Below are positions 1 through 64,000 of a stretch of 64,000 nucleotides of DNA, one piece after another. Position 1 is the first letter of the stretch. Every line of letters begins with the position of its first letter. The position numbers were made by a program, and so were the translations under genes. Below the pieces are notes generated by a model. It was not told the DNA's origin. It saw only the letters and a list, made by a program, of their open reading frames with translations, and ran no database searches. The DNA comes from Rhodoluna lacicola (GTDB lineage Bacteria > Actinomycetota > Actinomycetes > Actinomycetales > Microbacteriaceae), in assembly GCF_000699505.1 (NCBI RefSeq), contig NZ_CP007490.1, positions 620,001-684,000 on the forward strand, given 5' to 3'.

Positions 1-420
1 GTGCTTGGACCGAATCGAAATGCTGCTGAGGCAGAAGACTCCAACGATGCAAGCGTGGTGATGCTGTGGAAGGCCCTGGAATTTAATCTCTTGACCATGG
101 CTGATGTTGGCGAGAAAGGGCAGATGCGTTTAGCCCGCGATAAAGCCTGGTGGGGCGATCCAGATTTAGACGCCGTACCGCTCATTCTTAAGGTTTCTCA
201 CCATGGTTCGGCTGATCAGTTCGGCGAATTAATCGAAGAGATAGACCCAGACCTAAGCCTGATTTCGGCGGGGAAAAACAACAGTTATGGTCACCCCACC
301 CAGCGCACCCTTACCTTGCTGCAGTCCACTGGTTCGGCGATTTACCGCACTGATCAAATCGGCGCTATTGCGGTGGCCACAGACGGAGGAACACTGAAAG
401 TGGCTAACGCGCCCGGCTAG
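1..420 (+). CDS. comEC: ComEC/Rec2 family protein, C-terminal part (5' end outside window)
   Basis: This is the end of a DNA-uptake channel protein of the ComEC/Rec2 family, which moves single-stranded DNA across the cytoplasmic membrane. Only the C-terminal metallo-beta-lactamase-like domain is visible. Residues LTMADVGEKGQ and the metal-site-like stretch LKVSHHGSADQ (about residue 66) followed by SLISAGKNNSYGHP match the end of that domain. The GTG at base 1 is probably an internal Val codon, because ComEC proteins are several hundred residues longer. It lies 38 bp upstream of holA, the usual actinobacterial comEA-comEC-holA order. Confidence 0.85.
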   Translation: MLGPNRNAAEAEDSNDASVVMLWKALEFNLLTMADVGEKGQMRLARDKAWWGDPDLDAVPLILKVSHHGSADQFGELIEEIDPDLSLISAGKNNSYGHPTQRTLTLLQSTGSAIYRTDQIGAIAVATDGGTLKVANAPG

Positions 421-424
421 CAGG

Positions 425-452
425 TTGGGTTAGCGCTGGTCGCGGTTAGGCT
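425..452 (+). promoter_or_regulatory. Probable promoter of holA, predicting a leaderless mRNA
   Basis: A TTGGGT hexamer (425-430) is followed after 16 nt by TAGGCT (447-452), and the holA GTG starts exactly 6 nt later. There is no clear Shine-Dalgarno sequence. The same TAGGCT-N6/7-start arrangement recurs at nadE, the RDD gene and the DUF4191 gene. The transcript would then begin at or next to the start codon. Confidence 0.5.
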
Positions 453-458
453 TATCGG

Positions 459-1454
459 GTGAGCAAGGCAAAGCAGATGGAGTGGCGCAAGGCGTCTCCC
501 GCACCTGTACTCTTTGTCTCTGGCCCTGAAGAATATTTTGCCGGGCGGGCAATTCGTTCGGTGCGCGAGCAATTGCGCAAGCAAGATTCCTCACTCGAGA
601 TTCACGAGATAGAGGCGGCGGATTATTCAGCGGGGACGCTTACAAACATCACAAGTCCATCGCTATTCGCTGAGCCCAGGTTAGTTATTATTCGAGGGCT
701 GGAAAAATGCAGTGACGACCTGATTTCAGATGGCATTGAATATCTGTCAAATCCAACTGATGACACCACGGTGATTTTGCGCCACAACGGTTCGAGCGTT
801 CGAGGAAAAAAACTTGTGGAAGCCATCAGGGATTCTGAAATCGCGGCCGAGGTTGTTTGCGCCGACATTAAGAAGGACTCTGACCGGCAAGCATTCGTTT
901 TGGGGGAGTTTGCTCACGAAGGACGAAAGATTGCCCCTGCTGCTGTGCGGGCTCTGTTGGACGCTTTTGCTGACGATACCGCCGAGCTTGCCGCCGCCTG
1001 CAATCAACTAATGCTTGACAGCGCTGAATCAATAACCGAAGAGATTGTGGATCGTTATTACGGGGGCCGAGTTGAAACCAACGCATTCAAAGTTGCCGAT
1101 GCCGCTCTTGCTGGTCGTTCTGGTGAGGCCATGGCGCTGTTGCGCCACGCGTTAGCAACCGGGGCGGACCCGGTGCCGCTGGTTGCAGCGATTTCAATGA
1201 AGATTCGTCAGATGGCCAAGATTTATGGAAACCGCTCTGCTTCGGCAACGACTTTGGGAATGGCACCTTGGCAACTGGATCGTGCAAGAAAAGACCTAAC
1301 CGGTTGGACTGATGACGGTTTAGCTGCAGCCATTCAAGCAATGGCCAGCGCCGATGCGGCAGCTAAGGGAGCTGAGCGAGACCCGATCTACTCGCTAGAA
1401 AAATTGGTCAACCTAATTTCGAACAAGGGAATCGTGGCGGGAAATCGCCGATGA
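459..1454 (+). CDS. holA: DNA polymerase III subunit delta
   Basis: The delta subunit of the clamp-loader complex opens the beta sliding clamp. The protein is 331 aa, normal for the family, with the N-terminal AAA-like region beginning APVLFVSGPEEYFAGRAI and the family stretch SLFAEPRLVIIRGLEK near residue 70. The C-terminal helical collar is all-alpha (AFKVADAALAGRSGEAMALLRHAL). The start chosen is GTG at 459, placed just after a TAGGCT hexamer; an internal ATG six codons later is possible. Its stop overlaps the start of the MFS gene by 4 nt, so the two are probably co-transcribed. Confidence 0.9.
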   Translation: MSKAKQMEWRKASPAPVLFVSGPEEYFAGRAIRSVREQLRKQDSSLEIHEIEAADYSAGTLTNITSPSLFAEPRLVIIRGLEKCSDDLISDGIEYLSNPTDDTTVILRHNGSSVRGKKLVEAIRDSEIAAEVVCADIKKDSDRQAFVLGEFAHEGRKIAPAAVRALLDAFADDTAELAAACNQLMLDSAESITEEIVDRYYGGRVETNAFKVADAALAGRSGEAMALLRHALATGADPVPLVAAISMKIRQMAKIYGNRSASATTLGMAPWQLDRARKDLTGWTDDGLAAAIQAMASADAAAKGAERDPIYSLEKLVNLISNKGIVAGNRR

Positions 1455-2644
1455 CTAAATCAAAATTTGGCATCACCGGATTCTTGGCAATCGTTTTTAT
1501 TGCTATTGTCTTGCGCCCTCCGGTTGCATCAATGGGACCTCTCTTACAAGAGATTCAACTTAGTTTGGCAGTGAACGCCGAGCTGATTGGCCTGCTGGCA
1601 GCGTCTCCGGTGTTGTGCTTTGGTCTGGGTGCCTTTGCTAGCCCATGGTTAGTAAGCAAGGTGGGCGTTAATCGAGCGATGCTTCTGGTGTTGGTAATTC
1701 TTGCTCTTGGTTCGGCTCTTCGGATGATCCTTGGTTATCCCGGGCTTTTGTTGGGCACAATCGCTGCCGGGCTTTCAATTGCAATCGCAAATGTTTTGTT
1801 GCCAACGATTGTTCGAATTCAATTTCCAAATCGAGTTGCTTTGGTAACCGGCGCCTACACAACGCTATTAGCCATTTCGGCAAGTCTGGCCGCTGCCGCT
1901 GCCGTGCCGTCGAGTTTATGGCTGGGCGGGTGGAATCCTGCTCTTGCGATTTGGATTGTTCCCACCGTGCTTGCAGTTCTGCTGTGGTTGCCGCAAATCA
2001 AGGGTCAAGAAGCTCACGTAGCTCAACCGGCTCATGCGGCGGCAGAAGAAAAGGCGGCAGTGCTTCGTTCCCCGATTTCTTGGGCAATAGTGGGCTTTTT
2101 TGGAATTCAATCTTTGGGTTTTTACGCGCTACTTGGTTGGATGCCTTCGGCGCTTATCTCCATCGGAGTTTCACCGCAAGCTGCCGGAAATTACTTGGGC
2201 TTCGCCAGTGCAATCGGAATTCCGTCTGGCTTAATTATTTCTTCGATGCTTGGGCGGTTTAAGTCGCTGGCTTGGTGGGCAGCCGGAACCAGCGCATTGA
2301 CACTGCTGGGAAGCATTATCTTCACTCTGGTTTTGAGATCCACAGATACGAGCTTGTTGCTCTTTGCCTGCATTCTCATTGGACTTGGCATGTCGGCTAC
2401 TTTCCCAATTTCGCTCTCACTAATTAGCACTAGGGCGTCAACCCAGGCGCAAACCACGCAACTCTCGGCAATGGCTCAGGGGTGGGGTTATTTGTTGGCA
2501 GCTGCGGGCACCTTCATGGTTGGTGCCGTGGCTAATTTGGTCGCTAACTACGCGCTTAGTTTTGCGCTGATTACTGCTCTTACCCTGATTCAGGCAGGTA
2601 TTGGTTTCTATGCTGGTCGCCCAGGAGTTATTCCGGCCAAATAA
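1451..2644 (+). CDS. MFS transporter, CynX/NimT-like
   Basis: A 397-aa membrane protein with about 12 predicted hydrophobic segments. The N-terminus IVLRPPVASMGPLLQEIQ followed by GLLAASPVLCFGLGAFASP is characteristic of the CynX/NimT branch of the major facilitator superfamily, whose known members carry cyanate, nitroimidazoles or small organic anions. The substrate here cannot be read from sequence. The ATG overlaps the holA stop (ATGA), suggesting translational coupling. A bidirectional terminator follows immediately. Confidence 0.8.
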   Translation: MTKSKFGITGFLAIVFIAIVLRPPVASMGPLLQEIQLSLAVNAELIGLLAASPVLCFGLGAFASPWLVSKVGVNRAMLLVLVILALGSALRMILGYPGLLLGTIAAGLSIAIANVLLPTIVRIQFPNRVALVTGAYTTLLAISASLAAAAAVPSSLWLGGWNPALAIWIVPTVLAVLLWLPQIKGQEAHVAQPAHAAAEEKAAVLRSPISWAIVGFFGIQSLGFYALLGWMPSALISIGVSPQAAGNYLGFASAIGIPSGLIISSMLGRFKSLAWWAAGTSALTLLGSIIFTLVLRSTDTSLLLFACILIGLGMSATFPISLSLISTRASTQAQTTQLSAMAQGWGYLLAAAGTFMVGAVANLVANYALSFALITALTLIQAGIGFYAGRPGVIPAK

Positions 2645-2678
2645 AAAATCCCTCGACTCAGGAGCCGAGGGATTTTTT
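2643..2678. terminator. Bidirectional terminator between the MFS gene and rpsT
   Basis: An A6 run, the stem TCCCTCG/CGAGGGA extended past one A-C mismatch by CT/AG, a four-base loop and a T6 run make a symmetrical intrinsic terminator between two convergent genes. It overlaps the last bases of the MFS stop codon. Confidence 0.9.
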
Positions 2679-2688
2679 CAAAGACTTT

Positions 2689-2949
2689 TTACAGGGCAGA
2701 AACCTTCTTGGCCAACGCTGACTTGCGGTTAGCCGCCTGATTCTTGTGAATTACTCCCTTTGAAACTGCCTTGTCTAGCTTCTTACCCGCTAGTGCAAGT
2801 GCGGTTGCCGCTGCAGCCTTGTCTCCGGCAGCTGCTGCTTCGCGAGTCGCGCGAATAGCGGTCTTTAGCTCGCTCTTTACAGCCTTGTTGCGCTCAGCAG
2901 CCTTTAGGTTGGTGCCAATGCGCTTGATCTGTGACTTGATGTTTGCCAT
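2689..2949 (-). CDS. rpsT: 30S ribosomal protein S20
   Basis: An 86-aa basic protein that binds 16S rRNA in the body of the small subunit. It has the S20 signature: [32 protein letters not shown] at the N-terminus and [22 protein letters not shown] at the C-terminus, with an Ala/Lys-rich helical middle. It is monocistronic and divergent from lepA, the usual neighbour. The ATG at 2949 has the purine-rich AAGAAAG a few bases upstream. A perfect 12-nt palindrome in the leader is listed separately. Confidence 0.97.
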
Positions 2950-2971
2950 GTTTCACTTTCTTGGATTGTCA

Positions 2972-2983
2972 CCCCGCGCGGGG
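2972..2983 (-). promoter_or_regulatory. GC-rich palindrome in the rpsT leader
   Basis: A perfect 12-nt CCCCGCGCGGGG palindrome lies 23 nt upstream of the rpsT ATG. In the transcript it could form a small hairpin, or the DNA could be an operator. Ribosomal protein genes are often autoregulated through leader structure, but no specific S20-binding fold is recognised here. Confidence 0.3.
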
Positions 2984-3163
2984 CAACTAAAAGAGTTTTT
3001 ATTGGGATTTGGATGGAGACACTCATCCGTATCGAGTTCCAATGCTACCAGCCCAAGCCCTAATTCGGCAACCAATCGGGGCTCAAAGCCCTAGTTCATC
3101 GGTGTCTGTGCGAGAATAGGGGAACCGTCCTACGGTCCCTTTCAATCAATCCAGAGGTATCCC

Positions 3164-5023
3164 TTGTCTCCACGCGCCACCCGCCGACTTGAGCCGGCGA
3201 AGACTGATCCGGCGCTGATTCGCAATTTCTGCATTATTGCCCACATTGACCACGGAAAGTCCACTCTCGCCGACCGCATGCTGCAGCTAACCGGTGTAGT
3301 TGATGACCGCTCAATGCGCGCCCAGTACCTGGATCGAATGGATATTGAGCGTGAACGAGGCATCACCATCAAGTCTCAGGCGGTTCGAATGCCTTGGGAA
3401 TCTCAGGGTCAGACTTACGCGCTCAATATGATCGACACCCCGGGCCACGTTGACTTCACATACGAGGTATCTCGCTCCCTAGCCGCCTGCGAGGGCGCAG
3501 TGCTTTTGGTCGATGCTGCGCAGGGTATTGAGGCACAGACCTTGGCCAATCTTTATCTTGCGATGGAGAATGATCTGCAAATCATCCCCGTGCTCAACAA
3601 GATTGACCTTCCGGCTGCCCAGCCAGAGAAGTACGCCGAGGAACTTGCCAATTTGATTGGAGGAAATCCAGAGGATTGCCTTCGTGTGTCAGGTAAAACC
3701 GGTGTTGGCGTTGATGAACTGCTCGACAAAATTGTTGCGACAGTCCCGCACCCGGTTGGCGATCCAAACGCCCCGGCTCGCGCCATGATTTTTGACTCTG
3801 TTTATGACAGCTACCGCGGCGTTATCACCTACGTCAGGATGATTGACGGCAATCTAAGCCCTCGCGAAAAAATTCAGATGATGTCTACTCGTGCTGTACA
3901 CGAACTTCTTGAGATTGGCGTTTCATCGCCTGAGCCTGAACCCACAAAGGGTCTTGGTGTTGGAGAAGTTGGTTATCTGATTACCGGCGTGAAAGATGTT
4001 CGCCAGTCAAAAGTTGGTGACACAATAACCAATCAAGCAAAGCCTGCCTCAGAGGCACTGAAGGGTTACAAAGAACCATTGCCGATGGTTTATTCGGGAA
4101 TCTACCCGATTGACGGCAGTGATTATCCAGTGCTGCGTGAAGCGTTGGATAAATTAAAGCTTTCCGATGCTGCTTTGGTTTACGAACCAGAAACTTCTGT
4201 TGCACTTGGTTTTGGCTTCCGCTGTGGTTTCTTGGGTTTGTTGCACTTGGAAATTATTACCGAGCGCCTGGAGCGCGAATTCGGTCTAGATCTAATCGCC
4301 ACTGCGCCATCGGTGGTTTACGAAGTAACTATGGACGACGGAAAAGAAATCACCGTAACCAATCCAAGCGAATTCCCCGGCGGAAAAATTAAGCAGGTGC
4401 TGGAGCCAATGGTAAAGGCAACCATCTTGTTACCAAAGGACTACACCGGAACCGTGATGGAACTTTGCCAGCAAAGACGCGGAACCATGATTGACATGCA
4501 ATACCTTGGTGAAGATCGAGTGCAGCTGCGCTACAACCTGCCACTAGCCGAGATTGTTTTTGACTTTTTTGATCAGCTAAAAAGCAAGACCGCCGGATAC
4601 GCTTCGCTTGACTACGAAGAGACCGGGCTTGAAAAGGGTGACCTGGTCAAGGTTGACCTGTTGCTGCAGGGGGAGCAGGTAGACGCGTTCAGTGCCATCG
4701 TTCACAAAGACAAGGCCTACGCCTACGGTGTGATGATTACCGGAAAGCTGCGCGAGTTGATTCCGCGTCAGCAATTTGAGGTCCCAATTCAGGCAGCAAT
4801 CGGTGCCCGAATTATTGCGCGCGAATCCATCCGTGCAATGCGCAAAGACGTTCTGGCCAAGTGTTACGGTGGTGACATTTCTCGAAAGCGCAAACTTCTT
4901 GAGAAGCAAAAAGAAGGAAAAAAGCGCATGAAGATGGTTGGCCGCGTTGAGGTTCCTCAAGAGGCATTCATCGCAGCTCTTTCTTCGGACAGCGAGAAAA
5001 AGGGCGAAAAGAAGGGCAAGTAG
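3164..5023 (+). CDS. lepA: Elongation factor 4 (LepA), ribosomal back-translocase GTPase
   Basis: A translational GTPase of 619 aa, close to the usual 600. It shows G1 AHIDHGKST (about residue 25), switch-[11 protein letters not shown]4 NKIDLP, and the LepA-specific C-terminal domain ending [22 protein letters not shown]. It acts on stalled ribosomes. The start chosen is TTG at 3164, with AGAGG about 7 nt upstream and the residues [16 protein letters not shown] just before the first conserved segment. It overlaps hemW by one base and is divergent from rpsT. Confidence 0.96.
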
Positions 5024-6258
5024 TGGCCGGCCCACTGCCTATCGGCGACCCTGCTCCAGCAGACGGCAGCCTTCCAGCGCAAGCAGCCGTTGGTGCCGCA
5101 GATCGAACTTTTCACGCTTACGTGCACATTCCTTTTTGCACGGTTCGCTGCGGTTACTGTGATTTCAATACCTACACAGCCGGTGAACTGGCGGGGGCAA
5201 GGCAATCAGATTACGCAGATGTTTTAATTGCAGAAGTAAAGTTCAGCGCTCAGGTGATCATGGATGCTGGACTACCTAAACGAAAACTCAGCACCGTGTT
5301 TTTTGGTGGCGGCACACCAACTCTTTTACCTGCTTCCGATCTTGCGAGAATTCTTGAAGCGCTAAGAAATGCTTTTGAAATTGTTGAAGATGCTGAGGTG
5401 ACCACAGAGGCTAACCCCGATACGGTTGACGCCGATTACCTACGCGAACTAAGAAACGGCGGATTCAATCGAGTGTCCTTCGGCATGCAATCGGCCGTGT
5501 CTTCGGTTTTAGCAACGCTGGAACGCTCACACAATCCGGAAAATGTTTCCATCGGAGTTGCGGCGGCTAAAGAACTTGGGTTGAAGACTTCGGTTGACTT
5601 AATTTATGGAGCACCAGGAGAGACTCTTGCAGAGTGGCGTCAGAGTGTTGAAACTGCAATCGCAATGCAGCCTGATCACATCTCTGCCTATGCACTAATT
5701 GTTGAAGATGGCACCAAACTTGCTCGGCAGATTAAGGCTGGTCAGCTTGCCGAACCGGATGAAGATCTGCAGGCAGACAAATACGAGCTCGCCGATTCAC
5801 TTTTGGCTGACGCTGGATTCGATTGGTACGAAGTAAGTAACTGGTCACGTGGATCAGAGAATTTATCGGCACACAACATTTCGTACTGGGCATCGCAAGA
5901 CTGGTGGGGGTATGGTCCAGGAGCACACAGCCACGTTGGTGGCGTGCGTTGGTGGAATGTAAAGCACCCAACCAGCTTCGCTGCGAAACTTGCTGAAGGT
6001 AATTCACCAGCGGCCGGTCGCGAGACTCTTAGCGAAAGAACGCGACTAGAAGAGCGCGTACTACTTGAAATAAGAATTAGCGAAGGCTTGAGCGTGGATT
6101 TGGCCAAAAAGGTAAATCCTGATGCCGGAAAGTTGATCGCGGGTTTCATCGCCGATGAACTGGTGGATGCCAAGGCGGCTATCGGTGGCGTTTTGAAACT
6201 CACGCTCAAAGGGCGGCTTCTAGCCGATTCATTAGTGCGTAAATTGCTGGCTGATTAG
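5023..6258 (+). CDS. hemW: Radical SAM protein HemW (HemN-like, heme chaperone)
   Basis: A 411-aa radical SAM protein with the cluster-binding motif PFCTVRCGYCDF (Cys-x3-Cys-x2-Cys) near residue 40 and the SAM-binding GGG stretch FFGGGTPTLL. It resembles HemW, a proposed heme-inserting chaperone, rather than the oxygen-independent coproporphyrinogen dehydrogenase HemN. The GTG start overlaps the lepA stop by one base, with purine-rich AAGGG upstream. lepA-hemW is a common bacterial pair. Confidence 0.9.
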   Translation: MAGPLPIGDPAPADGSLPAQAAVGAADRTFHAYVHIPFCTVRCGYCDFNTYTAGELAGARQSDYADVLIAEVKFSAQVIMDAGLPKRKLSTVFFGGGTPTLLPASDLARILEALRNAFEIVEDAEVTTEANPDTVDADYLRELRNGGFNRVSFGMQSAVSSVLATLERSHNPENVSIGVAAAKELGLKTSVDLIYGAPGETLAEWRQSVETAIAMQPDHISAYALIVEDGTKLARQIKAGQLAEPDEDLQADKYELADSLLADAGFDWYEVSNWSRGSENLSAHNISYWASQDWWGYGPGAHSHVGGVRWWNVKHPTSFAAKLAEGNSPAAGRETLSERTRLEERVLLEIRISEGLSVDLAKKVNPDAGKLIAGFIADELVDAKAAIGGVLKLTLKGRLLADSLVRKLLAD

Positions 6259-6269
6259 AAGCTAGCCGA

Positions 6270-6626
6270 TTAGATTTTAATAAATCGCACCGATGCAGGG
6301 TATCTGTAAAACTCGCCGATGCTGGCCTTGTAAGCCGCGATAATTCGAAACACCGTCCAGATAATCGGTGGCACCCAAAACAGCAGCCAGCCAACAATGC
6401 TGATTGCAAGTACCACGTATAGCAAAACCATGGTGATGCCAAAGTTCAAGGATTCGGTCACATGGTGACGGATGAACGGCCCACGGTCCTTAAGAAATAG
6501 GTAGCCGAGCAGCGGTGCAAAGAATTCCAGAATGATGCCAAAAGCGTGAATTCCAATGGCCCATAGTCTCTGGAGTTCGGGAGACAGTGGCTCTTGAGGC
6601 GCTGAATACGGATTTTGCTGTGACAT
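6270..6626 (-). CDS. DUF4870 (Tic20-like) small membrane protein
   Basis: A 118-aa protein with a polar, proline-rich N-terminus (MSQQNPYSAPQEPLSP) followed by three to four hydrophobic segments. The arrangement LWAIGIHAFGIILEFFAPLLGYLFLKDRGPFIRHHVTESLNF is typical of the DUF4870 family, once linked to the chloroplast import component Tic20. No biochemical role is established. The ATG at 6626 has a good AGAAGGAGA site. It converges with hemW over an 11-bp gap and is divergent from hrcA. Confidence 0.8.
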   Translation of the reverse strand: MSQQNPYSAPQEPLSPELQRLWAIGIHAFGIILEFFAPLLGYLFLKDRGPFIRHHVTESLNFGITMVLLYVVLAISIVGWLLFWVPPIIWTVFRIIAAYKASIGEFYRYPASVRFIKI

Positions 6627-6681
6627 CGGATTCTCCTTCTAGCCCGATTAGCCTACCTATTCAGTATTGCTGAATGTAATA

Positions 6682-6708
6682 TTGGCACTCTGGGACTTAG
6701 AGTGCTAA
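6682..6708 (+). promoter_or_regulatory. CIRCE operator (HrcA binding site)
   Basis: The inverted repeat TTGGCACTC, 9 nt spacer, GAGTGCTAA matches the CIRCE consensus (TTAGCACTC-N9-GAGTGCTAA) with a single change in the left arm. It lies 54 bp before the hrcA ATG, and a TAATAT hexamer (6677-6682) abuts its left edge. HrcA should therefore repress its own operon, including dnaJ, until heat shock. Confidence 0.93.
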
Positions 6709-6762
6709 AGGCTTTATTTCTTTGAAAAGAAATTCGTGGCGAGTCAAGAAAGGTGGTGCCAA

Positions 6763-7782
6763 ATGATTCCAGATAGAAGTCTCGAAGTACTTCGGGCCAT
6801 TGTTCAGGACTACATAGCCAGCAAGGAGCCGGTTGGTTCCAAATCATTGGTTGAGCGTCACTCATTTGGGGTCTCCGCGGCCACAATTCGAAATGACATG
6901 GCCCTGCTTGAAGAGGAAGAGCTAATCCACGCGCCACATACATCTGCCGGTCGTGTGCCAACCGATAAGGGTTATCGCCTTTTTGTCGATCGACTCAGCG
7001 AGGTCAAGCCGTTGAATACCGCCGAGCGTCAGGCAATTGAAAACTTCATGGTTGGTAGTGCCGACCTAGATGAGACCTTGGGCAGAACCGTCAGGCTCTT
7101 ATCGCAGTTAACAAATCAAGTCGCGATGGTTCAGTATCCAACTCTTGGTAAGTCATCGGTCCGTCACATTGAGCTCATACCAGCGGCCGATACTCGAGTT
7201 CTGATGGTCCTGATTACTGACAGTGGTCGCATTCAACAACACGTTGTTGAACTTGGCGTTGCTCTCGATGAAGCATTCATAGGTGAACTCAGGGCTAAGT
7301 TGAATGCCGCAATCTCCGGGGCGGCACTGACTGAGGTTGCCTCAAAGGTAAAAACTATTTCCTCAGGAATGAGTTCTGATAAATCTAAACTCGCCAACGT
7401 AATTATTAAGAATCTACTTGAGCAGGTTGACGCGAACAGACAAGAAAAAATAATTCTTTCCGGAACATCCAACCTTGCAAAAAGGGAAGAAGACTTTCCA
7501 GGCAGTATCTCCCCAGTCCTTGAGGCAATCGAGGAGCAGGTTGTTTTGCTGAAATTAATCAGTGAGATGCAAGCAGAGCAGCACGGGGTGAGCCTACGAA
7601 TTGGCCGAGAGAACCAATTTGAAGGTCTTGCCAATGCATCCGTTGTTGTGAGCGGATATGAAAATCAAGGTAGCGAGATTGCAAAGCTTGGAGTAATTGG
7701 TCCAACTCGTATGGATTACTCGTCAAACATTTCCGCAGTGCGAGCAGTCGCTCGCTACCTAACTAAAACTTTAGGAAATTAA
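6763..7782 (+). CDS. hrcA: Heat-inducible transcription repressor HrcA
   Basis: A 339-aa repressor of class I heat-shock genes that binds CIRCE elements. The N-terminal winged helix reads DRSLEVLRAIVQDYIASKEPVGSKSLVERH and includes VSAATIRNDMALLEEEELIHAPHTSAGRVPTDKGYR; the GAF-like core and C-terminal ISAVRAVARYLTKTL follow. The start chosen is ATG 6763, because AAGGTGG sits 7 nt upstream and homologues begin right at this segment; an upstream in-frame GTG at 6736 would add nine poorly conserved residues. It lies 6 bp before dnaJ. Confidence 0.95.
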   Translation: MIPDRSLEVLRAIVQDYIASKEPVGSKSLVERHSFGVSAATIRNDMALLEEEELIHAPHTSAGRVPTDKGYRLFVDRLSEVKPLNTAERQAIENFMVGSADLDETLGRTVRLLSQLTNQVAMVQYPTLGKSSVRHIELIPAADTRVLMVLITDSGRIQQHVVELGVALDEAFIGELRAKLNAAISGAALTEVASKVKTISSGMSSDKSKLANVIIKNLLEQVDANRQEKIILSGTSNLAKREEDFPGSISPVLEAIEEQVVLLKLISEMQAEQHGVSLRIGRENQFEGLANASVVVSGYENQGSEIAKLGVIGPTRMDYSSNISAVRAVARYLTKTLGN

Positions 7783-7788
7783 GGACAC

Positions 7789-8874
7789 ATGGCTGATCAC
7801 TACGAGGCATTGGGAGTTGCGCGAGATGCCAGCGAAGAGCAAATTAAAAAGGCATATCGCAAATTAGCTCGGGAACTGCACCCAGATGTAAATCCTGCGC
7901 CTGAGGCCCAAGAACGGTTCAAGGCTGTGACCCACGCCTATGAAGTTCTAAGCGATGCCAATTCCCGTCGTCAATACGACATGGGTGGGCAGGATCCTTT
8001 TGGTGGAGCGGGCTTCGGCGGTTTCGGTGACATCTTCGATACCTTTTTTGGCGGCGGTGGTTCTCGTGGTCCACGATCCAGAGCGGAACGCGGACAAGAC
8101 GCTTTGATACGAATTGACCTAAGTCTTGAAGAAGTAGTCTTTGGTGTGACCAAGAGTGTTGCAGTGGATACGGCGGTGTTGTGTGAAACCTGCCAGGGTT
8201 CTTGCTGCCGCCCAGGAAGTTCAATGGCAACCTGTGACATTTGTGGTGGGTCGGGGCAGATTCAGCGCCAAGTTCGTTCATTGCTTGGCAACGTGGTTAC
8301 GTCGCAACCTTGTGGCACATGCCGCGGCTACGGCCAGGTTATTCCTGAGCCCTGCATCGACTGTCGGGGGCAGGGTCGTGTTCGCGCTCGTCGCAACATT
8401 GACTTGAACATCCCGGCTGGCGTCGAAGATGGTTTGCGTCTGCAACTTGCCGGACAGGGTGAAGTTGGATTTGCGGGTGGGCCCAACGGTGATCTTTACG
8501 TGGACATGTCAGTCAAAGAAGATGACGTTTTTGGCCGACAGGGTGATGACTTAACCTGTGTGCTTGAGGTTCCGCTTCACGATGCTGTGCTTGGTTCTCT
8601 GGCAAAAATTCAAACCTTTGATGGCGAGGTTGAAATTGAAGTGGAGCCCGGTTCACAAACAGGTGAAGTAATTACTGTCCGCGGAAAGGGAGTGCAGCAC
8701 CTGCGTTCTTCAGGGCGAGGAGATTTGAAAATCAAACTTCAGGTAATTACCCCTAGCAAACTTGATTCCAAGCAGAAGGAACTTTTCCGGTCCTTGGCAT
8801 CGCTGCGAAAAGATGACGTCATCAGGCTTGCGCGCGCAACTCACGGCAGATTCTCTGGAAAGAAGAAGAATTAG
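7789..8874 (+). CDS. dnaJ: Chaperone protein DnaJ (Hsp40)
   Basis: A co-chaperone of DnaK, 361 aa. It has the J domain with HPD ([10 protein letters not shown], about residue 32), a Gly/Phe-rich linker ([20 protein letters not shown]), a zinc-finger domain of four repeats and two beta-barrel client domains. The first zinc repeat reads CETCQGSC rather than CxxCxGxG, so its last Gly is Cys; the other three ([24 protein letters not shown]) are canonical. It lies directly behind hrcA under CIRCE control, as in other actinobacteria with a second DnaJ. Confidence 0.95.
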
Positions 8875-8876
8875 TC

Positions 8877-9623
8877 GTGGTTGAACCCATGTTTACGCAT
8901 AACTTTGACAGTCCAGTTAAGGTTGATTCAGTCATTGAACTGACTGGACCAGAGGCAAAGCACGCGGTATCGGTGCGCAGAATGCGGGTTGGCGAGGCGA
9001 TTCAACTCACAGACAAAATGGGTCTTCGTGTCCGCGGTCTGGTTGATTCAATTGCTGGCAATCATCTTTATGTTCGGGTGCGTTCCGTTGAGCAAGAAGT
9101 GCCGCCAAAAATTCAACTCACTTTGATTCAGGCGTTGGCTAAAGGCGATCGTGACGAGTTAGCGATTCAAGCCGCAACCGAGCTTGGGGTCTCAAACGTG
9201 ATTCCTTGGGAGGCAGATCGCTCGGTTAGCCGTTGGATAGGACTCAAAGAGGCCAAAGGTATTGAACGTTGGCAAAGTATCGTCACTGAGGCTGCTAAAC
9301 AATCGCTAAGCAGCTGGCATCCATCAGTTGGCACACCGATCAAAGGCATTCGAGTGGCAGAACTTGTGGAGAAGTTTGACCTGGTACTGGTGCTGGATCC
9401 AACCGCGGCAAAAGGAATCGGGGCCGCAGATTTGCCTGGCAGTGCCAGCATTGCGTTGGTCGTAGGGCCCGAGGGTGGAATAAGTGATTCAGAGTTGGAG
9501 GCACTTCAAAACGCCGGTGCCCTTAGAGTTCAGTTGGGGGCACCCATTCTGAGGACTTCAACAGCGGGAGTGGCTGCAATCTCGGGAATTCTGGCTCTTA
9601 CTGGCCAGTGGGGCTCAAAGTAG
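8877..9623 (+). CDS. rsmE: 16S rRNA (uracil-1498-N3)-methyltransferase RsmE
   Basis: A SPOUT-fold methyltransferase of 248 aa that modifies U1498 of 16S rRNA. Diagnostic segments are HAVSVRRMRVGEAIQLTD, LIQALAKGDRDELAIQAATELGVSNVIPWEADRS, the SAM-binding VGPEGGISDSELEAL and the knotted C-terminus LGAPILRTSTAGVAAISGI. The start chosen is GTG at 8877 behind a GAAGAAGAA stretch; the ATG four codons later (8889) is an alternative. It follows dnaJ by 2 bp, in the usual dnaJ-rsmE order. Confidence 0.93.
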   Translation: MVEPMFTHNFDSPVKVDSVIELTGPEAKHAVSVRRMRVGEAIQLTDKMGLRVRGLVDSIAGNHLYVRVRSVEQEVPPKIQLTLIQALAKGDRDELAIQAATELGVSNVIPWEADRSVSRWIGLKEAKGIERWQSIVTEAAKQSLSSWHPSVGTPIKGIRVAELVEKFDLVLVLDPTAAKGIGAADLPGSASIALVVGPEGGISDSELEALQNAGALRVQLGAPILRTSTAGVAAISGILALTGQWGSK

Positions 9624-9643
9624 ACTCGTTGCTGGAGGAAAGA

Positions 9644-9985
9644 TTGAATAACCAAGACTGCATTTTCTGCAGAATCGCTAGCAAGGATATCCAGGCCAAC
9701 TTGGTCGAGGAAACCGAGCACTCGCTTGCCTTCTGGGACATTTCACCGCGTCAACCGATTCACATCTTGGTAATTCCAAAGCGGCACCATACAAACATCT
9801 TGGAGCTAACAAATAACGCGCCAGATGAGCTCGTTGACCTTATGAGACTTGGCACGAGGATTGCCTCTGACAAATCAAGTGGTTCATTCCGACTGAGTTT
9901 CAACACAGGCGCTGAAGCGGGTCAAACCGTCTTTCATGCTCACGGCCACCTAACCAGCAAAACTCCAAAGGATCAGCTTGCCTAG
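9644..9985 (+). CDS. HIT family nucleotide hydrolase/transferase
   Basis: A 113-aa histidine-triad protein. It has the N-terminal CIFCRIASKDI zinc-type Cys pair, the segment HILVIPKRHHTNILEL, and the triad near the C-terminus as FHAHGHL. These enzymes hydrolyse nucleoside phosphoramidates or related nucleotides. The start chosen is TTG at 9644, because GGAGGAAAG lies directly upstream at ideal spacing and the first residues NNQDCIFC align with homologues; a GTG at 9608 would run back into rsmE. Its end overlaps phoH by 8 nt. Confidence 0.9.
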   Translation: MNNQDCIFCRIASKDIQANLVEETEHSLAFWDISPRQPIHILVIPKRHHTNILELTNNAPDELVDLMRLGTRIASDKSSGSFRLSFNTGAEAGQTVFHAHGHLTSKTPKDQLA

Positions 9986-10988
9986 TTCATCCCAAGAGTC
10001 ATCGGCGAGTAAGGCTCGCACTGAGAAGTTTCAGGTTGTGGGTGTGCCAATGGTGTCCCTGTTTGGCACCGAAGACAAATTACTGAAGACCCTTGAGCAA
10101 ACCTTTCCAGATGTAGAAGTGCACGCCCGGGGTAACGAAGTGGTGCTTAGCGGACCTGGTGCTCAGGTTACTGAGGCGAAAAATCTTATTGAGGAGATGG
10201 TTGCGCTGATAGCCAACGGCCAAGATCTTGCACCTCAGGACCTAACTCGTTCGGCAAAAATGCTTGAAGGAGAGAGTCGTCCAACAGACGTTCTAAGTCA
10301 AAGCATTCTTAGTTCACGCGGTAAGAGCATTCGACCAAAAACGTTAGGTCAGAAGAAATATGTCGATGCTATCGACAAAGCAACAATAGTTTTTGGTATT
10401 GGCCCTGCTGGAACTGGTAAAACCTATTTAGCCATGGCTAAGGCAGTGCAGGCGCTGCAGCGTAAAGAAGTCAGTCGCATAATTTTGACCAGACCTGCGG
10501 TTGAAGCAGGCGAGAGGCTTGGTTTCTTGCCGGGCACTCTGAACGACAAAATTGATCCTTATCTTCGCCCGCTATTTGACGCTCTGCATGAAATGCTTGA
10601 ACCTGAGTCGATTCCTAAACTCATGGCAGCTGGAACTATTGAGGTTGCACCGCTTGCCTATATGCGTGGCCGAACGCTAAACGATTCGTTCATTATTCTC
10701 GATGAGGCGCAGAACACCACGCCGGAGCAAATGAAAATGTTTCTTACCCGGCTTGGATTTAATTCAAAAATGATTGTTACCGGTGACATAACGCAAATTG
10801 ATTTACCAACAGGAAGCTCGGGATTGCGCACTGCCGTGGATGTTTTGAGCAAGGTAGAGGGTATGCACTTTGCCACGCTTACCTCTGAAGACGTCGTCCG
10901 CCACTCGCTCGTTGCCAAAATTGTGGATGCCTACACAAAGTATGAAGACATCAAGAACTCTAAACATTCTAAAAAGGAATCTAAATGA
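9978..10988 (+). CDS. phoH: PhoH family ATPase
   Basis: A 336-aa PhoH-like protein with an N-terminal KH-like region (DVEVHARGNEVVLSGPGAQV) and a P-loop ATPase domain: Walker A GIGPAGTGKTYLAMA (about residue 140), Walker B SFIILDEAQN, and the TGDITQIDLP sensor segment. It is thought to work on RNA with YbeY, its neighbour. The start is TTG at 9978 within the HIT gene end, with AAAGGA upstream; the stop overlaps the ybeY ATG (ATGA). Confidence 0.93.
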   Translation: MPSSSQESSASKARTEKFQVVGVPMVSLFGTEDKLLKTLEQTFPDVEVHARGNEVVLSGPGAQVTEAKNLIEEMVALIANGQDLAPQDLTRSAKMLEGESRPTDVLSQSILSSRGKSIRPKTLGQKKYVDAIDKATIVFGIGPAGTGKTYLAMAKAVQALQRKEVSRIILTRPAVEAGERLGFLPGTLNDKIDPYLRPLFDALHEMLEPESIPKLMAAGTIEVAPLAYMRGRTLNDSFIILDEAQNTTPEQMKMFLTRLGFNSKMIVTGDITQIDLPTGSSGLRTAVDVLSKVEGMHFATLTSEDVVRHSLVAKIVDAYTKYEDIKNSKHSKKESK

Positions 10989-11446
10989 GTATCGAGATCA
11001 ACAACGAGACACAGATTTCTGTTGATGAACCTCGCGTACTTCGTTTGGCTCAGCATGCACTTGCCGAACTAAATATTCATCCAAAAGCTGAGCTTGCGAT
11101 TCAATTTATTGATGAGGAGCCGATGGAAGTACTGCACATCCAGTGGATGGACGAGCCTGGCCCCACAGATGTGCTTAGTTTTCCGATGGATGAGCTTCGT
11201 CCCGGTGGCGAGGGAGAAGTATCCGCGCCTGGTCTACTTGGCGACATTGTCATTTGTCCCCAGGTTGCGATTCGTCAGGCTGAGGCGGCAGGTCATGAGC
11301 CAATTAACGAAGTTTTGCTGCTTACCACACATGGAATTTTGCACCTGCTTGGTTTTGACCACGCAGAGCCTGACGAAGAAAAAGAGATGTTTGCTTTACA
11401 AAAGGAAATTCTCGACAACTTCTACGCAAGTGAGGCGAGCGAGTAG
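10985..11446 (+). CDS. ybeY: Endoribonuclease YbeY (rRNA maturation factor)
   Basis: A 153-aa zinc-dependent endoribonuclease involved in 16S rRNA 3'-end processing and ribosome quality control. The catalytic motif HGILHLLGFDH (H-x3-H-x5-H) lies near residue 119, preceded by the family signature GPTDVLSFPMDE. AAGGAA precedes the ATG. It overlaps phoH by 4 nt, and the next gene starts on the base after its stop, so phoH-ybeY-corC-like-era is one tight cluster. Confidence 0.95.
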   Translation: MSIEINNETQISVDEPRVLRLAQHALAELNIHPKAELAIQFIDEEPMEVLHIQWMDEPGPTDVLSFPMDELRPGGEGEVSAPGLLGDIVICPQVAIRQAEAAGHEPINEVLLLTTHGILHLLGFDHAEPDEEKEMFALQKEILDNFYASEASE

Positions 11447-12577
11447 GTGACTGGCTTAGCGCTTTGGATAGCCGCGATTTTGGCCGCAGTTACCACTTTG
11501 ACCGCTGTGGTCAAGGCTGCACTGGAGGTTGAAGAGTCAGCGAAGGCAGAATCCCTGGGTTTTGTTCGTCTAGCTCTTACCGGAGTTTTCGGCGTGGTCG
11601 CTGGGCAGGCCTTAGCACCAGTTGCAATGGCTTGGTATTGGTCGGCAAGTATTTCTACCCTAATGATGCTGGTCTTGCTATTTGGCTCCCAATGGGCAGC
11701 CAAGCAGCTTGGCCACCACAGCATAGGCCGGCGATTGCTAAAGCTTTTCCAGAAGCCAATTGACTCGATTCATCTCTTATTCACACCGATATCCTTACCA
11801 AAACTCGATGAGCCCGAAGAGTTTGAACAGGAGTTGCTGGACTCTGTTGAAGAGTTTGGCGAGACGATTGTTCGAGAAATCATGGTGCCGCGTATAGACA
11901 TGGCAACCGTGGCTTCCGATTCAAATCTGACCAGGGCGATGAGCGTTTTTCTAAGTCGTGGTTATTCGAGACTTCCCGTTGTGGGCAAAAACATTGATGA
12001 CATTAGTGGCATCCTCTACGTAAAAGATGTGGCAAGAATTCTGCACGAGTCGCCGGCAAAGATGGATAAGACACTAGCTAGTGAGATTGCTCGCCCGGTA
12101 ATTTTCGTGCCTGAGTCAAAGCCAGTGGATGACCTATTGCGCGATATGCAACTTAGTTCGACCCACATTGCCATCATCGTTGATGAGTACGGTGGCGTTG
12201 CCGGCTTGGCAACTATGGAAGATGTGATCGAGGAAATTGTTGGCGAGATTAGCGACGAATATGATCGTGATGTCCCAGATGTGGATGATCTTGGTGATGG
12301 ACGATTCAGGGTGAGCGCAGCATTTTCTCTTGCCGAGCTTGGTGAGCAGTTGGATTTGGAACTTGAAGACGAAGACGTCGACAGCGTTGGGGGACTGTTT
12401 GCCAAAGAACTTGGTCGATTGCCTGGCCGTGGAGACGAAGTTCGAGTTTCGGGATTGCAAATCGTTGCCGACCGCATTGAGGGTCGTCGTAAGAGATTAA
12501 TCACAGTCATCTTGAATAAAGATGAAAACTTGGCCGACGCCCAGTCCGCCTTTGAGCAACTGGAGCCGGAGAAATAA
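11447..12577 (+). CDS. CBS-domain membrane protein, HlyC/CorC (CNNM-like) family
   Basis: A 376-aa protein with about three N-terminal hydrophobic segments, a tandem CBS pair (REIMVPRIDMATVASDSNLTRAMSVFLSRGYSRLPVV and later AIIVDEYGGVAGLATMEDVIEEIVGEI) and a C-terminal CorC-HlyC domain (DGRFRVSAAFSLAELGEQLDLEL). Family members are implicated in divalent cation export or resistance. The membrane region is shorter than a complete DUF21 domain. The GTG start is immediately after the ybeY stop; the stop overlaps the era ATG. It is often annotated as hemolysin, which is not supported as a function here. Confidence 0.88.
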   Translation: MTGLALWIAAILAAVTTLTAVVKAALEVEESAKAESLGFVRLALTGVFGVVAGQALAPVAMAWYWSASISTLMMLVLLFGSQWAAKQLGHHSIGRRLLKLFQKPIDSIHLLFTPISLPKLDEPEEFEQELLDSVEEFGETIVREIMVPRIDMATVASDSNLTRAMSVFLSRGYSRLPVVGKNIDDISGILYVKDVARILHESPAKMDKTLASEIARPVIFVPESKPVDDLLRDMQLSSTHIAIIVDEYGGVAGLATMEDVIEEIVGEISDEYDRDVPDVDDLGDGRFRVSAAFSLAELGEQLDLELEDEDVDSVGGLFAKELGRLPGRGDEVRVSGLQIVADRIEGRRKRLITVILNKDENLADAQSAFEQLEPEK

Positions 12578-13497
12578 TGACAACGCAGCACTCATCCAAG
12601 CCGATTGAGTCAGAACACAGATCGGGGTTTGCCTCTTTTGTAGGCCGACCAAACGTGGGCAAGTCAACCCTGACAAACGCTCTTGTCGGCGAGAAGATCG
12701 CCATCACCAGCGCTAAGCCACAGACCACCCGTAGAGCAATTCGCGGTATCGTGCACCGCGATTATGGACAGCTGATCTTGGTTGACACTCCGGGATTGCA
12801 CCGCCCAAGAACTTTGCTTGGTCAACGACTGAATGACTTGGTTGAGCAGACCCTTGGTGATGTTGATGTGATTGGATTTTGCATCCCAGCAAATGAAAAG
12901 ATTGGCCCTGGCGATAACTTCATCAATGAACAACTCAATGAATTCCGCCGCGCAAAGTTAGTCGCGGTTGTCACTAAGTGTGAATTGGTTTCTCCGGAGC
13001 AACTTGCCGAGCAGCTAATGGCCGTTTCTGAGCTTCGCGATTGGAAGGCAATCGTTCCAGTTTCTGCCGTGACCGAGGACCAGCTTGAGGTGCTAACCAA
13101 GGTCTTGATTGACTTGATGCCCCTCTCGCCGGCACTTTACCCACCTGACGCCATCACCGATGAATCGCTTGAGGCTCGTATTTGCGAGCTCATTCGCGAG
13201 GCGACGCTTGAGGGGGTGCGTGACGAACTGCCGCACTCAATTGCTGTGACCATCGATGAGATGTCAAAGCGCAAGGGCAAAGACCTTACTGACATTCACG
13301 CGAACATTTTTGTCGAGCGCGATAGTCAAAAGGGAATCATCATCGGTCACCGCGGCGCGCGTTTGATTGATGTCGGAAAGCGCGCTCGTCTAGAGATTGA
13401 GAAACTTATCGGTCACAAGGTCTTCCTAGGTCTGCGCGTCAAAGTAGCCTCCGAGTGGCAGAGGGACCCAAAGCAACTTGGCAAGCTGGGTTTCTAG
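12577..13497 (+). CDS. era: GTPase Era
   Basis: An essential GTPase of 306 aa that assists 30S maturation. It shows G1 GRPNVGKSTL (about residue 27), switch-I TTRRAIRGIV, G3 DTPG, and a C-terminal KH domain with the GxxG loop in IIIGHRGARLIDVGKRARLEIEKL. The G4 motif reads TKCE instead of NKxD; actinobacterial Era proteins commonly have TKxD, so the final Glu is a small further deviation. The ATG overlaps the preceding stop by one base. A hairpin and the leuA leader follow. Confidence 0.95.
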   Translation: MTTQHSSKPIESEHRSGFASFVGRPNVGKSTLTNALVGEKIAITSAKPQTTRRAIRGIVHRDYGQLILVDTPGLHRPRTLLGQRLNDLVEQTLGDVDVIGFCIPANEKIGPGDNFINEQLNEFRRAKLVAVVTKCELVSPEQLAEQLMAVSELRDWKAIVPVSAVTEDQLEVLTKVLIDLMPLSPALYPPDAITDESLEARICELIREATLEGVRDELPHSIAVTIDEMSKRKGKDLTDIHANIFVERDSQKGIIIGHRGARLIDVGKRARLEIEKLIGHKVFLGLRVKVASEWQRDPKQLGKLGF

Positions 13498-13521
13498 CTG
13501 CCATCTTGGGCAAAAATCGAT

Positions 13522-13551
13522 TTGGGCTTTTGCCCTCATCCGGCGTAGTCT
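13522..13551 (+). promoter_or_regulatory. Promoter of the leuA leader transcript
   Basis: TTGGGC (13522-13527) and TAGTCT (13546-13551) are separated by 18 nt, and the leader-peptide GTG begins 6 nt after the -10. The same TAGTCT hexamer serves RNase P RNA in this window. The -35 lies in the loop of a GGGCAAAA/TTTTGCCC dyad (13508-13535) that could be the weak end of the era transcript. Confidence 0.6.
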
Positions 13552-13557
13552 AAAAAC

Positions 13558-13599
13558 GTGTTCTTCGGTCTACTACTTAGTGGCCGCGGCGAGGCCTAA
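13558..13599 (+). CDS. leuA leader peptide (leucine-rich)
   Basis: A 13-residue reading frame, MFFGLLLSGRGEA, starts with GTG 6 nt after a TAGTCT promoter hexamer and contains three consecutive leucine codons (cta, cta, ctt at 13570-13578). Its stop codon lies in the loop of a strong hairpin and 64 nt upstream of leuA. Leucine-codon leader peptides before leuA are an established actinobacterial control device. Ribosome stalling at the Leu codons under leucine shortage would change the downstream fold. Translation is inferred, and leaderless initiation is likely because no Shine-Dalgarno fits. Confidence 0.7.
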   Translation: MFFGLLLSGRGEA

Positions 13600-13619
13600 A
13601 CAGGCCCACCTCGTCGCGG
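13584..13619 (+). promoter_or_regulatory. Alternative hairpins of the leuA leader (attenuator)
   Basis: CCGCGGCGAGG (13584-13594) pairs with CCTCGTCGCGG (13609-13619) over 11 bp with one G-U pair. A smaller, competing hairpin GGCCT/AGGCC (13593-13597 with 13602-13606) shares bases with it. The leader-peptide stop codon sits between the arms, so a ribosome on the Leu codons covers or approaches the left arm. No U-run follows, so control may act on translation or by a pseudoknot rather than by classical termination. Confidence 0.6.
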
Positions 13620-13636
13620 GGCCTTCTGCTGGCTGA

Positions 13637-15400
<1,764 letters not shown>

Positions 15401-15420
15401 AGCCAAAGACACTTTAAAGT

Positions 15421-15459
15421 TCGGCCCCGGTTCAAGTGTTTCACTGAGCTAGGGGCCGA
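15421..15459 (+). terminator. Hairpin between leuA and recO
   Basis: TCGGCCCC (15421-15428) pairs perfectly with GGGGCCGA (15452-15459), and the loop can form a second small stem AGTG/CACT. Only a weak AT-rich tail follows, so it may be an imperfect terminator. The putative -10 hexamer for recO (GATACT, 15458-15463) overlaps its right edge. Confidence 0.6.
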
Positions 15460-15469
15460 TACTTATTTA

Positions 15470-16195
15470 GTGCCTACCTATAAAGATGAAGCAGTCGTAC
15501 TGCGCACCCACAAGTTGGGTGAGGCTGACCGCATCGTCACTTTGCTGTCTAGGTATAACGGCCAAATTCGGGCTGTTGCCAAGGGCGTGCGCCGTACCGG
15601 TTCAAAGTTTGGGGCAAGGCTTGAGCCTTTCATGGTCGTCGAGGCGCAATTCTATGAGGGCCGAAATTTGGATGTAGTGAACCAAGTCGAGACAATCGGC
15701 TCCTACGGCCGAGAAATCATAGAGGACTACCGAACCTACACCTCGGCCACCGCCATGGTGGAAACCGCAGAAAAACTCACCGGCGAGGATTCGTCGCCAC
15801 AGCAGTATTTACTTCTGATTGGTGCGTTGCGTTCATTGGCAAAGAAAGAACACGATGCCTCGTTGGTACTGGACTCATATTTGCTGAGGGCACTTTCGAT
15901 TGCTGGCTGGGCCCCAAATTTTGGTGATTGTTCAAGATGCGGCGCCGTTGGCCCGCACCAGGCATTTGTAATGCAGCTTGGCGGTGTCGTCTGTCGCGAT
16001 TGCCGTCCTGCGGGGGCGGCGGTTATCGACCCGCTCACGGGTGAACTTCTGGGGGCGCTGCTGTCTGGTAACTGGCTGGTGGCTGATTCATCGACAGAAA
16101 ACATTCGCGCATCGGCTTCCGGTATCGTTGCTGCGTATAGTCAGTGGCATATTGAGCGGGGCCTCAAGTCACTTCAGCACGTGGAGCGAGAATGA
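15470..16195 (+). CDS. recO: DNA repair protein RecO
   Basis: A 241-aa recombination mediator that helps load RecA at gaps. The N-terminal OB fold reads [51 protein letters not shown]. The zinc site is CSRCG, about 18 residues, then CRDC near residue 152. The GTG start is 6 nt after GATACT, which would give a leaderless transcript; no Shine-Dalgarno is evident. The stop overlaps the uppS ATG by 4 nt. Confidence 0.93.
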
Positions 16196-16977
16196 CGAAA
16201 TTGCAGCCGGTAAAAAAACCCGGCGTCAGGATGCCGAAGTTTCCAACTGGTTCTGTTCCACAGCACGTTGCCATCGTTATGGATGGAAACGGACGATGGG
16301 CAAACCAAAGAGGGCTCACGCGCATTGAGGGGCACAAAGCCGGCGAAGCCGCTCTTCTTGATGTCGTGGCCGGGGCAATTGAAGCCGGAGTCAAGTATTT
16401 GACCGTGTACGCATTCTCGACTGAAAATTGGAAGCGATCTCCTGAGGAGGTCAAATTTCTAATGGGCTTCAATCGTGAGGTTCTTCGTGCTCGCCGAGAC
16501 CAACTAAATGCCTGGGATGTTCGCATTCGCTGGGCCGGTCGCAGACCACGACTGTGGCTATCGGTGATTGACGAACTCAAGGCAGCGGAAAAACTAACCG
16601 CTAAAAATAAAACGCTGACTCTAACCATGTGTGTCAACTACGGATCGCGCATCGAGATTGTTGATGCAGTCAATGCAATCGCCACCGATGTTGCAGGCGG
16701 CAAGCTCAAGCCAGGAGCAATCACTGAGAAGACCATGCAGAAGTATTTGAACACCAATTACCTGCCTGATGTAGACCTCTTTCTACGCAGCTCGGGAGAG
16801 CAACGCACCTCAAACTTCTTGCTGTGGCAATCGGCCTATGCCGAGTTCGTTTTTATGGACACACTGTGGCCAGATTTCAACCGAACCTCACTCTGGCAGG
16901 CAATTTCTCACTTTCAAGGCCGCTCCAGGCGATTTGGCGGGGCAGTGGACAAGCCAAATCGGGGTTCATCAAAGTAG
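16192..16977 (+). CDS. uppS: Isoprenyl (polyprenyl) diphosphate synthase, cis type
   Basis: A 261-aa cis-prenyltransferase that makes the polyprenyl phosphate carrier for cell-wall precursors. Diagnostic segments are [20 protein letters not shown] with the catalytic Asp (about residue 31), [11 protein letters not shown], and [27 protein letters not shown]. The chain length of the product cannot be told from sequence. GTGGAGCGAG serves as ribosome-binding region inside the end of recO. recO-uppS-glyS is a common actinobacterial order. Confidence 0.93.
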
Positions 16978-17028
16978 ACTGGGAACTTCGAACAAGTACC
17001 AGGCATCCAGCTTGGGCAAGGAGTTTAA

Positions 17029-18408
17029 GTGGCTACCCCAAATCGTCTAGATTCAGTAATTTCTCTAGCCAAGCGCCGTGGATTTGTTTTCCAGGCCGGC
17101 GAGATCTACGGCGGAAGCCGTTCGGCCTGGGACTACGGACCACTTGGTGTTGAACTAAAAGAGAACATCAAGCGTCAGTGGTGGCGCACCATGGTTCAGT
17201 CTCGCGAAGACATCGTTGGCCTTGATTCATCGGTGATTCTTCCTCGAAAGGTCTGGGAGGCGTCCGGGCACGTTCGTGAATTTTCCGACCCGCTAATCGA
17301 GTGCACCGCCTGTCACAAGCGTTTTCGTCAAGATCACCTAGAAGAGGCCTTTGAAGAAAAGAAGGGTCGCGCTCCTGAGTCGATGAATGATATCGCCTGC
17401 CCAAACTGTGGCAGCAAGAGCACCTGGACAGAGCCCAAGGCGTTCAACGGTTTGCTCCAGACCTTCTTGGGTCCGGTTGCCGCTGAAGAGGGCCTGCACT
17501 ACCTTCGCCCAGAAACTGCTCAGGGCATATTCGTTAACTTTGCCAACGTACTTGGCGCTTCTCGCATGAAGCCGCCGTTTGGCATTGGTCAAATCGGAAA
17601 ATCATTCCGCAACGAAATCACTCCAGGCAACTTCATTTTCCGTACTCGCGAATTTGAGCAAATGGAAATGGAATTCTTTGTTGAGCCGGGCACCGATGAA
17701 GAGTGGCACAACTACTGGATCGAACAGCGCATGAACTGGTATACCGATCTTGGTATCAACCCAGACAACCTTCGAATTTTTGAGCACCCAAAGGAAAAGC
17801 TTTCACACTACTCAAAGCGCACCGTGGATATTGAATACAAGTTCGGCTTCCCGGGAAGCGAGTTTGGCGAACTTGAGGGTATCGCAAACCGCACCGACTT
17901 CGACCTGACCACTCACTCGCGTGAGTCGGGAACTGACCTTAGTTACTTTGATCAGAACAAGAACGAGCGTTGGACTCCTTACGTGATTGAGCCCGCCGCC
18001 GGTCTCACTCGCTCATTGATGGCATTCCTGGTTGATGCGTACGCAGAGGACGAAGCGCCAAACACCAAGGGTGGTGTTGATGTGCGTACCGTACTTCGTC
18101 TTGACTATCGTCTGGCGCCAATCAAGGCAGCAGTGCTTCCACTGTCTCGCAACGAAGACTTGTCACCGGTTGCACGCAACTTGGCACAGGAACTTCGTGG
18201 CTACTGGAATATCGACTTTGATGATTCAGGAGCTATCGGTCGCCGCTACCGTCGTCAAGATGAAATTGGTACACCGTTCTGCGTGACCGTTGATTTTGAA
18301 ACTCTTGAAGACCAGGCAGTTACCGTTCGCGAGCGAGATTCCATGCAGCAGGAACGCGTTTCGCTGAGCAAGCTTCGCGAGTACCTAGGCGCAAAACTAG
18401 TTTCATAG
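17029..18408 (+). CDS. glyS: Glycine--tRNA ligase (single-chain, alpha2 type)
   Basis: A class II aminoacyl-tRNA synthetase of 459 aa that charges tRNA-Gly. It has the class II motif 1-2 region [25 protein letters not shown] and [25 protein letters not shown], a zinc-type insertion (CTACHKRF... CPNCGSKS) and the anticodon-binding C-terminus [25 protein letters not shown]. It is the dimeric form used by actinobacteria. The start is GTG at 17029 with AGGAG in the preceding bases. Confidence 0.96.
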
Positions 18409-18412
18409 ATAA

Positions 18413-19591
18413 ATGACATTGGCCAGCACTAAACCAGCGTTGCAGTATGGCAAGATCGCCATCGCAACGCCAGTTGTGCTTGCGCCAATGGCGGGAATCA
18501 CCAACACCGCATTCCGCAGGCTCTGCCGCGAATTCGGCGGCGGGCTATACGTTTCTGAAATGGTGACCTCTCGTGCACTGGTTGAGCGCACAGAGGAATC
18601 TTTGCGTTTAGTTGGTCACCACCCATCAGAAGAAGTTCGCTCAGTGCAGCTCTACGGCGTTGACCCAAAAACAATCGCTGAAGCAGTAACCATGTTGGTT
18701 GCCGAGAACCGTGCGGACCATATTGATCTGAATTTTGGCTGCCCAGTTCCAAAAGTAACCCGCAAGGGAGGTGGCGCCGCGCTGCCATGGAAACAGGATT
18801 TGTTTGGCTCTATTGTGAATGCGGCCGTAAAGGCCGCTGGTGAAATTCCACTGACCATCAAGATGCGCAAGGGAATTGACGCCGATCACCTGACTTACAT
18901 CGAGGCAGGTAAGGCAGCCCGTGATGCCGGAGTTACAGCAGTAGCGCTGCACGGCAGGACTGCATCTGATTATTACTCTGGTCAGGCTGACTGGTCTGCT
19001 ATTGCAAAACTTCGTGAAGCTCTTCCTGACGTTCAGGTACTTGGCAATGGGGACATCTGGTCTGCCGGCGATGCAATTCGCATGATGCGCGAAACCGGGG
19101 TTGATGGCGTGGTCGTTGGGCGTGGCTGTTTAGGGCGTCCTTGGTTGTTTGGTGATCTTCAAGCAGCATTTGATGAGTACTTGCGTAACCCAAATTCAGA
19201 TGCGGCAATTAATCCAATTCAGCCAAACCTTGGTGAAGTAGCCGACGCCTTCAAGCGTCACGCAGAGCTACTGGTTGAATTTTTCGAGAGTGAGATGCAC
19301 GCTTGCCGTGACATTCGCAAGCACGTTGCTTGGTACTTCAAGGGATATCCGGTTGGCGGTGAGTTCCGTGCAGCGCTATCGCAGGTTGAGTCGCTTGACC
19401 ACATGGATGAAATCCTGGAAACACTTGATCGTTCGCAGCCATACCCGGGTGAAGAAGCCGAGGGCCCTCGAGGCCGACTTGGTGGTGCCAAGGTTTGCGC
19501 CCTGCCAGAGAACTGGTTGCAGTCCCGCGAACTCGTGGGCGATCAACGCAAGGTGCTTCAAGAGGCAGAGCTGGGAGTGTCTGGCGGCTAG
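18413..19591 (+). CDS. dusB: tRNA-dihydrouridine synthase B
   Basis: A flavoprotein of 392 aa that reduces uridines in the D-loop of tRNA. The FMN-binding TIM barrel begins VVLAPMAGITNTAFRRLCREFGGGLYVSEMV; the active-site Cys is in DLNFGCPVPKVTRKGGGAAL (about residue 105). ALHGRTASDYYSGQADWSAI and GNGDIWSAGDA follow, then a helical tRNA-binding tail. It starts 4 bp after glyS and overlaps dgt by one base. Confidence 0.94.
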   Translation: MTLASTKPALQYGKIAIATPVVLAPMAGITNTAFRRLCREFGGGLYVSEMVTSRALVERTEESLRLVGHHPSEEVRSVQLYGVDPKTIAEAVTMLVAENRADHIDLNFGCPVPKVTRKGGGAALPWKQDLFGSIVNAAVKAAGEIPLTIKMRKGIDADHLTYIEAGKAARDAGVTAVALHGRTASDYYSGQADWSAIAKLREALPDVQVLGNGDIWSAGDAIRMMRETGVDGVVVGRGCLGRPWLFGDLQAAFDEYLRNPNSDAAINPIQPNLGEVADAFKRHAELLVEFFESEMHACRDIRKHVAWYFKGYPVGGEFRAALSQVESLDHMDEILETLDRSQPYPGEEAEGPRGRLGGAKVCALPENWLQSRELVGDQRKVLQEAELGVSGG

Positions 19592-20865
19592 TGGAAAGAA
19601 ATTCTTCAGAACTTGGCTACACCGATTTTGATCGCGAACGATTCTTGCCGGAGGCTCGGAGCGGTAAGTCCCAGCGCGGTGAGTTTGCTCGTGACCGAGC
19701 TCGCGTGCTGCACTCGTCAGCGCTTCGACGCCTTGGCGCGAAAACCCAGGTGCTGTCGCCTAGTGGCGGCGATTTTGCCCGCACACGCTTAACACACTCG
19801 CTGGAGGTTGCCCAGATCGGCCGCGAGATGGCGATCGACCTTGGCTTAAATGCCGACATTGTAGACATGGCCTGTTTGGCACATGACCTTGGTCACCCAC
19901 CTTTTGGGCACAACGGTGAAAAAGGCCTCAACGATTGGGCGGCGGAAATCGGCGGCTTTGAAGGCAATGCACAAACATTGCGATTGCTTACCCGGATAGA
20001 GCCCAAAGTTTTTCTGCAGGATGGAACCAGCATTGGTTTGAATCTAACTCGGGCGAGTTTGGATGCCGCATGTAAGTATCCGTGGTCATTAGGTGAGGCC
20101 GGTGAAATGCGCGAGCACTCAATTAAGTTTGGTGTTTACGATGACGACCTAGAGATTTACAACTGGATGCGCATCGGTGCGCCTAGCCGTGCCAAGAGCG
20201 TAGAAGCGCAAGTCATGGATTTCTCTGATGACGTTGCTTACTCGGTTCACGATTTTGAAGACGCAATTGTTTCTGGATACATAAAACTGGAAGAACTTGC
20301 CGATCCGGGCGCCGAAGCTGAGCTTCTGGACAAAATCAGCGAGTGGAATGTTGACGTCTACTCAAAGCCTGTTCTTGCCGAGGCGCTGAATAATTTGCAA
20401 GCGCTGCCTAACTGGCCAACCAAATTTGATCGCACTCCGATAATGCTGGGTGGTCTAAAGAACCTTGCCAGTGATTTGATTGGCCGCTTTGTTAGCCAAA
20501 CCATCGCTTCGATCGTGGACGCTTCTCCCGCAGTTTCAATGGCCCGATACGGTGCTCGTATCGAAGTTCCGGCAAATGTTAGAGCTGAAATCGCCGTGCT
20601 CAAGGGGATCGTTTCTGCATTCTTGATGTCACACGAATCGCGCCGACCAATTTACGAATGGCAGCGCGAACTTCTCGCCGAGCTTGCTGATGCAATTCTT
20701 GCTTCGAATGGCCAAAACCTTGACGTCTATTGCACCGACGCATGGGCGAGAGCCAGGACCGATGCTGAGAAGCGTCGAGTGGTAGTTGACCAGGTTGCCT
20801 CGCTTACCGACCAGAGCGCCATCACCATGCATAACCGCCTTGTGGTCAAAGGGCCGTCTTTCTGA
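19591..20865 (+). CDS. dgt: Deoxyguanosinetriphosphate triphosphohydrolase-like protein (HD domain)
   Basis: A 424-aa HD-domain enzyme expected to cleave dNTPs to deoxynucleoside and triphosphate. The metal site is TRLTHSLEVAQIGREMA with ACLAHDLGHPPFGHNGE (HD pair about residue 97), followed by the family stretch GNAQTLRLLTR. The start is GTG at 19591, overlapping the dusB stop; an earlier in-frame start would run 32 residues into dusB. dusB-dgt-dnaG is conserved in actinobacteria. Confidence 0.92.
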   Translation: MERNSSELGYTDFDRERFLPEARSGKSQRGEFARDRARVLHSSALRRLGAKTQVLSPSGGDFARTRLTHSLEVAQIGREMAIDLGLNADIVDMACLAHDLGHPPFGHNGEKGLNDWAAEIGGFEGNAQTLRLLTRIEPKVFLQDGTSIGLNLTRASLDAACKYPWSLGEAGEMREHSIKFGVYDDDLEIYNWMRIGAPSRAKSVEAQVMDFSDDVAYSVHDFEDAIVSGYIKLEELADPGAEAELLDKISEWNVDVYSKPVLAEALNNLQALPNWPTKFDRTPIMLGGLKNLASDLIGRFVSQTIASIVDASPAVSMARYGARIEVPANVRAEIAVLKGIVSAFLMSHESRRPIYEWQRELLAELADAILASNGQNLDVYCTDAWARARTDAEKRRVVVDQVASLTDQSAITMHNRLVVKGPSF

Positions 20866-20883
20866 TGGTCCGCCTCGAAAGCC

Positions 20884-20889
20884 TAGGAT
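20884..20889 (+). promoter_or_regulatory. Possible -10 of dnaG
   Basis: TAGGAT ends 7 nt before the dnaG ATG in the short gap after dgt. It fits the leaderless pattern of the window, but read-through from dgt is equally possible. Confidence 0.35.
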
Positions 20890-20896
20890 AAGAGCC

Positions 20897-22768
20897 ATGG
20901 CGGGGAAAATCAGGGCGAGAGATATTGAAGAGGTAAAGTCTCGCGTCAATATCGCCGACGTGGTCGGCGAATATGTGTCACTCAAGAACGCCAGCGTTGG
21001 TTCGTTGAAGGGGCTTTGTCCTTTTCATGATGAGAAATCACCATCATTCAATGTTCGCCCCATGCAAGGTTTTTACCACTGCTTTGGCTGCGGCGAAGGC
21101 GGCGATGTCTACAAGTTTCTACAGCAAATGGAATCAATCAGTTTTTACGAGGCCGTTGAAAAGTTGGCCGCCCGAGTTGGCTTTGAACTAACCTACGAAG
21201 ACGGCGGACCAGCGGCAGATCAAGGCCAGCGTTCCCGCATTCTTGAGGCCAATACTGCCGCCGCAACTTTTTATCAGTCGCAACTGATGACCGATGATGC
21301 CATACCCGGCAGAGACTTCTTGAAGGGTCGTGGTTTCGATAAGGCTGCTGCAGAGCAGTTTGGGATTGGCTTTGCCCCAAAGGGCTGGAGCAACCTAACT
21401 GATCACCTGAAAAAACTTGGCTTCACAATTGACGAGCTGGTAGCTGCTGGGCTGGCAACCAAGAGTGATCGTGGTGCCTACGATAAATTTCGTGGGCGAC
21501 TGATTTGGCCGATTAGAGATTCAACTAGCCAGGTAATTGGATTTGGGGCTAGGAAATTATTTGAAGACGATCAGGGACCTAAATACCTAAATACCAGTGA
21601 CACTTTGGTTTATCACAAGTCGGCGGTGCTCTACGGGATTGATTTGGCAAAGAAAGAAATTTCGAAACAGCAACGAGTAGTCGTGGTCGAGGGGTACACC
21701 GATGTCATGGCCTGTCATCTTGCCGGAATTACCACGGCAGTTGCAACCTGTGGGACAGCCTTCGGTGATGATCACATTCGACTCCTAAACAGAATGCTTT
21801 CGGCTGAGAAAGACACTCCCGCTGAGGTTATATTCACCTTTGACCCCGATGCGGCTGGTCAAAAAGCAGCAATGCGCGCCTTCAATGATTCCCACAAATT
21901 TTCCGCTCAGACTTTTGTAGCGGTAGGCCCAGATGGCTTAGACCCCTGCGACCTGCGTAGTGAAAAAGGTGATGACGCTGTTCGGTTGATGATTGAGAAT
22001 AAGAAACCATTATTTGAATTTGCTATTAAACAAAAGATTGCCAAGTTTGATTTATCGACGATTGAGGGCAGGGTAGGGGCGGCACGCGCGGCCGCGCCGG
22101 TTGTATCTGCAATTCGAGATTCGGCGATGCGCCCGGCATATATTCGTGAGTTGGCTGGCTGGGTCAACCTTGATGGCAATGAAGTTGCCTCATTAGTTGA
22201 TGCCGCCGCAAAAGAATCTAGGTCCGATGCGGTCAAGGAGTTGCGCCGAGATCAGCAAACAATCGAAACAGAATCTGGAACTTCCGGCGAGGGGGCATTT
22301 GCGCTGCCCAATCTGAATGATCCGATCACAAGATTCGAGCGTCAGGTGCTTGAAGTATTGGTTCAGGTTCCAAATTCATTCAGCAAAGAGCAATTAATTC
22401 GAATAGTTCGGGACGGGTTTAGTGACCCGGCCCACAACGCAATCCTTGAAGCAATTGGAACCAGTCTGGTCTCGCACGGATCTTTGGATTGGCTCAACGT
22501 GATTGGGGGAGCTACCCCAGCTGAACTGCATTCTTTGTTGCGCTCTATTGCCGCTCAATCACTTCCGGCCAAAACAGATGCCGAACTGGTGCGTTACGGG
22601 CAGGGGGTAGTCTCCCGGGCGCTCACAAACGCTCTAGCCCACGAAAAGGCAGATTTATTGGCGGCGCTTCGTCGAACTGACGCGGTTCAGGATGCCGCTG
22701 AGAGCGCAAGAATTCAACGTGCTCTAGTTGATCTAGAAACTGAGCGTCGAAAACTACAGGGTTTGTAG
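20897..22768 (+). CDS. dnaG: DNA primase
   Basis: Primase of 623 aa that makes RNA primers at the replication fork. The N-terminal zinc finger CPFHDEKSPSFNVRPMQGFYHCFGCGEGGDV is at about residue 40; the TOPRIM domain contains VVVVEGYTDVMACHLAGI with the acidic pair FDPDAAGQKAA; the C-terminal helicase-interaction domain follows. The start chosen is ATG 20897 (AGKIRARDIEEVKSRVNIADVVGEYV), the normal beginning of DnaG; the longer frame upstream overlaps dgt and is not conserved. Confidence 0.96.
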   Translation: MAGKIRARDIEEVKSRVNIADVVGEYVSLKNASVGSLKGLCPFHDEKSPSFNVRPMQGFYHCFGCGEGGDVYKFLQQMESISFYEAVEKLAARVGFELTYEDGGPAADQGQRSRILEANTAAATFYQSQLMTDDAIPGRDFLKGRGFDKAAAEQFGIGFAPKGWSNLTDHLKKLGFTIDELVAAGLATKSDRGAYDKFRGRLIWPIRDSTSQVIGFGARKLFEDDQGPKYLNTSDTLVYHKSAVLYGIDLAKKEISKQQRVVVVEGYTDVMACHLAGITTAVATCGTAFGDDHIRLLNRMLSAEKDTPAEVIFTFDPDAAGQKAAMRAFNDSHKFSAQTFVAVGPDGLDPCDLRSEKGDDAVRLMIENKKPLFEFAIKQKIAKFDLSTIEGRVGAARAAAPVVSAIRDSAMRPAYIRELAGWVNLDGNEVASLVDAAAKESRSDAVKELRRDQQTIETESGTSGEGAFALPNLNDPITRFERQVLEVLVQVPNSFSKEQLIRIVRDGFSDPAHNAILEAIGTSLVSHGSLDWLNVIGGATPAELHSLLRSIAAQSLPAKTDAELVRYGQGVVSRALTNALAHEKADLLAALRRTDAVQDAAESARIQRALVDLETERRKLQGL

Positions 22769-22775
22769 GTGCCAG

Positions 22776-23684
22776 GTGATTAATGTCGCAATGGAACCCA
22801 AGTCTTTTCCTGAATATCTTGAAGCAGTTGCTCAATCCGGCGGACAAGTCGTTCCAATGTCTAAGGATGTTCGCGCAGTAATTTGGCTGGATTATTCAAA
22901 CCCCAAAGGTTTGGCTGACTTACTAGATCAAAACCCGCAGATCGAGTGGGTGCAACTTCCTTTTGCTGGTGTTGACGCCTTTAGTGAGATCATCAAGCGC
23001 CCAATTCGATTTACATCTGCAAAAGGAGCATATCGGGAACCGGTTGCGGAGCACGCGCTGGCTTTGACGTTAGCCCTAATGAGGATCATTCCGGAACGGG
23101 TTAGGACCCAAACCTGGGGCCGGCAGTTTGCTGATTCGCTATATGACTGCAGCGTCTTAATTTTCGGTGGCGGTGGCATCTCTGAGGAAATGCTGAAGTT
23201 ATTAGCGCCTTTCAGGGCGAGGGTTACAGTCATCCGAAAAAACCCGGCTCCGGTTCTGGGCGCATTTCAGACTTTGGGGTTTGAGCAGTTAGAAGCAGAG
23301 TTGCCGAAGCAAGATTTGGTTATCCTGGCTGCTGCCCTAACTGATGAGACTTATCAGCTCTTCGACGCGTCCAAGTTCGCACTTATGAAGCCCACCGCTT
23401 ATTTGGTCAACATCGCCAGAGGCCCCATGGTAAACACCGTCGATCTAGTTGAGGCTCTGAATGGTCAAGTGATTGCCGGAGCCGCGGTGGACGTCACCGA
23501 CCCTGAACCATTACCTGATGGCCACCCACTTTGGACAGCAAAGAACATAATCATCACACCGCACTCCGCCGATACACGTAAACAGGTGGTTCGGCTCTTC
23601 TCCGAGCGAATCAAACAAAACGTTAGAGCGTATGGATCTGGAACCGGCTGGGTGGGTCAGGTGGATCCAATTCTTGGCTATTAA
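22776..23684 (+). CDS. D-isomer specific 2-hydroxyacid dehydrogenase family protein
   Basis: A 302-aa NAD(P)-dependent reductase. The nucleotide-binding loop is VLIFGGGGISEEML (about residue 128). The catalytic Arg is in VNIARGPMVNTVDLVEAL, the Glu in AAVDVTDPEPLPDGHPLW and the His in NIIITPHSADT, so all three catalytic residues are present. The substrate cannot be deduced. The start is uncertain: GTG 22776 or ATG 22791, the latter with AGGTG upstream. It lies 7 bp after dnaG and may be co-transcribed. Confidence 0.85.
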   Translation: MINVAMEPKSFPEYLEAVAQSGGQVVPMSKDVRAVIWLDYSNPKGLADLLDQNPQIEWVQLPFAGVDAFSEIIKRPIRFTSAKGAYREPVAEHALALTLALMRIIPERVRTQTWGRQFADSLYDCSVLIFGGGGISEEMLKLLAPFRARVTVIRKNPAPVLGAFQTLGFEQLEAELPKQDLVILAAALTDETYQLFDASKFALMKPTAYLVNIARGPMVNTVDLVEALNGQVIAGAAVDVTDPEPLPDGHPLWTAKNIIITPHSADTRKQVVRLFSERIKQNVRAYGSGTGWVGQVDPILGY

Positions 23685-23769
23685 GTTGGGGGTTTAGGCC
23701 CTAAATCTGCTGACTGGCGGGAATCTAGGGCAAATGTTTGGTAATGTAATCCAGTTGCTAAATCAACAT

Positions 23770-23845
23770 TCCTCGGTAGCTCAATTGGCAGAGCAATCGG
23801 CTGTTAACCGATAGGTTCTTGGTTCGAGTCCAAGCCGGGGAGCCA
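23770..23845 (+). tRNA. tRNA-Asn (GTT)
   Basis: A complete cloverleaf: acceptor TCCTCGG with CCGGGGA, D-arm GCTCAATTGGCAGAGC, anticodon stem around CTGTTAA with GTT at 23813-23815, T-arm TTGGTTCGAGTCCAA, discriminator G and an encoded CCA (23843-23845). It lies between two plus-strand genes, with no integrase nearby. Confidence 0.97.
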
Positions 23846-23872
23846 CTCTTTTTCGATGATCTGGAGGCCACG

Positions 23873-25138
23873 TTGATACGTTGGATCCAAGATCACAGAT
23901 GGCTCTCCTCATCCATTCTCAGTGCGTTCGCCCTACTGTTTTTTGGCGGAATCGATCTTCTGGTCCAGGGTTATCAGGGTCTACTGGTCGCCGGCATCCT
24001 GGCAACCGCTGTTTTATTCGCCGCCCAAATTCCTGCGCTGAGTATTGCTCTGACAGTTGCCGGAACAGTTGTGGAAATTATTCTTGGTCTGTCTCCGGTG
24101 GCCAGTGGGCTCAGCGCAGCGATTTCAGTGTTTTTAACCGCGGCTTTTGCGGCTAGGCTTTGGTACTTTATCGCTCTGGCTGTGACCATCGCCTCTGGCC
24201 TGGTGATCGCTTGGTTTAACTCTTTTGCGTTGCCCATCGGCGGCGATATTTACGGGCTCTCATTGCAGACCGAGCTGTCAAAAACAACTGCGTTCTTAAT
24301 TTTGGCTTTGTTGGTTTCGGCGGGAAATATTTTGTTCTGGCTGTTGGGCAGACTCGCCATAACTTATGAAGTGTATGTAGGCACTGAGTTTGACCGGGCT
24401 CTTTCGGCGGATACTCAAGCAAAGCTCTCGCTGGAAGTTGCTGAGCAGAACGAGCGCTTTGAAATCGCTCGAGACATAAATGAGTTGATCATACAAAAGG
24501 TCACAGCGGTAATCTCACAAGCTGAAGGTGGAGCCTACGCTGCTAAGGCAGATCCAAATTCGGCGCTGCGTTCGCTGGAGCGGGTTGGTCTAAGTGCTCG
24601 TGCCGCGCACGCAGAACTTCGAAGATTGTTCGACATGTTGAATAAAACTCACAGCGTCTCAGCCGCTCCACCAGGTATAGATGAGCTAAATGGATTAGCC
24701 ATTACCTATCGAGAGTTTGGCTACGGCGTTTCGATCTCTCATGAAGGTTCCAGATTCAGCATCGCAGAAGGTGCGGGATTGGCAATTTACAGAATCGTTT
24801 TTGATGCCCTAGAGAATGTGAAAAAACACTGCCCGGTCGGCACTGATGTCGCAATAGATTTTTCCTGGGTCGACCAGGGCATGCAGGTGCTCATAAAAGA
24901 TAACGGTGTTGAAATTGAACGCCGAAGTCAGGTGACATTGGATCTTGAGGATTCCGGATACACGATTGAGGATGATACTCGTTCACTGGTTGAAACAATC
25001 AAAGGGGCGGGGTTAACCGCTATGAGGGAGCGTGCGGCTCTGTACGGTGGAAGCGTTGACGCAACCCGAGTTCCCGGTGTGGGTTTCACGGTGTCTGCGA
25101 TATTCCCTCACCTTCGGGCATTGGCTGGAAGCCAGTAG
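23873..25138 (+). CDS. NarL/DegS-type sensor kinase-like protein lacking the phospho-accepting His
   Basis: A 421-aa protein with about five to six N-terminal hydrophobic segments, a HisKA_3-type dimerisation region and an HATPase domain. In the H-box the usual ERxRIARELHDVV reads ERFEIARDINELI, so the phospho-accepting His is Asn. The ATP-binding domain keeps the N-box (DALENVKKHC), a D-box (LIKDNGVEIE) and a G-box (GAGLTAMRERAALYGG). It may therefore be a signalling pseudokinase. The start chosen is TTG 23873 with GGAGG 5 nt upstream; the longer frame begins inside tRNA-Asn. It is paired with the response regulator downstream. Confidence 0.8.
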   Translation: MIRWIQDHRWLSSSILSAFALLFFGGIDLLVQGYQGLLVAGILATAVLFAAQIPALSIALTVAGTVVEIILGLSPVASGLSAAISVFLTAAFAARLWYFIALAVTIASGLVIAWFNSFALPIGGDIYGLSLQTELSKTTAFLILALLVSAGNILFWLLGRLAITYEVYVGTEFDRALSADTQAKLSLEVAEQNERFEIARDINELIIQKVTAVISQAEGGAYAAKADPNSALRSLERVGLSARAAHAELRRLFDMLNKTHSVSAAPPGIDELNGLAITYREFGYGVSISHEGSRFSIAEGAGLAIYRIVFDALENVKKHCPVGTDVAIDFSWVDQGMQVLIKDNGVEIERRSQVTLDLEDSGYTIEDDTRSLVETIKGAGLTAMRERAALYGGSVDATRVPGVGFTVSAIFPHLRALAGSQ

Positions 25139-25164
25139 TTCAAGGAACTACTCGAAAAAATACG

Positions 25165-25839
25165 ATGAACGAAATTATTCGAATCGGTTTGGTAGATGCC
25201 GACGCAGACATTCGTTTTGGGCGACGAATGCTGATTGACTCTCAGGAGGACTGCAGAGTAGTTTTCGAAGAAGAAAATGGGTCTGAAGCCCTGGAGCGAG
25301 CGCCGCAGGCTCTTATCGATGTGCTGGTTGTTGACCATAGGGTTCGGGGAATTGATGGTCTGCAGTTGGTCGAGAAATTAATTCCTCAGTATCACTCTTC
25401 CGAAACAGAAGTTCCGGCAATCATATTGACCGGACCTTATTTCAGCTACGAACTCCTGCTGGCAGCCATCGCGGTCGGTGCAACCGATCTGGTGACTCTG
25501 GATTCTGATTCGGGTGAATTGTTGAAGGCGATTAGAACCGCTCGAGCCAAGGAAGACGTTCTGGATTTCGATTCGCTGAAGGCACTGATGACTCGAGCCA
25601 AAGGAATTGATTTTGATGTTCCAGACATTCTGGTGAAACTTGGCACCCTTGATCAAAAGGAAACTCAGGTGCTAGAAGCGTTTCGCGAGGGTCTGGATGA
25701 CGACGAGATTTCCAGAACCATTGATGTACCCAAATACCGTGTTCGTCAGGCTATGAAATCAATTTTGAGTAAGTGTTCTTTGGCGACCAGGGCTCAGTTA
25801 TTCTTGGCAATTAACGCTACGGATGGAAAAAATGGCTAA
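25165..25839 (+). CDS. LuxR/NarL-type response regulator with atypical receiver
   Basis: A 224-aa regulator with a receiver domain and a C-terminal helix-turn-helix (LDQKETQVLEAFREGLDDDEISRTIDVPKYRVRQAMKSIL). The likely phospho-acceptor Asp is in VLVVDHRVRGIDGL and the conserved Thr in IILTGPY. The usual acidic pair reads VDADAD, and the conserved Lys (GxxLLKD) is replaced, as GATDLVTLDS. Such receivers often work without phosphorylation. It follows the degenerate kinase by 26 bp, so the two probably form one signalling unit of unknown input. Its end overlaps azlC. Confidence 0.8.
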   Translation: MNEIIRIGLVDADADIRFGRRMLIDSQEDCRVVFEEENGSEALERAPQALIDVLVVDHRVRGIDGLQLVEKLIPQYHSSETEVPAIILTGPYFSYELLLAAIAVGATDLVTLDSDSGELLKAIRTARAKEDVLDFDSLKALMTRAKGIDFDVPDILVKLGTLDQKETQVLEAFREGLDDDEISRTIDVPKYRVRQAMKSILSKCSLATRAQLFLAINATDGKNG

Positions 25840-26536
25840 GCAGTCGTCTGTCACATCAATCTCCATCGGTGTTGGGTTAGCCACCGGCCTCTACGGCGTT
25901 TCCTTTGGCGCACTTTCGGTGGCCGCCGGTTTAGATATTTGGCAAACTCAGGTACTAAGTCTTCTTATGTTCAGCGGGGGATCTCAATTTGCTTTTGTGG
26001 GAGTAATTGCTGCTGCCGGAGGTGCCGGCGTTGCCTCGGCCGGTGTGGGCGCCGCAATCATCTCTGCTTGGTTGCTGGGAATCCGCAATGGTTTTTATGC
26101 GGTGCGTTTGGCGCCAATCCTCAAAAGAGTCGGCCTAGCGAAACTTATTCCAGCGATGTTGACCATCGATGAATCAACCGCAGTTGCCACCGCGCAGAAA
26201 AATGAGGCCGACCAGGTAAAGGGATTTTGGATAACCGGTATCGCAGTATTCGTGTTTTGGAATCTGATGACGCTGGCTGGTGCGATTTTGGGTGACGCAC
26301 TTGGCGATCCGTCTACATGGGGTTTGGATGCCGCGGCGGCTGCAGCATTCCTGGGTTTGTTGTGGCCACGTTTGGCTGAGCGCCAGGCCCTTGCGGTAGG
26401 AGCGGCTGCACTTGTGATTGCAACTGCGGCTACACCGTTTTTGTCCGCGGGCATTCCTGTTCTTTTAGCTGGTATCTCCGCAGTGGTCGTTGGGTTCTTC
26501 AACTGGTTTTCCCCTAGGAAGGGGCTGGGCAAATGA
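25832..26536 (+). CDS. azlC: AzlC family branched-chain amino acid exporter, large subunit
   Basis: A 234-aa membrane protein of the AzlC/BrnF family, which with AzlD/BrnE exports branched-chain amino acids (and methionine in some relatives). The family signature YGVSFGALSVAAGLDIWQTQVLSLLMFSGGSQFAFVGV and LLGIRNGFYAVRLAP are clear. Two in-frame ATGs exist (25823 and 25832); the second is preferred because GGATGGA lies upstream. It overlaps both the response-regulator stop and azlD, suggesting a common transcript with the regulator. Confidence 0.88.
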   Translation: MAKQSSVTSISIGVGLATGLYGVSFGALSVAAGLDIWQTQVLSLLMFSGGSQFAFVGVIAAAGGAGVASAGVGAAIISAWLLGIRNGFYAVRLAPILKRVGLAKLIPAMLTIDESTAVATAQKNEADQVKGFWITGIAVFVFWNLMTLAGAILGDALGDPSTWGLDAAAAAAFLGLLWPRLAERQALAVGAAALVIATAATPFLSAGIPVLLAGISAVVVGFFNWFSPRKGLGK

Positions 26537-26844
26537 CCCTGTGGCTTGGAATCTTGATTGCCAGCGCTGCAGTCTACTCGTGGAAACTTCTAGGCTTTTT
26601 GGTACCTAGCTCCGTCTTGAACAATCCAAAGATTTCAAGAATCGCAAATCTGCTCACCGTTGCATTATTGGCAGCGCTTTTAGGTGTTCAGGGCCTTACC
26701 GGTTCCGGCGAGATTCAGTTTGATGCGCGTATCCCGGCTCTTGGTCTCGCCGCGGTCTTGCTTTACCTTCGAGCACCCTTTGTTGTCATGGTCGCCGCTT
26801 CTGCCGCACTAGCCGCGCTGATTAGGTTATTTTTCGGCGGATAG
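26533..26844 (+). CDS. azlD: AzlD family branched-chain amino acid exporter, small subunit
   Basis: A 103-aa protein with three to four hydrophobic segments (WLGILIASAAVYSWKLLGFLVP, LLTVALLAALLGVQGL, LGLAAVLLYLRAPFVVMVAASAALAALIRLF), the typical AzlD/BrnE size and layout. The ATG overlaps the azlC stop by 4 nt, so the two subunits are translationally coupled. It converges with def over a 3-bp gap. Confidence 0.87.
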   Translation: MTLWLGILIASAAVYSWKLLGFLVPSSVLNNPKISRIANLLTVALLAALLGVQGLTGSGEIQFDARIPALGLAAVLLYLRAPFVVMVAASAALAALIRLFFGG

Positions 26845-26847
26845 CGC

Positions 26848-27414
26848 CTAGGCCTCTAGATTGTCTCTGCCCGGGAGCCAGCTGATCCCTGGTTTTCCCC
26901 AGCCATTATCTTTAATAATGTCGGTAGAGATTTCTTTCCACGGTTCGGCAAGCCTGTCCACGTAAAGTAGCCCGTTTAGGTGGTCAAATTCATGTTGGAA
27001 GATTCTTGCAAACCAGCCCTCCGCTTCGATTCGGACTGGGAGTTTGTCTAGATCCACGCCGGTCAGCACAACTTGTTCTGCCCGCTTCAATGGAAAACGT
27101 TCACCAGGCACCGATAGGCACCCCTCAATTTCGGTATCCTCATCGGCCGGTTCGTCAAGAATTGGCCCAAGTTCCAATTCCGGGTTAATGATGACGCCGC
27201 GGCGTTCATTTCCATGATCATCGGCGTAGTCGTAGGTAAAGACTCTTAGCCCAACCCCAATTTGCGGAGCGGCTAGGCCCACTCCAGGTGCCTTATCCAT
27301 GGTTTCAAACATGTCTGCCACTAATTCACGAAGACTTTCGTCAAAAACAGTGACTTCTTTGGCACGCTCGTGCAGGACTGGTTCGCCGGTGATGCAGATG
27401 GGTCTAATGGTCAT
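26848..27414 (-). CDS. def: Peptide deformylase
   Basis: A metalloenzyme of 188 aa that removes the N-formyl group from nascent proteins. All three motifs are present: GVGLAAPQIGVG (about residue 44), EGCLSVPGE with the metal-binding Cys, and QHEFDHLNG with the HExxH-type variant His-Glu-x2-x-His. The C-terminal extension after the last motif is typical of actinobacteria. The ATG at 27414 lies 6 nt after TAAATT on the minus strand, without a Shine-Dalgarno. Confidence 0.95.
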   Translation of the reverse strand: MTIRPICITGEPVLHERAKEVTVFDESLRELVADMFETMDKAPGVGLAAPQIGVGLRVFTYDYADDHGNERRGVIINPELELGPILDEPADEDTEIEGCLSVPGERFPLKRAEQVVLTGVDLDKLPVRIEAEGWFARIFQHEFDHLNGLLYVDRLAEPWKEISTDIIKDNGWGKPGISWLPGRDNLEA

Positions 27415-27420
27415 TAGGTA

Positions 27421-27468
27421 AATTTACCGGTCAGCTTGAGCAGATTCGAGCAACGAGCGAGATATAGT
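27421..27468. promoter_or_regulatory. Divergent -10 elements of def and the DMT-like gene
   Basis: On the minus strand TAAATT (27426-27421) is followed by 6 nt and the def ATG. On the plus strand TATAGT (27463-27468) is followed by 9 nt and the ATG at 27478. The 63-bp intergenic region thus seems to serve two genes with leaderless or nearly leaderless mRNAs. No convincing -35 elements were found. Confidence 0.45.
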
Positions 27469-27477
27469 CAGAGTCGT

Positions 27478-28437
27478 ATGTTTATAAGCGGGGCAGAAGA
27501 GCTAGCGGTCTATGGGCCGGGGGTAGATGCCCGCGCCTTGGCTATTGCCCTGGCTGTTTTGGCAGCCGTCGCCTTAGCCTTTGGTGCCCAATTCCAGAAC
27601 GACGCCGTTGTTGACAAGAGCGCCCAGGTCTCTAAAAAGGCAGGCAAGCTAGCCAGAGGATCACTATCGCTAAAGCAACTTTTTAGCCTGCTTAGTAAGC
27701 CAAAATGGCTCAGCGGTACCGCATTTATGGCTCTTGGAATCGGGCTTCAGTTGGCCGCACTTTCGCTGGCGCCATTAATTGTGGTTCAGCCGGTGGGCGC
27801 CATCGCACTCGTGATTACCTCCCTGCTGAACGCTCGGGTGACTAAGACCCGGCTAAACCGTGGCACTATTTTGGCCATCTCGCTCTGCACCCTGGGCATA
27901 GCGGCCTTCGTCGCTATGGCCTCCGGAGTGGCCGATGAGACGGTTTTGAACGACGACCGACTCAGAGAAGTACTGGGCGTGCTTGGGGCGATTCTGGTCG
28001 TATTTACGGTGCTTTTCTTTACCCTTGGTCGGCATGCCAAGGCCCTGACCTATGTAATCGGTGCCGGGGTGTTATACGGTTTTGTGGCAACCCTGGCCAA
28101 GGTCGTAATTCAACGTATTTATCAGTCGGATTTCGAATGGCTCACAATGCTTTGCCTAGTTGCCTTGATCGGCGCAGTTTCGCTGGGTAGCTGGTTCGTC
28201 CAAAACGCCTATTCATCGGGCCCTCCTGACCTTGTCATCGCCGGTTTGACCGTAATTGATCCTCTGGTCGCCGTGAGTATCGGTATCGTCATCCTTGGCG
28301 AGGCTACTTCCGCAAGTTTGCCGGTAATCATTGGCTTTGGTCTAAGCGCTGTGGTGGCCGTTATCGGGGTAATTCTTCTCTCGAAGGTACATCCTGAACT
28401 AAGCAGGCCAACCTTGAAAACAGAGGGTAAAATTTAG
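27478..28437 (+). CDS. DMT-superfamily-like membrane protein (NIPA/EamA-like)
   Basis: A 319-aa protein with about nine hydrophobic segments. It begins with one segment (ALAIALAVLAAVALAFGAQFQNDAV), a basic cytoplasmic loop, then LQLAALSLAPLIVVQPVGAIALVITSLLNA, a pattern seen in actinobacterial drug/metabolite transporter proteins related to the NIPA magnesium family. The substrate is unknown. ATG 27478 is preferred because it sits 9 nt after TATAGT; a TTG at 27436 would add 14 residues. The next gene, a glycosyltransferase, follows after 44 bp. Confidence 0.72.
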   Translation: MFISGAEELAVYGPGVDARALAIALAVLAAVALAFGAQFQNDAVVDKSAQVSKKAGKLARGSLSLKQLFSLLSKPKWLSGTAFMALGIGLQLAALSLAPLIVVQPVGAIALVITSLLNARVTKTRLNRGTILAISLCTLGIAAFVAMASGVADETVLNDDRLREVLGVLGAILVVFTVLFFTLGRHAKALTYVIGAGVLYGFVATLAKVVIQRIYQSDFEWLTMLCLVALIGAVSLGSWFVQNAYSSGPPDLVIAGLTVIDPLVAVSIGIVILGEATSASLPVIIGFGLSAVVAVIGVILLSKVHPELSRPTLKTEGKI

Positions 28438-28481
28438 GAGTTGGGTTATCCCAGCCAATTCCCCTAAAAAAGGCACCTTTC

Positions 28482-29945
28482 TTGACCCCTGGTTCTAATC
28501 CGCCGGCCAACGAGCCGCTGACTATTGTTATTGGCTGCGACACGTTCCCGCCCGACATCAATGGTGCCGCTAGATTCGCTGAGCGCCTTGCCGCCGGGCT
28601 TGCTCGACACGGGCACGATGTGCACATAGTGGCATCTTCCTTTGATGGCACTCACGGGGCCTTTACTGAAATCCACGATGGCCAAGCCATGACCGTGCAC
28701 CGAATCAAGAGCTATCGGATTCCCCAGCATAAAACCTTGCGCTACGTCTGGCCGTTTACACTGAAAGCAAAAACCGATGAAATATTGCGTCAGGTCAAAC
28801 CAGATGCGGTGCACATCCAATCGCACTTAATCATGGGGCGCTACCTAGCCAAGAGTGCAAGGGAGCAAGGGATTCGCCTTTTGGCGACGAACCACATAAT
28901 GCCTGAGAACCTAATTAAGTACTCGGTGATTGTTCCTAAGTTTTTAGAAAAAACCGCGATGAAACTTGCCTGGGCAGATGCGGGTCGAGTTCTTCGTCAA
29001 GCGGATTTTGTGACTACACCAACTCGTCGCGCAGCAAACCTGCTTGAGCAAGCCGCTGGTGTGACAGATGTGTTGGCAATTAGTTGCGGAATTGATGCAT
29101 CTAAATTCGCCAATGCAACACCGACAACAAATGAGAATCCACGAATTTTGTTTCTTGGTCGCCTGGATTACGAAAAGCACATTCACAACCTTTTGAAGGC
29201 TGTGGCGATGCTGCCAAAGAAATTAAACACTCAGGTCGAAATAGTTGGCGATGGTGGTGAACGCAAGCACCTTGAAAACTTGGCGCTTGAGCTTGGCATT
29301 TCAAAACAAGTGACGTTCCTCGGTCATATTTCTGAAGAAGAGCTTCCTAAGGCTTATGAGCGGGCCACGCTCTTTGCAATGCCTTCGATTGCAGAATTGC
29401 AAAGCATCGCCACCATGGAGGCAATGGCATCGGGTCGACCAGTGGTGGCCGCAAACGCCATGGCTCTTCCGCACCTAGTCCACGACGGCGATAATGGGTA
29501 TCTTTTTGAGCCAGATGACGTTCAAGAATTCAGCGAAAAGCTTAGGAAGATCCTCACTGCTGATCAGGCAGAACTAGACCGCCTGTCAGAGAATTCACTG
29601 CACCTAATCCAGTCGCATGATATTGAAAGAACGCTCTCTATTTTTGAGGGTCTTTACCGCGGCGATCAAGATTCGGATAGAACTTCTGATGACAACAGTG
29701 AGACTTACACGCAGGCAATTGGACTATTGCCTGAACAACTTCACAACCGAGTCGTTGAGCTACGAGAAAGGGCCAAAGCATTGCGCGAGGCTGCTGCCGA
29801 GTTGCGTGAGGAAGTTGTTGAAGATGTGCGTGAAAAACTTGAGGACATTCGCGACGAGGTGAAGAAGTCCGCAAAAAAGACTGCAATCAAAGCTAAGAAA
29901 GTTGTCAAGAACGCCACCGAGCGTCTCAAAAACGACGAGGATTAG
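28482..29945 (+). CDS. Glycosyltransferase family 4 with charged C-terminal tail
   Basis: A 487-aa GT-B fold enzyme. The N-terminal acceptor domain starts TIVIGCDTFPPDINGAARFAERLAAGLARHGHDV; the donor-binding domain has RILFLGRLDYEKHIHNLLKAV and the EX7E-type segment FAMPSIAELQSIATMEAMASGRPVVA. It resembles diacylglycerol or phosphatidylinositol glycosyltransferases of actinobacteria, so membrane glycolipid synthesis is a reasonable guess. Residues about 415-487 are an extra helical stretch rich in Glu, Arg and then Lys (AKKTAIKAKKVVKNATERLK). The start is TTG 28482 with AAGG upstream. Confidence 0.82.
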   Translation: MTPGSNPPANEPLTIVIGCDTFPPDINGAARFAERLAAGLARHGHDVHIVASSFDGTHGAFTEIHDGQAMTVHRIKSYRIPQHKTLRYVWPFTLKAKTDEILRQVKPDAVHIQSHLIMGRYLAKSAREQGIRLLATNHIMPENLIKYSVIVPKFLEKTAMKLAWADAGRVLRQADFVTTPTRRAANLLEQAAGVTDVLAISCGIDASKFANATPTTNENPRILFLGRLDYEKHIHNLLKAVAMLPKKLNTQVEIVGDGGERKHLENLALELGISKQVTFLGHISEEELPKAYERATLFAMPSIAELQSIATMEAMASGRPVVAANAMALPHLVHDGDNGYLFEPDDVQEFSEKLRKILTADQAELDRLSENSLHLIQSHDIERTLSIFEGLYRGDQDSDRTSDDNSETYTQAIGLLPEQLHNRVVELRERAKALREAAAELREEVVEDVREKLEDIRDEVKKSAKKTAIKAKKVVKNATERLKNDED

Positions 29946-29958
29946 AAGATAGCAGCTG

Positions 29959-30033
29959 GGGGAGTTAGCTCAGCCGGTTAGAGCAGCGGACTCATAATCC
30001 GTCGGTCACGGGTTCAAGTCCCGTTACTCCCCA
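29959..30033 (+). tRNA. tRNA with CAT anticodon (tRNA-Ile2 or elongator tRNA-Met)
   Basis: A complete cloverleaf with acceptor GGGGAGT paired to ACTCCCC, D-arm GCTCAGCCGGTTAGAGC, anticodon loop CTCATAA, T-arm ACGGGTTCAAGTCCCGT and discriminator A; CCA is not encoded. It is not the initiator, because the first acceptor pair is matched. The D-arm, the GGTC variable loop and the GGTTCAAGTCC stretch resemble E. coli tRNA-Ile2, which reads AUA after lysidine modification, but elongator Met cannot be excluded by eye. Its last bases are the first bases of the tandem array that follows. Confidence 0.9.
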
Positions 30034-30410
30034 CTTGAGAGTTTCATTGAACGGGACTTCGAAAACCACCTGACGGTGCTTTTCCATTACTCCCCACTTG
30101 AGAGTTTCATTGAACGGGACTTCGAAAACCACCTGACGGTGCTTTTCCATTACTCCCCACTTGAGAGTTTCATTGAACGGGACTTCGAAAACCACCTGAC
30201 GGTGCTTTTCCATTACTCCCCACTTGAGAGTTTCATTGAACGGGACTTCGAAAACCACCTGACGGTGCTTTTCCATACTCCCCACTTGAGAGTTTCATTG
30301 AACGGGACTTCGAAAACCACCTGACGGTGCTTTTCCATACTCCCCACTTGAGAGTTTCATTGAACGGGACTTCGAAAACCACCTGACGGTGCTTTTCCAT
30401 ACTCCCCACT
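30026..30410 (+). repeat. Six-copy 62/63-bp tandem array abutting the tRNA 3' end
   Basis: The anchor ACTCCCC recurs at 30026, 30089, 30152, 30215, 30277, 30339 and (partial unit) 30401. The first three periods are 63 bp and the last three 62 bp, differing by one T before the anchor; the units are otherwise identical. Each unit includes the tRNA's last acceptor bases, a hairpin GAAAACCACC-TGAC-GGTGCTTTTC with one mismatch (30061-30084 in unit 1), and AACGGGACTT (30050-30059 in unit 1), a perfect complement of the tRNA T-arm bases 30016-30025. Every unit is the same throughout, so this is a minisatellite-like array and not a CRISPR. Confidence 0.95.
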
Positions 30411-30418
30411 CCTTCCTT

Positions 30419-30424
30419 TAGTAT
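30419..30424 (+). promoter_or_regulatory. Probable -10 of the amino-acid ABC transporter operon
   Basis: TAGTAT starts 9 nt after the last repeat base and would begin transcription near 30431, leaving about 16 nt of leader containing AAGGAAAGG before the ATG at 30447. Any -35 would fall inside the end of the tandem array, so changes in the array end could affect this promoter. Confidence 0.45.
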
Positions 30425-30446
30425 GGTGAAACAAGGAAAGGCCCTC

Positions 30447-31343
30447 ATGGCAAACAAGCAGAGCAACGATGACGTTGTAGCCGTGCCTCTCAGGCATCCC
30501 TGGCGCTGGGTATCTGCAGTCATTTTGGTGGCAATTCTTGGGCTATTTGTTTATTCCCTCTGGGCTTCGCCAAACATAAATCACGAAATCGTAAGCAAGT
30601 ATCTTTTCAATGAAAAAGTTATTGCAGCAGCGGGGCTTACTGTTTCGCTCACCGTGATTTCGATGCTGATTGGCACAATCCTCGCCATAATTTTGGCAAT
30701 CATGAGACTTTCATCAAATCCGGTGCTGAAGCTTGTCTCGATTGGCTACATTGGTTTTTTCCGCGGGACTCCGTTGCTGTTGCAGGTAGTGTTCTGGGGT
30801 TACCTAGGCATCATTTACCCAACCATCGACATCGGAATCCCATTTACCGACATGATCTGGTGGTCCGAGAAAACCTCGCTGGTCTTCACATCACTGGTGG
30901 CTGGAATTATCGCTCTTTCGCTTAACGAGGCCGCTTACTCCGCGGAAATCGTGCGCGCCGGTATTTTATCGGTGGACTCAGGGCAAGCCGAAGCAGCCAA
31001 ATCTCTTGGAATGGGCTCTGGTTACACCCTGCGCAGAATTGTTCTGCCTCAGGCCATGAGGGTAATCATTCCTCCGATGGGTAATGAATTCATATCGATG
31101 CTAAAAAACACATCTCTCTTGCAGGTGGTTGCCGTCATGGAACTGTACGCCCGTACTTCGCAGATTTCTTCGCAAAACCTTGCTCAGGTTGAATTGCTTG
31201 TGGTTGCCGGCTTCTGGTACCTGGTCATGACTACTGTTCTCTCATTCCCGCAAAGCTACCTAGAGAAAAAGTACGGTAGGGGATTCAGCGTTGCGACTCA
31301 AAAATCGCGATGGCTTCGAATCGGTATGAAGGGGAACGTATGA
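30447..31343 (+). CDS. Polar amino acid ABC transporter permease (HisM/GlnP type)
   Basis: A 298-aa inner-membrane permease. It has an N-terminal membrane segment ([19 protein letters not shown]), the conserved [25 protein letters not shown] region, and the EAA loop that docks the ATPase ([44 protein letters not shown]). The ATG at 30447 is chosen because AAGGAAAGG lies 5-6 nt upstream; a frame start at 30423 precedes that site. The stop overlaps the ATPase ATG. Substrate is probably a polar or D/L-amino acid, but not determinable. Confidence 0.92.
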
Positions 31344-32107
31344 GCAATAAGTTAATGGTTGACGCTCGTGCTATCCGAAAAAGTTTTGGTTCAAACGAGG
31401 TTCTCAAGGGGATCACCCTGCAGGTAGAACAGGGGCAAGTGTTGTGCCTGCTTGGTCCATCTGGCTCAGGAAAATCCACATTCCTGCGCTGCATTAATCA
31501 TCTTGAGACAATCAATGGTGGCCGTCTTTATGTCGATGGTGAACTAATGGGATTTCGTGAGAAAAGCGATGCGATATACGAAATGAAGCCGGGTGCCATC
31601 GCCAAACAGCGAAGTGAAATCGGCATGGTTTTCCAACGCTTCAATCTTTTCCCGCATTTAACTGCCCTTGAAAATGTGATCGAGGCTCCGGTTGGAGTAA
31701 AGGGAATTTCTAAAACCGATGCCGTGATTAAGGCCAAGGAACTTCTGGCCTCAGTCGGACTGAGTGACAAAATTAATCACTATCCTTCGCAACTCTCCGG
31801 TGGCCAGCAACAGCGAGTAGCGATTGCCCGAGCGCTTGCCATGGAACCCAAGCTGATGCTTTTTGACGAACCAACCTCTGCGTTAGACCCGGAGCTTGTC
31901 GGTGATGTTCTTGATGTGATGCGCAAACTTGCGCTAAGTGGCATGACGATGATTGTCGTGACCCACGAGATTGGGTTTGCTCGAGAGGTTGCCGACCGAG
32001 TGGTGTTTATGGATGACGGCATCGTGGTTGAAGATGGCACGCCAAGTCAGGTCATAGATAAACCAAAGAATGAGCGAACCAAGGCCTTTATCAATAGTGT
32101 TTTGTGA
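31340..32107 (+). CDS. Polar amino acid ABC transporter ATP-binding protein (GlnQ type)
   Basis: A 255-aa ABC ATPase with Walker [10 protein letters not shown] (about residue 38), Q-loop [18 protein letters not shown], signature [16 protein letters not shown], Walker [15 protein letters not shown] and switch His VTHEIGFA. An insertion [25 protein letters not shown] lies between Walker A and the Q-loop, as in some GlnQ/HisP proteins. The ATG at 31340 overlaps the permease stop and has AAGGGGAAC upstream. Confidence 0.95.
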
Positions 32108-32147
32108 GGGCCATTTGCCCAGAGGGTGACAGTGGCGCCAATGGCCC
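32108..32147 (+). promoter_or_regulatory. Inverted repeat between the ABC ATPase and binding-protein genes
   Basis: GGGCCATT (32108-32115) is matched by AATGGCCC (32140-32147), with TGGCGCCA inside. In the mRNA it would form a hairpin directly after the ATPase stop. Such intercistronic structures often stabilise or separate transcripts so that the binding protein is made in excess. Confidence 0.45.
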
Positions 32148-32264
32148 ATAACGAGCACCTCAAGCGGCATAGCTTGTTTCAAACAGGTAAAGATTCCCCA
32201 AATTACCGGCCTTTGGCTTGGCTCTGAACTAGGCTCAATCTGTACCTTCCCGATAGGAGAACAA

Positions 32265-33161
32265 TTGAGTATTTCTAAATTTGCCGGCTTGGCCATGCTG
32301 GCCACAGCAAGCGTATTCGCACTAACTGGCTGTGCTTCAGGCACCCCAGCCGCCGAGGAAACCACTGCAGGCACAATCGCGGTTGATGAAGCCGCCGCAG
32401 CACTTCTTCCAGCAGAGTTCAAGGATGGCATCAGCGTTGCATCAGACATCCCTTACGCTCCGATGGAGCTTTTCGACGAGAACGACAACCCAACTGGCTT
32501 TGATTACGACCTGTCTCAGGCTATTGGCGCAAAGCTTGGTGTGAAGCTTACTTTCAACGACCAGGACTGGGACGGAATTATTCCTTCACTTCAGTCGGGA
32601 ACCCACGACATCATCATGTCTGGCATGAATGACACAAAGGAGCGTCAAGAGGTTCTTGATTTCGTTGACTACTTCAGTGCAGGTTTCGCTGTTGTTGTTC
32701 CAGCCGGAAACCCAGAAATGATCAAATCATTTGCTGATCTCTGTGGCAAAACCGTTGCAATCCAGACCGCAACCGCACAAATTGACTTGGTAAATGCGGT
32801 AAACCCTAGCTGTTCCAAGAAGATCGCCGTTCTTGAGTTCCCAACCGATGGTGATGCCCAGAACGCAATCCGTGCCGGCAAGGCATCTGCTGGTGTAAAT
32901 GACGGTCAGGTAGCGGCATACACCGCACAGACCGCTGGTGAAGGAAAGTACTTTGAAGTTGTAGTACCAACCGACGCTCCTGAGGGATACACCTCAGTGC
33001 TCACCGGTATTGGTGTGCTGAAGAAGAACGCAGACCTAACCAAGGCGATTCAGGCTGCGGTACAGTCGCTAATTGACGATGGTACCTATGCGTCACTTCT
33101 GGACAAATGGAACCTATCTGCATTTGCTGTAGCAGAAGCAACCATTAACGGCACCAAGTAA
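32265..33161 (+). CDS. Amino acid ABC transporter substrate-binding lipoprotein
   Basis: A 298-aa extracytoplasmic binding protein. The signal peptide ISKFAGLAMLATASVFALTGC ends in a lipobox with the lipidated Cys at residue 23. The mature part is a family 3 solute-binding fold (SVASDIPYAPMELFDENDNPTGFDYDLSQAIGAKLGVKL, WDGIIPSLQSGTHDIIMSGM). The start is TTG 32265 with ATAGGAGAAC upstream. It lies 157 bp after the ATPase gene, longer than other gaps in the operon, and is followed by a strong terminator. Confidence 0.93.
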   Translation: MSISKFAGLAMLATASVFALTGCASGTPAAEETTAGTIAVDEAAAALLPAEFKDGISVASDIPYAPMELFDENDNPTGFDYDLSQAIGAKLGVKLTFNDQDWDGIIPSLQSGTHDIIMSGMNDTKERQEVLDFVDYFSAGFAVVVPAGNPEMIKSFADLCGKTVAIQTATAQIDLVNAVNPSCSKKIAVLEFPTDGDAQNAIRAGKASAGVNDGQVAAYTAQTAGEGKYFEVVVPTDAPEGYTSVLTGIGVLKKNADLTKAIQAAVQSLIDDGTYASLLDKWNLSAFAVAEATINGTK

Positions 33162-33174
33162 TTGACCTGTATTT

Positions 33175-33211
33175 CGGGGGCAAGCTTCGGCTTGCCCCCG
33201 ATTTCATTTTT
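33175..33211 (+). terminator. Intrinsic terminator of the amino-acid ABC operon
   Basis: A perfect 11-bp stem CGGGGGCAAGC/GCTTGCCCCCG with a TTCG tetraloop (33186-33189) is followed by ATTTCATTTTT. Confidence 0.95.
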
Positions 33212-33230
33212 AATCTGAAAGAATTGAGTC

Positions 33231-34007
33231 ATGTCCGAAAATCTGCAAATTGTTGAGGTAGAAACTGCCTCCGACGCAGAGTTGATGGCCAACTTCTTTA
33301 AGACCATTTGGACTGATGGTGATGAGGTAGTTCCGTTCGACATGGTTCTGGCCGTTCTCCACGTTGGCGGGTATGCCGCCCTTGCAAAATCCGAAAACAG
33401 GGTGGTGGGTGCCTCATTTGGTTTCCTTGGTGAGTACGCGTCGCATCGAGTATTGCACTCTCACGTGACCGCCGCATCTGTTCAAGGAGTCGGGTTTCAG
33501 CTCAAGCAGCACCAGTTTGCATGGGCTAAGGAGCGTGACCTTGCAGGCATAACCTGGACTTTTGATCCACTGGTTAGAAGAAATTGCGTTTTTAATTTCC
33601 AGAAATTGGGCGCTATTGTAGTGGAATATCTTCCAAACTTTTATGGCACTATGACCGACTCCATAAACGCAGGTGATGATTCTGATCGTCTCTTTACGTA
33701 TTGGCCGGTCCAGGAGCCGATTCATCTAGAGGCTACCAAGACCACGAATTTGGCACTCAAGAATCTGTCTGGCTCGCCGGTTGCTGTGGAATACAACGCC
33801 CAGGTAGCTTTCTGGATTGAACTTCCCGAAGACATCGAGGCTTTGCGAAAGACTGACATAGAGCTAGCAAGGCAGTGGCGCCAGAGTGTTCGTGAAATTC
33901 TGCAGCCGGCGCTAGACGATGGTTGGTTCGTGGCAGCAGTCAACACCGATAGAACTGCGATTCTGGTTGAGCCGGGCACATCCGATTACGAATTTTCAGA
34001 AGATTAG
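33231..34007 (+). CDS. GNAT-like acetyl/acyltransferase (COG3375-type)
   Basis: A 258-aa protein resembling the predicted GNAT-superfamily acyltransferases of the COG3375 group. Visible parts are ENRVVGASFGFLG, LHSHVTAASVQGVGFQLKQHQFAWAKERDLAGITWTFDPLVRRNCVFNFQKLGAIVVEYLPNFYG. Proteins of this group are commonly encoded beside menC/N-acylamino-acid-racemase genes, as here with a 15-bp gap. An acyl-CoA:amino acid acyltransferase role is inferred from context. The classical acetyl-CoA loop is hard to place, so the catalytic assignment is tentative. Confidence 0.7.
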   Translation: MSENLQIVEVETASDAELMANFFKTIWTDGDEVVPFDMVLAVLHVGGYAALAKSENRVVGASFGFLGEYASHRVLHSHVTAASVQGVGFQLKQHQFAWAKERDLAGITWTFDPLVRRNCVFNFQKLGAIVVEYLPNFYGTMTDSINAGDDSDRLFTYWPVQEPIHLEATKTTNLALKNLSGSPVAVEYNAQVAFWIELPEDIEALRKTDIELARQWRQSVREILQPALDDGWFVAAVNTDRTAILVEPGTSDYEFSED

Positions 34008-34022
34008 AAAGTAAGGAAAAAA

Positions 34023-35138
34023 TTGAAGTTAGAGGCAGTTGAACTTATCCGATTGAACGTGCCATTGAAATCGGCCTTCAGGACTTCATTCAGTTCTGTG
34101 AACATGCATGAGGTGGTTTGGGTTCACGCTGTCACCGATGAGGGTGAGGGATGGGCTGAGTGCGGTGCCAACGATCGCCCTGACTACTCCAGCGAATATC
34201 ACACCGGGGCCATGGCTGTACTTCGCGAGTTCATTCTTCCCGACCTCTTCAAGCTCGGCAACGATCTAAGTGCCGAGGCCGTAGCCCCGACTTTGCATTG
34301 GATCAAGCAGCACCGCATGGCGAAGGCTGCCATTGAAACAGCATTGCTTGATGCACAGCTTCGAGCGAGCACAACTTCTTTTGCTGAGTATTTTGGCGCC
34401 ACTCGAGACAAGGTTCCTGCGGGTGTTTCAGTGGGAATTATGGATTCTCTGCCCGAGCTAATGGGCTTCGTCGAAGGTTACCTAAATGAGGGTTACGTGC
34501 GAATCAAACTCAAAATTGAACCCGGCTGGGACTACGAGCCAGTAAAACTCGTTCGAGAGACTTACGGCCCTGATTTGCTACTTCAGGTTGACGCAAATAC
34601 CGCTTACACCCGAGATGATTTTGATTTGCTCAAACGTCTTGATGAATTCAATTTGCTGTTAATTGAGCAGCCAATTTATGAAGAAGATCTACTGGGTCAC
34701 GCAAAGCTGGCCGATTACATTGAGACTCCGGTCTGCTTGGATGAAACAATCATTTCTGCTGACATCGCACGTGATGCAATTGAACTGGGAGCCGCTGAAA
34801 TTATTAACATCAAGCCGTCACGTGTTGGCGGATACATCGAATCGGTAAAGATTCACGATATCTCAGTAGCCAACAACATTCCGGTCTGGTGCGGGGGAAT
34901 GCTGGAAACTGGAATTGGTCGCGCTGCGAATCTTGCTCTTGCCGCCATGCCTGGCTTTACCTTGCCGGGCGACACCTCAGCATCATCTCGCTATTTTGAA
35001 ACCGATTTGACCGAACCATTCGTACTAGTTGATGGCCACATTTCTGTGCCCACAGGTCCTGGAATCGGTGTTGATCCAATTCCTGAGATTATTGAAAGGT
35101 TTGCAGTTTCCAGAGAGTGGATTAAGCGTCCAAATTAG
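34023..35138 (+). CDS. Enolase-superfamily protein: o-succinylbenzoate synthase / N-acylamino acid racemase-like
   Basis: A 371-aa enolase-superfamily enzyme. The catalytic Lys pair is RIKLKI (about residue 162); metal ligands are in LLQVDANTAY, LIEQPI and CLDETI; the second Lys is in INIKPSRVGGY, and WCGGMLETGIGRAANLAL closes the barrel. Members either make o-succinylbenzoate for menaquinone or racemise N-succinylamino acids. No men genes are near; the adjacent GNAT protein and amino-acid transporter favour the racemase role, by inference. The start is TTG 34023 after AAGGAAAAAA. Confidence 0.82.
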   Translation: MKLEAVELIRLNVPLKSAFRTSFSSVNMHEVVWVHAVTDEGEGWAECGANDRPDYSSEYHTGAMAVLREFILPDLFKLGNDLSAEAVAPTLHWIKQHRMAKAAIETALLDAQLRASTTSFAEYFGATRDKVPAGVSVGIMDSLPELMGFVEGYLNEGYVRIKLKIEPGWDYEPVKLVRETYGPDLLLQVDANTAYTRDDFDLLKRLDEFNLLLIEQPIYEEDLLGHAKLADYIETPVCLDETIISADIARDAIELGAAEIINIKPSRVGGYIESVKIHDISVANNIPVWCGGMLETGIGRAANLALAAMPGFTLPGDTSASSRYFETDLTEPFVLVDGHISVPTGPGIGVDPIPEIIERFAVSREWIKRPN

Positions 35139-35160
35139 TTTTAGGAATTTCCTAAAGACT
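35138..35160. terminator. Weak bidirectional hairpin between convergent racemase-like gene and tdk
   Basis: AGTTTTAGGAA and TTCCTAAAGACT form an AT-rich, nearly perfect dyad across the 13-bp gap, including the tdk stop codon. It could end both transcripts, but the stem is weak. Confidence 0.4.
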
Positions 35161-35751
35161 TCCGCGCTCGCTTAGGTAGCACGAGGGGCAAAGCGACTCG
35201 TAAGTTACGTTCACTCCATCGATGGCTACTTGCTCGCCATCAAAAACAAATTGATTGTCCATTTTGCGAGCATTGAACATTGCCTTGCGCCCACAGCGGC
35301 AGATTGTCTTCAGCTCCTCGAGGCTGTGGGCAATTTCAAGCAGGCGTAGGCTGCCTGGAAAGCCGTTGGTGAGAAAGTCCGTGCGAATCCCGTATGCGAG
35401 CACCGGGATGTTATCTAGGACGGCAATTTCAAGTGCCTGGTCGACTTGGTCGCGGGTTAGAAACTGGGCCTCATCTATCAGTAGGCAGGCTATTCCTTTA
35501 CCGGTTTCTTTCTTGAATGCTGCGACTCGCGAAGCAAATTCCGCACGTAGGTCAAGTTCGGGAGTGATCAGAAAATCCACCTCGCGATCTACGCCCAGGC
35601 GGCTGGTGATGGCTTTTTCACCCTTAATGTCAATAGCCGGCTTGGCTAGCAAGACGTGTTGGTCGCGTTCTTCGTAGTTGTGGGCTGCCTGCAGCAGCGC
35701 GGTGCTCTTGCCACTGTTCATGGCACCGTGACGGAAGTAGAGCTTGCTCAA
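35152..35751 (-). CDS. tdk: Thymidine kinase (type II)
   Basis: A salvage kinase of 199 aa that phosphorylates thymidine. It has P-loop FRHGAMNSGKST (about residue 7), the DEAQF motif with the catalytic Glu (LIDEAQFLTRDQVD), the lasso YGIRTDFLTNGFPGS, and zinc Cys residues in CRCGRKA and CPSC. It lies 6 bp behind fabF at the end of the fatty-acid gene block, so it is probably co-transcribed, though functionally unrelated. Confidence 0.94.
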   Translation of the reverse strand: MSKLYFRHGAMNSGKSTALLQAAHNYEERDQHVLLAKPAIDIKGEKAITSRLGVDREVDFLITPELDLRAEFASRVAAFKKETGKGIACLLIDEAQFLTRDQVDQALEIAVLDNIPVLAYGIRTDFLTNGFPGSLRLLEIAHSLEELKTICRCGRKAMFNARKMDNQFVFDGEQVAIDGVNVTYESLCPSCYLSERGSL

Positions 35752-35757
35752 GGCCGA

Positions 35758-36999
35758 TTAGCCCTCGTGGCTGCGGAAGGCAATAACGGCGTTGTGGCCA
35801 CCAAATCCAAACGAGGTGCTAATCGCAAGAATCGGACCCTCAGGAAGCGAACGAGCTTTCGTGACTACATCCAGTGGAATGGCTGGGTCTTGGTTTTCAA
35901 GATTGATAGTCGGCGGTGCGGTGCGTTCGGCAATTGCCAATACTGTAAAAATAGCTTCGATAGCTCCGGCGCCGCCAAGCAGATGACCGGTGGCTGACTT
36001 AGTAGCAGAAACCGCAATCTTGCCTAGGTGATCTCCGAAGACTCTCAGTAGGGCCGTGTATTCCGCAATGTCGCCGACCGGCGTAGAGGTGGCGTGAGCA
36101 TTAATGTGCACAACATCTTCTGGCTTGGCATTTGCCTGCTTGAGCGCGGCAACCACCGCACGAGCGGCTCCGGTACCTTCTGGGTCTGGTGCGGTGATGT
36201 GGTGTGCGTCTGAAGTTACTGCACCACCAACTAGTTCGGCATAAATTTTGGCTCCGCGAGCTTTGGCGTGAGCCTCGGTCTCTAGGACCAGCGCTCCAGC
36301 GCCTTCACCCATTACAAAGCCGTCGCGATCAACGTCATACGGCCTTGAGGCTGCCGCTGGATTCTCGTTTCGTCGAGAAAGAGCGTGCATGGCAGCAAAA
36401 GCGGCAATTGGAAGTGGGTGAATTCCTGCCTCGCAACCACCGGCAACCACAACATCAACTTCACCGGAATGTAAGCGTGCAATTGCATTAGCAACGGCCT
36501 CGGTGCTCGAGGCACAGGCAGAAACTGCTGTGCGCACGCCACCACGAGCAGCGATGTCCATGCCAATCGCAGCTGCCGGCCCGTTGGGCATCAACATTGG
36601 AATTGTCATTGGCAGCACTCTGCGCGGGCCTTTTTCCTTGAGTGCGTCGTAGGCATCAAGAAGAGTCCACACGCCACCGATTCCAGTGGCATACTCAACC
36701 GCTAGGCGCTCGGGCACCACATCAGGCGAACCTGCGTCTGCCCAAGCCTCGCGGGCTGCGATTAGTGCAAACTGACTCGAAGGGTCAAGACGCTTTATCT
36801 CCTGCGGAGTGAGCACCTCGGCTGCGTTTACCTTTGCCTGGCCAGCAAATGTGACTGGGAGCTCGTATTGAGCAACCCAATCCTTATCGATAGTCGAGAT
36901 ACCCGACTCTCCGGCTAGCAGCGCCTTCCAGGTTGAACGCGCGTCACCACCGAGTGGGGTAGTAGCGCCCACACCGGTGACAACGATTTTCTGAGTCAA
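35758..36999 (-). CDS. fabF: 3-oxoacyl-[ACP] synthase II
   Basis: The chain-elongating condensing enzyme of type II fatty acid synthesis, 413 aa. The active-site Cys is in VSACASSTEAVANA (about residue 163), and the two His residues are in INAHATSTPVGD and SATKSATGHLLGGAG. The start is TTG 36999 (MTQKIVVTGVGATTPLGGDA), 17 bp after acpP. The block fabD-fabH-acpP-fabF has no fabG, fabZ or fabI, which must lie elsewhere. Confidence 0.96.
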   Translation of the reverse strand: MTQKIVVTGVGATTPLGGDARSTWKALLAGESGISTIDKDWVAQYELPVTFAGQAKVNAAEVLTPQEIKRLDPSSQFALIAAREAWADAGSPDVVPERLAVEYATGIGGVWTLLDAYDALKEKGPRRVLPMTIPMLMPNGPAAAIGMDIAARGGVRTAVSACASSTEAVANAIARLHSGEVDVVVAGGCEAGIHPLPIAAFAAMHALSRRNENPAAASRPYDVDRDGFVMGEGAGALVLETEAHAKARGAKIYAELVGGAVTSDAHHITAPDPEGTGAARAVVAALKQANAKPEDVVHINAHATSTPVGDIAEYTALLRVFGDHLGKIAVSATKSATGHLLGGAGAIEAIFTVLAIAERTAPPTINLENQDPAIPLDVVTKARSLPEGPILAISTSFGFGGHNAVIAFRSHEG

Positions 37000-37016
37000 T
37001 TTGGATAAACCTTAGA

Positions 37017-37262
37017 TTACTGAGCGTTAGTGATGAAGTTAACTGCGTCACCAACGGTAACTAGGTTCTTAACTTCTTCGTCCGGAATCTTTACGCCGAA
37101 CTTGTCTTCCGCGTTTACAACGATGGTCATCATTGAGATTGAATCGATGTCTAGGTCGTCGGTGAATGACTTGTCTAGCTGAACCGCGTCTGCTGCAATG
37201 CCGGTTTCGTCGTTGACGATCTCTGCTAGGCCTGCAAGAACTTCGCTCTGTGAAAGTGCCAT
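37017..37262 (-). CDS. acpP: Acyl carrier protein
   Basis: An 81-aa acidic carrier of growing acyl chains. The phosphopantetheine site is the Ser of DLDIDSISMMTIV, with the usual DSL replaced by DSI. Helix III reads DKFGVKIPDEEVKNLVTVGDAVNFI. The ATG has AAGGAGAAACCC upstream on the minus strand. It lies between fabH and fabF. Confidence 0.96.
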   Translation of the reverse strand: MALSQSEVLAGLAEIVNDETGIAADAVQLDKSFTDDLDIDSISMMTIVVNAEDKFGVKIPDEEVKNLVTVGDAVNFITNAQ

Positions 37263-37300
37263 TGGGTTTCTCCTTAGGGGTTATTTGACCGAGGTTAAGT

Positions 37301-38305
37301 TTACGGTAGGACTACTACTTGAGCGCCGAAGGCAAGGCCGGCGCCAAAGCCTATTTCTAGGGCCAATCCACCAGATTTGACCTCTCCAGATTCAAGCAAG
37401 GCGTGCATTGCCAGTGGAATCGACGCTGCCGAAGTGTTGCCGGTGTAGATGATGTCTCGCGCAATCACGACGTGCTCGGGAACCTCTAGCTGCTTGGCTA
37501 ACTCATCGATAATTCGAATGTTTGCCTGATGGGTCACAATGGCAGCCAAGTCTTCAGCCTTGACTCCGGCTACTTCAAGGGCCTGGCGGGCAACTTTTAC
37601 CATCTCCCAAACTGCCCATTTGAAAACGGTCAGACCTTCTTGACGAAGGGTTGGCCACTGATGGGTGCCATCGCGGAATTCAAGAAGCGAGGCGTCCATT
37701 CCAACCGCTCCCCATTGGGAGCCATCAGAACCCCACACCGATGGGCTGATGCCAGGCGTCTCTGATGGGCCGACAATTGCGGCGCCGGCACCATCACCCA
37801 GAAGGAATGAGATTGTTCTATCGGTTGGGTCGATAAAGTCGGAAAGCTTTTCGCCTCCGACAACCAGCACGTACTTGGCCACGCCGGAGCGAACCAGAGC
37901 GTCTGCTTGAGCTATGCCGTAGCAGTAGCCAGCACAAGCGGCTGAGATGTCATACGCGGGGGCCGGATTAGCGCCGATTTTGTCAGCCAGCAAGGTAGCT
38001 GCCGAAGGGGTTTGGTAAGGATGAGTTATGGTCGAAAAGATTACTGCGCCAATTTCGCTTGGTTGAATTCCAGCCTTATTAATTGCCTCGTTCGAGGCGG
38101 TAACCGCCATGTCCATCAGGCTTAGTTTTTTGCTTGCGCGCCTGCGCGTGATGATTCCAGTGCGCTGACGAATCCACTCATCGCTCGAATCAATCGGGCC
38201 AGCTATGTCATCGTTAGTGACGGTCAGGTCACCGCGAGCGGCGCCAAGGGAGTAGATGCGTGAATACGGAACCGTTTGGTATTGATTTAGAACTGGCTGC
38301 GACAT
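37301..38305 (-). CDS. fabH: 3-oxoacyl-[ACP] synthase III
   Basis: The initiating condensing enzyme, 334 aa, which joins an acyl-CoA primer with malonyl-ACP. The catalytic Cys is in DISAACAGYCYGIAQAD (about residue 122), His in IVTHQANIRIIDELAKQL and Asn in YTGNTSAASIPLAM. In actinobacteria it normally uses branched primers; specificity cannot be read here. The ATG at 38305 has AGAGGATAG directly upstream. Confidence 0.96.
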   Translation of the reverse strand: MSQPVLNQYQTVPYSRIYSLGAARGDLTVTNDDIAGPIDSSDEWIRQRTGIITRRRASKKLSLMDMAVTASNEAINKAGIQPSEIGAVIFSTITHPYQTPSAATLLADKIGANPAPAYDISAACAGYCYGIAQADALVRSGVAKYVLVVGGEKLSDFIDPTDRTISFLLGDGAGAAIVGPSETPGISPSVWGSDGSQWGAVGMDASLLEFRDGTHQWPTLRQEGLTVFKWAVWEMVKVARQALEVAGVKAEDLAAIVTHQANIRIIDELAKQLEVPEHVVIARDIIYTGNTSAASIPLAMHALLESGEVKSGGLALEIGFGAGLAFGAQVVVLP

Positions 38306-38347
38306 CTATCCTCTTTTTCTGACAACTACAAATTTACCGGCGAATTA

Positions 38348-39274
38348 CTACACACCGTTGTTGATAAGTGACAAAGCCGCTTCAAGATTTTCTGGGGTCT
38401 TCACAGCCACTGCAGGGATCCCAGGCATTGCCCGCTTTGCTAGCCCGACCAATGTCCCGGCGGGGGCTAACTCAATAATTCCGCTCACTCCCGCGTTGAG
38501 CATGGCTTCCATGCACAGATCCCATCGAACTGGGCTAGAGATTTGGTTGACCATTAGCGAAACAAATTCGGCACCCGAGGAAATCTTGCGGCCACCGTTG
38601 TTGCTCCACAGTGCTATTTGCGGATCGCTCATTTGGATGCTCTGAGAATAAACTTGCATAGTTTCGACCGCTGGCCTCATGAAACGCGTGTGAAATGCCC
38701 CAGCAACCTGCAGGGGAATAACCCTGGTTCCAGCTATTGGGTTCTCTTGCAATTCAGATATCGCGCCGGTGGTGCCAGCAGCAACTATCTGCCCCGAGCC
38801 GTTGTAGTTCGCTGGTTCAAGCCCAAGCTGGGCAAGTTTTGCCTCAACATCCGAAGGTTCGCCCCCAATTACTGCCGCCATGCTGGTTTGTTCCAACGCC
38901 GCAGCATTAGCCATTGCCCGACCACGCTCGTTGACAAACTTAATGCCCGTTTCCGAATCAAAAACGCCAGCTACCACTGCCGCGGTAATCTCGCCCACTG
39001 AGTGCCCGGCAACACCAGCAATTCCTGAATCGGCAGCGGACTTATCGCCTAGTAAGGCGTGTAGTGCTGCCACGCCAGAACCTACAATCAGCGGTTGCGC
39101 TACAGCGGTGTCGCGAATGGTGTCGGCGTCACTCACTGTTCCGTATTTCACCAAATCAATTCCAGACGCTTCTTGCATTGCGAGCAGTGAAGATTTAAAT
39201 GCGGGCAATTCCAACCAAGGGTTTAGGAACCCTGGAGTTTGAGATCCTTGGCCCGGACAGACGACAACAATCAT
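38348..39274 (-). CDS. fabD: Malonyl CoA-[ACP] transacylase
   Basis: Transfers malonyl groups from CoA to ACP; 308 aa. The oxyanion segment is VCPGQGSQTPGFL, the nucleophile is in VAGHSVGEITAAVVAGV (about residue 90) and the His is in VAGAFHTRFMRPAVE. It starts 2 bp after the FasR-like regulator, so the regulator and fab genes form one operon. Confidence 0.95.
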   Translation of the reverse strand: MIVVVCPGQGSQTPGFLNPWLELPAFKSSLLAMQEASGIDLVKYGTVSDADTIRDTAVAQPLIVGSGVAALHALLGDKSAADSGIAGVAGHSVGEITAAVVAGVFDSETGIKFVNERGRAMANAAALEQTSMAAVIGGEPSDVEAKLAQLGLEPANYNGSGQIVAAGTTGAISELQENPIAGTRVIPLQVAGAFHTRFMRPAVETMQVYSQSIQMSDPQIALWSNNGGRKISSGAEFVSLMVNQISSPVRWDLCMEAMLNAGVSGIIELAPAGTLVGLAKRAMPGIPAVAVKTPENLEAALSLINNGV

Positions 39275-39276
39275 GG

Positions 39277-40452
39277 TTATTTTCGCTTTCTGATTTCTGT
39301 TTCACTCATTGCACCCAAAACCATGGCAACTTGAAGCACGAATGCTTCCCGCGAACCGGTGGCGTCCCAGCCGATAATTTCCGAAATTCTTTTTAGGCGA
39401 TATCGCACGGTGTTTGGATGAACAAATAATTCTCTTGCTGTGGATTCAAGCGAGCGGCCGGTATCGAGATACGCCGAAAGCGTCTCGAGCAATTCGGGAG
39501 AGTTTTGAGAAAGCGGCCGATATATGTTTTCAACCAAGGTTTGTTTGGCAAGCATGTCACCGGCAAGCGACCGTTCGGCGAGTAAATCCTCGGCATTGAT
39601 GGGCCGAGCTGCTTTTTGCCATGTTTTAACCACTGCAAAACCGGCAAGGGCAGCCTTTGCGGATCGATTTGCCTCGGCCACACTGGCTACCTCTGGTCCC
39701 AGCACCATTGGTCCGGTTCCAAAATATGAATCTAAGGACTCAGCGATTTTCATGAAGCTCGGCAATTCGGCTTCGTTTGGAGTCTCGTGTTCTATACGGC
39801 CGATTACAACAATCAAACGATTTCCATGAACGCCAATCAAAACATCCGCGCTGTTCTTGCGTGCAATTCTCCTGAGGCCATCTTGATCCACGGGCTCTGT
39901 TGCAACACCGATAAGCGCCGCCACGCTTCCGCCAGCACGCCAACCCAATGCCGCGATTCGTGAGGCCAACTCTTCTTCGTGTTCACCGCTCAGGATGGAG
40001 TCAACTACTAGAGCTTCGAGTCGCGCATCCCATAGCCCACGCGCTTCAGCTGCGCGAGCGTAAACATCGGCCGCAGAGAATGCGATTTCTCGCGAGTACA
40101 GAAGCACGGCCTCGCGAAGTGATTCATCTTCTTGGACAACACGATCCTCGACCACCTGAACCACAACGCGAATGAGCTGCAGCGTTTCCTGCAGAGAGAT
40201 TGACCTTAGGAGTTCTCTAGGCGCTACACCAAAAACATCTGCGGCAACCCATGGTTGAGACTTTGGATTCTTGTACCAAGAAACAAATGAGGTTATGCCA
40301 GCCTGAGCAACCAGTCCAACCGAAGATCTTCTTGATGCAGGCATCGAACGATACCAGGGCAACAATTCATCGAGGCGTTTTAGAGTTGTGGTCGCTAATT
40401 CACCTGAGATGGATTTGAGCCACTCAAGGGTGGCCTCTTTAGTTCTCGCCAC
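39277..40452 (-). CDS. fasR: PucR/CdaR-type regulator of fatty acid synthesis (FasR-like)
   Basis: A 391-aa regulator with a long N-terminal sensor region and a C-terminal PucR-type helix-turn-helix ([38 protein letters not shown], about residues 325-362). In Streptomyces a regulator of this type and position, FasR, activates fabD-fabH-acpP-fabF, so the name is given by family and synteny. The GTG start at 40452 overlaps the end of aceE by 14 nt, coupling pyruvate dehydrogenase with lipid synthesis genes. Confidence 0.83.
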
Positions 40453-43165
40453 CGGTTGATCCAGACGTTCCTGCGTTCACATCGTGTAGGCGATACCTGT
40501 CAATTGCTTGCTGCGGAACACTTGGGTCCATCTCGCCGCGTTCAACCAATTGTTCAAGTACGCGCACCACAATTGATGGCCCATCAATCTTGAAGAATCG
40601 TCTAGCCGCGGCTCGGGTGTCAGAGAAACCGAATCCATCGGCGCCGAGGGTGGCATAGTCACCCGGCACCCAGGCGCGAATTTGATCTTGAACTGCGTGC
40701 ATGTAGTCGCTCACGCCAAGGAATGGACCCTGGGCATTCTTGAGCTTGGCAGTCAAGTAGGCATCTGGAATTTCATAACTTGGATTAAGGAACTTAGCTT
40801 CGTCACGAAGCAATCCATCACGACGCAACTCACTCCATGAAGTAACTGACCAAATATCAGCTGAAACACCCCAGTCATTCTGAAGTAGTTCTTGTGCTTC
40901 GTGCGCCCAAGGAACTGCAACACCTGATGCCAAGATTTGAGCCTTTAGACCCTCGCGATCGTTGCGACTAATTTGGTGGATTCCTCGGATAATTCCCTCA
41001 ACGTCAACACCATCTGGTTCCGCTGGTTGCACGTAGGGTTCGTTGTACACGGTTAGGTAATAAATGCAGTTTGGGTCTTGGTGCTGACCGCCGTACATCC
41101 GCTCGATTCCGCTCTTCACGATGTGAGCGATCTCGTAACCGTACGCAGGGTCGTAACTAATCACTGCGTTGTTAGTTGAAGCAATAAGAGGAGAGTGGCC
41201 GTCGGCGTGCTGAAGCCCCTCACCGGTCAAAGTTGTGCGGCCCGCGGTTGCCCCAATCAGGAATCCTCTGGATAGTTGGTCAGCTGCTGCCCAGATTGAA
41301 TCCGCGGTTCGTTGGAAGCCAAACATTGAGTAGAAGACATAGAACGGAATCATTGCCTGGCCCTGAGTTGCATAGCTAGTCGCGGCTGCGGTAAACCCTG
41401 CAATCGATCCGGCCTCATTGATTCCAGTGTGCAGAATCTGGCCCGATGCGCTTTCTTTGTATGCCAGAAGCAACTCGCGGTCTACTGAGATGTAGTGCTG
41501 TCCGTTCGGGTTGTAAATCTTTGCTGACGGAAAGAATGCGTCCATACCAAAGGTGCGAGCCTCATCGGGAATGATAGGGACAATGCGTGACCCAAAATCA
41601 GGTGAACGAAGCAGGTCTTTGAATAGACGAACAAAGGCCATAGTGGTTGCAACCTCTTGGGTCCCTGAGCCTCCCTTGGCTGATTTATAAACATCCTCGG
41701 TTGGTAGCGCGAAGTCAACGTACTTACTTCTGCGTTCAGGAAGGTAGCCACCCAATTCTCGGCGACGCTCGTGCATGTACTGGATCTCCGGAGCGTCTTG
41801 TCCTGGATGGAAGTAGGGCGGCTGATAAGGGTTCTCTTCGAGCTGCGCATCGGTAATTGGGATTCGAAGTTCATCGCGGAAACCCTTTAGGTTATCTAGC
41901 GTCAACTTCTTCATCTGGTGAGTTGCGTTACGACCCTCAAACGATTTACCAAGAGTGAATCCCTTGATGGTCTTCGCCAAAATTACGGTTGGTTGACCCT
42001 TGTGTTCGAGTGCAGATTTATAGGCGGCATATACCTTGCGGTAATCGTGCCCACCACGCTTCAATCCCCAAATCTCATCGTCACTCATGTGCTCAACCAA
42101 CTTCAAAGTGCGAGGATCGCGAGCAAAGAAATTCTCTCGAACGAATGCACCATCTTCAGTCTTGTAAGTCTGGAAGTCGCCATCTGGAGTTTTGTTCATT
42201 AGGTCAACGAGCGCCCCATCGGTGTCATTGGCAAGCAGCGAGTCCCACTCGCGACCCCAAACCACCTTGATCACGTTCCAGCCGGCACCGCGGAAGAAAG
42301 ACTCTAGCTCTTGGATGATTTTTCCATTGCCACGAACTGGTCCATCCAGGCGCTGCAGGTTACAGTTCACAACAAAGGTCAGGTTGTCCAGGTTGTCATT
42401 GGCAGCGAGTTGAAGAGCGCCACGTGATTCAACCTCGTCCATCTCGCCGTCGCCCAAAAATGCCCAAACGTGTTGCTGTGAGGTGTCTTTGATTCCGCGG
42501 CCTTCAAGGTAGCGGTTGAACTGCGCCTGGTAAATGGCGTTGATAGGACCAATACCCATTGAAACGGTAGGGAATTGCCAGAAGTCAGGCATAAGTCGGG
42601 GATGAGGATAGGAGGATAAAGATCCACTTGAGTGTGATTTTTCCTGACGGAATCCGTCAAGTTGTTCGGCGCTTAGGCGCCCTTCAAGAAACGCACGCGC
42701 GTAAGGACCGGGCGATGCGTGACCCTGAATAAATATCTGGTCTCCGCCAGATGGGTGATCCTGGCCCTTGAAGAAGTGGTTGAAACCCACTTCGTAAAGC
42801 GAAGCTGATGAAGCAAATGTTGAAATGTGTCCACCAACGCCAACACCCGGACGCTGGGCTCGGTGTACGAGCATTGCAGCATTCCATCGCATCCAAGCGC
42901 GATAGGTGCGTTCGATCTTTTCGTCACCCGGGAACTCCGCTTCGTTTTCAGGAGCAATCGTGTTCAGGTAATCGGTGGTTGGGACGATCGGAACGTTCAG
43001 TTGAAGTTCGTGCGAGCGACGCAACAGATTGAGCATGATTTCGCGTGCTCGACCGCGACCATGAACTCTGGCCACCGCGTCAAGCGATTCAAGCCATTCA
43101 CTGGTTTCTTGAGGGTCTAGGTCTGGAGTGTTGACCGCATACGCGTCGTTGTTGTTTATCGACAA
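40439..43165 (-). CDS. aceE: Pyruvate dehydrogenase E1 component (homodimeric)
   Basis: The thiamine-diphosphate-dependent E1 that converts pyruvate to acetyl units for E2; 908 aa, normal for the AceE type. Visible are [24 protein letters not shown], the ThDP motif [32 protein letters not shown], and [19 protein letters not shown]. The start chosen is TTG 43165 ([21 protein letters not shown]) because AAAGGATG is upstream; the longer frame to 43252 reads through the promoter region. It precedes fasR-fab genes, placing acetyl-CoA supply with fatty acid synthesis. Confidence 0.94.
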
Positions 43166-43197
43166 CTGGCATCCTTTTCGTGGGGGATGGACAAAGA

Positions 43198-43235
43198 AAT
43201 CTAAAAGGCTTTGTAAAGCCTCATAAGAGTTTATG
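43198..43235 (-). promoter_or_regulatory. aceE promoter region with two adjacent dyads
   Basis: Minus-strand TTATGA (43226-43221) and TAGATT (43203-43198) are 17 nt apart and could be the -35/-10 of aceE. Overlapping or flanking them are a 16-nt palindrome AGGCTTTGTAAAGCCT (43206-43221) and a second dyad CATAA/TTATG (43222-43235). The arrangement suggests an operator for a regulator of pyruvate dehydrogenase; the protein is unknown. Confidence 0.4.
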
Positions 43236-43310
43236 ACGACAAAGGGACGCAAATGTATGTTTTGCTTGTTGATAAGAGCAAACTGAACATTTTTTACAAG
43301 GGAGAAATAA

Positions 43311-43769
43311 ATGAGCCTAATTATCGGTGATCCAGCACCAGAGTTTGAACTGTTAAATCAGTACGGCGAGACCGTTAGTTTGGCTGATTTCCGCGGTAAG
43401 AAGCCCGTGGTTCTTGTGTTTTACCCACTTTCTTTTTCCGGCATCTGCACCGGCGAACTATGCGAAATTCGCGATAACTTCGCCAAGTTTGAGAATGAAA
43501 ACGTTGAATTGCTAGCGATTTCTGTGGACTCAAAGTTTGTGCAGAAGCAGTTCGCCGAGCACGAGGGCTACAAGTTCTCTGTTCTGGCCGACTTTTGGCC
43601 TCACGGAGGCGTGGCCAAGCAGTATGGCGTGTTTATCGAAGAGGCGGGCATCGCTAACCGGGCAACCTTTGTTATCAACAAGAATGGCGACTTAGTTGCC
43701 AAGTTCATCACCGCACCTGGTCAGGCTCGAAGCCTCGATGAGTACGATCGCGCTTTGGCGGCACTTTAG
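43311..43769 (+). CDS. Peroxiredoxin, AhpE type
   Basis: A 152-aa thiol peroxidase that reduces hydroperoxides. The peroxidatic Cys is in [19 protein letters not shown] (about residue 46), with a second Cys four residues on, as in the mycobacterial AhpE group. The thioredoxin fold continues through [55 protein letters not shown] precedes the ATG. It is divergent from aceE. Confidence 0.9.
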
Positions 43770-43863
43770 AAAGCTTCCACGAGCTTCAAGAGTTAAATTG
43801 GCTTAAATGCCGCTGAATGGGATAGGCTCTTCGAGTTGCAGTTCACTGCAGACCTTGAAAAAG

Positions 43864-43936
43864 GGGCCTTTAGCTCAGCTGGTAGAGCGCCACGCTTACA
43901 CCGTGGATGTCATCGGTTCGATCCCGGTAGGGCCCA
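43864..43936 (+). tRNA. tRNA-Val (TAC)
   Basis: A complete cloverleaf: acceptor GGGCCTT with AGGGCCC, D-arm GCTCAGCTGGTAGAGC, anticodon stem CCACG/CGTGG with loop CTTACAC (TAC at 43897-43899), T-arm around GGTTCGATCCC, discriminator A. CCA is not encoded. A strong terminator follows 8 nt later. Confidence 0.97.
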
Positions 43937-43944
43937 CTGTTTTG

Positions 43945-43978
43945 AAACCCCAGCCATTGGCTGGGGTTTTCTTTTTCT
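43945..43978 (+). terminator. Intrinsic terminator after tRNA-Val
   Basis: The stem AAACCCCAGCC/GGCTGGGGTTT with a three-base loop is followed by a T-rich run. Confidence 0.95.
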
Positions 43979-44041
43979 CGATGCTCCTTACTAGCAAGGC
44001 TTTCCATAACCTACCTTCGTGGCTGGATTCGGGCCCGGCAT

Positions 44042-44047
44042 TAGTAT
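44042..44047 (+). promoter_or_regulatory. Probable -10 of the NCS1-type permease gene
   Basis: TAGTAT ends exactly 6 nt before the ATG at 44054, with no ribosome-binding site between, predicting a leaderless mRNA. Confidence 0.5.
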
Positions 44048-44053
44048 TTGGGT

Positions 44054-46192
44054 ATGGATTCATCTAATTACACCCCTCCAGCGCGCCGCTCAATGACCGA
44101 TGAGGAAATCACCACGGCCCTAGGCAATGCGCAAGCAGACGAAGCTGGAATTACTGCCGCGATGGAGTTGCTGGAGACCCAGGCGCAACTTCGCGACATT
44201 GAGAAAATGGAATTCTCAGCTTGGGTCATCGAGATGGAACGAAACGGATCAAAAGAGGCACTTCTTGCTGTTGAGAACGCCAAGCGAGCGCAGCAGGGCC
44301 TTGAGCCGCTGAACGAGTTACCAGGAACTGCCCCGGTTCAGCCAATCGAGGATGTGGTGGCCCATCTAAATAATCTCTACGCTAAAGCGCCGCAAACTGA
44401 ACCGGAACTTTCACCGACCGCGGAAGCTCCAGTAGAAATCGAACTCCCGCCAGCCGTGGAAGCGCAATTTGAACCGGAACTGCCGCCTATTCAGCCACCG
44501 CCAGAGCGTCAGCCTGAAGCGATTTTTACAGCTAATCAAACTGAATCTTTCGATGAGTTCGATCGCCTTTTGGCTGCCGACACGGTTGTGGGTGCTGAAG
44601 ACGAACTGACGGCCCTTGAAGAAGAGTTGGCTGCCGAGGTTTCGGGTGCCCCGGTTTCGGCAATCGAGGGAATAGAAGTCGTCGAGGATGATCCAGGGGT
44701 AGTCTTTGATGCCGAGCCGGCGATCGAACCGGTGAAACTTGAATCCGTTCCCAAAATAAGCCGCAGGAGCAGGGCATCGTCCCAATTCTGGGCCTGGCTG
44801 GGATTGGGCGGTTCAGTCCTTCCGCTTGGATTGGCCTGGTTCGTTTCCAAGACTGAGGTTTCCTTCAGTCAGTCGGTGGTTGCAATCTTCTTAGGGGCGC
44901 TGGCTTCAGCCCTCGTAATTTCTGTCGGTGCCCTTGCTGGTAAGCGCAGCGGTTTGCCTACGCTTTTGCTGTCTCGTGCACCGTTCGGAGTTTTCGCAAA
45001 CGCGGTACCAGCTTCAATTCTTACGCTCGTTAGATTGTTTTGGTCGGCAGCAATTCTGGCCTCTGTTTTTGCATTTGGAAATGATTTCTTTGCTATTGAA
45101 TCAAGGGCCAATTTTGCTGCAACGCCAAACATTACGTTGCTGTCATTAGCCTTCGTTGCTATCGCGTCTGCCGTCACGTTAGCAATCTTTGGTGGTCGAG
45201 TCTTGTTCCGTGCACAACAAGCGGTCGGTGTGCTTGGGGTGCTTGTTGTCGTCGTGTTCATTGCATTCACCGCCTATTCATTCTCAATCCAAGGGCTTTT
45301 GGCAGAACCATCCTCAAGTTGGATTGATGCTTTTGGAATCGCAGTGCTTACTTTTAGTGTGTTTGGTTTAGCTTGGACTTCTGCAGGGGCAGACTTCGCT
45401 AGAAAATTGGCCACTACGGCAAGAGGCGCATCGGTAGTTGGTTGGGGAGTTTTGGCTCTTGTGCTGATACCTACCGTGGTTGCTTCATACGGGCTTGCGT
45501 TGTTTAGTTCGACTTCAAGCACATCGGCAAAAAATCCACAGAATCTAATTGCTGAACTTGGCAGCTTTGTTGCTCCTTGGTTGGGTTATCTGATGGCTGC
45601 ATCTGCGATGGTTTCAATAGTTGTTGTTCTGGCTATGTCTCTCTACTCTTCAAACTTGAGCCTTCACTCAATCGGCCTGAAGCTGACTCCAGCTGTGGCT
45701 CAGCCGATCATCGGCGTATTGGCTGTTGGCTCTGCATTTATTGGATACCTCTACATAGAAGACCTATGGTCTTTTATCGCCGATTACGCTTTGATGGCTG
45801 CGGTTCCCGTTGCGGCTTGGTCGGGGATATTTATTTCAGATGTCCTGATCAGAAGAATTGCGTACCACGAAATTTCTCTGAGTCGTAGCTACGGTTTTTA
45901 TAAGTCGATCAACTGGGTGAATTTGGTTGGTTGGCTTTTCGCTACTGTGATTGGATTCGGTTTCACATACATTGACCAGCCAGGTTTCGGTTGGACGGGC
46001 TTCATTGCTGATCAGCTTATAAATCAAAGTTTCTGGTCAATCACCTTGTTCGGTATCGTAATGGGTTTTGCTTTTGCTTCTTTGCTCCCTGTGCTTTTCG
46101 GCATTCCCCGCATAAAAAGGCAGGAAGCTGAAGTGCTTGCAATCGAGGCCCGCCGCGATGATCTTAAAGACATTTTTGGTCTGGTCGATTAA
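44054..46192 (+). CDS. NCS1/cytosine-permease-like transporter with long N-terminal extension
   Basis: A 712-aa protein in two parts. Residues 1 to about 240 are soluble, acidic and Pro/Glu-rich (PTAEAPVEIELPPAVEAQFEPELPPIQPPPE), with a helical stretch near the start. From WAWLGLGGSVLPLGLAWFVSK onward there are about 12 membrane segments resembling the NCS1 nucleobase/cation symporter family (LPTLLLSRAPFGVFANAVPA; LSLHSIGLKL). The substrate is unknown. The extension is absent from most NCS1 carriers. The ATG at 44054 is used because a TAGTAT hexamer precedes it by 6 nt; an in-frame TTG lies two codons upstream. Confidence 0.75.
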   Translation: MDSSNYTPPARRSMTDEEITTALGNAQADEAGITAAMELLETQAQLRDIEKMEFSAWVIEMERNGSKEALLAVENAKRAQQGLEPLNELPGTAPVQPIEDVVAHLNNLYAKAPQTEPELSPTAEAPVEIELPPAVEAQFEPELPPIQPPPERQPEAIFTANQTESFDEFDRLLAADTVVGAEDELTALEEELAAEVSGAPVSAIEGIEVVEDDPGVVFDAEPAIEPVKLESVPKISRRSRASSQFWAWLGLGGSVLPLGLAWFVSKTEVSFSQSVVAIFLGALASALVISVGALAGKRSGLPTLLLSRAPFGVFANAVPASILTLVRLFWSAAILASVFAFGNDFFAIESRANFAATPNITLLSLAFVAIASAVTLAIFGGRVLFRAQQAVGVLGVLVVVVFIAFTAYSFSIQGLLAEPSSSWIDAFGIAVLTFSVFGLAWTSAGADFARKLATTARGASVVGWGVLALVLIPTVVASYGLALFSSTSSTSAKNPQNLIAELGSFVAPWLGYLMAASAMVSIVVVLAMSLYSSNLSLHSIGLKLTPAVAQPIIGVLAVGSAFIGYLYIEDLWSFIADYALMAAVPVAAWSGIFISDVLIRRIAYHEISLSRSYGFYKSINWVNLVGWLFATVIGFGFTYIDQPGFGWTGFIADQLINQSFWSITLFGIVMGFAFASLLPVLFGIPRIKRQEAEVLAIEARRDDLKDIFGLVD

Positions 46193-46224
46193 TCTTTCCC
46201 AGCTTGAATACAGAGGTTTAGGCA

Positions 46225-47046
46225 ATGGCAGTTGAACTAAAGCAGTTAGTGGAGTCTTTTGACCGGCTGTGGCCTGCAACAGGCGCAGAAGATTGGGATA
46301 ACCCCGGGCTTGTCTGCGGCGATATAAAGCAGAGAGTGTCGCGGGTGCTGCTATCTGTAGACGTGACCACAGACATTATTTCTGAAGCAATCGATGGCGG
46401 ATTTGATTTGCTGCTAGCTCACCACCCATACCTTCTGCGCGGCATCACATCAGTGCGCGAAGATACCGCAAAGGGAATGAATCTCGCGAGTGCAATCCGC
46501 GCTGATCTTTCGATTTTTGCCGCCCACACCAATGCCGACATTGTGGAGTCAGGGGTCTCTCACGTGTTTGCCAATGCTTTGGGTTTGCAAAACGTTGAAC
46601 CTCTGGTGCCTTCTTCTGATCGTTTAATCGGGCACGGGCGAATTGGGGTGCTCAGCGAACCCATCGCGCTGGGTGAATTTGCTAGACACATCGCAAAAGT
46701 TTTGCCTTCCACGGCGACCGGCGTTCGAGTAGCGGGCGATTTCAATCAACTTGTTCAAAGAGTTGCCCTTTGCGGTGGCGCGGGCGATTCTTTCATTCCG
46801 GCGGCTATGGAGGCCGCGGTCGATGTTTATGTCACATCTGACCTTCGTCACCACCCTGTTCAAGATGCGCGAGAGCATTCAGCTTTAAGCGGTGGCACTC
46901 CAGCAATTATTGACGTTTCGCATTGGGCCAGCGAATGGCTTTGGTTAGATATTGCCGCCGAGCAACTAGGCGTTCTTTTTCCAAACGTTCAATTTGTCGT
47001 GAGTCAGCTGCGAACAGATCCATGGGACTTTGTGGTCACTCAATAA
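46225..47046 (+). CDS. NIF3-like (DUF34) dinuclear metal protein
   Basis: A 273-aa member of the DUF34/NIF3 family. Metal ligands can be seen in LLLAHHPYLLRG (about residue 62), FAAHTNADIVESG and IIDVSHWASEWLWLD. In some organisms it is described as a GTP cyclohydrolase I type 2 homologue, but the true function is unsettled. AGAGG precedes the ATG. It sits just upstream of the zinc-ribbon protein and the RNase H fusion, a conserved actinobacterial trio. Confidence 0.88.
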   Translation: MAVELKQLVESFDRLWPATGAEDWDNPGLVCGDIKQRVSRVLLSVDVTTDIISEAIDGGFDLLLAHHPYLLRGITSVREDTAKGMNLASAIRADLSIFAAHTNADIVESGVSHVFANALGLQNVEPLVPSSDRLIGHGRIGVLSEPIALGEFARHIAKVLPSTATGVRVAGDFNQLVQRVALCGGAGDSFIPAAMEAAVDVYVTSDLRHHPVQDAREHSALSGGTPAIIDVSHWASEWLWLDIAAEQLGVLFPNVQFVVSQLRTDPWDFVVTQ

Positions 47047-47094
47047 CTCAGGCATCGACTAGTTTTAATTTGTCAACTAAAAAGAGAGCAACAC

Positions 47095-47808
47095 ATGAAA
47101 GCTTCAGAGAGCCAGCAAGCCGACCTGCTGTCGCTGAGTAATTTAGATCTAGAGATCACGCGCACTCGTGTTGCTATAGCCGCTCTCACCAGCGGAGAAG
47201 CTTTTGCTGCTCTCCGTCAATCGCAGCGCGATGCTGCGGCCAGCCTAATTGAAAGCCGAAACCAACTGGATTCCGTTGAGTTGGAGTTATCTAGGGCTGA
47301 GGCTGATCTGAAACTTGTTGAGCAAAGAATTGATAAAGATAATCAAAGACTTAATCAAACTTCCTCAAGCAAAGATGCGCAGGGAATTCAGGCCGAACTA
47401 GAGACCCTAAAAAAGAGAAAGTCTGACTTAGAAGACTTTGAGTTGTCCATTCTGGAACGAAAAGAGCAAGCGGAGGCTGCTTACCAAGTAATCATCCACG
47501 ACAAGAAACTAATCGATGATGAACTGGCGACCAAAGAATCGGAAAATGAAGCCCAGATCATAAAGCTCCGCTCAGGACTTGACCTGTTGACTCAGCAGAG
47601 AAATCAACAGGCGTCTCGGATTCAGAGCGATCTGCTGGAGCTCTACGAAAAGAAATCAAGCAGGGGACTTGCGATTGGAAGGTTAGTAAATCGCGAGTGT
47701 GGCGCTTGCCGAATTACCATTGGCGCTACCGCGCTTGCAGAGATCTCTGGCTTGGCGCGTGATGAAGTAGCCACCTGTCCAGATTGCCAAGCGATTCTTG
47801 TTCGATGA
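47095..47808 (+). CDS. Zinc-ribbon protein with long coiled coil (CT398-like)
   Basis: A 237-aa protein. Residues about 8-190 form a long coiled coil rich in Glu, Lys, Gln and Leu, followed by a C4 zinc ribbon (CGACRITIGATALAEISGLARDEVATCPDCQAIL). Actinobacterial proteins of this build are always found next to NIF3 and RNase H genes; the function is unknown. AAGAGAG precedes the ATG. The last bases overlap the next gene (ATGA). Confidence 0.85.
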   Translation: MKASESQQADLLSLSNLDLEITRTRVAIAALTSGEAFAALRQSQRDAAASLIESRNQLDSVELELSRAEADLKLVEQRIDKDNQRLNQTSSSKDAQGIQAELETLKKRKSDLEDFELSILERKEQAEAAYQVIIHDKKLIDDELATKESENEAQIIKLRSGLDLLTQQRNQQASRIQSDLLELYEKKSSRGLAIGRLVNRECGACRITIGATALAEISGLARDEVATCPDCQAILVR

Positions 47809-48962
47809 GTAAGCCAAGCAATCTAATCGTGGAGGCCGACGGCGGCTCCAGAGGAAACCCAGGGCCCGCTGGAAGTGGCGCTGTCGTGATCGATGCCGAC
47901 ACCGGCGAAGTGATATTAGAGATCGCGCGATTCATCGGTGTTGCGACAAATAACGTAGCTGAATATCTAGCTCTAAAATCGGGTCTTGAGGGGGCACTTC
48001 AAATAAATCCGGAAGCCAGAATCCTGGTTCGTATGGATTCAAAACTAGTAATTGAGCAAATGTCAGGGACTTGGAAAATTAAGCACCCCGACATGATTCA
48101 GTTGGCTGCTGAAGTGCAAAACATTTCTCGTGGGCATGACATCAAATTCATGTGGATCCCTAGAGAAGAAAATTCAAGAGCTGACGCACTCGCAAACAAG
48201 GCTATGGATGAGTCTGGTGACTCAACCGTTTCCTCAGAAGGTGAAATTCTTCGTTCGCCAGTCGCGGAATTCAATCAGACGGCACCTAGTTCCGTGCGCG
48301 CACCAGGGAACGTGACAGCGCCACTTACTACGGTGGTGTTGATAAGGCATGGCCGCACTCATTTGACCGAGTCAAAGAGAATCTCAGGGCGCGGCGGTGA
48401 GAATCCAAAACTTAGCGATCTGGGTCGTATTGATGCTCGAATGGCTGCTCAGGCTGTGGCGCAAATTGGTAAGACTGGTCCGTGGTCTTTTCTGAACCCA
48501 GTTTCAGCGATTGTCGCTTCGCCGATTCAGCGAACTCTAGATACGGCAAACATAATTGCCAATGAAGTTGGGCTATCGGTGTCAACCAACGACAACATCG
48601 CAGAAATATCTTTTGGAGATTGGGATGGTTCGACAAACGACGAGGTAAGGCAAAATTGGCCTGAAGAGTTTGCTGCCTGGCAAGGGTCGTGGGAAGTAGC
48701 CCCTCCAAACGGTGAATCACTTGAGGAATTTGATGAGCGAGTAATGAAGGGTCTCTTTGAAATCGTCGAGGCCAATGCTGGCAAAACAGTTGCTGTGGTC
48801 AGCCACGTGATGCCCATTCGCGGAATAGCAAGGCGGGCGTTGGATGGCGGCATTTCTGCCTATTGGTCACCTCAGATTTCGCCATGTTCGATTTCAATTC
48901 TTCGTTTCTGGGGGACTCAAGCGGCAGAGGTAATTACGCTCAACTCCACGTCCCATCTATAG
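47805..48962 (+). CDS. Bifunctional RNase H / acid phosphatase
   Basis: A 385-aa fusion. The N-terminal RNase HI domain (about 1-130) keeps its acidic residues in IVEADGGSRGNPGP, NNVAEYLALKSGLE, RMDSKLVIEQ and REENSRADALANKAM. A linker leads to a histidine-phosphatase domain starting VVLIRHGRTHLTESKRISGRG with the second His in VAVVSHVMPIRGIARRAL. The mycobacterial relative Rv2228c has RNase H and alpha-ribazole phosphatase (CobC) activity; the second activity here is inferred. The ATG overlaps the preceding stop, and the longer frame would extend into that gene. Confidence 0.9.
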   Translation: MSKPSNLIVEADGGSRGNPGPAGSGAVVIDADTGEVILEIARFIGVATNNVAEYLALKSGLEGALQINPEARILVRMDSKLVIEQMSGTWKIKHPDMIQLAAEVQNISRGHDIKFMWIPREENSRADALANKAMDESGDSTVSSEGEILRSPVAEFNQTAPSSVRAPGNVTAPLTTVVLIRHGRTHLTESKRISGRGGENPKLSDLGRIDARMAAQAVAQIGKTGPWSFLNPVSAIVASPIQRTLDTANIIANEVGLSVSTNDNIAEISFGDWDGSTNDEVRQNWPEEFAAWQGSWEVAPPNGESLEEFDERVMKGLFEIVEANAGKTVAVVSHVMPIRGIARRALDGGISAYWSPQISPCSISILRFWGTQAAEVITLNSTSHL

Positions 48963-48981
48963 ATGCGCAATCGAGCGATGA

Positions 48982-49010
48982 TTGTTGGTCCACAGGACTT
49001 CAAGTAGTCT
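48982..49010 (+). promoter_or_regulatory. Promoter of RNase P RNA
   Basis: TTGTTG (48982-48987) and TAGTCT (49005-49010) are 17 nt apart. Transcription is expected near 49017, one base before the first paired base of helix P1. The -10 is identical to that proposed for the leuA leader. Confidence 0.75.
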
Positions 49011-49016
49011 TAGTGC

Positions 49017-49368
49017 TGGATGGGTCGGCAAGGCGATCGCGATGGAAACATCGAGGAACGTCCGGGCTCCAAAGAGCAAAACGGTGGCTAATTACCACCC
49101 GGGGTAACCCGCGAGAAAGTGCAACAGAAAGTAAACCGCCGAGAGATCGGTAAGGGTGAAACGGTGGTGTAAGAGACCACCAGTGTGGCGTGTGAGCGCC
49201 ACAGCTAGGTAAACCTCGTTTGGAGCAAGGTCAGATAGGGAACGCATAGAGCTGCTCGCTCTTGTTCTCGGGTAGGCCGCTTGAGGGTGTTGGTAACAGC
49301 ACTTCTAGATAGATGATCGTCGCCTGGCAACAGGTACAGAACCCGGCGTAACAGCCGGCCCGTCCACT
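49017..49368 (+). ncRNA. rnpB: RNase P RNA (bacterial type A)
   Basis: The catalytic RNA that cleaves the 5' leader of pre-tRNAs. Universally conserved blocks are present: GAGGAACGTCCGGGCTCC (from 49053), ACAGAAAGTAAACCGCC, GGTAAGGGTGAAA and, near the 3' end, GATAGATGATCGTCGCC with ACAGAACCCGGCGTA. Helix P1 forms between GGATGGGTCGGC (49018-49029) and GCCGGCCCGTCC (49354-49365), fixing both ends within a few bases. The two tRNAs without encoded CCA in this window are among its substrates. Confidence 0.96.
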
Positions 49369-49371
49369 AAT

Positions 49372-50127
49372 TTATTTTGATGCTTTTTTAGCTAGAGCTG
49401 CCGCCCCAAGGATTCCAGCGTTGTTTCTTTTTAGGGCTGGAACAATCGGGGTGTTTAGCTTTATTTTTGGTAAAAATTCCTCGTGCTGCTTGGAAACTCC
49501 GCCCCCAACGATGATTAGATCGGGCGTGAAAAGCCGCTCAAGCGTCGAATAGTAGGTCTGCAGTCTCTTTGCCCACTCTGTCCAGTTGAGGTTTTCGCGC
49601 TCCTTTGCTGCAAACGAGGCTTTGCTCTCATAATCCACCCCTTCAATTTCAAGGTGGCCAAGCTCGGCGTTCGGAAGCAACTTACCGTTCATGAAAAGGG
49701 CGCTTCCAATTCCGGTGCCCAGGGTGGTCATGATCACCAGACCATCAAGGTCTTTAGCGGCGCCAAATTTAATTTCTGCAACGCCGGCGGCATCTGCATC
49801 GTTGATCACATGAACTGATCGACCAAGTTCTTTCGTGAATAGCGCATCGGCGTCAAGGCCAATCCAGTCCTTTGAAACATTTGCTGCCGACATGGTTATG
49901 CCGTTGCGCACGATTGCTGGGAAGCAAATACCAACGATCATGTCCGGCTTGGCATCGGGAAGTTGAGTTATGAGCTGAGCCACCACGCTTGCGATTTCAG
50001 CAGGTTTACCACCGGCTGGGGTTTCGTGGCGAACTCGTTCGCCAATCAGTGAGCCATCCTTTAGGTTGACAACTGCTCCCTTGATGCCGGTGCCGCCAAT
50101 GTCGATACCAATTGCTTTTTTACTCAT
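49372..50127 (-). CDS. ppgK: Polyphosphate glucokinase
   Basis: A ROK-family kinase of 251 aa that phosphorylates glucose with polyphosphate (or ATP). The phosphate-binding start is IGIDIGGTGIKGAVV; VINDADAAGVAEIKFG holds the catalytic Asp, TTLGTGIGSALFMNGKLLPNAELGHLEIEG the substrate segment, and DLIIVGGGVSKQHEEFLP the adenosine-type motif. PpgK is characteristic of actinobacteria. It converges with rnpB, 3 bp apart. Confidence 0.93.
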   Translation of the reverse strand: MSKKAIGIDIGGTGIKGAVVNLKDGSLIGERVRHETPAGGKPAEIASVVAQLITQLPDAKPDMIVGICFPAIVRNGITMSAANVSKDWIGLDADALFTKELGRSVHVINDADAAGVAEIKFGAAKDLDGLVIMTTLGTGIGSALFMNGKLLPNAELGHLEIEGVDYESKASFAAKERENLNWTEWAKRLQTYYSTLERLFTPDLIIVGGGVSKQHEEFLPKIKLNTPIVPALKRNNAGILGAAALAKKASK

Positions 50128-50141
50128 AGGTTCCTATTTTG

Positions 50142-51011
50142 CTATGCCAAGGTAAGGATTTCAGGCCCATCCTCGGTGATGGCAATGGTGTGTTCAAATT
50201 GCGCGGTGATGCTTTTGTCTCTAGTAACCACGGTCCAATTATCTGGCCACATGTCCCATTCGTGAGTCCCAAGCGTGAGCATCGGTTCGATGGTAAAAAC
50301 CATACCGACTTTAATTTCGTCGTTGTAAAGCGGGGCAGAGTCGTAGTGCGGAACAATAAGCCCCGAGTGAAATGATTCACCAATTCCGTGGCCGGTAAAG
50401 TCGCGAACGACTCCGTAGTCAAAACGTTTGGCGAAAGCCTGAATCGCACGACCAATGATATTAATCTCGCGTCCGGGTAGCGCAGCATTAATGCCGCGCA
50501 TCATCGCCTCGTGCGTGCGTTCCACAAGGTTCTTAACTGCCGGCTTTACCTCACCGACCATGAAGGTTTGGTTGCTGTCACCATGAAACCCATTTTTGAA
50601 GGCGGTGATGTCGATGTTTACGATGTCGCCCTCTTGTAGAACGGTGTCATCGGGTATGCCGTGGCAAATCACTTCATTAACCGAAGAACAGAGCGACTTT
50701 GGATAGTTGCGGTAGCCCAGGGTAGATGGATAGGCGCCTTGAGAAATGAGGAATTCGTGACCAATCCGATCGAGCTCATCGGTGGTGATGCCTGGTTTTG
50801 CGTGTGAACCCACTAGCTCAATTGCTTGAGCCGCAATTTTTCCAGCCGCTCTAATTTTTTCAATTTCCTCGCGAGTGCGAACGTCACCCTTGGTATTTTT
50901 TGCCGGTGCCGGTTTTCCCACATATTCGGGGCGAGCAATTGAAGTTGGCACCGATCTGGTTGGACTGAGTTTCCCCTGCGTCAGAAATCCGGTTTGTGGG
51001 TCGCGTGGCAT
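50142..51011 (-). CDS. map: Methionine aminopeptidase (type I, N-terminally extended)
   Basis: Removes the initiator Met after deformylation; 289 aa. The five metal ligands are in VNIDITAFKNGFHGDSNQTF, DFTGHGIGESFHSG, FTIEPMLT and FEHTIAI. About 40 extra residues precede the catalytic domain (PRDPQTGFLTQGKLSPTRSVP), as in mycobacterial MapA-type proteins with an SH3-binding-like tail. The ATG at 51011 is preferred: it lies 7 nt after TAGACT; the longer frame has no support. Confidence 0.94.
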   Translation of the reverse strand: MPRDPQTGFLTQGKLSPTRSVPTSIARPEYVGKPAPAKNTKGDVRTREEIEKIRAAGKIAAQAIELVGSHAKPGITTDELDRIGHEFLISQGAYPSTLGYRNYPKSLCSSVNEVICHGIPDDTVLQEGDIVNIDITAFKNGFHGDSNQTFMVGEVKPAVKNLVERTHEAMMRGINAALPGREINIIGRAIQAFAKRFDYGVVRDFTGHGIGESFHSGLIVPHYDSAPLYNDEIKVGMVFTIEPMLTLGTHEWDMWPDNWTVVTRDKSITAQFEHTIAITEDGPEILTLA

Positions 51012-51024
51012 AGAGTTCAGTCTA
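51011..51024. promoter_or_regulatory. Overlapping divergent -10 elements of map and the SPOR-like gene
   Basis: Plus-strand TAGAGT (51011-51016) is 7 nt before the ATG at 51024, and minus-strand TAGACT (51024-51019) is 7 nt before the map ATG at 51011. The near-palindrome therefore spans both start codons, only 12 nt apart. Each -35 would have to lie inside the opposite coding sequence. Confidence 0.55.
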
Positions 51025-51206
51025 TGCAAGAAGAAAGCGTGCAGTATTGGTTTAATAGCCAGACCGGTCAGGTAGAGGTTGGGCCTCAATCATTGGCGTT
51101 GCACCGTTTAGGCCCATTCAAGACTCGCGAGGAAGCCGAACGCGCTCCAGAGATTATTGCTGCCCGTGCTGCAGCCTGGCGCAAAGAAGAGGATGAACGC
51201 GACTAG
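51024..51206 (+). CDS. Small SPOR-domain-like actinobacterial protein
   Basis: A 60-aa soluble protein, MQEESVQYWFNSQTGQVE then VGPQSLALHRLGPFKTREEAERAPEIIAARAAAWRKEEDERD. This is the small actinobacterial family annotated as SPOR-like, with YWFNxxTGQVE, GPFxTREEAExA and a charged helical end. Function is unknown; the REEA helix resembles half of a peptidoglycan-binding SPOR domain. The start is the ATG at 51024; an upstream frame start would lie in map. Its last bases overlap the end of panB on the other strand. Confidence 0.8.
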   Translation: MQEESVQYWFNSQTGQVEVGPQSLALHRLGPFKTREEAERAPEIIAARAAAWRKEEDERD

Positions 51207-52015
51207 TTCTCGAACGAGTGGTCTTGGGTAGGAAACTCTCCGTTTGACACTTCAGCCGCGTATTGCCTTGCGCTTTCCAAAAGAGTCTCGCGAATGTTTG
51301 CGTAACGCTTCACGAATTTGCGGGGCTTTTGAGCGCTCAATCCCGCAAAGTCTGTCCAAACCAGAATCTGTCCATCGGTGTCTGGCCCGGCGCCAATGCC
51401 GATAGTGGGAATTGAAATTTCACGAGTGACCTGCGCAGCGATCTCTGCAGGGACCATCTCAAGCACCACTGCAAAAGCTCCAGCTGCCTCAACTGCCTTT
51501 GCGTCGGCAATAAGCTGTTCGGCTCCTTCGCCGCGGCCCTGCACTTTGAAACCGCCAAGCGCATTTACGCTCTGCGGAGTGAAGCCAACGTGCCCCATAA
51601 CTGGAATGCCTGCCTCAACGATTGCAGCAATTTGCGCGCCACTTCGTTCGCCGCCTTCGAGCTTCACTGCCGCGGCACCGCTGGTCTTCATCATCTTGAT
51701 AGCGTTAGCCAGAGCATCGGCGGCTCCGGTTTCGTACGAGCCAAATGGCATGTCAATCACAACAAGCGAACGCTTAACTGCGGTTGAAACAGCACGACCA
51801 AATGAAATCATCTCGTCAACGGTCACTGGCAGTGTGCTGCTATATCCCAAAGAGTTATCTGCCGCGGAATCGCCAACCAAGATCACATCAATTCCAGCTT
51901 CGTCAAAAATGCCAGCGGTCATGTGGTCATAACTGGTTAGGCAGCTGAACTTGCGTCCGGTTTGCTTGAATTCCTTTAGGTGCGCGGTGCGAACCAGCTT
52001 TGGCGTTAATTCCAT
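51203..52015 (-). CDS. panB: 3-methyl-2-oxobutanoate hydroxymethyltransferase
   Basis: First enzyme of pantothenate synthesis; it transfers a methylene group to ketoisovalerate. The 270-aa barrel has CLTSYDHMTAGIFDEAGIDVILVGDSAADNSLGY (metal Asp), DMPFGSYE, VKLEGGERSG, GHVGFTPQSVNALGGFKVQG and GIGAGPDTDGQILVWTDFAGL. It is the last gene of nadE-ridA-panB, 4 bp behind ridA. panC and panD are not in the window. Confidence 0.96.
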   Translation of the reverse strand: MELTPKLVRTAHLKEFKQTGRKFSCLTSYDHMTAGIFDEAGIDVILVGDSAADNSLGYSSTLPVTVDEMISFGRAVSTAVKRSLVVIDMPFGSYETGAADALANAIKMMKTSGAAAVKLEGGERSGAQIAAIVEAGIPVMGHVGFTPQSVNALGGFKVQGRGEGAEQLIADAKAVEAAGAFAVVLEMVPAEIAAQVTREISIPTIGIGAGPDTDGQILVWTDFAGLSAQKPRKFVKRYANIRETLLESARQYAAEVSNGEFPTQDHSFEN

Positions 52016-52019
52016 TTAT

Positions 52020-52412
52020 TTAGGCACGCTTCCAAGCATCAACTTCAATCTCAACCAGCATGTCTTTGTTGATGAATTGAATACCAGCCAGCATTGTTGC
52101 GGCCGGACGAATCTCACCAAAAATTTCACCGTGTGCTTTGCCAACCGCATCCATGTCGTCTGCATTAGCAAGGTAAACGCGACTGCGCACTACGTCTTCT
52201 AGACCGTAGCCAACCTGAGCAAGAGCCTTGGCGATAACTTCCTTTAGAGTCACAAGTGTCTGACCGTATGCATCACCCTTGTGCTGCAGCTCACCGTCAA
52301 CGGTGGCGGTAGAACCAGACACGTGAACGTATTCACCGGCAACGGTTGCACGTGAATAGCCAATTACTGACTCCCATGGGCCGCCGCTTGAAATTAGTTT
52401 GTCTGCTGCCAC
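52020..52412 (-). CDS. RidA/YjgF family protein
   Basis: A 130-aa RidA-family protein; members hydrolyse reactive imines and enamines formed by PLP enzymes. Visible parts are GYSRATVAGEYVHVSGSTA and GLEDVVRSRVYLANADDMDAVGKAHGEIFGEIRPAATMLAGIQFINKDMLVEIEVDAW. The conserved Arg that binds the carboxylate is present (EIRPA). The start chosen is GTG 52412 because AAGGAG is 7 nt upstream; the longer frame would overlap nadE. Confidence 0.9.
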   Translation of the reverse strand: MAADKLISSGGPWESVIGYSRATVAGEYVHVSGSTATVDGELQHKGDAYGQTLVTLKEVIAKALAQVGYGLEDVVRSRVYLANADDMDAVGKAHGEIFGEIRPAATMLAGIQFINKDMLVEIEVDAWKRA

Positions 52413-52422
52413 TTGTTGCTCC

Positions 52423-54078
52423 TTATTTGTGTGATCGGTTGGTAATTGGAAGTCTGCGGTCGCGACCAAAGGCCATGCCGGTAATCTTTGGGCCAATTGC
52501 GCCCTGGCGACGCTTCCACTCTGCGCGGTCTACTAATCCGATAATTCGATCGACGATCTCAGCATCAAAACCAAGTGCAACAATCTCGTCACGCCCCAAT
52601 CGCTTTTCAACATAGTTGTCTAGAAGGTCATCAAGTAACTCGTATTCAGGCAGGCTGTCTTGATCGGTCTGGTCTGGGCGGAGTTCTGCAGACGGCGGTT
52701 TTGTAATCGAATTCTCTGGAATCGGGGGAGTTTGCCCATTGGCTGTGGCAAATTCATTGCGCCACTTGGCCAGTTCCCAAACCAAAGTCTTTTCAACGTC
52801 CTTGATTGGTGCAAAGCCACCAACTGAATCACCGTAAATAGTTGAGTAGCCAACGGCAAGTTCAGTCTTGTTTCCGGTAGTCAAAGTGAGGTGACCCTCG
52901 GCATTGCTTAGACCCATCAGAATCACACCGCGCATGCGCGCCTGTAAGTTTTCAGCGGCAATACCATCAAGCCCAAGCTGGCTTTCGAAAGCATTCACCA
53001 TTGATTCGATTGGTTCGGTTCTAAAGTGCAGACCAATACGATCCGCCAAATCCTCGGCATCGCTTCTGGAGTGCTTAGAAGAATATCGGCTTGGCATCGA
53101 GACACCAAAGACACGTTCTGCACCAATTGCATCGGCGGCGATAGATGCGCAAACCGCAGAGTCAATTCCACCGCTTAAGCCAAGTACTACTGACTTGAAG
53201 CCGTTCTTGTTGACGTAATCACGAAGGCAAAGTACCAGGGCATTCCAAACCTGTTCGTTGTCGTCGTTTTTGCTGATGCGAGGTTCGCCAACCATTTCTA
53301 TCTTGTTTTTTGACTCGATGTCAAAGACAATCAAGTCGGTTTCGAACTGCTTGGCGCGACCAATCAATTTGCCGGCGGCATCCACCAAAAGCGAGTCACC
53401 ATCAAAAACTAGGTCGTCCTGACCGCCAACCAAGTTCACGTAGGCAACCGCGGCGGTGTTATTGACCGCGAGTTCACGCACTAGTTGCTGGCGCTTGTCA
53501 TCCTTGTCGATTTCAAAAGGAGAACCATTCAGCACCAAAACGACATCGGTTTTGCTATCTGCAAGTTGTGCCACTGGGCCGCCACTTTGCCAAATGTCCT
53601 CGCAAATTAGGGTTGAGAACTTTAGGCCTTGGAATTCAAAGCTCAGCAGATCGTTGCCAGGAACGAAGATGCGGTACTCGTCGAAAACCGAATAATTAGG
53701 CAAGTGGTGCTTGGCATAGGTTCCGGTGATCTTTCCTCCAAGCAGAACAGATGCGCAGTTCTGTGCGATGGCCCAACCGTGTGAATCGCGCTCAGGTGCA
53801 AGCGCTGGGTGGCCAATGACTACGGCAATTTTGCCGAATCCCGCATGCTCCAGTCGAGTTGCCAAAGTTGTGACTGCCGAGGCAGCGGCCATTATGAACG
53901 ACTCGCGGGCGGCCAGGTCCTCAATTGGGTACCCGGTGATTGCCATTTCGCCAAACAGCACCAGATTTGCGCCATTTTCGGCGGCTGATTTCACTGCCTC
54001 AAACGCCTGATCGGTGTTTGCGCCAATGTCGCCAACAACAGGGTTGGTCTGAGCCAGAGCGAGGCGAACTTTCGGCAT
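52423..54078 (-). CDS. nadE: Glutamine-dependent NAD+ synthetase
   Basis: Final step of NAD synthesis, using glutamine as ammonia donor; 551 aa. The N-terminal nitrilase-type domain has the Glu-Lys-Cys triad in LFGEMAITGYP, TYAKHHLPNY and STLICEDIWQSGGP; the synthetase domain has the P-loop VLGLSGGIDSAVCASIA (about residue 295) and TTGNKTELAVGYSTIYGDSVGGFAPI. The second ATG (54078) is preferred because TAGGCT lies 7 nt upstream; ATG 54084 adds two residues. Confidence 0.94.
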   Translation of the reverse strand: MPKVRLALAQTNPVVGDIGANTDQAFEAVKSAAENGANLVLFGEMAITGYPIEDLAARESFIMAAASAVTTLATRLEHAGFGKIAVVIGHPALAPERDSHGWAIAQNCASVLLGGKITGTYAKHHLPNYSVFDEYRIFVPGNDLLSFEFQGLKFSTLICEDIWQSGGPVAQLADSKTDVVLVLNGSPFEIDKDDKRQQLVRELAVNNTAAVAYVNLVGGQDDLVFDGDSLLVDAAGKLIGRAKQFETDLIVFDIESKNKIEMVGEPRISKNDDNEQVWNALVLCLRDYVNKNGFKSVVLGLSGGIDSAVCASIAADAIGAERVFGVSMPSRYSSKHSRSDAEDLADRIGLHFRTEPIESMVNAFESQLGLDGIAAENLQARMRGVILMGLSNAEGHLTLTTGNKTELAVGYSTIYGDSVGGFAPIKDVEKTLVWELAKWRNEFATANGQTPPIPENSITKPPSAELRPDQTDQDSLPEYELLDDLLDNYVEKRLGRDEIVALGFDAEIVDRIIGLVDRAEWKRRQGAIGPKITGMAFGRDRRLPITNRSHK

Positions 54079-54085
54079 AACCATT

Positions 54086-54091
54086 AGCCTA
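54086..54091 (-). promoter_or_regulatory. Probable -10 of nadE
   Basis: TAGGCT on the minus strand is 7 nt before ATG 54078, matching the leaderless pattern at holA, the RDD gene and the DUF4191 gene. Confidence 0.45.
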
Positions 54092-54117
54092 GTAGGAGCA
54101 AGAGAGAGGATTTCCCG

Positions 54118-55458
54118 ATGGAAAGACAGCGCGATTTTGTACTTCGCACCATTGAAGAACGAGGCGTCAAGTTTGTGCGCCTTTGGTTCACCGATGTTGC
54201 GGGCACTCTGAAGTCTGTGGCGATTGCCCCGGCAGAGGTTGAGGGCGCGTTTGCCGAGGGATTGGGATTTGACGGCTCAGCTATTGAGGGATTGGCTCGC
54301 ACCTACGAGGCCGACATGCTGGCCCAGCCAGACCCAAGCACTTTTCAGATTCTTCCTTGGCGCGGTGAGATTGATCCAACCGCTCGCATGTTTTGCGACA
54401 TTCAGACCCCTGATGGCCAGCCGGCAGCCGCCGATCCGCGCAACGTACTTCGCCGGGCATTGGCAAAGGCCTCTGACCGCGGCTTCTCCTTCTACATCCA
54501 CCCAGAGATCGAGTTCTACCTTCTAAAGTCAACTCAATTGGATGCCAAGGGTGAGCCGGTTCCGGTAGATAACGCTGGCTACTTCGACAACGTTCCCGGT
54601 GGAACCGCTCACGACTTCCGCCGCCGCGCGGTTTCGATGCTCGAGCAGCTTGGAATTTCTGTTGAATTCAGCCACCACGAGGGTGGCCCGGGCCAGAACG
54701 AGATTGACCTGCGTTACGCGGATGCGCTCACCATGGCCGACAACATCATGACCTTCCGAACTGTGATCAAGGAAGTGGCAATTGAACAGGGCGTTTACGC
54801 AACCTTCATGCCAAAGCCATTCACTCAGCACCCTGGTTCTGGAATGCACACCCACATGTCGCTATTCGAGGGTGACACCAACGCGTTCTTCGACCCAAGT
54901 TCTCAGTACCACTTGTCCAAAACAGCAAAGCACTTCATCGCGGGTCTTTTGAAGCACGCTCCAGAGATCACCGCGGTAACCAACCAGTATGTGAACTCAT
55001 ACAAGCGTCTTTGGGGTGGCGGCGAAGCTCCTAGCTTCGTTTGCTGGGGTCACAACAACCGTTCAGCACTGATTCGTGTTCCACTTTACAAGCCAGACAA
55101 GGGAAACTCTTCGCGCATCGAGTACCGTGCGATTGATTCTGCTGCCAATCCTTACCTTGCCTACGCGCTGTTGCTGAACGCTGGTCTAAAGGGGATTGAG
55201 GAAGAGTACCCACTGCCTGCCGAGACCGAAGACAACGTTTGGTCATTGAACGATGCCGAGCGGCGTGCAATGGGAATTCAGCCGCTGCCACAGAGCTTGG
55301 ATCACGCGATTCGCAAGCTTGAGGAATCAGAGCTAGTTGCCGAGACCCTCGGCGAAGAAGTTTTCTCATATGTATTGGCTAACAAGCGACGCGAATGGAG
55401 TGAATACCGTTCTCAGGTAACTCCGTTCGAGCTAAAGCAAAACCTAGAGACTCTTTAG
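54118..55458 (+). CDS. glnA2: Glutamine synthetase, GSI-alpha type (GlnA2-like)
   Basis: A 446-aa glutamine synthetase or synthetase-like enzyme. It has FTDVAGTLKSVAIAP, the SEFE-type region HPEIEFYLLK, EFSHHEGGPGQNEIDLRYADAL, and FMPKPFTQHPGSGMHTHMSL. Where GlnA has the adenylylation Tyr in NLYELPP, this protein reads NVWSLND, so it is probably not controlled by GlnE. Short GSI-alpha proteins are typical GlnA2 of actinobacteria; glutamine formation is inferred. GAGAGAGGA precedes the ATG. glnE follows after 24 bp. Confidence 0.92.
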   Translation: MERQRDFVLRTIEERGVKFVRLWFTDVAGTLKSVAIAPAEVEGAFAEGLGFDGSAIEGLARTYEADMLAQPDPSTFQILPWRGEIDPTARMFCDIQTPDGQPAAADPRNVLRRALAKASDRGFSFYIHPEIEFYLLKSTQLDAKGEPVPVDNAGYFDNVPGGTAHDFRRRAVSMLEQLGISVEFSHHEGGPGQNEIDLRYADALTMADNIMTFRTVIKEVAIEQGVYATFMPKPFTQHPGSGMHTHMSLFEGDTNAFFDPSSQYHLSKTAKHFIAGLLKHAPEITAVTNQYVNSYKRLWGGGEAPSFVCWGHNNRSALIRVPLYKPDKGNSSRIEYRAIDSAANPYLAYALLLNAGLKGIEEEYPLPAETEDNVWSLNDAERRAMGIQPLPQSLDHAIRKLEESELVAETLGEEVFSYVLANKRREWSEYRSQVTPFELKQNLETL

Positions 55459-55482
55459 TCTTTCGGCAAAGGCGTCTCAAAA

Positions 55483-58400
55483 ATGGCCAACGAGCGTTCG
55501 CTTGGGTTATCGGAACTCGCGCGCTTTGGTTTCGTTGACCTAAGTGGAACCATCGGCAAACTTGACGAACTGGTCAGGCTGGTGGGAGATTCCGGAAGAT
55601 CCGCTCTTGCCGCACTTGGTGTTGCCGCCGATCCAGATCAGGCTCTGGTTGCACTTTTGAATCTGGCCACGGCTGAGCCTGCCAAAACAAAGGCGCTTCT
55701 CAAAAAAGAAGATTCTGCTCGCAGGCTCTGTGCCCTGTTAGGTGCATCCACGGCACTAACTGACTTCATAATGCGTCACCCGGCGCAACTTGATTTATTC
55801 GAAAAACCCCACGCTCTTTCTTCGCAGGATGAGGTAAAGCAAACCCTGATCCAAAGTGTGCAGTCGATGCTTAAGCCAGGCTTTGAGATTGCCGCGGTGT
55901 GGAATGCGCTGCGCGTTGCTTATCGCCGTGAGTTGCTAAAGATTGCAGTCTTTGACCTAAGTCAACCGGATGTTCAGGCGGGGCAGCCAGCCGTTGCTGC
56001 TGCGCTTGCAGACATTGCGGCTGCAGCAATCGAGGCTGGATTGTTGGTTGCCAGAGCAGAGTTGAAGCTAACTACAGAACACGGTGTCTTTGCCGGGGCT
56101 GAGGTTGATTCCACACAGCTTGCTGTTATTGCAATGGGTAAGTGTGGCGCCCGAGAACTCAACTACATCTCCGATGTTGACGTTATCTATGTAGCCGATT
56201 CATCATCGCCTGATCTTGAAGCGCAGCGCGCCGTTGAGATTGCCACCAAGCTAGCCACTCGAATGATGCGTGCCATGGACGGTACTGCCAGTGAGCCAAT
56301 GCTTTGGCAGGTTGATCCGAATCTACGACCGGAGGGAAAGTCTGGTGCGTTAGTGCGCACGTTGGAATCTCACGTTGCCTATTACGACCGCTGGGCACAG
56401 AGCTGGGAGTTCCAGGCGCTGCTAAAGGCAAGACCACTGGCCGGCGATCTTGAGCTTGGTCAACGCTACGTTGATGCACTCGCGCCAAAGGTGTGGTCAT
56501 CTGCCACCCGTGAAAACTTTGTTGAATCGGTTCAGCGCATGCGTGAGCGCGTCACCGAATTCATTCCAGCAAACGAAATCGATCTGCAGTTGAAACTTGG
56601 TCCGGGTGGCCTTCGCGACATTGAATTCACTGTGCAGCTTTTGCAGCTGGTTCACGGCCGCACCGACAACACCGTTCACCAGCGGGACACAATCGGTGCC
56701 ATTCACGCTCTATCGCAGGGTGGATACATTGGCCGAAGCGAGGCCAACGAATTTGCATCGCACTACCGCTTCCTTCGCCTGCTTGAGCACAGAATTCAAA
56801 TGTCTGAGATGCGTCGCACACACTTGATGCCAACCTCTGATTCAAAGCGTCGTGCACTTGCTCGCGCCGTTGACTTGAAATTGACAGCCGAGACCTTGAT
56901 AGAGCGCTGGGAGAGCGTGAAGGTTGAAGTGCGCGCGCTGCACCAAAAGATTTTCTATCGCCCACTCTTATCGGCGGTTTCAAAACTTGGAGACGACAGT
57001 CTTTCACTCAGCACCGATCAAGTGCGCGATCGACTTCACGCAATTGGTTTCGGTGACCCCAAGGGAGCGCTCGATCACATTTCCGCACTGACTTCTGGTC
57101 TATCTCGTCGGGCAGTTATTCAAAAACAGTTGCTTCCGGTTTTGCTGCAGTGGTTCTCTGAGGGAACTGACCCAGACGCAGCGCTGCTTGCCTTCCGCAG
57201 ATTGAGCGAAGATCTAGGCGAATCGCACTGGTACCTGCGCATGCTGCGTGACTCAAGCGGCGCGGCAGAACGCATGACCCAGGTGCTATCCAACAGCCGT
57301 CTGGCGACAAACCTATTTGAAAGAATCCCTGAAGCCGCTGCGTGGTTCGAACGCTCCGAGGATTTGATTCCGATGACCGCGGCTGAACTTGAGGCCGAGT
57401 TTGACGCGGTTATCTCGCGTCACGAAGTTGTAGACACGGCGGCTAACTTGATTCGCAATATTCGCCGCCGCGAGACCCTGCGCATCGCAATGGGTGCGGT
57501 GTTAGGTGACTTGACTATTGCACAACTGTCGCAGGGCTTAAGCGATCTCACCGCTGGCTACCTGCGCGCGATGCTGGATGTTGCTACCGATCTGAACGGC
57601 TCAGATATTGCTGCCGGTGATGTCAACAAAATTCTTGACTTTGGAATCATCGCGATGGGAAGGTTCGGCGGCGAGGAGCTTGGCTTTGGTTCCGATGCCG
57701 ACGTGATGTTTGTATACAAGACCAAACCAGGCACCGATGGCTCGGTAGCTCAAAAGGTAGCAGAGCGAATCATTTCTGAGCTGCGCAGACTTACCGCCGA
57801 CCAGGTGCTGGAGTTTGAACTAGACATGGATCTTCGACCAGAAGGTAAGAATGGTCCGGTTGCAAGATCAATTGAGTCATACGCCGCCTACTATGAACGC
57901 TGGTCAAACACCTGGGAGGCGCAGGCGCTGCTACGTGCCAGACCAATCGCCGGGAGTGCCGAGCTTCGCAACGAATTCCTCGAACTGATCAACAAGTATC
58001 GGTATCCAACTGAACTTACTGATTCCGCAGTAACTGAGATTCGCCGCATCAAAGCGCGAGTTGAAACCGAACGTCTACCTCTGGGTGCCGACCCTAAGCG
58101 CCATCTGAAGCTTGGTCGTGGCTCTTTGAGTGACGTGGAGTGGCTAGTGCAACTGTTCCAAATGCAGTTTGGAAACGAACACCCAAGTATTCGCACTCCT
58201 CAAACGCTGGCCGCACTAGACGCCATGGTTGCCGAAAAACTGATCGCCGAACACGATGCTCGCGTGTTGAGTGAAGCGTGGTTGCTGGCATCGCGCCTGC
58301 GTTCGGCAAGCGTGCTCTGGGCCAACAAACGCAGCGACGTGCTGCCGACCGATCGCCGTCAACTTGAGGGCATGGCACGCATCATGGAGTATCCACGCGG

Positions 58401-58506
58401 CAGCGCAACGCAGCTAGAAGATGACTACCTGGCCTTTACCAGACGGGCACGTAGCGTTTACGAGCGCCTGTTCTACGGCAGCAAAGAGGACAATCGGTAC
58501 GAGTAG
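55483..58506 (+). CDS. glnE: Glutamate-ammonia ligase adenylyltransferase / deadenylase
   Basis: A bifunctional enzyme of 1007 aa that adds AMP to, or removes it from, glutamine synthetase. Each half has a nucleotidyltransferase motif: IAMGKCGARELNYISDVDVIYV (about residue 215) and IAMGRFGGEELGFGSDADVMFVYK (about residue 725). Both are followed by DLRPEGKxG and SYxxYYxRW segments and the LGPGGLRDIEFTVQL / LGRGSLSDVEWLVQL regions. Its substrate GlnA is encoded just downstream on the opposite strand. A terminator separates them. Confidence 0.96.
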   Translation: MANERSLGLSELARFGFVDLSGTIGKLDELVRLVGDSGRSALAALGVAADPDQALVALLNLATAEPAKTKALLKKEDSARRLCALLGASTALTDFIMRHPAQLDLFEKPHALSSQDEVKQTLIQSVQSMLKPGFEIAAVWNALRVAYRRELLKIAVFDLSQPDVQAGQPAVAAALADIAAAAIEAGLLVARAELKLTTEHGVFAGAEVDSTQLAVIAMGKCGARELNYISDVDVIYVADSSSPDLEAQRAVEIATKLATRMMRAMDGTASEPMLWQVDPNLRPEGKSGALVRTLESHVAYYDRWAQSWEFQALLKARPLAGDLELGQRYVDALAPKVWSSATRENFVESVQRMRERVTEFIPANEIDLQLKLGPGGLRDIEFTVQLLQLVHGRTDNTVHQRDTIGAIHALSQGGYIGRSEANEFASHYRFLRLLEHRIQMSEMRRTHLMPTSDSKRRALARAVDLKLTAETLIERWESVKVEVRALHQKIFYRPLLSAVSKLGDDSLSLSTDQVRDRLHAIGFGDPKGALDHISALTSGLSRRAVIQKQLLPVLLQWFSEGTDPDAALLAFRRLSEDLGESHWYLRMLRDSSGAAERMTQVLSNSRLATNLFERIPEAAAWFERSEDLIPMTAAELEAEFDAVISRHEVVDTAANLIRNIRRRETLRIAMGAVLGDLTIAQLSQGLSDLTAGYLRAMLDVATDLNGSDIAAGDVNKILDFGIIAMGRFGGEELGFGSDADVMFVYKTKPGTDGSVAQKVAERIISELRRLTADQVLEFELDMDLRPEGKNGPVARSIESYAAYYERWSNTWEAQALLRARPIAGSAELRNEFLELINKYRYPTELTDSAVTEIRRIKARVETERLPLGADPKRHLKLGRGSLSDVEWLVQLFQMQFGNEHPSIRTPQTLAALDAMVAEKLIAEHDARVLSEAWLLASRLRSASVLWANKRSDVLPTDRRQLEGMARIMEYPRGSATQLEDDYLAFTRRARSVYERLFYGSKEDNRYE

Positions 58507-58513
58507 GTATCGG

Positions 58514-58557
58514 GTATTAAAAAGGACCCCACCTTGCGGTGAGGTCCTTTCTTAATA
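58514..58557. terminator. Bidirectional terminator between glnE and glnA
   Basis: AAAGGACC-C-CACC (58521-58533) pairs with GGTG-A-GGTCCTTT (58538-58550) with one mismatch and a TTGC loop, flanked by TATTAA and TTAATA, in the gap between convergent genes. Confidence 0.9.
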
Positions 58558-58569
58558 CTTCCGAACGTA

Positions 58570-59994
58570 TTACACGCCGTAGTAAAGCTCGAACTCGTAT
58601 GGGTGAGGACGAAGAGCAAGAGGCTTGATTTCCTTCTCACGCTTGTAGTCAATCCATGTCTCGATTAGGTCCTTGGTGAACACGTCGCCCTGAAGTAGGT
58701 AGTCGTGGTCTGCCTCAAGAGCCTTCAAGCAGTCCTCTAGGTTGCCAGGAACCTGAGGAATTAGCTTCGCTTCCTCTGGTGGCAACTCGTAGAGGTCCTT
58801 GTCAACCGGAGCGTGTGGCTCGATGCGGTTCTTGATACCGTCAAGACCAGCCATCAACATCGCTGCGAAGGCTAGGTATGGGTTTGAAGATGCATCTGGT
58901 GCACGGAACTCAATGCGCTTTGCCTTAGGGTTGGTGCCAGTCATTGGGATTCTGATCGCAGCAGAACGGTTACCAGCTGAGTAAACAAGGTTTACGGGTG
59001 CTTCGTAGCCCGGAACCAAACGGTGGAAGCTGTTTACGGTTGGGTTGGTGAATGCAAGCAATGAAGAGGCGTGCTTCAAAATTCCACCGATGTACCAGCG
59101 AGCGATGTCTGAAAGACCGCCGTAGCCTGATTCGTCATAGAACAAAGGCTTGCCTTCTTTCCACAGCGACATGTGAACGTGCATACCTGAACCGTTGTCA
59201 CCGAATAGTGGCTTAGGCATGAAGGTAGCAGTCTTGCCCCAACGCTCAGCAACGTTCTTCACGATGTACTTGAACTTCAGGATGTCATCTGCAGATGAAA
59301 GTAGGGTGTCGAACTTGTAGTTGATCTCACCCTGACCAGCGGTACCAACTTCGTGGTGGCTGCGCTCAACCTCTAGGCCAACGGCAAGCAACTCAGACAC
59401 GATGTCGTCACGCATGTCAGCGTGCTTATCGGTTGGTGTTACTGGGAAGTAACCACCCTTGTATGGAGTCTTGTTAGCTAGGTTTCCGCCCATTTCCTCG
59501 CGGCCTGAGTTCCAGGCTGCTTCGTCTGAGTCGATGAAATGCATTGACCCGTTTTGCTTGTACTCGTAGCGAACGTCATCGAAGATGAAGAATTCTGCTT
59601 CTGGAGCAAAGAACGCGGTGTCTGCGATGCCGGTGGTCGCTAGGTAAGCCTGAGCCTTCTTAGCGGTCTGGCGTGGGTCGCGACCGTAGATCTCACCGTT
59701 GCGCGGGTTGTAAACGTCAAACACCATGCATAGAGTCTTCTGAACGCGGAATGCGTCGATGTATGCGGTGGTCACATCTGGAATCAACTGCATGTCTGAT
59801 TCATTGATTGATGCAAAACCACGGATAGATGAACCGTCAAACAGCTGGCCGTCAACGAAGAATTGCTCGTCGATTTGCTGGGCTGGAAGGTTGAAGTGCT
59901 GCTGCACACCAGGTAGGTCTGTGAATCGAACGTCAAGGAACTTTACGTCGTTGTCCTTGATGTACTTGACTACCTCTGAGGCGGTCTTGAACAT
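58570..59994 (-). CDS. glnA: Glutamine synthetase, GSI-beta type
   Basis: The main ammonia-assimilating enzyme, 474 aa, forming dodecamers. It has [20 protein letters not shown], the metal segment [14 protein letters not shown], the active-site region [14 protein letters not shown]-like [17 protein letters not shown], and [10 protein letters not shown]. The regulated Tyr is in [13 protein letters not shown], so it should be adenylylated by GlnE. The ATG at 59994 is chosen ([12 protein letters not shown]), with GAAGGGAAA upstream; the longer frame adds 11 unconserved residues. Confidence 0.96.
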
Positions 59995-60120
59995 AGAGAT
60001 TTTCCCTTCGAAGGTGAAATTGGGCATCCTGGCGCGTCTTTAAGCCATCTCTTGAAGTTTACCGATGGGTATGGGTCAAGAATGTTCACTTAATGTTTCG
60101 GCCATGTAAAAACTTTCATT

Positions 60121-60126
60121 TAGGCT
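60121..60126 (+). promoter_or_regulatory. Probable -10 of the RDD-domain gene
   Basis: TAGGCT ends 6 nt before ATG 60133, without a ribosome-binding site, again predicting a leaderless transcript. Confidence 0.5.
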
Positions 60127-60132
60127 CAATTC

Positions 60133-60525
60133 ATGAGTGAATCAGTCAATTGGGCAGGGAAGCGCCTGGGCCTTCCGGAGTCCGGTTCTGGCTCGCTGGC
60201 TAAAATGGGGCGTCGCGCTTTTGCGCTTGGCATTGATTGGTCCATCTCACTGCTGATTTCCGGCGCGTTCTTTGGTGGCGACAACACCGCCACGCTGACC
60301 ATATTTATGCTTGAGCAGTGGCTGCTGGTGGCAACTACCGGCAACAGCGTTGGCCACCTGATCACAGGCATCAGGGTTCGCAGACTGGATGGCAATTACG
60401 TGGGCATACTGCCAGCTCTGGTACGGATTGGTCTAATTCTGTTGGTCATACCCGCTGTGATTTGGGATTCCGATAATCGTGGTTTGCACGATAAAGCGGC
60501 TCGGACGGTACTGGTTAGACGCTAA
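60133..60525 (+). CDS. RDD family membrane protein
   Basis: A 130-aa protein with about three membrane segments. The family name motif appears as MGRRAFALGIDWSISLLISGAFFG, where the usual Arg-Asp-Asp core reads Arg...Asp, followed by TTGNSVGHLITGIRVRRLDG and the C-terminal DNRGLHDKAARTVLV. The function is unknown. It is regularly found between glnA and lipA in actinobacteria, convergent with the DUF4191 gene. Confidence 0.87.
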   Translation: MSESVNWAGKRLGLPESGSGSLAKMGRRAFALGIDWSISLLISGAFFGGDNTATLTIFMLEQWLLVATTGNSVGHLITGIRVRRLDGNYVGILPALVRIGLILLVIPAVIWDSDNRGLHDKAARTVLVRR

Positions 60526-60541
60526 AAGCTAGTTAGCTGAA

Positions 60542-61255
60542 CTAACCGCGGCGCATCTTGCCCAGTTTATTTGGGTCAATTCCCTTTGGGATAGGGATGT
60601 TCATACCCAAAGACTCAAGTCGCTTTGCAACCACACTGATTTCAGAGCGGTTCAATGACTTCTTCATCTTGTAGAGCGTGCGCGACAGATCGGCCAATGC
60701 CGTTGATTCGGCGTCGTTGGTAACGTAGACAAAATTAACTGGGGCACCAGGAGCTACTCTCAGAACTTTGCGACGCTCATCTTCAAGTAATACCTTCACG
60801 CGAGAACGAGATCCTTCACCGATAAGCACTACGCCCGCAGGTCCGATTGCGCGATAGACGGCATCTTGAGAGCGCGGATTAACTGCCACGGGCATTTCTG
60901 CTGATCGCCAGCCACGACGAATGTTGCTAAGCACCGCGCCGACAGCACCCAGCTGCCCAGCGATGCGAGAATAGGCCGCGCGTTCTGCTTTACGACCCAT
61001 CACGATCATCGCAGCGATAATTCCAAACATCACGCCAAGAATTATGAAAATGACCAGGTTGAGAATGTTCCCTGGGAAGGCTATTGAAGTTATTGCAACG
61101 AAGCCACCAAGAACCAAGAGAAAAGCCAAAGCTGCCCAAAGCACCGATGTCTTGTCCTGCTGTGCAGTCATTTTGTAAACAGTCCACATTTGGGCTAATT
61201 GACCCTGTGGTTTTTTCGATCGGTCTTTGTTTTTAGTTTTCGCTTCTTTAGCCAT
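60542..61255 (-). CDS. DUF4191 membrane protein
   Basis: A 237-aa protein with a Lys-rich start (KEAKTKNKDRSKKPQG), two adjacent membrane segments (LWAALAFLLVLGGFVAITSIAF and ILNLVIFIILGVMFGIIAAMIVMG) and a soluble C-terminal part containing GWRSAEMPVAVNPRSQDAVYRAIGPAGVVLIGEG. This is the DUF4191 family, restricted to actinobacteria and usually next to lipA; function unknown. The ATG is 6 nt after TAGGCT on the minus strand. Confidence 0.9.
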   Translation of the reverse strand: MAKEAKTKNKDRSKKPQGQLAQMWTVYKMTAQQDKTSVLWAALAFLLVLGGFVAITSIAFPGNILNLVIFIILGVMFGIIAAMIVMGRKAERAAYSRIAGQLGAVGAVLSNIRRGWRSAEMPVAVNPRSQDAVYRAIGPAGVVLIGEGSRSRVKVLLEDERRKVLRVAPGAPVNFVYVTNDAESTALADLSRTLYKMKKSLNRSEISVVAKRLESLGMNIPIPKGIDPNKLGKMRRG

Positions 61256-61261
61256 TGGTAA

Positions 61262-61267
61262 AGCCTA
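61262..61267 (-). promoter_or_regulatory. Probable -10 of the DUF4191 gene
   Basis: TAGGCT (reading 61267 to 61262) is 6 nt before the ATG at 61255, in the 23-bp gap behind lipA. Confidence 0.5.
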
Positions 61268-61278
61268 TCGTTTCGAAA

Positions 61279-62289
61279 CTAGTGAACTGCTTGGCCAAAG
61301 CCTTCGCGTGCCGCAGCGTCGGCAAGGTGTTGGAGGTTAGCCGGAATTTCAAGTCCCTTTTTTGACATGGATTGAGCCCAGAGTCGCCCGGCACGATAGG
61401 AACTGCGCACCAGGGGACCGGATAGCACTCCAAGGAACCCGATCTCAGAGGCTTCCTCCGCCATTTCTGCGAATTCGGTTGGCTTCACCCAACGAGTCAC
61501 CGGGTGGTGCTTAGGAGTTGGTCGCAAGTACTGGGTGATAGTGAGAATATCGGTGCCAGCGTCATGCAGATCCTGCATGGCTTGGGATATTTCTTCGCGA
61601 GTTTCGCCCATGCCCAGAATCAAATTCGATTTGGTTACCAGGCCATAGTTCCTAGCCTGGGTAATTACGTCGAGTGACCTGTCATAGCGGAAAGCAGGAC
61701 GAATCTCTTTAAAGATTCGTGGAACAGTTTCAACATTGTGGGCAAAAACCTCAGGTCGAGCATCAAAGACTTTCCCAAGAAGTTCGGGTTTGCCGGAAAA
61801 GTCTGGAACTAGAATTTCAACGCCTGTGCCCGGTGATTGTTGATGAATCTGTCTAATAGTCTCTGCGTAAAGCCAGGAACCCTCATCTTCGAGGTCGTCA
61901 CGAGCAACTCCGGTGACGGTGGCGTAGCGAAGTTCCATTCTCTTTACCGAATCTCCAACGCGACGTGGTTCATCAGCATCAAACGCGTCCGGCTTTCCAG
62001 TGTCTATTTGGCAGAAGTCACAACGTCTTGTGCACTGTGAGCCACCAATCAAGAATGTTGCTTCTCTGTCTTCCCAGCATTCAAAAATGTTCGGACAACC
62101 AGCCTCTTGGCAAACAGTGTGTAAGTTCTCAGTCTTTACCAGAGATTGAAGAGCCTGATATTCCGGACCCATTTTCGCGGTGGTCTTGATCCAATCGGGC
62201 TTTTTCTCAATAGGAACCGAGCTGTTTCTAGCCTCGATGCGAAGAAGCTTTCGCTCTGGCTTTTTTTCAGGAACTGAGCTTTCGGTCAT
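61279..62289 (-). CDS. lipA: Lipoyl synthase
   Basis: A radical SAM enzyme of 336 aa that inserts two sulfur atoms into octanoyl-protein to form lipoate. Both iron-sulfur clusters are visible: [14 protein letters not shown] (auxiliary cluster, about residue 60) and [11 protein letters not shown] (radical SAM cluster). The C-terminal VRSSYRAG supplies the auxiliary-cluster Ser. The start overlaps the lipB stop by one base, so both are co-transcribed. Confidence 0.97.
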
Positions 62290-62948
62290 TACAGAGAAAC
62301 CTTGCCTATCTTTTTTAGGTGCTTCTTAACGACTTCTGCCGCCATCGAAGGCGTGACATCTCTACCTAGAAGTTCGCTAATGGTACTGGTCTTAGCATCG
62401 CGAATACCGCACGCAACAATCGTGTCATACGGATCCAGCGAATTGTTGCAGTTCAGGGCAAATCCGTGCATTGTCGTGTGCTCGGCAACTCGAATTCCAA
62501 TGGCGGCTAGCTTAACGTGGGTGTCACCAACTGGAGCCCAAACCCCACTTCTACCCTCAACCCGCTCGGTTTTTAGACCAATCTCAGCGATGGAGTCAAT
62601 CAGTACCTGCTCAAGCCATCTCACATAACCAACGACGTCGATTGGCATCGGCAGTTTCATGATGGGATAACCAACCAATTGGCCGGGGCCATGCCAGGTA
62701 ATCTTGCCTCCGCGATCAACATCAATCACGGGAGTCCCATCGGTGGGTCGCTCAGAATCCTCAGTGCGCTTGCCAGCGGTAAAAACGCTCGAGTGCTCAA
62801 GCAGAATTACGGTATCGGGTGTTTTGCCGGCCGCCACCTCAGCATGAATTTGACGTTGAAATTCCCAGGCATCTTCGTACCCAATGAAGTCTGGGTCCAA
62901 TCCAAGGGTGAGGAATTCAGGACCCTCAGGGGTTTCGGCTGAGGTCAT
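62289..62948 (-). CDS. lipB: Octanoyl-[ACP]:protein N-octanoyltransferase
   Basis: Moves octanoyl from ACP to E2 and GcvH proteins; 219 aa. The conserved [18 protein letters not shown], the [21 protein letters not shown] segment with the catalytic Lys, and the active-site Cys in [11 protein letters not shown] are present. The ATG at 62948 is 6 nt after TAGAAT on the minus strand. lipB-lipA serve the E2 protein encoded nearby. Confidence 0.95.
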
Positions 62949-62954
62949 AGTTCA

Positions 62955-62960
62955 ATTCTA
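62955..62960 (-). promoter_or_regulatory. Probable -10 of the lipB-lipA operon
   Basis: TAGAAT (reading 62960 to 62955) is close to the TATAAT consensus and lies 6 nt before the lipB ATG, with no ribosome-binding site. Confidence 0.55.
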
Positions 62961-63037
62961 GTTTTTGCGATGTCGCTCTTATAAACATTCTCCAGACACA
63001 ACAAAATTCCCGGAACTTAGTCGTAGATGATTTAGGG

Positions 63038-63628
63038 ATGCGAAAACCTAACATTCGTGGAGTACCCAAAAACACCCTTCGATTTCGTCTAGGCGGGTGG
63101 CTTGATTTATCTGGAGCGCGAATTTTTGAACACCGATGGTTGCTCAGGAGTTCTTGGATTCACCGCATAGCGAAAGATATTTCGATTCAGCCAATAATCA
63201 CTCGTTCGGGAATCGTATTAGTGTCTCGATTACATGTGGCAAGGCAATCTAAAACCCGTTTTGTGAAGCCCAAGATTCTGATCTATGCCGTGACGATTTC
63301 TGGATTGTTTTTAGGAATTGGACTTTTTGACAATCATGCTCCCTTGACTCAGAGCACGGTTCAGGACATTGCCAAGGGGGAGCGAGAGACTCAAGGTATT
63401 ACTTGCGCTAATTTGCTGCAAAATCCTAGGCCTGAACTAGATCTTTGGATATCAAAAGGCGCTAGCACTCGCGTGAAGATCCAGGAGGTCGCTGAAACGG
63501 TGATCGGTGGGGTCAAATCAAAATCAATCAAGTTTTCGTGCGGCCAGCAAAGTAGCTCGTTTAGATTGTCCCTGGTTAAGAGAGACGAGAAATGGCTTTT
63601 AAACAATTTTGCCCGACTAGAAAACTAG
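63038..63628 (+). CDS. Unrecognised single-span membrane protein
   Basis: A 196-aa protein that I do not recognise. A basic N-terminal part of about 80 residues (RFRLGGWLDLSGARIFEHRWLLRSSWIHRIAKDI) is followed by one membrane segment (ILIYAVTISGLFLGIGLF, about 80-97) and an outside domain of about 100 residues with two Cys (ITCANLL, IKFSCGQQ) that could form a disulfide. TAGATG lies 8 nt before the ATG. A terminator overlaps its last codons, which supports a real transcription unit. It separates lipB from the E2 gene, an unusual insertion in that cluster. Confidence 0.65.
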   Translation: MRKPNIRGVPKNTLRFRLGGWLDLSGARIFEHRWLLRSSWIHRIAKDISIQPIITRSGIVLVSRLHVARQSKTRFVKPKILIYAVTISGLFLGIGLFDNHAPLTQSTVQDIAKGERETQGITCANLLQNPRPELDLWISKGASTRVKIQEVAETVIGGVKSKSIKFSCGQQSSSFRLSLVKRDEKWLLNNFARLEN

Positions 63629-63640
63629 CCGGGCAAAATT
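63605..63640. terminator. Bidirectional terminator between the unrecognised gene and the E2 gene
   Basis: AATTTTGCCCG (63605-63615) pairs with CGGGCAAAATT (63630-63640), with an inner CTAG/CTAG stem and an AAAA loop. It includes the last codons of the upstream gene. Confidence 0.92.
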
Positions 63641-63649
63641 ATGAAGAAA

Positions 63650-64000
63650 TTAGATGCCTAGAACACCGTCAAAATTCGCTTCTTCAAGTCGTGACTTAAC
63701 ATCAACTAGGAAGCGGCTGGCATCCGCACCATCAACCAAGCGGTGATCGTATGACAGAGCCAAGTAGACCATGCTGCGGATAGAGATGGAATCTTGGCCA
63801 TTCGCGTCAGTGACAACCACCGGGCGCTTGGTGACAACTCCAGTGCCAAGAATCGCTACCTGTGGCAGGAACACTACCGGAGTGTCGAACAAAGCTCCTC
63901 GAGAACCAGTGTTGGTGAGCGTGAATGTTCCTCCGCCGAGCTCATCTGGTTTCAGTTGACTTGCACGAGTGCGTGCCGCTAGGTCTGCAATCTGTTTTGC
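63650..64000 (-). CDS. sucB: 2-oxoacid dehydrogenase E2 acyltransferase, C-terminal end (5' part outside window)
   Basis: The catalytic domain end of a dihydrolipoamide acyltransferase; the frame runs off the window edge. Visible are [57 protein letters not shown] and the active-site [16 protein letters not shown] (His-x3-Asp-Gly). In actinobacteria one such E2 next to lipB-lipA serves the pyruvate and oxoglutarate dehydrogenases; the symbol sucB follows this synteny and could equally be aceF. It needs lipoate from LipB/LipA. Confidence 0.88.

Follow-up and report, generated by a model that had tools for sequence, protein, structure and literature searches.

Repeats that carry tRNA ends are already known. 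At the tyrT locus of E. coli, 178-bp tandem repeats carry the 3' end of tRNA-Tyr (rtT RNA, Rfam RF00391), and integron attC sites, which also occur in arrays of short units, retain their structure while their sequence varies. At tRNA genes used by integrative elements, the T-loop itself can be the target, as described for the integrase of mycobacteriophage Ms6 with its 26-bp core (PMC1762012). The tRNA-end array of Rhodoluna lacicola described here is similar to tyrT/rtT in that tandem direct repeats lie downstream of a tRNA gene and each has a copy of the tRNA 3' end. Unlike at tyrT, however, the unit is only 62/63 bp long and contains a conserved complement of the T-arm and a covarying hairpin, and the element recurs behind several tRNAs and appears to exchange sequence with the tRNA itself. 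A match to the Rfam rtT model was found neither in the window at the gathering score nor in seven loci at E up to 1. Like genomic islands and prophages at tRNA genes (e.g. Ms6), the element restores the tRNA and has a repeat of its 3' part, with a length of up to 38 bp, at the opposite end, but the insert has neither an integrase nor genes, only ~36-60 nt lie between the repeats (~140 nt at tRNA-Ser) and a conserved hairpin is located beside the distal copy. The retention of structure despite varying sequence and the arrays of short units are reminiscent of attC sites, but attC core motifs were not seen by eye and the units are tied to tRNA 3' ends. Finally, near-identical tandem units whose number differs among relatives are a feature of bacterial minisatellites (VNTRs), but the unit in Rhodoluna includes part of a functional tRNA gene and a conserved, structured core. 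It is possible, albeit doubtful, that the element belongs to a class distinct from all of these.

The array and its tRNA gene

The window, i.e. the whole 64-kb stretch of the R. lacicola genome that was analysed, contains a CAT-anticodon tRNA called by ARAGORN at 29959-30034, which is one of 39 tRNA genes in this genome. The other two CAT tRNAs are the initiator and the elongator tRNA-Met, the latter located beside tRNA-Thr(GGT). Since both Met genes exist separately, a tRNA-Met identity was discarded and the gene is, by elimination, the single-copy tRNA-Ile2(CAU) (29959..30033, plus strand). In plastids, trnI-CAU adjoins ycf2, and the assignment therefore fits a sub-threshold antisense match of the locus to the plastid ycf2 leader model in the Rfam search.

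The motif ACTCCCC was found seven times, starting at 30026, 30089, 30152, 30215, 30277, 30339 and 30401, with spacings of 63, 63, 63, 62, 62 and 62 bp in this order. The array comprises three 63-bp units (unit 1, 30026..30088; unit 2, 30089..30151; unit 3, 30152..30214), three 62-bp units (unit 4, 30215..30276; unit 5, 30277..30338; unit 6, 30339..30400) and a terminal partial copy, ACTCCCCACT (30401..30410), all on the plus strand. Unit 1 begins with the acceptor 3' strand of the tRNA itself and unit 2 with its first distal copy; one T, missing for the first time at the end of unit 4, is the sole difference between the units. Tandem Repeats Finder reported the array at 30024-30410 with a period of 63, 6.2 copies, 99% matches and a score of 753 and found no other array in the window. 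Further, a search of the whole 1,430,433-bp single-contig genome revealed no copy of the unit elsewhere. These data reproduce the coordinates and counts of the preliminary description and its statement that the end of a CAT tRNA is involved, the units starting at the acceptor 3' strand, and their identity except for one T is in line with the recent amplification or homogenisation proposed there. The array is surrounded by genes encoding a deformylase, a transporter, a glycosyltransferase and an amino-acid ABC transporter; a tyrosine integrase is not encoded in the window, as had been noted before. Two repetitive open reading frames arise from the array, at 29992-30285 (minus strand, 97 amino acids) and 30076-30324 (plus strand, 82 amino acids), and are probably due to chance since 62-bp units shift the frame.

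The tRNA gene has one extra T at the border of T-stem and acceptor stem (30024-30025; CCCGTTACTCCCC), and intact copies in relatives were read without it. The extra T lowers the Rfam tRNA score to 57.3 bits, compared to 74.5-74.6 bits in six relatives. It is present in the tRNA and in the first three downstream junctions but not in the last three; thus, a sequence feature is common to the array and the tRNA gene, which indicates either an exchange between gene and array or growth of the array after the change. The two types of unit had been taken to descend from two parent units. They are better read as the result of a single T that was inserted in the tRNA or the first unit and spread to the next three junctions by exchange or expansion.

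Conserved core of the unit and its predicted fold

Between the tRNA ends, the unit consists of a variable spacer, the 11-mer GARCGGGACTT and a hairpin. In unit 1, the 11-mer GAACGGGACTT is located at 30049..30059 (plus strand) and contains ACGGGACTT, the reverse complement of AAGTCCCGT in the T-arm; the hairpin GAAAACCACC-TGAC-GGTGCTTTTC, which covaries across species, follows at 30061..30084 (plus strand). The 11-mer, which is altered in G031 and G063, has a mean pairwise identity of 0.92 vs 0.34 for the ten bases of the adjacent spacer that precede it. The last nine bases of the 11-mer form the reverse complement of the 3' half of the T-arm plus loop, and it matches its own tRNA far beyond shuffled sequences at Ile2 and in three out of four cases at tRNA-Val. 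Moreover, in the two lineages G011/G063 and G059, its variable base and the T-stem changed together, whereas this co-change is broken in G005.

The hairpin was analysed in 12 species aligned to a covariance model. All ten pairs were changed on both sides, 92.4% of the hairpin cells were paired compared to 42-49% with the partner slid by one column, and the covariation score was reached by none of 500 shuffles, but this alignment was fitted to the model and hence leans towards structure. An unfitted MAFFT alignment of seven species gave the same picture, with 93.2% of the hairpin cells paired. Thus, the hairpin is a conserved structure with compensatory changes, as is typical of cis-regulatory RNAs. 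An intrinsic terminator was rejected as an explanation, since no site was scored in 29700-30600; the hairpin is followed by CC and not by a T run, and several species have no T in the stem.

To describe the unit merely as a tRNA end duplicated with its trailer, as in the preliminary description, does not account for this core of 11-mer and covarying hairpin, which recurs in 13 Rhodoluna species at tRNA-Ile2 and in four at the unrelated tRNA-Val(GAC). In the minimum-energy fold predicted for tRNA-Ile2 plus one unit, the partner of the 5' acceptor strand is the distal copy in most carriers, and that of the 3' half of the T-arm is the 11-mer. The alternative fold is less regular in G031 and G008, and G001, G059 and G063 keep the native acceptor stem in the predicted fold. 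These predictions refer to equilibrium, and the tRNA may be favoured by cotranscriptional folding and by modification. The native acceptor stem had a predicted probability of at most 0.07 in 10 of 13 carriers but of 0.64-1.00 in 15 non-carriers, and the strand-swapped fold was the best one in none of the latter. Three tRNA-Val carriers are predicted to behave likewise, with ~8-11 kcal/mol vs tRNA and trailer folded apart. The insert may therefore be a cis RNA element that acts on its own tRNA through strand swapping; distal copies and complementary segments of DNA-level origin would make strand swapping possible as well.

Distribution among Rhodoluna tRNA genes

Sixty Rhodoluna genomes were searched, followed by inspection of the tRNA-Ile2 loci, and a covariance model built from seven species was applied to 67 Rhodoluna genomes. 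The model matched 14 of these, 13 at tRNA-Ile2 and one (G066) at the end of a tRNA-Val. The preliminary description had proposed to compare copy numbers in relatives; with one genome per species, the numbers were 0, 1, 2, at least 4 and 6, as would be expected for a live repeat. A single unit was found in G030, G031, G005, G011, G059, G062 and G001 and a degraded one in G008 and G063. Arrays were present in four genomes, with six units in the window genome (G000), at least four around an N gap in G046 and two each in G058 and G055; those of G046 and G058 have unit sequences of their own. With respect to an accretion of new units at the tRNA side, the pair G055/G001 was ambiguous. At single-unit loci, the distal piece of tRNA is not followed by a second hairpin, and therefore the ground state is an insertion flanked by tRNA-end copies and not a simple tandem duplication. 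In G011, the insert is bordered by a copy of tRNA end and trailer that is exact over 26 bp (CCCGCACGCCCCACCAAGCATTTATT), and the distal copies follow their own tRNA: G005 and G011 have ACGCCCC in the acceptor and in the distal copy, and G062 has ACTCCCT in both.

Many Rhodoluna genomes have no insert at tRNA-Ile2, and clean empty sites are found in close relatives. In G009, the ABC-transporter permease that is also present in the window comes directly after the tRNA, and the flank at this empty site is the one that adjoins the terminal partial copy of the array. Since only about a fifth of the genus carries the insert, it is not essential. In a lepA phylogeny of 59 genomes, carriers were scattered, with 12 changes compared to a shuffled mean of 12.6; G066, whose match is really at a tRNA-Val end, was counted there as an Ile2 carrier, but the scatter is independent of it. 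Clean losses would be expected from precise deletion between two tRNA-end copies, and the scattered pattern would likewise result from horizontal replacement or new insertion.

No match was obtained in 300 genomes of the family outside the genus, using strict filters with few candidates scored per genome, and a GTDB pattern scan returned only Rhodoluna-type loci and unrelated matches (Kitasatospora, an Acidobacteria MAG and a Chloroflexi repeat). The latter, from a groundwater Chloroflexi MAG (JACQOS01 contigs), has inverted arms (AAGTCCCGCTC...GAGCGGGACTT) and is abundant there, with more than 20 copies; it is unrelated to the Rhodoluna element. A phage origin was dismissed, as the phage matches listed cover the tRNA only, and a search of IMG/VR viral contigs with the insert and unit patterns gave nothing beyond two chance matches.

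The Ile2-type layout was also found behind tRNA-Val(GAC) in G066, G012, G027 and G013. Here, a segment complementary to the 5' half of the T-arm (CGAACCAGTG; altered in G013) is combined with a hairpin of the GAAAC...GTTTC type and a distal copy that starts at the T-loop and comprises up to 38 bp. In the window genome, three of the 39 tRNAs have a repeat of their own 3' end, namely Ile2, Arg(CCG) (24 bp) and Ser(TGA) (27 bp), and in the remaining ones such a repeat is at most 9 nt long. For comparison, none of the 42 tRNAs in a streamlined genome of another genus (G078) shows a repeat of at least 9 nt of its own 3' end, and shuffled downstream sequences gave at most 10. Both the Arg(CCG) and the Ser(TGA) locus lie outside the window. 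Downstream of tRNA-Arg(CCG) (G000:C1:419099-419239), there are a 62-nt insert with a hairpin and the 24-bp copy of the tRNA's own 3' end, and this insert is missing from 29 Rhodoluna relatives. Behind tRNA-Ser(TGA) (G000:C1:71112-71372), a terminator, a long hairpin, the 27-bp copy of the 3' part and a second terminator follow each other. In G046, 13 nt of the 3' end of tRNA-Arg(CCT) (G046:C3:52365) recur 38 nt downstream (TTCTCGGGGGCAC), and a GGCC-rich hairpin precedes this copy. Thus, as in integrative elements, the 3' part of the tRNA is directly repeated at the far end. A complementary segment was not significant compared to shuffles in the Arg(CCG), Ser(TGA) and Arg(CCT) cases and, therefore, the Arg and Ser cases share only the direct repeat and the hairpin.

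Origin and possible role of the element

Taken together, a class of repeat-flanked, structured and gene-less insertions is present at Rhodoluna tRNA 3' ends, here with six units. The reading that we prefer, with a probability of roughly 0.45, is that the array is an amplified repeat-flanked insertion that expands and is excised by recombination and, if it has any effect, acts as a cis RNA element on the tRNA. At the DNA level, a small non-coding insertion, of which the array is the amplified form, sits behind tRNA genes in Rhodoluna; it leaves the tRNA in place, and beyond it the 3' part of the tRNA occurs once more. Recombination between the tRNA-end copies would then cleanly delete or multiply the insert, which we infer to be the route of expansion and loss, and would also pull the tRNA gene itself into sequence exchange. 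At the RNA level, the 11-mer may open the T-arm and the repeated 3' end may replace the acceptor 3' strand of the tRNA; the outcome of such a strand exchange in the transcript would be a strand-swapped fold and not a normal tRNA. The likeliest role, if any, would be to delay or restrict, in cis, the maturation of its own tRNA. tRNA genes are among the most constrained loci and, if this reading is true, the locus would be one of few natural examples in which tRNA supply is influenced by an unstable DNA element, based on a repeat that shares sequence and mutations with a single-copy tRNA gene and on a competing fold. Natural transformation and gene replacement both work in R. lacicola (PMC11577799), and the consequences of deleting the array for tRNA-Ile2 are therefore directly testable. 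A more far-reaching and rather unlikely version would be a new gene-less hairpin element able to insert behind various tRNA genes, in each case carrying a copy of the host tRNA 3' end and a segment complementary to the T-arm of this tRNA. Its transcript could flip from the tRNA to a strand-swapped anti-tRNA fold and back, and its flanking repeats would allow precise multiplication or loss.

Among the alternatives, a mobile mini-element is the most probable, although still unlikely. Here, a non-autonomous insert of ~36-60 nt would be moved by a recombinase acting in trans that recognises the folded hairpin and targets and duplicates the T-loop/3' part of the tRNA, and the array would arise by repeated insertion. 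This is consistent with the finding that five tRNA species have direct repeats of their 3' part (13-38 bp), with clean empty sites, with the absence of the Arg(CCG) insert from 29 relatives, with the scattered carriers and with a structure retained while the sequence varies. T-loop-targeting integrases such as that of phage Ms6 leave such repeats (PMC1762012), and an integrase is encoded near an orphan tRNA-Val 3' end in G064. However, a PF00589 search of 67 genomes revealed no integrase near any carrier locus, neither an integrase gene nor cargo is present between the repeats, the insert being too short for a gene, and neither circles nor viral copies were found. Furthermore, inserts at different tRNAs have a common layout but little common sequence, and the distance between the complementary arms varies, unlike in the core of a tyrosine recombinase. 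A link to an integrase acting in trans is possible, and the element may point to an unrecognised recombinase or to a template-switch route aimed at tRNA ends.

Less probable still is a plain, functionless minisatellite in which the tRNA end, the trailer and a weak terminator were tandemly duplicated by slippage and unequal crossing-over, a view similar to that of the preliminary description. It would explain the near-identical tandem units in variable number, but not that single-unit loci end in a piece of tRNA without a second hairpin, that the core is conserved and covaries, that the same layout lies behind tRNA-Val and that no terminator-like site was scored in the region. That the inserts are scars of prophages or islands that had integrated at tRNA T-loops and were deleted down to their two ends is improbable to a higher degree: independent deletions would not retain the 11-mer and the hairpin by the distal copy in 13 species and likewise at two tRNAs, and no hairpin of this kind adjoins the orphan Val end in G064, although the tRNA 3' part is repeated and tRNA-Val in G064 and tRNA-Ile2 in G003 seem to be sites of true elements. 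Finally, the R. lacicola genome is a Newbler assembly with gaps closed by PCR and Sanger sequencing (PMC4156110), but a miscounted copy number in the 385-bp array of 62/63-bp units is hardly credible as the explanation since a collapse would invent neither two types of unit nor a T that the array has in common with the tRNA, and other species (G046, G058) have arrays of their own unit sequence.

Two further loci were observed in this context. In G064, an orphan 3' end of tRNA-Val(GAC) (G064:C31, L319:1426-1447) is followed by a terminator, with a tyrosine integrase within ~1 kb, and probably represents the distal boundary of an integrative element that uses tRNA-Val. In G003, a 5' fragment of tRNA-Ile2 (G003:C25:5236-5278) is located ~170 bp from a tyrosine integrase (5449-5910), which suggests that tRNA-Ile2 also serves as an integration site there.
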